25,205 nt of DNA from a virus. The notes under the pieces were generated by a model that was not told the origin of the DNA, searched no databases, and was given only the letters and a program-made list of their open reading frames with translations. The position numbers and the translations under genes are program-made. This document shows, piece by piece, positions 1-25,205 of the stretch. Each line of letters starts with the position of its first letter. The stretch's first letter is position 1. The stretch spans positions 1 through 25,205 of the IMG/VR virus record IMGVR_UViG_3300032323_000585; one strand, 5' to 3'.

Positions 1-1427
1 AATGTTTGAACGTATGAATTCTGGATTTCCTCTTTTCTTTGCGCTTCGATTTGAGCAACACGAACCCTTTCGTCTGCTGCTGCCTTTTCGGCTGCGATTA
101 ACCTTTGCCTTTCTTCGATTGCTTTAGCATCTGCTTCGGCTTTCTTTTGCGCTTCTTCTTCTTTTTTCTTTTCGTCTTCTTCTTTCTTTTTTGCAGCGGC
201 TTCGTCCGCTACGGCTTTAAGTCCAAGTTGTAACTGCTTTTCCAGTTCGGTAAGAATCGAAGCCTTTTGTTTAGCAGAAAATTTACTTTGTTCAAGGTCT
301 TTTTTCTGATTCTCAAAATCAAGTTGAAGCCTTCTTTCCGCTCTCTTTTGTTCGTCTTGTATGGCAGCAAGTTCGTTCTGTTGCTGAAGTTCTGTAAGTT
401 TTTTCGCGGCTTCATTTTCGTTTGCGATTCTTTCTTCATTCGCCTTTCTGCGTTTTTCCGCAAGTGCCTTGTTTTTTTCGTCTTCCTTTTCCCTTTCTTT
501 TTTCGCCGCTTCGTCCGCTACTTTTTGTCTGTCGTCCCCAGCCTTTTTGATTTCGCGTGTCGCTTTCTCGCGATACTGATTTAGGATTGATTGCTTTTCG
601 GCTTCGCTTAGTTCTTCGTTCTTGTTTACCTCAACGACTTTTTTCTGATATTCTAAATTAGCCTTGATTTTGCGCTGAGTAAATTCGTCATATTTATCCG
701 CATTCGCATCCAGAAAAGTTTCTGTCTTTTTGATTTTCTTTTCTGTTTCTTCAATCAACTTGTCGGTCTGTCTTTGTGCTTCGCTTGTCACTCCCAGAAA
801 ATCAGTAACCGCGTTAACGATTCCCATAATAGTATCACCAACGGCAGCGAGACCGGGTACAAAATTTAACACCACCTTTTTGACCTTGTCGAAGTTGGCA
901 ATTAACAAACCAACCGCCACCACGAGCGCACCGATACCAGTCGAAATAATCGCCTGACGTAGTGAGCCGAACGCATTGCTTAATCCACCCTTCACAAACG
1001 TTGCAAGGTTCTTAAATGAATCCCTTGCTTCAAGTACTGAGTTCAATCCCTGACTTAATGCCATCGCGCCCTGAACCTTCAAAAGCGTTTTCTCCAGTTC
1101 CTTGGATTCGTTCCCGAATAATGCTTGCGCTCCCTGAACCGCAGCGAATCCACCAGCGACACCCTGAATCGCCGCGCCGAATGCTTTGAATTTAGCATCT
1201 GGATTGAAAGCATCGGTAAAGGCTTTCGCGTCCCCGATTTCGTCCTTTAGGTTCGCCACACGTTTCGCAGCCTGAACCGCTTCCTTCGAAGTGTCCCCGA
1301 ACTTTTGCCGCATGGCTATAAGGTCAGCAGTCGCTTCACGCAGTTGCTTTTTTATCGAACCGACCGACTGGACCGCGTCCGAGCCGTCAACCGTTATTTT
1401 AACCCCTACTTCTGTATTTGTTGCCAT
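1..1427 (-). CDS. Tape measure protein, N-terminal part (cut by window edge)
   Basis: The reading frame opens with ATG at 1425-1427 and stays open to base 1, giving about 475 residues. Tape measure proteins fill the tail tube, set tail length and help deliver DNA. The visible part has a short N-terminal domain (residues 1-60), an Ala/Gly-rich helical region, a strongly hydrophobic stretch at about 160-178 (motif STGIGALVVAVGLLIANF), and from about 215 onward a long highly charged Glu/Lys/Ala/Gln region typical of coiled coil. This hydrophobic-then-coiled layout is usual for phage tape measures. It follows the tail proteins with a one-base gap, as the last of the tail cluster. The C-terminal part lies beyond the window. 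The family call is by composition and context, not by a catalytic motif. Confidence 0.85.
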   Translation of the reverse strand, partial: MATNTEVGVKITVDGSDAVQSVGSIKKQLREATADLIAMRQKFGDTSKEAVQAAKRVANLKDEIGDAKAFTDAFNPDAKFKAFGAAIQGVAGGFAAVQGAQALFGNESKELEKTLLKVQGAMALSQGLNSVLEARDSFKNLATFVKGGLSNAFGSLRQAIISTGIGALVVAVGLLIANFDKVKKVVLNFVPGLAAVGDTIMGIVNAVTDFLGVTSEAQRQTDKLIEETEKKIKKTETFLDANADKYDEFTQRKIKANLEYQKKVVEVNKNEELSEAEKQSILNQYREKATREIKKAGDDRQKVADEAAKKEREKEDEKNKALAEKRRKANEERIANENEAAKKLTELQQQNELAAIQDEQKRAERRLQLDFENQKKDLEQSKFSAKQKASILTELEKQLQLGLKAVADEAAAKKKEEDEKKKEEEAQKKAEADAKAIEERQRLIAAEKAAADERVRVAQIEAQRKEEIQNSYVQT

Positions 1428-1428
1428 T

Positions 1429-1860
1429 TTATGGAACTAATTTGTAAATGAATTGAAAAGATGTGTAGTCCAAAAGTCCGTCCGTCAAAACGTCTTTTTC
1501 GTAAGTGTAAATCTCAATGTTCTGGTCATCAACTCGCTTCATGACAAACATACCCCACTCCGTTGATGTTGATTGATTGCCTAGAAATTGCATCGCTGCA
1601 TTAGTTTGAAAAATCCCAGTATCGGCTTGGATGTTATAACGTCCTACATCAACTCTCGTAGGTGTTAAAGTTACATTCGCGTTATTGACAAAAATCGTTA
1701 AGGTAGGGTCATCCGTTCCCTCTTGTCTGATATTCCCTTCAACTCTCCACACTTCAGGTGTCGAAGTCCATCCGCTTGCGCCATATTCCAAGGTCGAACC
1801 AGTCGCGCCGCTGATATCAATCCACACCCCTTCGAATTCGTCAAAGTATTTTATTATCAT
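1429..1860 (-). CDS. Putative tail protein, 143 aa
   Basis: I do not recognise a named family. The protein is 143 residues, begins MIIKYFDEFEGVW and is rich in Thr, Val, Asn and aromatic residues in alternating patterns, which suggests mostly beta structure. There is no signal peptide or membrane segment. It starts directly after the stop of the 705-residue tail protein and ends one base before the tape measure start, so it is translated as part of the tail cluster. A small virion component (tail tip, baseplate or decoration) is the simplest inference. Confidence 0.7.
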   Translation of the reverse strand: MIIKYFDEFEGVWIDISGATGSTLEYGASGWTSTPEVWRVEGNIRQEGTDDPTLTIFVNNANVTLTPTRVDVGRYNIQADTGIFQTNAAMQFLGNQSTSTEWGMFVMKRVDDQNIEIYTYEKDVLTDGLLDYTSFQFIYKLVP

Positions 1861-3978
1861 TTAGTAGGTAGTGTTTATTGCTCTTAATAGTTGAACCTCA
1901 CACACATCGTCTTCGGTATAGTCTACAATCTTAATCAATCGATAAAGTATTCCATCTACCCACACGAACCGACCGAAGTCAAGATTGAAAATATCCTTTT
2001 CATTCAGCCGCATTTTGCAAGTCACTAGACGTGAATCCTTGTCTGTGATTTCAGCGAAGTATGGTGAATAATATGCGTTAAATAAATTTGCTGAAGGATA
2101 TGTACTTCCAACGTTAAATTTCAATTCTTTAGGAGCGCCAAAGTTCAAATCACTTGTCGGATTTGTCCAATCGTCAAGGTGACCAGCATAGCCGTAAGAT
2201 GTTAAACTACTTGAAAGGTTTGTAGCAGTCATTGACTTAATGAACCATGAAGTTCGTCCTGTTATTTTTTTGGCTTGTAGAATCCTGATGTTATGCTCAA
2301 TCATTTCCTCGGCATTATTGTTCAGTTTGTAAATAGCCGGAAAAACTTTGTCCAATCCCGCATATCCAATTAATTGAGTAGCCGAAAAAATCACTTCGGT
2401 CTTATCAGTGTCTTTTGTGAATTCTAGGTTATTGTCAAAGATTGAATCCCCAAATGATTCAACATACTTTTTTCTGTATTGTTCGTTTAAGTGGTCATTG
2501 TCAATCTTGTACTTAAACTCGTAAAACCTTGCGTTAATTTCCGACATCGGCTTAATCTTTATCGGCTTGTTCCTGTCTAGTTTGTCGCTCCAGTCAAGAT
2601 AGGTCGTTCTGTCTGTGTTGTAAAAATCCACGTAAGGTTCAATCACAAGACGCTTTTCTACATCTTTGTCTTCAGTCACCATAAGATTGAACATCTTTAG
2701 AACAGATGTGAAAAAATCTTTTTGCAAAATTCCTTTAGGAATAGTGTCATTTATCACTAAAGAATCACCATAATTCGCTGGCGTGTAGATAGGGTTCCCG
2801 TTTAGTTGTATGCTGCCGCTATTTACATTGATGCCCATTGTTACGTTAGTAGTACCTCCAGATACAACTATTTGAAAAGTGTCATTTGTGTTCAGTGTTA
2901 TTTCACCGTTGAAGGGTGAAACGTGATTGATTTGAAAACTATTTGACCTATTCGGTAAAGATGTTCCACCTATTTGCATGAAAGGTGTGCGTGATCCTTC
3001 GTCAATTTCTACATCATTAATCAATACCTTAAAGTTGACTATTCTAGTCAATAGCTGGGTATTATTAGGAAAGATAAAACCCCATGTTCCATTTAGGTTT
3101 ATTGTTATTTTACCAGTGAATGATTGTAGTCCTGTGTATGTCCAGACTTTATTGTCAGTTGTAGTAAAATTGCTTTGCGTAGGGTTTAGTAAATTCAGAC
3201 CTTGCACCAATGTAGTGCTATTCAAAGTCGCTGCCATTTGCGGTGTAGCAGCAAAGATTCTAGTGCTTATGTATGATAGCCTGATTTGATTGTTCGGAAC
3301 GATTAAACGCTTGAAAAAATTAGTATCAAAAAAAGTGCTTGACCATGTATAGCCTGCGTTCTTTATAATCTTGTCAATATATTCGCGAAGGAATAACGCT
3401 GGACGAAAAGCAGTGAAATAAAAATTCTTTTTTGCAAATTGTGCGTTATTTGCAGGACTGACATTCCCGTAATCAATTAAAGGATAATAGTAACCAGTTC
3501 CGCCTGTAACATTGTCCCAGCTATTTGTGATATTCGTGACGTTATAAACATGATTGTATGCACTGAAATCAAGCTGCTCGATTTTCCTTGCTCCTAGTGA
3601 GCTGAAAAAACCTCCAAGCTCCCCGAACAAAGCCACTTCGTATTCTATATATTCGCCGTCACGAATGATTTCCAAAAGACGCAGCACCCCTTTCATGACT
3701 TGCAGGCCGTTTATTTCCAGACGTGCCTTTGCTGATTTCGAAGCGTTGAATCCGTAGCCTACACTTTGTGAACTAGGTGTGCCGAAGTTGCTGTTGCCGA
3801 ATTCAAAGATGTTGCCGAATAGGCGGTTATTGTTCGATGTACCAGGCAAAACAATAGTCTTGCTAAATGATGTCGACTTGCTATCTGTGTTTGTTAGGTC
3901 ATCAACCGCATAAGTTATCTGCTGGCTGAAGTCCTTCGTTATATCAAGTTCTTCGTCTTCTATAAAGATTCGTGTCAT
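1861..3978 (-). CDS. Large tail protein, possible tail hub/tip component (705 aa)
   Basis: A 705-residue protein beginning MTRIFIEDEELDITKDFS, continuing with a Ser/Thr-rich stretch and the motif SFSKTIVLPGT near residues 38-48. The rest is rich in Asn, Thr, Tyr and Phe with alternating hydrophobics, as in beta-rich virion proteins. The C-terminal part has the pattern FGRFVWVDGILYRLIKI, as in proteins that pack beta sheets. It overlaps the preceding gene by four bases (ATGA) and sits two genes before the tape measure. Size and position fit a tail hub or distal tail protein; proteins of this look recur in Bacteroidota siphophages. The exact role is inferred from context only. Confidence 0.75.
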   Translation of the reverse strand: MTRIFIEDEELDITKDFSQQITYAVDDLTNTDSKSTSFSKTIVLPGTSNNNRLFGNIFEFGNSNFGTPSSQSVGYGFNASKSAKARLEINGLQVMKGVLRLLEIIRDGEYIEYEVALFGELGGFFSSLGARKIEQLDFSAYNHVYNVTNITNSWDNVTGGTGYYYPLIDYGNVSPANNAQFAKKNFYFTAFRPALFLREYIDKIIKNAGYTWSSTFFDTNFFKRLIVPNNQIRLSYISTRIFAATPQMAATLNSTTLVQGLNLLNPTQSNFTTTDNKVWTYTGLQSFTGKITINLNGTWGFIFPNNTQLLTRIVNFKVLINDVEIDEGSRTPFMQIGGTSLPNRSNSFQINHVSPFNGEITLNTNDTFQIVVSGGTTNVTMGINVNSGSIQLNGNPIYTPANYGDSLVINDTIPKGILQKDFFTSVLKMFNLMVTEDKDVEKRLVIEPYVDFYNTDRTTYLDWSDKLDRNKPIKIKPMSEINARFYEFKYKIDNDHLNEQYRKKYVESFGDSIFDNNLEFTKDTDKTEVIFSATQLIGYAGLDKVFPAIYKLNNNAEEMIEHNIRILQAKKITGRTSWFIKSMTATNLSSSLTSYGYAGHLDDWTNPTSDLNFGAPKELKFNVGSTYPSANLFNAYYSPYFAEITDKDSRLVTCKMRLNEKDIFNLDFGRFVWVDGILYRLIKIVDYTEDDVCEVQLLRAINTTY

Positions 3979-5150
3979 CGTTGGAAGCCGTAGCGTTTTT
4001 GGTTCATGTTGATTGTGACTTCAAAAGCCTTCAGCCTATTGTTCTGGTATTTGGAATACTCGTAGTTAGTTTCAACAATGCTGACCGGATAAAAGTCCCC
4101 ATCGATTTCGGCATAGGCTTGCGGTGTGTTAATCAGTTCCGCGAGCCATTGATATTCTGCGTCCGTTGGATAGTCCATCGTCAACTTGTACTGCCATTCG
4201 GATTTGCTCCCGAAATTTATCACGCTTTCGCGGTAAACATTGTTAGAATCAAAATAGTTCACGGATGTAGTTCCGAAGGAATAGTCGCGCCGTTCGAACT
4301 GCTTGCGCTCCACGTTCATATTCAAACGCGATGCAAGTCCGAAACGAGCGGTGTCAAACATGCCGTATTGATTAACGAAATACAGATTGATTGTTGTGTA
4401 TCTAGGATCACAATCCACAAACACTCGGAAGGTTTCCGTATTGACGCTGGACTTTTGCAGATAGACATCGTAATACTTAACCGCATCCGTAACGACTGAC
4501 GAACCGCATGCGGAATTGACCGCAGCCGAACCTATATCCATTTGCAGATATCCAGTCGTGATGTTAGTGGTAGCAGTTACTTCTGTATTCGCGATAAGGG
4601 CATTATTGTAGTTGTAAGTGTTTATGAACATCCGATGCGTTCCAGTTCCCTTAAACGGAATCAATATCTTTTCGCCCAGTTTCGCCGTTGCATACCTTGG
4701 GCGGTTGGTAAGGAATCTTTGCGCAAAGGTCGATGTGGTGACTTGTCTGCGATTGAATAAACCAGGAACATAGTTAAAGGCAGTCACCGAACCAGATGCA
4801 AGGTTCAAAGTGGTCGTTCCAGTCAAATCTTCGCCCACCCTGACGGAATACGTGACCGCTATTTCCCCCGATACGTTCGGATGATATAGTGCCATAGCCA
4901 TACCCGAAGCGGTAGGTGTGAACCATGCGAAAGTCATTTCATTGCCGACCACCTTTGCAGCGTTGAAGTAGCCGCGTCCGTTAGTAGGTTCAGGAAATAC
5001 CTTTGCTCTAACTAACTGCGTGCCGTTGCTGTAGATGTCAAACACATATTTGAAGTCGGTACTGCCTGACAATGTAGAGTGGGCAATGTGCCACAAGTCA
5101 TCCTGAACGCTGACTTCACCGGTTGGATTTATTAAACTGCTTATACTCAT
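3975..5150 (-). CDS. Putative tail structural protein (391 aa)
   Basis: A 391-residue, beta-rich protein with no signal peptide or membrane segment. The middle part contains motif INLYFVNQYGMFDTARFG (about residues 254-271), and the C-terminal third has alternating hydrophobic and charged residues ending in a domain that contains EFxVTINMNQK-like strands. It overlaps the gp10-like gene upstream and the 705-residue tail gene downstream by four bases each, so the three are probably translationally coupled. Its place in the tail cluster makes a tail tube, distal tail or tip component likely. A major tail protein is possible but is usually shorter than 391 residues. No enzymatic motif was seen. 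Confidence 0.7.
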   Translation of the reverse strand: MSISSLINPTGEVSVQDDLWHIAHSTLSGSTDFKYVFDIYSNGTQLVRAKVFPEPTNGRGYFNAAKVVGNEMTFAWFTPTASGMAMALYHPNVSGEIAVTYSVRVGEDLTGTTTLNLASGSVTAFNYVPGLFNRRQVTTSTFAQRFLTNRPRYATAKLGEKILIPFKGTGTHRMFINTYNYNNALIANTEVTATTNITTGYLQMDIGSAAVNSACGSSVVTDAVKYYDVYLQKSSVNTETFRVFVDCDPRYTTINLYFVNQYGMFDTARFGLASRLNMNVERKQFERRDYSFGTTSVNYFDSNNVYRESVINFGSKSEWQYKLTMDYPTDAEYQWLAELINTPQAYAEIDGDFYPVSIVETNYEYSKYQNNRLKAFEVTINMNQKRYGFQR

Positions 5151-5785
5151 GCCAAAATAACGATTGATACCTTTTTGCCGATTGCGTCTGCTAGTTCTTG
5201 TTCAAACCCTTCAAACGATTTCTGGACTACAGGCGTGATGAAATTACGTTTTTTGATACCGTACTTCTTTATATTGTATATTAAAGTGTTCAATTTGGAA
5301 TCTGCTTCACTGATTTTTTTGAACTTTGATTCCGTCCTGAACGCTCCGTATCTTTTCACATCGCGGCTGCTGACCTTTGCTTTGCCACTTGATATGTATG
5401 CGCTTAATCTTTGACGGCCTTCGGCAGACATGCCATAGTTCTTAAACTGGAAAGGCGAATCAGGCGCATTCTTTGAACTGCGAACACCCTTAACACCTCG
5501 GTCAACAAACTTGGCATAATAAGGGAATTCAATGTAAAGAGTTGCGATTTCTGGTTCTGTGTCAAGGTAGAATGTCAGGTTGCGCTCAATGTCACCAGAT
5601 GCAACGATATTCTTTTCATTAACCACACGAATCCACTCATCTTTGAACACATCCCCACGAGCCAAAAGCAGTTTTCCTATATCCTTTGCATCAATAACCG
5701 AAAAGGATTCCGAGCCAGTCGATGCCTGAAATCCGTTTTCAAGTATTATCTTTTGCGCTTGCGTTTGATTTAATGCCTTAGCCAT
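5147..5785 (-). CDS. HK97 gp10-like head-tail joining / tail completion protein
   Basis: A 212-residue basic protein. The motif YIEFPYYAKFVDRGVKGV lies in the first half, with a preceding strand-rich part and a C-terminal helix-rich tail (FITPVVQKSFEGFEQELADAIG). A (Y/F)xxFVDxGxxG-like block followed by a basic variable loop and an ending helix in FxxxV...L is the layout of HK97 gp10-like and phage Mu virion morphogenesis-type proteins, which join or complete the tail at the head-proximal end. The start ATG at 5783-5785 overlaps the end of the frameshifted chaperone product by eight bases. The assignment is by motif and context, so moderately certain. Confidence 0.65.
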   Translation of the reverse strand: MAKALNQTQAQKIILENGFQASTGSESFSVIDAKDIGKLLLARGDVFKDEWIRVVNEKNIVASGDIERNLTFYLDTEPEIATLYIEFPYYAKFVDRGVKGVRSSKNAPDSPFQFKNYGMSAEGRQRLSAYISSGKAKVSSRDVKRYGAFRTESKFKKISEADSKLNTLIYNIKKYGIKKRNFITPVVQKSFEGFEQELADAIGKKVSIVILA

Positions 5786-6511
5786 GTTTATACTTTGCCA
5801 TTATTTTACGTTCTTGTTCTGCGTCTAGTTCCCTTTTTAGTTTCAGATATCGCAAGTCATTCAAAAAGTTCATGGTGCTTAACTCCCATACTTCACTTAT
5901 GCTGATGTTTTCAAATTCACTGACCAGTTTGGCATTGTAAACCCATCCAAACTTTTGATAAAAGTCTGAACTAGTTCCTTCTGTGCTGTCTGATGTTCCC
6001 CGAAATAGGTCATCGAATTGACTAGTGATTCCCTGAAAACAAGATAAAAAAAAACCGCTGCTTGATATGCATGTCCCATGTCCAACTTCAGCATGTCTTC
6101 CGCGATTTCATTGTGTTCGCGTGTTGTAGGCTTTAACCCCTTCCAAGTGAAGCGGACTGGCTGGGCAATGGTAGCCATAATAAGGTGAAGATTCCCGATT
6201 ATGTCGTTCGCGAAGGTTGCAGTCTCCACATATTTGCCAGCCGTCTTGATATCGTAAACCAACTTGTAAAGCCGTCCGTTTGCCCAGACGAAGTTCTTTG
6301 GCTGACCATGCTTCAACTTGCTGCCCACTAATTCAAAGGATTTATTGATACCCTTGCACATTTTATTGAAGGAACGCACCTTCATTCGGTTGACTTGCTC
6401 GTCTGTTTTGCCAGTCAGGATTTGAACGTATTGAGCCGACTTTTCGACCTCGTCCGCTTCCATAAGGCTGACCGCGTAGAGTTTCTGGAATGTTTCAACA
6501 TTGATTCTCAT
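5778..6511 (-). CDS. Tail assembly chaperone, -1 frameshift (GT-like) product
   Basis: If ribosomes slip back one base on the nine-T run (plus-strand 6046-6054), the chaperone frame joins a second open frame that runs to TAA at 5778-5780, giving about 244 residues. The added segment is protein-like: it contains FDDLFRGTSDSTEG, then QKFGWVYNAKLVSEFENI, then SEVWELSTMNFLNDLRYLK, and ends in a charged helix. That arrangement resembles the T-domain C-terminus of siphophage G/GT tail chaperones, which recruit tail tube and tape measure proteins during tail assembly. The extension ends within the start of the gp10-like gene. Slippage is inferred from the sequence; a homopolymer sequencing error would give a similar picture. 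Confidence 0.6.
5897..6511 (-). CDS. Tail assembly chaperone, zero-frame (G-like) product
   Basis: The zero-frame product is 204 residues from ATG at 6509-6511; a longer in-frame start at 6589 would overlap the terminase and is less likely. The N-terminal part begins MRINVETFQKLYAVSLMEAD and has a helix-turn pattern ending in LTGKTDEQVNRMKV, then a central part with FVWANGRLYKLVYDIK. This looks like the tail chaperone proteins found before tape measure genes in Bacteroidota phages. The zero frame goes on for 49 codons after the slippery site before a TAA stop at 5897-5899, so the two products differ in a long tail. It follows the large terminase after 32 bases with no terminator. Confidence 0.65.
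   Translation of the reverse strand: MRINVETFQKLYAVSLMEADEVEKSAQYVQILTGKTDEQVNRMKVRSFNKMCKGINKSFELVGSKLKHGQPKNFVWANGRLYKLVYDIKTAGKYVETATFANDIIGNLHLIMATIAQPVRFTWKGLKPTTREHNEIAEDMLKLDMGHAYQAAVFFYLVFRESLVNSMTYFGEHQTAQKELVQTFIKSLDGFTMPNWSVNLKTSA
6046..6054 (-). other. Probable programmed -1 frameshift site (T9)
   Basis: The minus strand reads GCGGTTTTTTTTTATC across codons GCG GTT TTT TTT TAT. It contains the ideal X XXY YYZ heptamer T TTT TTT in the correct phase. The -1 frame is open downstream for about 90 codons and encodes a T-domain-like segment. Tail chaperone genes of many siphophages use such a site to set the ratio of two products. Confidence 0.6.
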
Positions 6512-6543
6512 AGTATAGTGTATAAAAGTTTCGGTTTTTTTAC

Positions 6544-7704
6544 TCAAATGAATCGATAAACCCCGGCTAGTTTCTGTTCGTTTCTGCATTTGACTGCCAA
6601 AGCTAGGGCGTTGACGCAGTCATCGTGAAAGCCTGCAGGCGCATTGTAGCGCACACCTGTAGAAGTGAACTGATATTCAAACACACCTAGTTCATCCTTA
6701 ATCGCCCCGTCTGGGTACCCGACTTCGCCCTTGTGGATTGTGGACGCGAGCAGTTCCATAAGCTGCTGCTTTGTAGTTGACGTGTACTTAAACCCCTTCA
6801 TGAACTGGAATCCCTTTTGCAGTTCTTCAGTAATCGCGTCACCTACACCAGTCGAGTCAATCAAGATAGGTCTGTTTCTGTCAAGCGTCAAGATGTGTTC
6901 TTTTGTCTGCTTCCAGTCTTTTTGAAATCTATCGAATAGGCACACGTCACCATTCTGATCTAGTCCTATAATCACGGTCCAGTCGACTGACTTCGCAAGG
7001 TCAATCCCGTAGAACATAGCAGGCAATCTAGAAAGTTGCTTAACGCATTTATCAATGTGTTGACTGCCGAAGGGATTCGCTGCGTTTTCCATAGCGTTTG
7101 CCATGTACTCTTGCTCAAAAACCGCTTCAGGTAGTTGACGCTTCGCTTCCATGATTTCGTCGCGGTCAATATAGGGATTGTCAAAGGTCGAAAACTTGAA
7201 TCCTTGCCAGTCGGTTTCGCCGTGCGTTCCTTTCTGGTATAGGCTAAAAAAGTAGTTTTTCCCCTTCGGTGTAGATAGGAACAAGGCGCGACCTTTGTAG
7301 TCTGTCAACGTGGGACGTATAGAGTTCAGCCAGCCGTCTTCCAAGTCAGGAATGAACGAAGCCTCGTCTACAATGACTAAATGGAATTTTCGCCCTCGTA
7401 ATGCGTCCAAGCGTTCCCCCGTGAAAAACATCACAGAACCATCGTTCGGGAATGTGATGGTCAGGTCCGATTTGTTATTCTCAAATGGTAGGACTTTTGC
7501 CAACTGCTTGAAGAATGTCTTTGCCAGTTGGTAGGTCGGTGTAATGTAGGCTACTGCATGCCCTTTGATTGCTTCAAATATGATTTCCATCTGCGCAAGT
7601 TCTGACTTGCCAAAACGGCGACCACACATAACCACGCGAAAGCGCGAAGTGTCGTCGTAGATTTTCTGTTGATTCTCATGTAGTTCAGGCAGATGTATTT
7701 GCAT
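6544..7704 (-). CDS. terL: Terminase large subunit (ATPase and nuclease)
   Basis: The large terminase pumps DNA into the prohead and cuts the concatemer. The 386-residue protein shows Walker A CGRRFGKS at residues 27-34, Walker B LVIVDEAS at about 109-116, and a coupling-motif-like FLSTPKGKNYF segment. The C-terminal RNase H-like nuclease carries acidic residues in FYGIDLAKSVDWT, in LIDSTGVGDAI and in GFHDDCVNALALA (HDD at about 360-362). It is slightly short for the family, but all motifs are present. It lies next to the small subunit and HNH genes, the usual packaging cluster, and precedes the tail chaperone rather than a portal gene, which is unusual. The start at 7704 overlaps a tiny open frame that links it to the small subunit. 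Confidence 0.93.
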   Translation of the reverse strand: MQIHLPELHENQQKIYDDTSRFRVVMCGRRFGKSELAQMEIIFEAIKGHAVAYITPTYQLAKTFFKQLAKVLPFENNKSDLTITFPNDGSVMFFTGERLDALRGRKFHLVIVDEASFIPDLEDGWLNSIRPTLTDYKGRALFLSTPKGKNYFFSLYQKGTHGETDWQGFKFSTFDNPYIDRDEIMEAKRQLPEAVFEQEYMANAMENAANPFGSQHIDKCVKQLSRLPAMFYGIDLAKSVDWTVIIGLDQNGDVCLFDRFQKDWKQTKEHILTLDRNRPILIDSTGVGDAITEELQKGFQFMKGFKYTSTTKQQLMELLASTIHKGEVGYPDGAIKDELGVFEYQFTSTGVRYNAPAGFHDDCVNALALAVKCRNEQKLAGVYRFI

Positions 7705-7756
7705 TGTCGTTCAGTTCGTCTTCGGATTCAGGGCCGTCTGAAGGGTTCCAGGTCAT
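7685..7756 (-). CDS. Possible 23-aa acidic micro-ORF linking the terminase genes
   Basis: ATG at 7754-7756 overlaps the TGA of the small terminase gene as ATGA, and the frame ends with TGA at 7685-7687 inside the start of the large terminase gene. The 23 residues (MTWNPSDGPESEDELNDNAN and three more) are acidic and Asn-rich with no family look. It could act only to couple translation of the two terminase genes. There is no evidence beyond the start/stop overlaps, so it may be chance. Confidence 0.3.
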   Translation of the reverse strand: MTWNPSDGPESEDELNDNANTSA

Positions 7757-8115
7757 AGTATTGTTTTACCTTTTGTGATGATGAATTCAATCTTGCCGCT
7801 ATTCTCTACTGCAGTCGTTTCTTTCGGTTTTCCGTACACACGTGTCAGCAAGGTTTCAAGTGAATAGAGTGAGCCATTCTTGAGTGACTTAAGCATTGCA
7901 GCTGCTACGGTTTTTTCCATGATTGTTGCTGCAGGATTGTCATTGACTTTCTGCAGTTCTTTCAAATCCATTGCCATCATTGCTTGAATAGTGTCATTGA
8001 TTTCAGACAGCTTGTAGCCTTGCTCCTTCAGTAAAGAGACAAACTTTCTAGGGCGTCCGTTAGGGTTTGCGACTTCGCCTTTTTTGAATGGTTTCAGGTT
8101 CTGTTCGTTTGCCAT
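7753..8115 (-). CDS. Putative terminase small subunit
   Basis: A 120-residue basic protein directly before the large terminase. It opens with a DUF5681-like tract LKPFKKGEVANPNGRPRKF (residues 7-25), a pattern often seen at the N-terminus of phage terminase small subunits and DNA-binding proteins. Helical segments follow, including AAMLKSLKNGSLYSLETLL and a conserved-looking RVYGKPKET block. Small subunits recognise the packaging site and load the motor. No clear helix-turn-helix can be assigned by eye. The call rests on the N-terminal tract and on gene position between HNH and the large subunit. Confidence 0.75.
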   Translation of the reverse strand: MANEQNLKPFKKGEVANPNGRPRKFVSLLKEQGYKLSEINDTIQAMMAMDLKELQKVNDNPAATIMEKTVAAAMLKSLKNGSLYSLETLLTRVYGKPKETTAVENSGKIEFIITKGKTIL

Positions 8116-8122
8116 AGTTTCA

Positions 8123-8386
8123 CTATTTTTTCACATTTTTTTTCATGTATTCCTGATGTGTTTCTATCAGAAAATCCTTGTATTGTTTTAGGTCACCGTA
8201 CTTGATATGACATAGCCTGCAGACTGCCATGAGGTTACTGATGTGATCAGCTTGTTTGCTGCCTCCCATTCCGCGACATTGTATATGGTGAACATCAACG
8301 GCCTTTGCTCCGCAGACCTCACATGGTATGAAAGTTTCAGTATCGAAGTTAAAGAATTCAAGATATAGCTTTGTGTGCTTTTTCAT
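8123..8386 (-). CDS. HNH endonuclease
   Basis: An 87-residue protein with a complete treble-clef HNH core: CEVC at 22-25, VHHI with His33-His34, Asn51 in SNLMAVC, then CRLCH with Cys56, Cys59 and His60. The four cysteines would bind a structural zinc, and the HH...N...H set forms the metal-dependent nuclease site. Small HNH proteins beside terminase genes are common in cos-type siphophages, where they work with terminase in DNA cleavage (HK97 gp74 is the known example). That partnership is inferred here from position. The start overlaps the end of the preceding gene by 29 bases. Confidence 0.85.
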   Translation of the reverse strand: MKKHTKLYLEFFNFDTETFIPCEVCGAKAVDVHHIQCRGMGGSKQADHISNLMAVCRLCHIKYGDLKQYKDFLIETHQEYMKKNVKK

Positions 8387-8681
8387 TCACAAATTTAGTG
8401 TATTTGATGCCTCCTATATTCATGAGCTTGACATGAGGGTAGCCTTCAAAAATGACGCCATGATTTTCACCTACTAGCCTGATCTGTTTTTCTGATGCGT
8501 GCCTGATTGCTACAGCGTGACCGAATCGGCTGTCTGATATTCTGAATCTATCAGACAAACGCCTTTGCAATCGTTCCCTTGCTTGAGCGTCAAAGTGCCC
8601 GAAGATGTATGACGCTGCCATTGATGTACTCGCGAAGATTGCCATTAATTCCTTTTTTTCTGCATTGTAAACTGCTATCAA
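8358..8681 (-). CDS. Conserved-looking phage protein of unknown function (107 aa)
   Basis: I do not recognise an established family. The protein has an N-terminal motif MAIFASTSMAASYIFGH, an Arg-rich helical stretch (ARERLQRRLSDRFRI), and a C-terminal part with VIFEGYPHVKLMN. The first part resembles the short DNA-binding repeats (NUMOD type) that sit near HNH proteins, but this is a weak likeness only. It lies between the 116-residue protein and the HNH gene, overlapping both neighbours. Confidence 0.7.
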   Translation of the reverse strand: MIAVYNAEKKELMAIFASTSMAASYIFGHFDAQARERLQRRLSDRFRISDSRFGHAVAIRHASEKQIRLVGENHGVIFEGYPHVKLMNIGGIKYTKFVNEKAHKAIS

Positions 8682-9028
8682 TCTAGTTTGTTTTTGTAGT
8701 GTTCACAGATTCGCTCCATTTCTCCTATGTAGTAGGAACTGAAATCATGATATCTTTTGTCATCTTGCTCAAAGTTCCTGAAAAGAATCCCTCTTAATCG
8801 TTGACTAGGGGTTTTCAGATTGTCTAGGTCTGTCTTGAGTGATTCGATCAGATTGCTTTCATCTTTTGTGAAAGGCTCTTTTTTTAGACCTAGATAGCAA
8901 AACTGCTGATTCAGATCAAAAAGTTCAGGCATTTGTGAAGGTGTGAGTTCATTCGTCCCAACTACCAACTTTAATGTTTTGTCCTTTCTTGTAGATATTG
9001 CTTCTATTATTCCTGTTATCAGTATCAT
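8678..9028 (-). CDS. Hypothetical phage protein, OB-like N-terminus (116 aa)
   Basis: A 116-residue protein with N-terminal strands (ITGIIEAISTRKDKTLKLVV followed by GTNEL) that look like a small beta barrel, then a helical C-terminal half containing PSQRLRGILFRNFEQ and a Tyr/His-rich segment before the stop. It overlaps the upstream gene by 80 bases and the downstream gene by four. The N-terminal strands look like a genuine protein start, so the long overlap is taken as real. Function unknown; the position in a nucleic-acid cluster hints at DNA transactions, but this is inference. Confidence 0.65.
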   Translation of the reverse strand: MILITGIIEAISTRKDKTLKLVVGTNELTPSQMPELFDLNQQFCYLGLKKEPFTKDESNLIESLKTDLDNLKTPSQRLRGILFRNFEQDDKRYHDFSSYYIGEMERICEHYKNKLD

Positions 9029-9191
9029 GTTTGAGTTTTTCGATGTAAAGAACTGCGTCCATGAGTTCTTCTTGTAAGTGATTCAAGAAGTCATCTGTGT
9101 TGTTTTGCTCTAAGGTAGTGCCGTATTTCTTTTGCCCTACTTCGCTGCGTTTGACATATTTGTCAAGGACCGATTGAACTATCTTATCCAA
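8949..9191 (-). CDS. Small helical protein, MazG-like look (80 aa)
   Basis: An 80-residue protein whose central part reads KYGTTLEQNNTDDFLNHLQE followed by ELMDAVLYIEKLK. The E-x-L-x-x-E-E-x-x-D-A arrangement of acidic residues resembles the metal-binding helices of all-alpha NTP pyrophosphatases (MazG-like), and many phages carry short proteins of this type. The match is partial and the protein is short, so the enzymatic role is uncertain. Its last 27 codons overlap the next gene in another frame, and its start overlaps the end of the glycosyltransferase by eight bases. Confidence 0.65.
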   Translation of the reverse strand: MDKIVQSVLDKYVKRSEVGQKKYGTTLEQNNTDDFLNHLQEELMDAVLYIEKLKHDTDNRNNRSNIYKKGQNIKVGSWDE

Positions 9192-9774
9192 GTTTTATGT
9201 TTTTTGTTCCGTTTCTATATGCAGTTATATCTTCAACGTATTGCCCCCAGTATTTGCTGACCAGTTCCGACTTGTTCCAGCCGTATTCGTCACCAGTTGC
9301 ATGGCTGCCGATGTGAACCGCGTGGCATCCTTTAACGTAGTAGGTATTAAATCCAGCAACCCATGTGCGTTCGCAATAGTCCAAGTCAATCGGACCATAA
9401 GGAAACATGGATTCGTTGAATAAGCCAATGGCATCAATCACATTCCTACCGACTAACCAGTTCGAAATGATATGCTCGTTCTGTATTTCAGTAACTGGGT
9501 GATGTAGGCTGCTTGCAACTATTCCAGCGTTCGGGTATGTCTGTAAGGCTTCGACCTTTTTAAGCAACCAATTTTCTGGTTCGACTATATCGTTTGCTAG
9601 AAAAGCGACTGCGTCAAATCCATCGGCTCGGTAGATTCCTTCGTTCAAAGCGTTCGCGATTCCTTCCATACTCACAAAGGTCAAGTTGAAAGGATAGCCA
9701 GCAGTTTCCAGATTTTTCAACAGAATGTCAAGCGGTCTGTTTCCGTAGATAAGACCAACGATTAATACTTTCAT
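9184..9774 (-). CDS. Family 2-like (GT-A) glycosyltransferase
   Basis: A 196-residue protein beginning MKVLIVGLIYGNRP, with a GT-A-like core: the region FDAVAFLANDIVEPENWL (about 53-70) is where the nucleotide-sugar/metal-binding acidic motif of GT2 enzymes sits (here AND instead of DxD). The later motif GPIDLDYCERTWVAGF matches the second conserved acidic block (DxDYCxR). A His-rich C-terminal part follows (KGCHAVHIGSHATGDEYGW). GT2 enzymes move a sugar from a nucleotide donor to an acceptor. The gene overlaps the acyltransferase upstream by four bases (ATGA-type). Acceptor (DNA base, virion protein or host glycan) cannot be told from sequence. Confidence 0.8.
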   Translation of the reverse strand: MKVLIVGLIYGNRPLDILLKNLETAGYPFNLTFVSMEGIANALNEGIYRADGFDAVAFLANDIVEPENWLLKKVEALQTYPNAGIVASSLHHPVTEIQNEHIISNWLVGRNVIDAIGLFNESMFPYGPIDLDYCERTWVAGFNTYYVKGCHAVHIGSHATGDEYGWNKSELVSKYWGQYVEDITAYRNGTKNIKLG

Positions 9775-10313
9775 GCCTTAATGTTTTGACCGATGCACCT
9801 TGCTGGGTTTCCCACGTACTTCATGCACGGTTCTGTGATTGTTTTCTTTGTGATTATCGAACCCATTCCAATCATGCAACCTTCCGCGATTGTTTGCTTT
9901 TGATGAATGACAGCGTTCAATCCTATGTTGCAGCCTTTCCCGATTATTGCATGACCTCCTACTTTTGCGCCACAACTTAAAGTCACGCCGTCTTCAAGTC
10001 TTGCATCGTGACCGACGTGTGAGTGCTTCATCAGGTAGCAACCTTCGCCTATTTCCGTAGGTTTTGTTGCTCCTGTATCGATTGTGACGTGTCCAGTTAT
10101 TCGCGTACCTTTGCGAATGATCACCCCGAAGTCTTTGTCTTCCATTCCCTTCCACTCGGCTGGGTACCCGATAATACAAAATGGACCGATGTAAACGTCT
10201 TGCTCTATTATGACATTCTGACCAATTACCGCAGTCGGGTGTATTCCCTTCAGGTTGTAAAATTTCCTGACCTCGCGTCCTAAGTCCATATCGTTGTGAA
10301 ATTTATTGACCAT
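9771..10313 (-). CDS. LpxA-like left-handed beta-helix acyltransferase
   Basis: A 180-residue protein with many hexapeptide repeats of the [LIV]-G-x-x-x-x type, such as VIGQNVIIEQDVYIG, TRITGHVTIDTGA and AIIGKGCNIGLNAVIH. The block KHSHVGHDARL carries the His-x-His-x-x-His-Asp cluster, where LpxA-like enzymes keep their catalytic histidine. The C-terminal YVGNPARCI is the usual end of the beta helix. Such enzymes are trimers that acylate amino-sugars or similar acceptors using acyl-CoA or acyl-ACP. It sits between two glycosyltransferase genes, so it likely acylates a sugar made or transferred by the same pathway. A later start at Met9 is also possible. Confidence 0.85.
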   Translation of the reverse strand: MVNKFHNDMDLGREVRKFYNLKGIHPTAVIGQNVIIEQDVYIGPFCIIGYPAEWKGMEDKDFGVIIRKGTRITGHVTIDTGATKPTEIGEGCYLMKHSHVGHDARLEDGVTLSCGAKVGGHAIIGKGCNIGLNAVIHQKQTIAEGCMIGMGSIITKKTITEPCMKYVGNPARCIGQNIKA

Positions 10314-10506
10314 TGGTTATGCTTTCAAAGTATCGGTAAGCCAAAGTCAGGAATTCAGCAACACAGACCGGGCAGTTTCGATTGTAAGAATAATGAGGAT
10401 GCTCTACTCGATACGCTTCCAGAACCGCGTCCTGAATGTGTGGGTGAAAGCCTACGATTTCCTGACTTGCTTTATACAAGTCCCAGATTCCCTTATGCGC
10501 CAACAA
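10303..10506 (-). CDS. Small CxxC-type phage protein, probable TTG start (67 aa)
   Basis: The C-terminal 67 residues (LLAHKGIWDLYKASQEIVGF onward) look like a real small protein with a NCPVCVAEFLTLAYRYF block that pairs CxxC with a hydrophobic helix. An ATG start at 10599 would overlap the glycosyltransferase by 107 bases and encode unconvincing sequence. TTG codons at 10501-10503 and 10504-10506, next to that gene's stop, are therefore preferred. Function unknown. The CxxC could bind a metal or be redox-active. Confidence 0.55.
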   Translation of the reverse strand: MLAHKGIWDLYKASQEIVGFHPHIQDAVLEAYRVEHPHYSYNRNCPVCVAEFLTLAYRYFESITNGQ

Positions 10507-11515
10507 GATTTGCAAATGCGGTTCTGCGAGCCTTGTTGATGGAGCGGAGATTGTAGTTTTCAATTCCCCATTCGTGTATCTTTTGCCCATAGTCTTCACG
10601 TGCGTTTTTATTGTGAATTAAAAAGTTGATGTGTTTATACCAGTCTTCGGCTTTGTGTACCCATAAGACTGGCGCGTCCTTGTCAAAGATGTAAGGTTCT
10701 ACTGCCTGACAGATTACTGGAATCCCTTTGACTGCTGCTTCAAGGAGCTTCAGGTTTGACTTATAGCTTGACCATTCAGTAGGCTTCAAAGGAACAAGCA
10801 TGATGTCTGCGTGTCTGTATAGTTCCATGTATTCTAGAACTGGCTTCGCATTCAAGACCTCGTGATTCAAAGTTCTGTTTGCTGTGAATGAGTTAATCAT
10901 TCCGTCCCAGAGAAATTTTGAATAATCATTGACAGGATCAAATCCTCCGATGACCATCTTTATACCTTTAACTCCCTTGAGCCGCCTTATTGGATAGGTC
11001 AACTGCTTCAGGTCTTCGCCGTGACTGATTCCCCCAGCCCAGAAAATGCGCACGTCTTCGTCAATGTATCTGTCATTGGTGAACTGGTCTTCGCCGTATG
11101 GTAAAGCGTTCGGCATAACATAAACGTTCGTGTTATAGCGTCTGCACTTTTCGGCTAACTTTTCATGTGTGCAAGTAACCATGTCCGCGTCCTGAAGGTT
11201 CTTAATTATTTTCGGATTCAGGTGGATGTAAGTCTCGTACATCAAATGTGTTCGCGGCAAGTCCCAGTCGTCATCGATATCCATCACAATTTTGCACCCG
11301 AACTTTTGACGGATTTGGTTGTGCATGTCATGGTAAGGATTGACGCGGTTATAATAGAAAATATCGTACTTATCCCCTACAAGGTCGGTTTCGATTGTGT
11401 TGGTTATCAGTCCGCCCACGTTGTCCATGAATCCCATCGGCAGCGCAACGCGGTGATAGGTCACACCTGACTGCGCCGTACCCATTCCCAAGATGTTTAT
11501 TTTCTGGTCAGCCAT
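10493..11515 (-). CDS. GT4-like (GT-B) glycosyltransferase
   Basis: A 340-residue protein from ATG at 11513-11515 (the longer frame upstream encodes the end of the membrane protein gene in another frame). The N-terminal Rossmann half contains SGVTYHRVALP (16-26), IVMDIDDDWDLP (76-87) and ADMVTCTHEKLA. The C-terminal half has VMPNALPYG, then IFWAGGISHGEDLKQL, and the donor-binding motif YKSNLKLLEAAVKGIPVICQ (Glu/Ala block typical of GT4). This two-domain plan fits nucleotide-sugar-dependent GT-B enzymes. Neighbours are a membrane protein, an acyltransferase and a GT2, suggesting one glycan-building or modification pathway. Acceptor unknown. Confidence 0.85.
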   Translation of the reverse strand: MADQKINILGMGTAQSGVTYHRVALPMGFMDNVGGLITNTIETDLVGDKYDIFYYNRVNPYHDMHNQIRQKFGCKIVMDIDDDWDLPRTHLMYETYIHLNPKIIKNLQDADMVTCTHEKLAEKCRRYNTNVYVMPNALPYGEDQFTNDRYIDEDVRIFWAGGISHGEDLKQLTYPIRRLKGVKGIKMVIGGFDPVNDYSKFLWDGMINSFTANRTLNHEVLNAKPVLEYMELYRHADIMLVPLKPTEWSSYKSNLKLLEAAVKGIPVICQAVEPYIFDKDAPVLWVHKAEDWYKHINFLIHNKNAREDYGQKIHEWGIENYNLRSINKARRTAFANLVGA

Positions 11516-11745
11516 CCGATTAAGTTTGAAGTGATGCCAGCACCAAAGGCAATGGTTATGAATTGAGAAACCTCGTAAGGTAGGAAGTAAAGACCAGCAG
11601 CCACCCATACCGAAAGGCATACGTGGCAGTCAAAAGGTTTCAATCTTTTGCCAGGTGGGAACTTCAGTTTCGCCTTAACCCAGTTCGGAATGAAAGCAAT
11701 GTGTATGAAGTACCAACTGAAAAGGACCGATGCGATTAATTGCAT
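11497..11745 (-). CDS. Small membrane protein with CxxC-x3-W motif (82 aa)
   Basis: Start taken as ATG at 11743-11745, right after a promoter-like box, rather than the upstream ATG at 11799. The 82 residues show an N-terminal hydrophobic helix (residues 2-19), a basic loop, a FDCHVCLSVWVAAGLYFLP block with Cys40, Cys43 and Trp47 entering a second helix, and a third hydrophobic stretch near 60-78. It would lie in the inner membrane. It overlaps the GT4-like gene by 19 bases, so the two are probably co-translated. It may anchor the glycosyltransferase or carry a lipid-linked substrate, but that is inference. Confidence 0.65.
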   Translation of the reverse strand: MQLIASVLFSWYFIHIAFIPNWVKAKLKFPPGKRLKPFDCHVCLSVWVAAGLYFLPYEVSQFITIAFGAGITSNLIGWLTRK

Positions 11746-11759
11746 AACTTTTGAATAAG

Positions 11760-11792
11760 CAAATATATGAAATAAATTTTCACATGAATCAA
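11760..11792 (-). promoter_or_regulatory. Promoter candidate (TTG-N22-TATATTTG)
   Basis: On the minus strand a perfect -7 box TATATTTG lies at 11760-11767. A TTG that can serve as -33 element lies at 11790-11792, giving a 22-base spacer within the 17-23 range known for flavobacterial promoters. It falls in an 84-base gene-free gap before the membrane protein/glycosyltransferase genes. The expected start of transcription would leave only about ten bases before the ATG at 11745. Confidence 0.4.
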
Positions 11793-11829
11793 TGCCCAAT
11801 GGTAAACCAGTTTGATTACTGGGTTGACC

Positions 11830-12039
11830 TTAAAAAGGCAAGTCGTTGTGCTGGGTTGCTGGTTGCGGTTTCGTTTCATTGTTAAATGGTTTGTCTTCGA
11901 TGATGTTGAAATCAGGGTGTTTGTCTTCTTTTTTGTAGGTGTTAGGCCACATTGAATAGCGTTTACCTTCGATTGTAAAACTGATTACTTCGCCCTTGCT
12001 GGTTTGCTTTTTCCAAGCACCGATTTTTTTTGTTTCCAT
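11830..12039 (-). CDS. DUF736-like small protein with SSB-like C-terminal tip (69 aa)
   Basis: Start taken at ATG 12037-12039, which is preceded by an A-rich leader; the longer ATG at 12072 lies in the previous gene. The body (KIGAWKKQTSKGEVISFTI, then a basic YSMWPNTYKKEDKHPDFNI) resembles the short beta-rich DUF736-type proteins (pattern IGxWxK...KGxxxxxxI...P...K.PDF). The C-terminus is a polar linker ending in NDLPF. An acidic-polar tail ending in D-[IL]-P-F is the hallmark of bacterial single-stranded DNA-binding proteins, which use it to recruit repair and replication partners. This could be a small ssDNA-binding or SSB-mimic protein; that is inference from the tip. Confidence 0.65.
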   Translation of the reverse strand: METKKIGAWKKQTSKGEVISFTIEGKRYSMWPNTYKKEDKHPDFNIIEDKPFNNETKPQPATQHNDLPF

Positions 12040-12041
12040 GT

Positions 12042-12329
12042 TTATTTGTTTTTTAATTGTTCTTTGAACCATATTGCACCTTCATAAAAAGCGTTTCTTG
12101 GAGTGAATTTGTTAACGTACAAATTTGAATGCTTAATTGCTGCTTCAATTATTTCTTTGTGTGATATTTCCAAAACGTGATTATCTGTCACGGGTTGACT
12201 ACAATTTGAAGCCATCTCTTGCTTGTGCATTTCTTTGGCTTGAACAAAAAACCCTCTTAATGATGTTAATTCAACTCCAAATGAAATTTTTAATTTTTCT
12301 TCTAACCATTCGATTGATGTTTGTTTCAT
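12042..12329 (-). CDS. Small conserved-looking phage protein (95 aa)
   Basis: A 95-residue protein starting MKQTSIEWLEEKL, with a helical middle (GFFVQAKEMHKQEMASNC) and a C-terminal NAFYEGAIWFKEQLKNK. Short proteins of this arrangement (an SxEWL... start, an AKEMEKQ-like helix and a WxxEQLK end) are frequent in the early regions of Bacteroidota phages, but I know of no assigned function. It has an A/C-rich leader before the ATG and follows the zinc-finger gene after 17 bases. Confidence 0.7.
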   Translation of the reverse strand: MKQTSIEWLEEKLKISFGVELTSLRGFFVQAKEMHKQEMASNCSQPVTDNHVLEISHKEIIEAAIKHSNLYVNKFTPRNAFYEGAIWFKEQLKNK

Positions 12330-12346
12330 TGTTTTAGTTTTTGTGT

Positions 12347-12532
12347 TTATACGATTACGGTTCGACCTACATATTCAGACCAGCAGAAAATCCCTTTTGC
12401 AGTTAAGTCCGACTTTTCTTTGTTTCTATATTTTTCGTTTGAAGTTTCAAGACTGCATTTTTTGGAGCAGTATTTTTTAGTGTGGAAGTTCGTTTGGAAT
12501 TCATCCTTGCACCTTGCGCAGATTTTTGTCAT
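12347..12532 (-). CDS. Small treble-clef zinc-finger protein (61 aa)
   Basis: A 61-residue protein with CARC at residues 5-8 and YCSKKC at 21-26, a CxxC...CxxxC zinc-binding knuckle pair of the treble-clef/FCS type. The rest is basic and polar. It is preceded by the A/C-rich leader common to this region. Such mini zinc proteins often bind nucleic acids or act as adaptors, but no partner can be named from sequence. Confidence 0.7.
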   Translation of the reverse strand: MTKICARCKDEFQTNFHTKKYCSKKCSLETSNEKYRNKEKSDLTAKGIFCWSEYVGRTVIV

Positions 12533-12542
12533 GTGTTTGTGT

Positions 12543-13421
12543 TTAATTTAATTGAGCTAGCTTCTTGTATTTTTCATCTATGATCATTGCAGTAGTATTT
12601 GACCAACTTATTGAATGATGTATGCGCTTATGATTTGTGTTCATCATTCCAGCCTTTGCTCCGCTAGGGTGCATGATGACCGTGTGCATGCTTTTCACGT
12701 ATGTTCCTAACAAAGCGTATTCATCAGTCATTCCACCTTTATTGCTTTGTGTTATTGTTTGATTCAAAGAAACTAGTGGAATTGTTAAAAACATTTGACC
12801 TCTAGTCTGTAATGTTGTATAGGTATTAACATCTTCATTGATTGAGCCTATAAATTGAAATCTTCTTTTTACGCTGCAGATGAAGGAATTCATGCATTTT
12901 CGTTTGCTGAATCTATACGAACCTTTTCCGTTATTGATTCCACCTATAAAGTCGCCGGCTTGACTGAATGCAATCGATAGCGCAGGAATTGTCTTGTAGT
13001 AGTTGAGTAAAAGATCAAAGATTTTGTCAATGTTTTTAATGCGCTTGACCGATCCGCAATTTATTTCACTATTCGTATCAATCCGAAAATCAAAGGCTGT
13101 GTAGTCATCATCAAGCTGAATAAAGTAAGTGATACCTAGACTTTCTGCAATGTCAAAAGATGCGTTCCTTGCATGAATAATGACTTTTCTATTGTCAAAA
13201 TTATTGCCTTCATCTACTTGATCAGCCATTGCTTTTTTATCAAATATCTTGACAGCATCTTTGCCAAAGTTCTTGATGTACTGATCTGCAGACTTATCTT
13301 CATTGTCGATGATAAAATAGATTTTACCTGTATAACCTGATTTAATTAGTGTGCTGTATGTCTTGACATTGTCAGGTCTGCCATGTGTCAATATAAAAAC
13401 AGCAAAATCTTTATTCTCCAT
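12543..13421 (-). CDS. TET-associated glycosyltransferase (TAGT)-like protein
   Basis: A 292-residue protein from ATG 13419-13421; the longer start at 13490 lies inside the upstream gene. It opens with a beta strand and FAVFILTHGRPDNVKTYSTL (6-25), then SGYTGKIYFIIDNEDKSADQY, a NFDNRKVIIHARNASFDIAE block, and the acidic triad LDDDYTAF (Asp104-106) that would bind metal and sugar nucleotide. The TxGRP start, the I-[IV]-D-x-E-D block and the DDD triad are features of the TAGT family. These enzymes are described in phages as glycosylating hydroxymethylated pyrimidines made by TET/JBP-type oxygenases. No TET/JBP or base hydroxymethylase gene was seen here. The substrate therefore remains open. 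Confidence 0.7.
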   Translation of the reverse strand: MENKDFAVFILTHGRPDNVKTYSTLIKSGYTGKIYFIIDNEDKSADQYIKNFGKDAVKIFDKKAMADQVDEGNNFDNRKVIIHARNASFDIAESLGITYFIQLDDDYTAFDFRIDTNSEINCGSVKRIKNIDKIFDLLLNYYKTIPALSIAFSQAGDFIGGINNGKGSYRFSKRKCMNSFICSVKRRFQFIGSINEDVNTYTTLQTRGQMFLTIPLVSLNQTITQSNKGGMTDEYALLGTYVKSMHTVIMHPSGAKAGMMNTNHKRIHHSISWSNTTAMIIDEKYKKLAQLN

Positions 13422-13809
13422 ATTCTTGAAGGTATTGTTTTTTGATTTCATCGCACAGCTTGATGTATCCGTATTGGATAGCTTTCTCAAAGTCTATGAT
13501 TACAAGTCCACTGCGTTCCATTAGGTGCTGCATTTCAGGACTAGAATGTGCATAATAGTCAGCAATCTTTTCATAGTTGAAAACGTTGTGTCTTCTTGCA
13601 GCGTTAATCAAAAAAGTCTTTTCATCAAAGTCTAGACTAGATGCGTCTATTTCTTTGATTAGTCTGTGTGTTTTTGAATAGTCGCAAAGCTCTAGAATGT
13701 GAGGCTTTTTGTTTTTAGGCTCATATACAGGCGTTTCAATTTTTGAAGAATAAATTTTTTCCTGATTGTCTGTAGCATATTCTTGCCCAAACATTGTGAT
13801 TTGTTTCAT
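13411..13809 (-). CDS. Helical protein linked to the TAGT-like gene (132 aa)
   Basis: A 132-residue protein with a disordered N-terminus (about 40 residues) followed by a helical part: LELCDYSKTHRLIKEI, then FLINAARRHNVFNYEKIADY, HSSPEMQHLMERSGLVIIDF and KAIQYGYIKLCDEIKKQYL. I do not recognise an assigned family. It overlaps the TAGT-like gene by 11 bases, so the two are probably produced together; a role in recognising or presenting the DNA substrate is an inference from that pairing. It has the common A/C-rich leader before its ATG. Confidence 0.65.
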   Translation of the reverse strand: MKQITMFGQEYATDNQEKIYSSKIETPVYEPKNKKPHILELCDYSKTHRLIKEIDASSLDFDEKTFLINAARRHNVFNYEKIADYYAHSSPEMQHLMERSGLVIIDFEKAIQYGYIKLCDEIKKQYLQEYGE

Positions 13810-13821
13810 GTGTTTTTGTGT

Positions 13822-14334
13822 TTAGTTTTTGTTTATGTGTTTTTTTAATTCGTTTCGGCATTGATTGACTACATCGTTGACGTGTTTGCGTGGTATTCCG
13901 AAATACCTTGCAACTTCCGAGCAGTTCAGACTTTCCGAATACTTCTGAAATATAATGCTTTCGTGCGCATCTTTCGCGCTTTGCTGCAACTTTTTATCCA
14001 AGACCTTTTGGGCAATCTCCCCAGTCGCTGAATAGTCGCGCCCGATAAATTGATACAAATACTCTTGCGCCCTTTTCAGGTCGTTCTTTTTGTAAGTATA
14101 GTAGAACGAACTTGTTGACGAATAAGCCAGATTCCAAATGATTCGAAGCATGAAGCCAATGATATTCCCGTCTGTCTTAATCTTCATTAACTCCTTGCAG
14201 TCATATTCTAGCAATATCAAAAAGAACTCTTGTTTCAAATCGTCCTGAAGTTCAATCGGGCGAATCTTTGAAATTACCTGATTGATTTTTGCGTCCGAAT
14301 ACATCTGTTCAATATAGTCGTGGCATTGGTTCAA
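13822..14334 (-). CDS. Sigma-70/ECF-like protein (170 aa)
   Basis: A 170-residue protein. The N-terminal half carries LQDDLKQEFFLILLEYD (29-45), the look of sigma region 2 helices (L-x-x-D-L-x-Q-E-x-F-x-x-L-L). The C-terminal half ends in NCSEVARYFGIPRKHVNDVV plus a basic helix, a helix-turn-helix placed like region 4.2 of ECF sigma factors. No separate region 3 is visible. Such short sigma-like proteins occur in Bacteroidota phages and could redirect host RNA polymerase to late genes, or act as a plain DNA-binding regulator. It overlaps the VRR-NUC gene by four bases (ATGA), and a gene-sized A/C-rich leader follows. Confidence 0.7.
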   Translation of the reverse strand: MNQCHDYIEQMYSDAKINQVISKIRPIELQDDLKQEFFLILLEYDCKELMKIKTDGNIIGFMLRIIWNLAYSSTSSFYYTYKKNDLKRAQEYLYQFIGRDYSATGEIAQKVLDKKLQQSAKDAHESIIFQKYSESLNCSEVARYFGIPRKHVNDVVNQCRNELKKHINKN

Positions 14335-14609
14335 AGTCGGAGTTGAATTAAGATGTCATCTAAACAAGTCGCCACGTGTACCTGACCTTTCCACTTTTCA
14401 AAAAACGTGACTTCCATCGGTGTAAGTTTCTGCTGACTGGGCGGCTTTGCTCCGTCCTTGATTTCGAAAAGGTAATTCAGTCCACCATAACCGACAACGA
14501 TGTCAGGAACTCCCTTGCCGATTGTGTGAATTGAGAAAACCGTCACGCCTGGAAACTTGCGAATGGCGTCCACTATCTGTTTTTGATTATCATCAACTTT
14601 GCGAATCAC
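14331..14609 (-). CDS. VRR-NUC family nuclease
   Basis: A 92-residue protein with the compact PD-(D/E)XK core of VRR-NUC domains: VPDIVVGYG (Pro35-Asp36) followed by LNYLFEIKDG with Glu49-x-Lys51, then QQKLTPMEVTFFEKWKGQVH, the conserved Q-x-K-L-x-x-x-E...W block. VRR-NUC proteins of phages cleave branched DNA or act in repair and Holliday junction processing. This one is the stand-alone short type. It sits between replication genes and the sigma-like gene, which suits replication-linked DNA processing. It overlaps its upstream neighbour by 17 bases. Confidence 0.85.
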   Translation of the reverse strand: MIRKVDDNQKQIVDAIRKFPGVTVFSIHTIGKGVPDIVVGYGGLNYLFEIKDGAKPPSQQKLTPMEVTFFEKWKGQVHVATCLDDILIQLRL

Positions 14610-14808
14610 GTGCGATTTTTTTTATTTGCTCCCAATAGTGAACGCGGTCAGCATCCAGAAATCCTTGAAGTTCGTGGTCGATTTCGTAAAGGACCGCATC
14701 GGCTACAATGATAACCGAATTCCATGCGAGCCGTTCATTGCGAAAGTTCGTGTATTGATTAAACATGAACTTGTCAAATAACTCCTTGGCTTTGTCTTTT
14801 GCTTTCAA
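14593..14808 (-). CDS. Small helical phage protein, TTG start (71 aa)
   Basis: The frame starts with TTG at 14806-14808, which shares bases with the TGA of the upstream micro-ORF (TTGA, the TTG version of the ATGA overlap). The upstream in-frame ATG is blocked by a stop, and the first internal ATG (residue 15) would remove a convincing helix, KAKDKAKELFDKF. The rest is helical: a long middle part and a final segment EQIKKIARDSQS. Proteins of this sort (Lys/Ala-rich start, ELxxKF) are common in phage early regions. No function is assigned. Confidence 0.65.
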   Translation of the reverse strand: MKAKDKAKELFDKFMFNQYTNFRNERLAWNSVIIVADAVLYEIDHELQGFLDADRVHYWEQIKKIARDSQS

Positions 14809-14879
14809 TCTTTCCAGAATTTATCGATGAATTTAATCAGTAGGGCAAATGTTATGAATAAGGCGACCATTAAAATCAT
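14805..14879 (-). CDS. 24-aa single-pass membrane micro-protein
   Basis: ATG at 14877-14879 overlaps the TGA of the upstream 54-residue gene (ATGA), and the frame ends at TGA 14805-14807, overlapping the next TTG start. It encodes MILMVALFITFALLIKFIDK followed by FWKD: an uninterrupted hydrophobic helix of about 17 residues with a basic/aromatic end, long enough to cross the membrane. Tight start/stop overlaps on both sides argue for real translation. Function unknown. Confidence 0.55.
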   Translation of the reverse strand: MILMVALFITFALLIKFIDKFWKD

Positions 14880-15040
14880 TCGTCGTCCCCCTCGGTTATT
14901 TGGTTAACTACTGATTCAGGGAACGTCAGTCCTACCATTGCGGCTTTGAACATGTTGAACCATTCGAAAATGTCGATGTCGCTACGTTCAGCGGTGATTG
15001 TCACGGTGATTCCGTGGTTAGTTGCGGTCAGTTGTGTCAT
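14876..15040 (-). CDS. Small phage protein, 54 aa
   Basis: ATG at 15038-15040 overlaps the end of the 246-residue gene by 23 bases, and the frame closes with TGA at 14876-14878. It reads MTQLTATNHGITVTITAERS, then DIDIFEWFNMFKAAMVGLTF and an acidic C-terminus. A short beta-rich start followed by a helix (FEWFNMFKAAMVGL) suggests a small folded domain, and short acidic proteins of this shape recur in phage replication regions. No function is assigned. The start and stop overlaps fit coupled translation with both neighbours. Confidence 0.65.
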   Translation of the reverse strand: MTQLTATNHGITVTITAERSDIDIFEWFNMFKAAMVGLTFPESVVNQITEGDDE

Positions 15041-15758
15041 AGTATTTTTTTATTGCTAATCGTTTGAAAATTCCATCTATTGCGACCGATTCCTCAAAAC
15101 TGATTGTCTTGAAGTGGTCTTCCTTCATTGCCTTAAATCGTTTCCATTCGTTCCGGTCTCCGTCCCCTTTGATTTGCGCTTCACGAATCTTTATGGCTTC
15201 AGCATACATCGCCACCTTTTCTTCGTCCGTCAACTTCAGTAAATCCAGTTGAACCATGAAGTCGTAAAGGTAGGAAGGTATCAAAGGAAGCCGAATGTTT
15301 TTACCTCGGTAGTTTTCAATTTCCGCAAGTTTTTCAGCGTCTGTCATCTTGTACTCAATTTGCTTTGGCAGTTCTTCAGGCGTTTCGCGCCATAAAGTTG
15401 ACACAAATCTGCGATAAGAAAAAATAATTTTTTGAAGGTAGGGAATGCTGAACTGGTCGAATGGGTTCAAGTCGGTCACGTCAAGCCGTCCTTGAATTCC
15501 TAACTTGAAAGCTGCGAGTAGTTCGTCCTTTGCCATTTTCGGGTAAGTGTCGCGAAGGAATTCCATCAGGATTCGTGCTTCAAAGTCAGTAGGGTGATGC
15601 TGCTTGCGAAGTCCGATCCAGACGTAAATGCGCATCAGTGCCTCTTGAATTTCTATGTCAGTGGATTTTTCTAGTGGCTTTCTCTTCATCAGTTCCGAAA
15701 GTGTCGACCATGTGATTCCAGTAGTCGATTCGTGCTTGATCGCGATTTCCTTGCTCAT
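15018..15758 (-). CDS. Replication-region protein, possible helicase-loader role (246 aa)
   Basis: A 246-residue, mostly helical protein. It begins MSKEIAIKHES and contains EIQEALMRIYVWIGLRKQHH, then a long helical block with FRDTYPKMAKDELLAAFKLG-like spacing ending in GRLDVTDLNPFDQFSIPYLQ. The second half (TDEEKVAMYAEAIKIREAQI) is coiled and charged. Proteins that follow an O-like initiator in phages often load the helicase, and the position here would suit that, but no ATP-binding P-loop is present, so this is inference. The start is supported by a strong A-rich leader directly before the ATG, even though it overlaps the initiator gene by 101 bases. Confidence 0.65.
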   Translation of the reverse strand: MSKEIAIKHESTTGITWSTLSELMKRKPLEKSTDIEIQEALMRIYVWIGLRKQHHPTDFEARILMEFLRDTYPKMAKDELLAAFKLGIQGRLDVTDLNPFDQFSIPYLQKIIFSYRRFVSTLWRETPEELPKQIEYKMTDAEKLAEIENYRGKNIRLPLIPSYLYDFMVQLDLLKLTDEEKVAMYAEAIKIREAQIKGDGDRNEWKRFKAMKEDHFKTISFEESVAIDGIFKRLAIKKYYDTTDRN

Positions 15759-16383
15759 TTTGTTTTGTTTTTAGTTCAAAGAATCCTTTCCATCCGTTTG
15801 CTATGCTTTGATCTATGATTGAAATAGCATTGTCTTCAATTTGATTTGATAGCTTGTAAAGGTTATTGAAAGAAATTTGTTCTGAAGATTTGAGCTTGAA
15901 TGTGAATTTGTGATGCGTCTTTTTGTATTTTTTCCATTCAGTCCATTTTTTTACAAACTGATATGAAAACGTCTTGAAGTTTATTGATTGTTTATCTGTA
16001 TTTCTATTTTCATTTTCATTTTCATTTTCATTTTCCATATGATGAACATATGGTTCAACATATGAAGAAGATATGTTTTTCACTTCTTCTTTTATTTTGC
16101 CTTTTCTATTATTAGAACGACTCTCGGAGAATCTGCTGCGCTTTTTAATTTCATCAGCAAGTCGAACATTGAAGTAATTTCCATTTTCATCTTTTTGAAA
16201 CTTCTTCATGATATCTTCATCAAGTTCGCGACATATGAATAATACTTGTTTTTCAGTTAATGCGCCATGCTGGAATTGAGCAATCAAAAGACGAAGATAT
16301 TTGCCTGTCTGTTCATTTGTGAAGAATTTTGTACCTGTGTCAAAGTCATTGACATAGAACAAAAAAGCAGGATCTTTTGCCAT
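15658..16383 (-). CDS. Replication initiator-like protein with DUF1376-like N-terminus (241 aa)
   Basis: A 241-residue protein. The N-terminal part AKDPAFLFYVNDFDTGTKFF, then TNEQTGKYLRLLIAQFQHGA and GNYFNVRLADEIKKRSRF, shows the winged-helix look of DUF1376/replisome-organiser proteins. A Ser/Arg/Lys linker (about 84-106) leads to YVEPYVHHM and an (EN)5 tract (117-126), then a helical C-terminal domain with aromatic-basic clusters (VKKWTEWKKYKKTHHKF). Such proteins bind the origin and recruit the helicase loader. The linker-coding DNA contains iteron-like repeats and an A-rich repeat, as in the lambda O gene, where the origin lies inside the initiator gene. It is preceded by a structured leader and overlaps the next gene by 101 bases. 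Confidence 0.8.
   Translation of the reverse strand: MAKDPAFLFYVNDFDTGTKFFTNEQTGKYLRLLIAQFQHGALTEKQVLFICRELDEDIMKKFQKDENGNYFNVRLADEIKKRSRFSESRSNNRKGKIKEEVKNISSSYVEPYVHHMENENENENENRNTDKQSINFKTFSYQFVKKWTEWKKYKKTHHKFTFKLKSSEQISFNNLYKLSNQIEDNAISIIDQSIANGWKGFFELKTKQNEQGNRDQARIDYWNHMVDTFGTDEEKATRKIH
16007..16035. repeat. Six-base tandem repeat, 4.8 copies, A-rich on the minus strand
   Basis: The plus strand reads TTTTCA four times and then TTTTC (minus-strand unit TGAAAA). In the initiator gene it encodes the (EN)5 run at residues 117-126. It directly adjoins the CATATG cluster and is strongly strand-asymmetric and easily melted, like the unwinding elements beside phage iterons. Confidence 0.8.
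16036..16075 (-). other. Iteron-like CATATG repeats, possible replication origin
   Basis: Three CATATG copies start at 16036, 16047 and 16059, and a related GATATG (CATATC on the minus strand) starts at 16070. The spacing is 11, 12 and 11 bases, about one helical turn. Two copies extend to CATATGTT in the minus-strand direction. The cluster lies inside the initiator-like gene, in the part encoding its linker, and abuts the A-rich repeat. Together these resemble the lambda-type origin layout. The part could also be driven by codon use for YVEPYVHHM. Confidence 0.45.
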
Positions 16384-16480
16384 AAAATAAAAAAAGGGAG
16401 TTCAATGGTTGCAGCATCGAACACCCCTTTATTGGTGGTTTAATCAACCCAAACTCGGCTGCAACTTCGTGTGTGGGTTT
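16384..16480 (-). promoter_or_regulatory. Structured leader with competing hairpins (attenuator-like)
   Basis: Reading the minus strand: AACCCA at about 16479-16474 can pair with TGGGTT at about 16453-16448; an 8-base element GTTGCAGC (16465-16458) can pair perfectly with GCTGCAAC (16415-16408); and GGGGTGTTC can pair with GAACTCCC to form the terminator listed separately. GCTGCAAC lies in the terminator loop, and GGGTGTTC lies inside the loop of the GTTGCAGC pairing, so the two folds exclude each other. This is the classic layout of a transcription attenuator or riboswitch, and it leads straight into the initiator gene. No known riboswitch class was recognised. Confidence 0.45.
16389..16430 (-). 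terminator. Intrinsic terminator/attenuator hairpin before the initiator gene
   Basis: On the minus strand, AAAGGGGTGTTC (16430-16419) pairs with GAACTCCC and the first T residues (16403-16393) with one T-T mismatch and a 15-base loop. Seven T follow (16395-16389). It ends six bases before the ATG of the initiator-like gene. It could end transcription from upstream or work as the off-state of the leader. Confidence 0.5.
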
Positions 16481-16483
16481 TGA

Positions 16484-16491
16484 CAAAAATA
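16484..16491 (-). promoter_or_regulatory. -7 promoter box TATTTTTG
   Basis: The minus strand has TATTTTTG, a full match to the Bacteroidota TAnnTTTG box, just after the DnaA-like gene's stop (TGA at 16494-16496). No TTG lies at the normal 17-23-base distance upstream, so the box is weak evidence alone. A transcript from here would start close to the first base of the structured leader. Confidence 0.3.
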
Positions 16492-16493
16492 CA

Positions 16494-16862
16494 TCAAATT
16501 TTGCAAAAAACTAAACTTTGATAGGTTTTTTGATGAACGTATTCTAGTCGGTCCTGATATTCAGGATAAATAGAACAGAAGTTTTCTAGCTTGCGAAGAA
16601 GGTGATAGATCGTTGAATGACATGAAAGTCCGAGTAATTCTGCAACATCACCAAGTCCTAGTCCGAGGGCAGGGTTTGAATAAAGGACGTGAGCCAGAAT
16701 CATTCTGCCTTCTACTAGTTGTGGCCTTCTGCTTTTCTTTTTTAAGTCCTTATGTTTGATTCCTATAGCTTCGCAAGCCACTTCGATTATTTGCTGTGCA
16801 TCTTTGAAAATAGGTTCTTTTGCTTCGTTAAGCATTAACTGCTTGCATCTTGTGCAGATCAT
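16494..16862 (-). CDS. Stand-alone DnaA domain IV-like DNA-binding protein (122 aa)
   Basis: Residues 41-95 look like the DNA-binding domain IV of DnaA: KKSRRPQLVEGRMILAHVLY, then GLGDVAELLGL, and GLSCHSTIYHLLRKLENF. The last matches the DnaA signature G-x-x-[DC]-H-[ST]-T-[VI]-x-x-[AH] that reads the DnaA box. No AAA+ ATPase region is present. A CxxC pair (CTRC, residues 3-6) is at the N-terminus. Stand-alone DnaA domain IV proteins are known in phages, where they may bind origins or modulate host DnaA; the role here is inferred. The gene starts in an ATGA overlap with the upstream 58-residue gene and lies before the origin-carrying gene. Confidence 0.8.
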   Translation of the reverse strand: MICTRCKQLMLNEAKEPIFKDAQQIIEVACEAIGIKHKDLKKKSRRPQLVEGRMILAHVLYSNPALGLGLGDVAELLGLSCHSTIYHLLRKLENFCSIYPEYQDRLEYVHQKTYQSLVFCKI

Positions 16863-17035
16863 TTTTTTTCTTTAAGGTTTGTGAATAGTGTCGAAAATCT
16901 TTCCCCGTTTTTCTTTTCGCATAGTGCTACAGGATTGTGGTCAGCAATAACCTTTACAAGTTCACCTGATTTCGCGTAGAGTTTACGGCTTTTGCTTTTA
17001 CTGACTTCGTCTGATATTACTTCGAAATTGTACAT
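16859..17035 (-). CDS. Small beta-rich phage protein, 58 aa
   Basis: ATG at 17033-17035 and TGA at 16859-16861 enclose a 58-residue frame: MYNFEVISDEVSKSKSRKLY, then AKSGELVKVIADHNPVALCE and a basic C-terminus. The alternating pattern (GELVKVIADHNPVALCEKKNG) resembles a small SH3-like barrel. Its TGA overlaps the start of the DnaA-like gene as ATGA, and its start overlaps the previous gene by 19 bases, which supports real translation. Function unknown. Confidence 0.65.
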   Translation of the reverse strand: MYNFEVISDEVSKSKSRKLYAKSGELVKVIADHNPVALCEKKNGERFSTLFTNLKEKK

Positions 17036-17481
17036 TTTACGCTGCTAGTTGAATACTTCGCTGGTGGGTAAATGCGCTTCACTTCGCCATGTTCCGAGAT
17101 TACGTCAATCCCTTCAGAAGGAATTCGTTTCAAAAAGTCTTGACGTTCTTTGATTCGTTCGTCAAGTGCTTCGCGTTGAATAACCATGTCGTTCAGGATA
17201 TCGTCTTCACAGAAAACGTACTCGTATTTTACACCGACTTCAGCCAGTTCTATTCGTGTTCCTGAAGGTGTGGTGTGTACGCTGCCGTACTTTGCGACCT
17301 CTGAGCGAAGATAGTCGATGTATTCAGGATTGCTTTTCAGTTCTTTGATAAAGAACTCCATTTTAGCGATGATGTCAGCAGCTTCTATGATTCTGCCGTT
17401 TTCCATGAGTTCTTCTAGTGTATTTGATGCTATGCGCTTAAGTGCAGTCTTGTTTATTTCTTGTGTTATTGTAGGTAACAT
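17017..17481 (-). CDS. Hypothetical phage protein near the ERF gene (154 aa)
   Basis: A 154-residue protein, helical at its start (NKTALKRIASNTLEELMENG and AKMEFFIKELKSNPEYIDYL), then a strand-turn region with TTPSGTRIELAEVGVKYEYV and a charged helix (REALDERIKERQDFLKRIP) before a C-terminal strand. I do not recognise a family. It follows the 131-residue gene after two bases, in the recombination cluster, and overlaps the 58-residue gene. The GTRIELAEVG motif recurs in Bacteroidota phage proteins of this size, with no role known to me. Confidence 0.7.
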   Translation of the reverse strand: MLPTITQEINKTALKRIASNTLEELMENGRIIEAADIIAKMEFFIKELKSNPEYIDYLRSEVAKYGSVHTTPSGTRIELAEVGVKYEYVFCEDDILNDMVIQREALDERIKERQDFLKRIPSEGIDVISEHGEVKRIYPPAKYSTSSVKCTISK

Positions 17482-17483
17482 GA

Positions 17484-17879
17484 TTAGATTTTTTTGAGTA
17501 AATACATGCCTTCTTCAATTTTTTGAAAGTAAAATTTCACCTTGATTTTTTGCTTTGCTTCATATGAAACAGGAATTTTCAAGAAGTCAAAAATGCCTTC
17601 AATGAGTGATCTGCTAGCTAGTGCATTGTTTGAATTCAAGAAATAGCCGTTCATTTCATTTCCTTCACTTAAATAGATGTGATTGTTGTCATGTGAAACC
17701 CTGATATATTTCCATTTTAAGTTTTCTGATTCAATCAAATAGTCTAGATATAGGTAGAAGTTTTCAGAGTTCTTTTTGCCTGCACCTGTACTGAATAATG
17801 CGTGAACCCATTTCATATTTGTTGACCTTTTTGAAGGAGAAAAGAACTGAAGTGAATTAAATTTCAGATTTGTTTGCAT
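17484..17879 (-). CDS. Hypothetical phage protein (131 aa)
   Basis: A 131-residue protein with LQFFSPSKRSTNMKWVHALF near the start, GKKNSENFYLYLDYLI, a strand-rich central part ending in EGNEMNGYFL, and a basic C-terminal tail (KQKIKVKFYFQKIEEGMYLL). No family recognised and no membrane segment. It has an A-rich leader immediately before its ATG. It lies between the ERF gene and the 154-residue gene, so it may take part in recombination or repair, but the sequence does not show how. Confidence 0.65.
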   Translation of the reverse strand: MQTNLKFNSLQFFSPSKRSTNMKWVHALFSTGAGKKNSENFYLYLDYLIESENLKWKYIRVSHDNNHIYLSEGNEMNGYFLNSNNALASRSLIEGIFDFLKIPVSYEAKQKIKVKFYFQKIEEGMYLLKKI

Positions 17880-17889
17880 GGTTTTTGTT

Positions 17890-18426
17890 TTATTGGTTTA
17901 GTAAAAGTGATTCGATTTCCTTTGATAGTTTGTATTTCCCTTTGATAGCTTCGATTGAGCCTCCGCCTTGAATATAGGCAATAGCCGACTTGAATTGCTC
18001 GCTGCCTTTATTGAGCCAAGGCTTTTCGTCTGGGGTGCTGCGTCCGTGAGTGGCAAGGTTGCCGTCATCGTCTTCGTCAATGTTCAGGCAAAGAACAGAA
18101 GCGATAGCATATCGGCGCTGGTATGTTATGGCTGAACCGCGTCCTTGTGGATCGTCCTTCGCTGGGCGCATCTGATATTCAAACCCTATCCATTCGCCTG
18201 ATTCGTGCATTAAGATTGTCATCAATCCATTCTCGCCGTAAGGGAACTGGGTAACTGCTAGACCGCATTCGATTAAGGGTTCTTTGATTGAATCTAGAAT
18301 GTTCGCAAGGCTTGCGTAGGTAGATTTGAAAAACGGATTTTTCGCATCTTTTTTGATTGTGTCGACCTTTACTTGAAAGGTGATCAGTGCTTTTGTGATT
18401 TCTTTAATTGATTGTGACTTCGGCAT
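17890..18426 (-). CDS. erf: ERF-family single-strand annealing protein
   Basis: A 178-residue protein. Family motifs include NPFFKSTYASLANILDSIKE (30-49), the Y-A-S-L-A/N core of ERF proteins, and GRGSAITYQRRYAIASVLC (95-113), the conserved G-S-A-x-T-Y-x-R-R-Y block. An acidic patch (DEDDDG) and a C-terminal helical tail follow. ERF proteins anneal single strands and support phage recombination and recircularisation. The start overlaps the previous gene by 23 bases. It lies in the early region together with the DnaA-like and initiator-like genes, as usual for recombination/replication modules. Confidence 0.9.
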   Translation of the reverse strand: MPKSQSIKEITKALITFQVKVDTIKKDAKNPFFKSTYASLANILDSIKEPLIECGLAVTQFPYGENGLMTILMHESGEWIGFEYQMRPAKDDPQGRGSAITYQRRYAIASVLCLNIDEDDDGNLATHGRSTPDEKPWLNKGSEQFKSAIAYIQGGGSIEAIKGKYKLSKEIESLLLNQ

Positions 18427-18652
18427 TGTTTAATGTTTTAAGTGTGAGTGTTAAGGTTTCAAGGACTTGGATAAAAGCGAACCGGAATTCATGTTCAGGA
18501 ATAGGTTTGAAGTGGTCTGTGTTCACGTCTGATTCAACTTTGAAAAAGTAGTCAGTTGGTAAATACTGAACAATCGCATCGCGGTACAATTTAACGACTT
18601 TGTTCGGTGCGGACATGATGTAAATGTCCGTGTCTTTGTGTTTGTAGTACAT
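18404..18652 (-). CDS. Hypothetical protein (82 aa)
   Basis: An 82-residue protein beginning MYYKHKDTDIYIMSAPNKVV. It has a central LPTDYFFKVESDVNTDHF part and a C-terminal helix rich in Thr/Leu (VLETLTLTLKTLNNAEVTIN). No family, signal peptide or membrane segment recognised. It ends within the start of the ERF gene (23 bases), so the two are likely co-translated. Confidence 0.6.
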   Translation of the reverse strand: MYYKHKDTDIYIMSAPNKVVKLYRDAIVQYLPTDYFFKVESDVNTDHFKPIPEHEFRFAFIQVLETLTLTLKTLNNAEVTIN

Positions 18653-18662
18653 GGTTTATGGT

Positions 18663-18740
18663 TTAGAGTTGTGATAGAATCCAGTCAGCGAATAAGGCAA
18701 GCAAGATGCCGAGAGTTACAATGATTGCGTCTTTGTTCAT
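18663..18740 (-). CDS. 25-aa single-pass membrane micro-protein
   Basis: ATG at 18738-18740 follows the stop of the upstream gene after one base, and the frame ends at TAA 18663-18665. The product MNKDAIIVTLGILLALFADW plus ILSQL has a short polar N-terminus and a hydrophobic stretch of about 17 residues broken by one Asp. It is the second such micro-protein in the early region (see 14805). Function unknown; a small membrane regulator or host-targeting peptide is possible. Confidence 0.5.
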   Translation of the reverse strand: MNKDAIIVTLGILLALFADWILSQL

Positions 18741-18741
18741 G

Positions 18742-18963
18742 TTAGAATTGATTGAATTGGTTTAATTGATCGTAATAAATAGCAGGCCAGTCGATGCAGT
18801 CCAGAATCTTGTCATCTAGTCCTAGTTCTAAAAGCGTAGGAGCAACGTCCACTTTGTTGATGCAGATTTCCAGGACTTCTTCGATTGTACCTTCTGCGTG
18901 ATTGTAGTTAACAACCATGTCTAGTTCCTGACCTCCTACCGTTGTTGATGCTGATAAAATCAT
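18742..18963 (-). CDS. Hypothetical protein (73 aa)
   Basis: The start is taken as ATG at 18961-18963, which has a typical A-rich leader; the longer start at 19011 falls inside the gap and is less convincing. The product begins MILSASTTVGGQELDMVVNY and has an acidic helix (GTIEEVLEICINKVDVAPTL), ending in a Tyr/Gln/Asn-rich tail. I do not recognise a family. It is one of the first genes of the early operon. Confidence 0.6.
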   Translation of the reverse strand: MILSASTTVGGQELDMVVNYNHAEGTIEEVLEICINKVDVAPTLLELGLDDKILDCIDWPAIYYDQLNQFNQF

Positions 18964-19022
18964 GTTTTTTGTTTTTAGGTGAAAAATTAAGCAGTTGGAA
19001 GGATGCTGCACCCCTGAATGAA

Positions 19023-19196
19023 TTAATTTACTTCTACTGCAATAACTTTATATTGAAAATTGTTAACTATTTCGCTAACGATATCAGTTTTTACAATTCT
19101 AACTATTTCGTTTTCGGAATAGCAACCCTGATTTTTTGTTGATACGATTTGGTAAACTTTTGCTTTCTTTTCGTTTTTGAAGATGTAAGTTGTCAT
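19023..19196 (-). CDS. First early gene, small protein (57 aa)
   Basis: The start is taken as ATG at 19194-19196 (a longer frame to 19253 would run through the promoter). It has an A-rich leader and begins MTTYIFKNEKKAKVYQIVST, then NQGCYSENEIVRIVKTDIVS. Alternating hydrophobic residues suggest a small beta-rich fold. No function recognised. It is the first gene after the promoter at 19243-19275, about 40 bases behind the expected start of transcription, so it should be among the first phage proteins made. Confidence 0.6.
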   Translation of the reverse strand: MTTYIFKNEKKAKVYQIVSTKNQGCYSENEIVRIVKTDIVSEIVNNFQYKVIAVEVN

Positions 19197-19242
19197 GGTT
19201 TTTGTTTTTAAGGTTTTTGTTGTTGTTTCGTTCTTTGTTTCA

Positions 19243-19275
19243 CAAATATACACACATATTCACGAGATGTCCAAA
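19243..19275 (-). promoter_or_regulatory. Early promoter (TTTG-N21-TATATTTG)
   Basis: On the minus strand TTTG at 19272-19275 and TATATTTG at 19243-19250 are separated by 21 bases, matching the Bacteroidota primary sigma consensus (TTG/TTTG and TAnnTTTG). It lies in the largest gene-free gap of the window, about 100 bases after a terminator and about 40 before the first early gene. This is the best promoter in the window. Confidence 0.65.
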
Positions 19276-19371
19276 TCTTTTTTGAAGTTTTTTTAAAGTT
19301 TTTTTTCTGACCAATGTCAACGTATTGAAAAACAGATAGTTACACCCAAAAAAAATTTTAGAAAAAAGGAT

Positions 19372-19401
19372 AAAAAAACCCCGATATAGACATATCAGGG
19401 T
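19372..19401 (-). terminator. Intrinsic terminator at the end of the late operon
   Basis: On the minus strand ACCCTGATAT (19401-19392) pairs with ATATCGGGGT (19387-19378) with one G-T wobble and the tetraloop GTCT, and a T-tract follows (19377-19372). It lies 27 bases after the last late-side gene (79-residue protein). The gap from 19197 to 19427 otherwise contains only the early promoter, A-rich runs, and GT-rich repeats. Confidence 0.75.
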
Positions 19402-19427
19402 ACACAAAAACACAAAAACCGATATTT

Positions 19428-19667
19428 TTACTCGTCTTCGTCCGTTTCGAACAATTCGTCGTACATCTCCGAAATACAAATGTCGATGATTTTAATCGCT
19501 TTGCGTTTAATTCTTTTCACCCTCAATTCATCCGCTTTATTCATAATCATCGGGTCAAGTTCGCTGACCGTAGCAAGTGCAACCGATGCGCCTTGTATGT
19601 ATTCCGCAGTCGTTGTGAAAACAATTTCACCTTGTATTTCTTCAGGAATTTCTTTTTGTTCACTCAT
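19428..19667 (-). CDS. Small acidic protein, 79 aa
   Basis: A 79-residue protein with an acidic start (EQKEIPEEIQGE), a hydrophobic Ala/Val-rich middle (AEYIQGASVALATVSELDPM), a basic helix (ADELRVKRIKRKAIKIIDIC) and a strongly acidic end (ELFETDEDE). No family recognised. It starts in an ATGA overlap with the phosphoesterase gene, is the last gene of the late-side operon, and is followed by the terminator. The charge pattern could suit a partner or inhibitor of a basic protein, but this is speculation. Confidence 0.65.
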   Translation of the reverse strand: MSEQKEIPEEIQGEIVFTTTAEYIQGASVALATVSELDPMIMNKADELRVKRIKRKAIKIIDICISEMYDELFETDEDE

Positions 19668-20650
19668 AGCGTTTTACCTTTATAAATTCTTTTGTTGTGA
19701 AATTTATAGTCAACTCCGTTCGCGTCTAGTTCTGCCCAGGCATAGCCGTGATTCCATTTGTTCAGCGGCATGTAAGACGGGTGCAATTCCGAAAGGCACC
19801 CGATACTCCACGTTGTAGTGATGTTGCCATTCATGTCGGTTTCTGTGTGTTCGCTAGTCTGATGATTGTGACCTTGAAAGGCTGATGTTTTGCCCTTCAT
19901 GTATAGACCGCGAGCAATGTTAACAGGACTAGTGATTCCGAAATACTCGTGTCCGTGTATTCCGTTCAGGCCGTTCATTTTCATATATCGGTTTGATTCT
20001 ATTACCTCGATTCCCTTTTCACGTGCTTTGATGATATTGCAAAATTCAAAATCCTCAATCCCTTTGAGTTCATGCGCTTTCTGCATCAGGAAATGTTCAT
20101 ACCGCGCTTCGTGGTTCCCAATCTTGAAATAGATTTTGCAGTTTAGAATCTGATCTAGTTTTTCAAAGAATGATTTCAGCGTGTCGATTTCATGCTTGAA
20201 ATCCCTTTTTTTAGGATCTTTTGCAAATCTACTCAAAGTGTGGCAGTCGATTGTGTCTCCGTTTAGTAGAACAGCATCGACCTTTTCACGCTTCAGGGCG
20301 GTAATGGCTTCGGTCAATGCGTCTAGATTGTGGTAAGGTAAATGAATATCTGAAAGGATTCCCACTTTGCTGTGATGCGGAAATACAAAAGCCGAGTATT
20401 TATCTTCATCTGATTCAGGCAAGTTGTAGGGATTGTATGGCCTTGGCTTGTCCATGTATGTTGGTGTGTTGATTACTTTTTTTCTGTGCTTTGCACCTTG
20501 CTTTCCTTCAATATACCGAACCGAACTTCGAGCGTCTTCTAAATTACTAAATAAAAGTTTATGCTCATTGTAGATGAGTCGAGCCAGTTTGATTGTAGGC
20601 ATATCAGGAAAGTTCGTCCTGAACTCCCTTGCAATATCAGATTTCCGCAT
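19664..20650 (-). CDS. Calcineurin-like metallophosphoesterase with HTH-like N-terminus (328 aa)
   Basis: Start taken at ATG 20648-20650, giving a 14-base overlap with the endolysin; ATG 20671 would extend it by seven residues. The N-terminal 55 residues (SDIAREFRTNFPDMPTIKLA and a basic tail, GKQGAKHRKK) look like a winged or homeodomain-type helix-turn-helix. The catalytic domain carries the metal motifs in order: GILSDIHLPYH (Asp101, His103), LNGDTIDCH (Asp132), GNHE (178-181), and GLNGIHGHEYFG and FQGHNHQ near the end. Such enzymes hydrolyse phosphomono- or diesters, including nucleic acids or cyclic nucleotides. Placed between lysis genes and the terminator, its substrate is unknown. Confidence 0.9.
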   Translation of the reverse strand: MRKSDIAREFRTNFPDMPTIKLARLIYNEHKLLFSNLEDARSSVRYIEGKQGAKHRKKVINTPTYMDKPRPYNPYNLPESDEDKYSAFVFPHHSKVGILSDIHLPYHNLDALTEAITALKREKVDAVLLNGDTIDCHTLSRFAKDPKKRDFKHEIDTLKSFFEKLDQILNCKIYFKIGNHEARYEHFLMQKAHELKGIEDFEFCNIIKAREKGIEVIESNRYMKMNGLNGIHGHEYFGITSPVNIARGLYMKGKTSAFQGHNHQTSEHTETDMNGNITTTWSIGCLSELHPSYMPLNKWNHGYAWAELDANGVDYKFHNKRIYKGKTL

Positions 20651-21077
20651 AGTACAAATTAGCTTCGGCATCCCTTCGCCGTGTTAACCCTCTCTCAAAT
20701 GAACTCCCTTTATTTATCCATCGCATAAATTCAGCGCGAATAGTTATGTCATTTGGATTCTGCCTGATTTTTGCCAGCAACCGCGAGCGTCTAAATGCAC
20801 CTATTCCGACATTGTAAATAAACGAAAGTAAGGCATCAAATTGATTTTGATTAAGGTTTAATCCTTGCAAAACCTTTGACCGCTTTTCAAGGTCAGCCAT
20901 CAGCAACTTTTCAGCAGTTACCATGCTGATTACTTCACCCATTTTAACCTTTTGCCCATTGCCCCAGGTAGTTGCTCCGTATCCTATTGTAGGTACTCCT
21001 GCCGGGCAGATGTAAGCGTCTTTCCTGAATCCTTCAAACTGCTTGATCAGATCTACTGCTTTTTGACTTGGTTTCAT
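20637..21077 (-). CDS. Endolysin, GH24 lysozyme with Glu-Cys-Thr triad
   Basis: The 146-residue protein cuts the sugar backbone of peptidoglycan at lysis. The catalytic Glu15 is in KQFEGFRKDAYIC, Cys24 takes the place of the T4 lysozyme Asp20, and Thr30 lies in VPTIGYG; the spacing E-8-C-5-T is exactly that of the family. Further blocks are NQNQFDALLSFIYNVGIGAF and ERGLTRRRDAEANLY, the conserved C-terminal helix. There is no signal peptide or SAR anchor, so it needs a holin for release. It lies right after the spanin candidate (ATGA overlap) and before the phosphoesterase. Confidence 0.93.
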   Translation of the reverse strand: MKPSQKAVDLIKQFEGFRKDAYICPAGVPTIGYGATTWGNGQKVKMGEVISMVTAEKLLMADLEKRSKVLQGLNLNQNQFDALLSFIYNVGIGAFRRSRLLAKIRQNPNDITIRAEFMRWINKGSSFERGLTRRRDAEANLYYAEI

Positions 21078-21517
21078 TTTCTAAAAATTAGAAGTAAAAT
21101 AATAAGACAAAGCAAGGCAATCAGCCACCATTTCAGATTATCATTCTGTTTGCCTACTTTATCAGCCTTTGCTTGATTGACATAAATAGTCGCCGAATCC
21201 CTGACATAAATGGTCCGCTCGACTGGCTTGAGCCGTTCTACAAATTCCCTTGTACGTGTGAGCTTATTAGAAACGATTGTGTCCGTTATGTATCTGTATA
21301 TGGTATCAATGCTTGACAGAATAAAGAAACGGCTAGAATCGAATCTAGCCACGTCTTGTGAATCTATGACAATAGACTCTTGTATAGGGAAATACTGACT
21401 GCAGCTTTTAGCAAGTATTTCAGGGTGATTGATGTATGCGCGGCGCACTTGCCTTTCTGCCTGTCTTGAAGTATTGCAAGCAGATAAAAAAAATAGTATG
21501 AGATACCAAAGTTTCAT
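21074..21517 (-). CDS. Unimolecular spanin candidate (lipoprotein with C-terminal TM)
   Basis: A 147-residue protein with a type II signal sequence ending in the lipobox LSAC (residues 11-14), so Cys14 would be lipidated in the outer membrane. A mainly periplasmic body follows, including an extended strand-rich part (ERLKPVERTIYVRDSATIYV). At the end is a hydrophobic helix, WWLIALLCLIILLLIF (about 130-145), and a positive end that would cross the inner membrane. This two-ended anchoring is the defining plan of u-spanins, as in T1 gp11, which fuse inner and outer membranes at the last step of lysis. It lies between holin-like and endolysin genes. Confidence 0.75.
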   Translation of the reverse strand: MKLWYLILFFLSACNTSRQAERQVRRAYINHPEILAKSCSQYFPIQESIVIDSQDVARFDSSRFFILSSIDTIYRYITDTIVSNKLTRTREFVERLKPVERTIYVRDSATIYVNQAKADKVGKQNDNLKWWLIALLCLIILLLIFRK

Positions 21518-21562
21518 ATCTTTGTGACCTCATTGTTTTTATGGATTAGGAATTTTTCGTTC

Positions 21563-21590
21563 GGAGCTAGTTTCTACTAGCTCCTTTTTT
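21563..21590 (+). terminator. Plus-strand intrinsic terminator between lysis genes
   Basis: The plus strand has a perfect 9-base stem GGAGCTAGT / ACTAGCTCC (21563-21571 and 21576-21584) with loop TTCT and six T (21585-21590). On the minus strand the same hairpin has no T-tract after it. It thus points against all known genes in the window. The gap 21518-21588 otherwise holds no gene. Confidence 0.6.
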
Positions 21591-21810
21591 ATTTCTCTTT
21601 GCCGAGAAATTCGCCTTGTGAATTTGTCAAAAGGTTTTTCATCAGGTAGGCAAGGCCAGAAGTCAAAGCGGTCAGACCGATTGCCTTCCAGTCAAAGGTA
21701 AGTGAACCAGCAGAAACGGTGTTGTAAGCAATGGTCAACACGCTGGTCAACATGGTAACGATCAAACCCTTCACAAGGTCTTGAACGTTTAAGTTAAGGA
21801 ACGTACTCAT
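21589..21810 (-). CDS. Holin-like membrane protein (73 aa)
   Basis: A 73-residue protein with two hydrophobic stretches: DLVKGLIVTMLTSVLTIAYN (about 11-30) and WKAIGLTALTSGLAYLMKNL (about 41-60). Between them is a short polar loop, and a short charged C-terminus ends in GKEK. The topology fits a small two-helix (class II-like) holin that opens the inner membrane for the endolysin. Its place just before the spanin and endolysin genes supports the call. It overlaps the upstream gene by four bases. Holin families are very diverse, so this is by topology and position only. Confidence 0.7.
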   Translation of the reverse strand: MSTFLNLNVQDLVKGLIVTMLTSVLTIAYNTVSAGSLTFDWKAIGLTALTSGLAYLMKNLLTNSQGEFLGKEK

Positions 21811-22043
21811 TTTGATTTGATTTGGTTTATTTGGATTTCTAAAGCGTTTATTTTCTGTTCAAGGTATGCGAGCCGCAATTCAATCAGTTTATTATTGGCT
21901 TCAGTCGCTTGTGCGATTTTTTCAATTTTACCGACAAGTCCGTAATAGATGCCAAAAATAAACGAGCATATGACAGCCGTTGAAATAACCAACGATTTTA
22001 CATTGCCAAATGTCATGCCTTTTATCTGCTGATTCTCGATCAT
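21807..22043 (-). CDS. Membrane-anchored coiled-coil protein of the lysis region (78 aa)
   Basis: A 78-residue protein with an N-terminal membrane helix (SLVISTAVICSFIFGIYYGL, about 17-36) followed by a coiled-coil region of hydrophobic heptads (LIELRLAYLEQKINALEIQI). It is inside-out compared with the XhlA-type lysis proteins, whose membrane segment is C-terminal. Its position directly upstream of the holin-like gene (ATGA overlap) suggests a helper or antiholin-like role, but this cannot be shown from sequence. The charged tail would lie in the cytoplasm or periplasm depending on topology. Confidence 0.65.
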   Translation of the reverse strand: MIENQQIKGMTFGNVKSLVISTAVICSFIFGIYYGLVGKIEKIAQATEANNKLIELRLAYLEQKINALEIQINQIKSK

Positions 22044-22222
22044 TGGTAGTTCAAGATTTGAAAGTTTTCAGGAATAGCGTCTTCGCTTATTTCAAAAAGT
22101 TCTGGATGCTCAATGATTGACGGATGCTGTTCAAGTGGAAGCGTCCAGCCTTTGGTATTGACAACGGTGTAAGCAATTTGACCGCGTGCGCTTAAGTCGA
22201 TTTTTTGACGAATGTGTTGCAT
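22040..22222 (-). CDS. Small protein between fibre and lysis genes (60 aa)
   Basis: A 60-residue protein that starts one base into the fibre stop codon and ends in the start of the coiled-coil membrane gene. Its sequence, MQHIRQKIDLSARGQIAYTV followed by GWTLPLEQHPSIIEHPELFE, has a short strand-rich start and an acidic Pro-rich end. No family recognised. Position suggests a fibre-associated small protein or a chaperone, but no motif supports that. Confidence 0.6.
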   Translation of the reverse strand: MQHIRQKIDLSARGQIAYTVVNTKGWTLPLEQHPSIIEHPELFEISEDAIPENFQILNYQ

Positions 22223-24135
22223 TAGTTAGTCCAATATGTTAAAGTGATGTGTGCAGTATTAGGAGCGTGTGACGTAAAGTTGAAAATAAAATCGTGTCCA
22301 GTGTTCCCAGTGTTATTCCTTAAGAATCCGCGTGGGGTTGACGATAACAAGGCGTTGGTTGAACTTGATGTGTAAATTAACGCTGGGTACATGTTTTGAC
22401 TTGCTCCAGTCAATCCCGCTGGTTCTGCTGGCGCTGGGCAGTCACTTGGAAGGTCGATTTGCAAGGCAGTTATTGCGGCTCCATTGGTAGCGTAAACAAG
22501 CATAATGTTAAGTGTTACCATTTTACCGATTCTTGTCCATCTGTAAGAATGGTTTGTCGCTCCACTTGGCGCGGTCGTTCCAGTCCATGCGATTGTTCCG
22601 GTGTAAGTTCCTGACGTGTCCTTAAAATAAGTGGCCACACTATTCGCTGCCGCACTCGTTCCATTGGCTTGGAATGAATACGCTGGCAGTTGTTTGCGCT
22701 GAAAAACGCTTGTGTCCGCTGGTCTAATATACCTTGTTCCGATTGCGTTTGTTATAGTCACATCGTGCCACAATGAATCCACGCGGCTGAATTGCAGAAT
22801 CACAGAATCTGCTGGAACTGCTGGGATGCTGACGTCACTCAACTCGTCTAACTGCCATCCGTTTTCGATTTTTATTTCAATCGCACCTTGGGTAGGATGC
22901 GCACGAGTTACTGAACCAATTTTGCAAATGTGGAAAGGTGCGAGTGGTTTTGTCGTTGTTATACCACCAGCAACCGTAGGACTTAAATAAACAATATCCC
23001 CATCTGTATAGGACGAAGTCGGTAGGCTTAAACCAGTTATGCTACCAGCTTGAATGATTGTTCCAGAATTATTGTTTGTTATATCATTCTCAACAAGTGC
23101 AAAGGTCTTGTAAGAATTTTCTTCGTTATTGGCTTGCGCTGGTGCAATGGTCGGCAAGTTTGACGAATGCCGTCCGTTGATATAAACCACAGAACCCTTC
23201 GGTATTGTTGAACCAGTGTTATTGTAAGCAGTAGTAACAAGTCTTGTGGCAGATGTTACTATTGACGAAGTCGTCAGCGTGATGTTGGAAGTAGTGTTTC
23301 CCTTAATTACCTGAATAGTGGAATCGTTCAACTTCGTAACTGAATTTACGAATCGGTTTGCTGTGTCGATTGTGTTGTCATTCGCCCATGCCAACTGCGT
23401 TGCGTTTTGCAGTTTAAGCACTTGACCAGCCGTGCCCTTTGTACGCGGCAGAATCGCGATTGTGTCCCATTCATTAACAAACCAAAATGAACCTGTTCCT
23501 TGCTTGACTTGAAATCCGTCATCTTCTGCAATTCCTTCACTTCTTAAATCAATACTTGAACCCATGATTATTGAGTTGGCAATTCCTTGAAAGTTTTGCA
23601 CTATTGAATTATTTGAAGATGACAAAGAAATAGCCGACTGACCATCTTGTTCTAATAGTTCATAGCTAAGCGAAGATGTATCAATTTTCAATCTGCTCAC
23701 GGTGTTAAGCCTCCCAGCGTTTACAACTAAATTCTTTTGATTCGTCCTGATTGTGTCGTTTGCAGATAGTGAACGCCTAAAGTAAGGCGCAAGCATGGAA
23801 GCCGTGTCTGTGTATTTTACGCGAGCGTCAATGCGGTTGGAAAGCGAAGTCGTATCTGTTGAACCGCCACCACCAGAAACTTGTGACCATGTCAGCGTCT
23901 TCGGGTTGTAGGTGTAGAATCTGTTATTGCACGAATCGAACGCGATTGCGCCTTTTCTGTTGACGAATTGAACGCTTTTCAAAGTAGGCACACCGCAGAC
24001 CGTTGGAATCTGCAAAGTTGAATCAAACGACATGCGCGGCGCTTGGTAGCCATACTGCGGCATCAGTTGGTAAACTTGTCCGAAACTGACTTGTCCAAAA
24101 ATGACAAGTCCTAAAATGATAAATAATTTTTTCAT
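22222..24135 (-). CDS. Fibre-like protein with N-terminal signal peptide (637 aa)
   Basis: A 637-residue protein. Residues 1-19 (MKKLFIILGLVIFGQVSFG) form a clear Sec signal peptide, with likely cleavage before Gln20, as is typical for secreted Bacteroidota proteins. The rest is rich in Ser, Thr, Asn and Gly with repeated short strand patterns, a GGGGS linker near residue 90, and a C-terminal domain containing NHSYRWTRIGKMVTLNIMLV and a LPSDCPAPAEP segment, which has the look of phage fibre head domains. A receptor-binding or tail-fibre role is likely from composition and position after the tail-terminator-like gene. A Sec signal on such a protein is unusual and is discussed in the findings. 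Confidence 0.75.
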   Translation of the reverse strand: MKKLFIILGLVIFGQVSFGQVYQLMPQYGYQAPRMSFDSTLQIPTVCGVPTLKSVQFVNRKGAIAFDSCNNRFYTYNPKTLTWSQVSGGGGSTDTTSLSNRIDARVKYTDTASMLAPYFRRSLSANDTIRTNQKNLVVNAGRLNTVSRLKIDTSSLSYELLEQDGQSAISLSSSNNSIVQNFQGIANSIIMGSSIDLRSEGIAEDDGFQVKQGTGSFWFVNEWDTIAILPRTKGTAGQVLKLQNATQLAWANDNTIDTANRFVNSVTKLNDSTIQVIKGNTTSNITLTTSSIVTSATRLVTTAYNNTGSTIPKGSVVYINGRHSSNLPTIAPAQANNEENSYKTFALVENDITNNNSGTIIQAGSITGLSLPTSSYTDGDIVYLSPTVAGGITTTKPLAPFHICKIGSVTRAHPTQGAIEIKIENGWQLDELSDVSIPAVPADSVILQFSRVDSLWHDVTITNAIGTRYIRPADTSVFQRKQLPAYSFQANGTSAAANSVATYFKDTSGTYTGTIAWTGTTAPSGATNHSYRWTRIGKMVTLNIMLVYATNGAAITALQIDLPSDCPAPAEPAGLTGASQNMYPALIYTSSSTNALLSSTPRGFLRNNTGNTGHDFIFNFTSHAPNTAHITLTYWTN

Positions 24136-24136
24136 A

Positions 24137-24565
24137 TTAAGTAGGGAAATCGCAGTTAGAAAATTCTCCGTTTGTTTGCAAAAAGAATGTGAACGTCACA
24201 CCTGAAAGGTAGTCTTCGAACTTTTCAGATATAGCCGTCCACGTGATTGAATCGTCAATGCTTATAGTCATGTCCCGACGCAAAGCTAAAATAATATCGT
24301 TAGCGATTGAGTGCTGGTCTGATATCACCTCTTGCTCGAATTCCCCTTCCACGCCTGACTTATCCAAAAACCACATTTCCAACTGATAAAAAAAGTCACT
24401 TCCTCTATTCAACTGACCAGTTGAAATAAAGAAGTTCGCCACCGGAAATACTGGTTGCTCCTCATATCCTATCCACTCGGTCGGTGTTGTGAACCGAACG
24501 GTCTTTATTATTGGATGGCTTTCCAGCAGCGTTTGAATCTTTTTTACTACCTGATTGTAGGTCAT
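24137..24565 (-). CDS. Tail terminator-like structural protein (142 aa)
   Basis: A 142-residue protein starting MTYNQVVKKIQTLLESHPII, with strands PVANFFISTGQLNRGSDFFY and QLEMWFLDKSGVEGEFEQEV, and a final domain VTFTFFLQTNGEFSNCDF. The N-terminal helix and the beta-alpha-beta layout in about 140 residues fit the tail terminator/completion proteins of siphophages, which cap the tail tube at the head-proximal end. Context supports this: it follows the head-connector-like gene and precedes the fibre. The start at 24565 is limited by an upstream stop in the same frame. Assignment moderate. Confidence 0.6.
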   Translation of the reverse strand: MTYNQVVKKIQTLLESHPIIKTVRFTTPTEWIGYEEQPVFPVANFFISTGQLNRGSDFFYQLEMWFLDKSGVEGEFEQEVISDQHSIANDIILALRRDMTISIDDSITWTAISEKFEDYLSGVTFTFFLQTNGEFSNCDFPT

Positions 24566-24617
24566 TGAACTTTGCTTTTACTTTATCGATGTACTCTTTT
24601 TTGTAGCCTTTCGACAT
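24462..24617 (-). CDS. Possible 51-aa basic ORF overlapping the terminator-like gene
   Basis: ATG at 24615-24617 lies two bases after the stop of the right-edge gene, and the frame ends with TGA at 24462-24464. The product is basic (MSKGYKKEYIDKVKAKFNDL, then Ser/Asn/Lys-rich to the end) without a clear fold. It overlaps the next gene by 104 bases in another frame. The start position right after the upstream stop favours translation, the composition does not, so this is uncertain. Confidence 0.3.
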   Translation of the reverse strand: MSKGYKKEYIDKVKAKFNDLQSGSKKDSNAAGKPSNNKDRSVHNTDRVDRI

Positions 24618-24619
24618 AT

Positions 24620-25205
24620 TTATCTGTATTGGAAAATAAATTTTTCGCCAGAGATGGTCACGTCACCAGTTGGTAGTGTTACGACACCGCCGTTAATCTG
24701 AAGGAATTCCGTGTCAGCCGTTGTGCTGGTTGTGATGTTCTTCACAAGCCCTGAACGAACAGCAAGCAATACCGTTCTACCCACAAGCACCTCAATCGTG
24801 AAGGATGACTGCCCAGCAGTAGCCGTGTAGGTCGTGTAGTTCGGCGCAGAATATCCGCTCGTAGAATTGGAGTAGTTCGGGTAGCGTGGTTCCGCTGAAC
24901 GGTCCCCTAAGTAGATTGGGCAAGTGTATCCTTTCTCTTCAGGGAAAATCACATCGAATCCGCTCCCGGTGTTGAAGTACTCAAAATAAAGTGTGTAGTT
25001 TTCCTGAAGGTATTTAATCATTCGCGTCTTGTAGAATTCAGCCATGCCCTTGTATTTATCTTCAAGCATTTCCAAGTCACCGCGCGAAGGTGTGTTTGAT
25101 TCTTCAGCCGTCTTTTGCAGAAACCCTTTGCTGAAAAGTTGGTAACCCATAACCATCGGGAGCATGCTCATCGTGTACCAAATCAGCGCGTCCGTGATGT
25201 AGTCG
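24620..25205 (-). CDS. Head/neck connector-like virion protein (N-terminus cut by window edge)
   Basis: The frame is open from the right edge and ends at TAA 24620-24622; 194 codons are visible. An internal ATG at 25171 is unlikely to be the true start, because the residues before it (DYITDALIWYT) continue the same helix. The first half is helical with MSMLPMVMGYQLFSKGFLQK and DLEMLEDKYKGMAEFYKTRM, then an aromatic YTLYFEYFNTGSGFDVIFPE segment. The second half is beta-rich and ends in TFxVEV- and GEKFIFQ-like strands. The helical-then-beta arrangement is that of DUF6712-like head-connector proteins of Bacteroidota phages. The link is by eye and context. Confidence 0.55.
   Translation of the reverse strand, partial: DYITDALIWYTMSMLPMVMGYQLFSKGFLQKTAEESNTPSRGDLEMLEDKYKGMAEFYKTRMIKYLQENYTLYFEYFNTGSGFDVIFPEEKGYTCPIYLGDRSAEPRYPNYSNSTSGYSAPNYTTYTATAGQSSFTIEVLVGRTVLLAVRSGLVKNITTSTTADTEFLQINGGVVTLPTGDVTISGEKFIFQYR

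Follow-up and report, generated by a model that had tools for sequence, protein, structure and literature searches.

Candidate phage replication origin of helically phased CATATG iterons and joined hexamers in the linker DNA of an initiator-like gene

Intragenic replication origins are established for lambda, SPP1, TP901-1, Tuc2009 and pSK41, and the origin proposed here is therefore not new in kind. In lambda, iterons and an adjoining A+T-rich tract lie in the middle of the initiator gene, with O followed by P (PMC7466680). In Bacillus phage SPP1, direct repeats and an unwinding element are located inside the initiator gene, gp38, and the phage possesses two origins, oriL and oriR, the second about 13 kb away (PMC6316719). 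The origins of TP901-1 and Tuc2009 likewise lie in direct repeats within the initiator gene (PMC8965321). Finally, the staphylococcal RepA_N initiator of pSK41 has a winged-helix N-domain whose targets are four boxes midway through rep, a dispensable linker, an exchangeable C-domain and a DnaD-like structure (PMC5703833).

The locus described here lies in a 25,205-nucleotide stretch of viral DNA (IMG/VR record IMGVR_UViG_3300032323_000585), referred to as the window, and its features are collected in Table 1. An earlier sequence-only reading had pointed to three CATATG and one GATATG, 11-12 bases apart and adjoining a TTTTCA repeat, in the linker DNA of an initiator-like gene, and each of these elements was recovered. 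The spacings are 11, 12 and 11 nt, perfect copies of ATTTTC begin at 16006, 16012, 16018, 16024 and 16030 on the plus strand (Tandem Repeats Finder counts 5.7 copies over 16001-16035), and translation places the repeats in the linker. On the coding strand of the linker, AACATATCTTCTTCATATGTTGAACCATATGTTCATCATATG precedes five GAAAAT, and translation of the repeats gives NISSSYVEPYVHHM-ENENENENEN. The CATATG at 16232-16237 was absent from that reading, and relatives often carry a CATATG doublet at this N-domain position. CATATG is unenriched in the window overall (6 seen vs 5.3 expected), and in 4,000 Markov windows generated to match the local composition, no CATATG triplet at 9-13 nt spacing occurred. 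The hexamer tract falls within the 60-bp stretch of lowest duplex stability in the whole window. The GC skew of the window offers just a broad minimum over 10.5-15.5 kb and, with nearly all genes on one strand, is not decisive. DnaA boxes with one mismatch number 31 against 28 expected, with no cluster claimed, and searches for Rfam families and tRNAs returned no matches.

Table 1. Positions of the features of the initiator-like gene and its surroundings in the window
Feature	Position	Strand	Remarks
Gene with repeats	15658-16383	minus	241 aa, initiator-like; repeats in linker DNA
N-domain coding sequence, residues 1-89, predicted winged-helix DNA-binding	16117..16383	minus	AlphaFold2 and fold matches
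C-domain coding sequence	15661..15981	minus	O-like family PHROG 678, residues 81-220
Iteron 1, CATATG, reads HM, abuts hexamers	16036..16041	minus	site search
Iteron 2, CATATG, within PYV	16047..16052	minus	site search
Iteron 3, CATATG, within SYV	16059..16064	minus	site search
Iteron 4, degenerate, within NIS	16070..16075	minus	CATATC on coding strand, GATATG on plus strand
Outlying CATATG in N-domain coding sequence, within FICR	16232..16237	minus	site search
Five perfect GAAAAT hexamers (ATTTTC on plus strand)	16006..16035	minus	proposed unwinding element
Hexamer tract with NNARAT continuation	15994-16035	minus	third-base test
Least stable 60-bp stretch of window	15980..16039	.	nearest-neighbour energy
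Next gene, overlaps initiator 3' end	15018..15758	minus	candidate helicase loader by position only
Small protein, DnaA domain-IV-like helix-turn-helix	16494..16862	minus	PF08299, 4.3e-7; just upstream of initiator

The protein is laid out as a DUF1376-like winged-helix N-domain, a low-complexity linker and a helical C-domain. AlphaFold2 renders the N-domain mostly with confidence (pLDDT about 77-95 across the block, residues 1-10 excepted) as helical with a wing-like strand pair, the linker with low confidence, and the C-domain as helical. The N-domain is distantly related to DUF1376 (PF07120) and not a member by the Pfam cut-off, scoring 17.2 bits against a gathering score of 30.1, and DUF1376 proteins are found among its structure neighbours. 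VIA-align likens it to winged-helix domains, among them those of ORC2, DnaD-N and plasmid Rep initiators, with every Z under 6. These fold matches are weak (Z about 5 or less), including the similarity to the Rep initiators 4pt7 and 5kbj, and the Foldseek E values are not significant. RepA_N (PF06970) gave no Pfam match up to E 1, and a PDB sequence search with the N-domain returned nothing meaningful. Residues 81-220 match PHROG 678, “replication initiation O-like”, at 4e-6, and this match, together with a scan of 30 relatives that hit O-like, primosomal, replication-initiation and DnaD-like helicase-loader PHROGs, relates the protein to replication initiators. C-domains are swapped among relatives whose N-domain and linker remain alike. 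The product of the next gene matches PHROG 26016, of unknown function, and received no named function in Pfam or PHROG searches; in annotated phages with relatives of the initiator or its C-domain, the next gene encodes a DnaC-like loader, replication protein P, or a primase/helicase.

Among relatives, the array and hexamers are conserved as DNA, beyond the needs of the protein. When CATATG joined to three hexamers was searched for exactly, at least 120 stretches matched; among those listed, 118 are in the same frame, and most carry further sites 10-12 nt upstream. Because such a search presupposes its answer, relatives were also gathered through the N-domain alone, using the pattern KDPA[FV]LFY, which identified 64 loci in named genomes, most of them Bacteroidota and Clostridia; the test set comprises 56 non-redundant genes found in this manner. 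CATATG occurs 97 times in these genes against 7.9 expected from the flanks and, at 11.6-fold over flanks, is the most enriched of the 64 palindromic hexamers (next, 2.4-fold). About half of this enrichment is also accounted for by the retained amino acids, with 300 synonymous-codon shuffles giving a mean of 56.8 and a maximum of 65, all below the observed count. Successive CATATG are separated by 11 nt (76 gaps), 12 nt (33) or 22-24 nt (19). The check proposed in the sequence-only reading, of sites against residues in homologues, came out in favor of the sites: CATATG is kept in all three frames (as NIC, SYV/SYD and HM), and the His codons of linker HM pairs are CAT 91 : CAC 2, against 261 : 130 elsewhere, the opposite of residues being kept while codons drift. 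N-domain subtypes carry CATATG doublets at differing places and residues (ICKSYD, GHMSEHM, EHMRNIC). In one relative (L140), some 80-100 residues are inserted between the N-domain and the linker array, and the hexamers are still preceded by CATATG, at nt 543, 567 and 579.

In 132 genes, of which a query fixing this spacing had retrieved many, the last CATATG begins exactly 6 nt ahead of the hexamers. Beginning with the hexamer run, the third codon base switches between A and T over about 12 codons, against codon usage; at codon 8 the frequency of A is 0.89 vs 0.51 expected for the same residues, and at codon 9 that of T is 0.82 vs 0.47. The residues across the hexamers vary (E, I, K, V and L; N, I and D), and the DNA unit of the tract is NNARAT.

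Where CATATG is missing from a gene, different repeats take its place and keep the 11-nt phase. For example, ATACCACGGTA occurs three times, 11 nt apart, in a gene whose N-domain is 63% identical to that of the window (L132), and ATACCAAA four times in another (L141). A doublet of GCCGTGGC in the N-domain sequence (135, 147) returns in the linker (312, 324) of L152, and AAAGATAACCCA is similarly found in both places in L174. Across 22 genes without CATATG, self-similarity has peaks at lag 11 (z 6.4 relative to synonymous shuffles) and lag 22 (z 3.8), with 8 of the 22 singly reaching p<0.05 in the 11/12-nt test. The N-domain sequence and linker of one and the same gene have 120 8-mers in common in this set, against 30 (max 52) in synonymous shuffles and 35 (max 66) between genes; this test replaced a 14-nt best-match test of within-gene sharing, whose effect was small (p about 0.002). 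The layout is repeated independently in an unrelated N-domain family, that of L006, which has the same C-domain and a different N-domain. In most members of this family (L202-L222), AATGATT and AATCATT stand 11 nt apart at 57 and 68 of the N-domain sequence, the linker contains half-sites at -40, -29, -18 and -7 (up to four or more), and AAGGAT hexamers encode (KD)n; self-similarity reaches z 7.4 at lag 11 and z 8.5 at lag 22. The repeats are thus helically phased, laid out in two places, matched within a gene and joined to hexamers.

The array has also been found in non-coding DNA. In L031, L263 and L264, which by near-identity are one phage species and the sole known case, four sites and the hexamers lie between genes, past the end of the terminase gene, and the frame continuing the usual register there runs for just 27 codons. 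No such N-domain was found in these contigs, which are possibly incomplete, and related phages with terminases about 50% identical have no intergenic array. An ORF at the contig start of the intergenic-array phage was considered as a C-domain; it looked alike and matched no family. A DnaA domain-IV-like protein, similar to the one encoded just upstream of the initiator in the window, is present in the phage with the intergenic array (L195, 3863-4297; PF08299, 7.5e-12).

Low-complexity linkers are frequent, and SYxxHMENEN is common in these proteins, such that the repeats could be read as protein features, namely a flexible Asn/Glu-rich linker with conserved residues whose DNA repeats arose through slippage and codon bias. 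This reading is exceedingly improbable, given observed counts out of reach of synonymous shuffles, the His codon bias, sites in three reading frames, a geometry that stays where residues are replaced, a period of 11 nt that is no codon multiple, and the array in non-coding DNA. The CAT bias, the three frames, the new positions in divergent N-domains and the 11-nt phase of genes with other repeats argue instead that the linker repeats arose chiefly as by-products of a function of the DNA, as had been proposed for the EN run and its neighbours, with sites persisting while residues change. It is also very unlikely that the palindromic sites act as hairpins in the initiator mRNA and control its translation or decay. 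Four linkers folded as single strands do score below shuffles (z -1.9 to -4.1), as is expected where palindrome copies pair; however, pairing partners vary between relatives, the direct-repeat lineages with four ATACCAAA or with AAAGATAACCCA are unable to self-pair as palindromes do, and phasing at 11 and 22 nt suits duplex DNA.

A winged-helix protein with sites in its own gene could autoregulate, and the doublet in the N-domain sequence could serve as a second operator. That the array is an operator only, through which the initiator represses its own transcription or blocks read-through while replication starts elsewhere, is nonetheless unlikely, since this would leave unexplained both the presence, right next to the last iteron, of a hexamer tract conserved at the DNA level, and the movement of array and hexamers as a unit to the intergenic site after the terminase gene. 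The array is very probably a phage replication origin within its own initiator gene, a prediction that agrees with the sequence-only reading and draws upon the O-like, primosomal and DnaD-like loader PHROGs, the helicase loader or P next door in annotated phages, the lowest 60-bp duplex stability of the window, and the published intragenic origins.

We infer that the array is active as an origin through binding of the winged-helix N-domain to the iterons, with the CATATG core as its target in the window. With iterons one helical turn apart, several N-domains would stack on one face of the DNA, and DNA looping may bridge to the one or two sites set apart in the N-domain coding sequence. The resulting complex would strain and melt the adjoining A+T-rich NNARAT hexamers, whereupon the C-domain, exchanged between relatives, would recruit the helicase loader encoded next door and the host's DnaB-type helicase. 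Because the origin and the DNA-binding domain share a single piece of DNA, a change of binding specificity can be passed on jointly with the sites that match it.

By analogy, such an origin would work like those of lambda O, SPP1 gp38, TP901-1 ORF13 and pSK41 Rep. Like the initiator genes with intragenic origins, the gene in the window has tandem iterons inside its coding sequence and an A+T-rich tract beside them, an arrangement shared with lambda O/ori-lambda and the Stx phage origins, and its protein matches an “O-like” PHROG. The iterons of lambda are longer, with G+C-rich ends, whereas the cores in the window are short and mostly 11-12 nt apart; unlike those of lambda, iterons of this type differ from lineage to lineage and appear again within the sequence for the N-domain, and the tract is hexameric. 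The second origin of SPP1 is comparable, by layout alone, to the intergenic array of L031/L263. The lactococcal replisome organizers TP901-1 ORF13, Tuc2009 Rep2009 and that of r1t, which are of the Phage_rep_org_N type, resemble the present case in the intragenic repeat origin (TP901-1, Tuc2009), but the 11-nt signal of the window's family is not clear in the PF09681 genes sampled. pSK41 Rep shares the winged-helix N-domain predicted here, mid-gene sites, linker and exchangeable C-domain; its N-domain is of the RepA_N type, while that of the window is DUF1376-like by Pfam, and in contrast to the window, the accessible part of its description mentions no extra sites in the N-domain sequence.

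It is tempting to suggest, with somewhat less than even confidence, that a general, self-contained origin design may extend across phages of several bacterial phyla. In this design, helically phased, lineage-specific iterons in two clusters (DNA-binding-domain sequence and linker) would be accompanied by a six-base unwinding repeat that is translated as (EN)n, (KD)n or (ET)n; from one relative to another, the iteron would change in identity and the geometry would stay fixed. The initiator or loader may read the hexamer in single-stranded form, much as DnaA reads DnaA-trios. A literature search that covered few subscription papers, and is thus a weak negative, found no prior 11-bp-phased lineage-specific iterons, second occurrence in binding-domain sequence, or six-base unwinding repeat explaining dipeptide linkers. 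The layout would provide a sequence rule for locating the origins of a large, uncultured set of phages, those of Bacteroidota, Clostridia and their relatives, and would explain the common Asn/Glu and Lys/Asp repeats of initiators, which resemble mere low-complexity linkers. It also supplies many natural pairs of DNA-binding domain and iteron (CATATG, GGTCATATGACC, ATACCACGGTA, GCCGTGGC, AATGATT and others), making the binding code and the co-change of initiator and origin directly testable.

The PF09681 and PF14297 genes sampled yielded no clear common 11-nt signal, and no claim is therefore made for them as families. Three such initiators (L226, L233, L240) carry purine-rich tracts with periods of ~5, 7 or 8 nt, not multiples of three, at the place of the hexamers. 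In Vibrio phage 1.259.O (L337, gene 1030-1809, DUF4373), TCCGGAG occurs four times 11 nt apart at nt 365-404, followed by AGATT-type repeats, a single case that is suggestive of the same layout in a phage isolate. Finally, an initiator-like gene of Vibrio phage 1.079.O (L338, gene 1123-1782) has GGTGACAAACTGTCA inverted repeats ~21 nt apart at the same junction.
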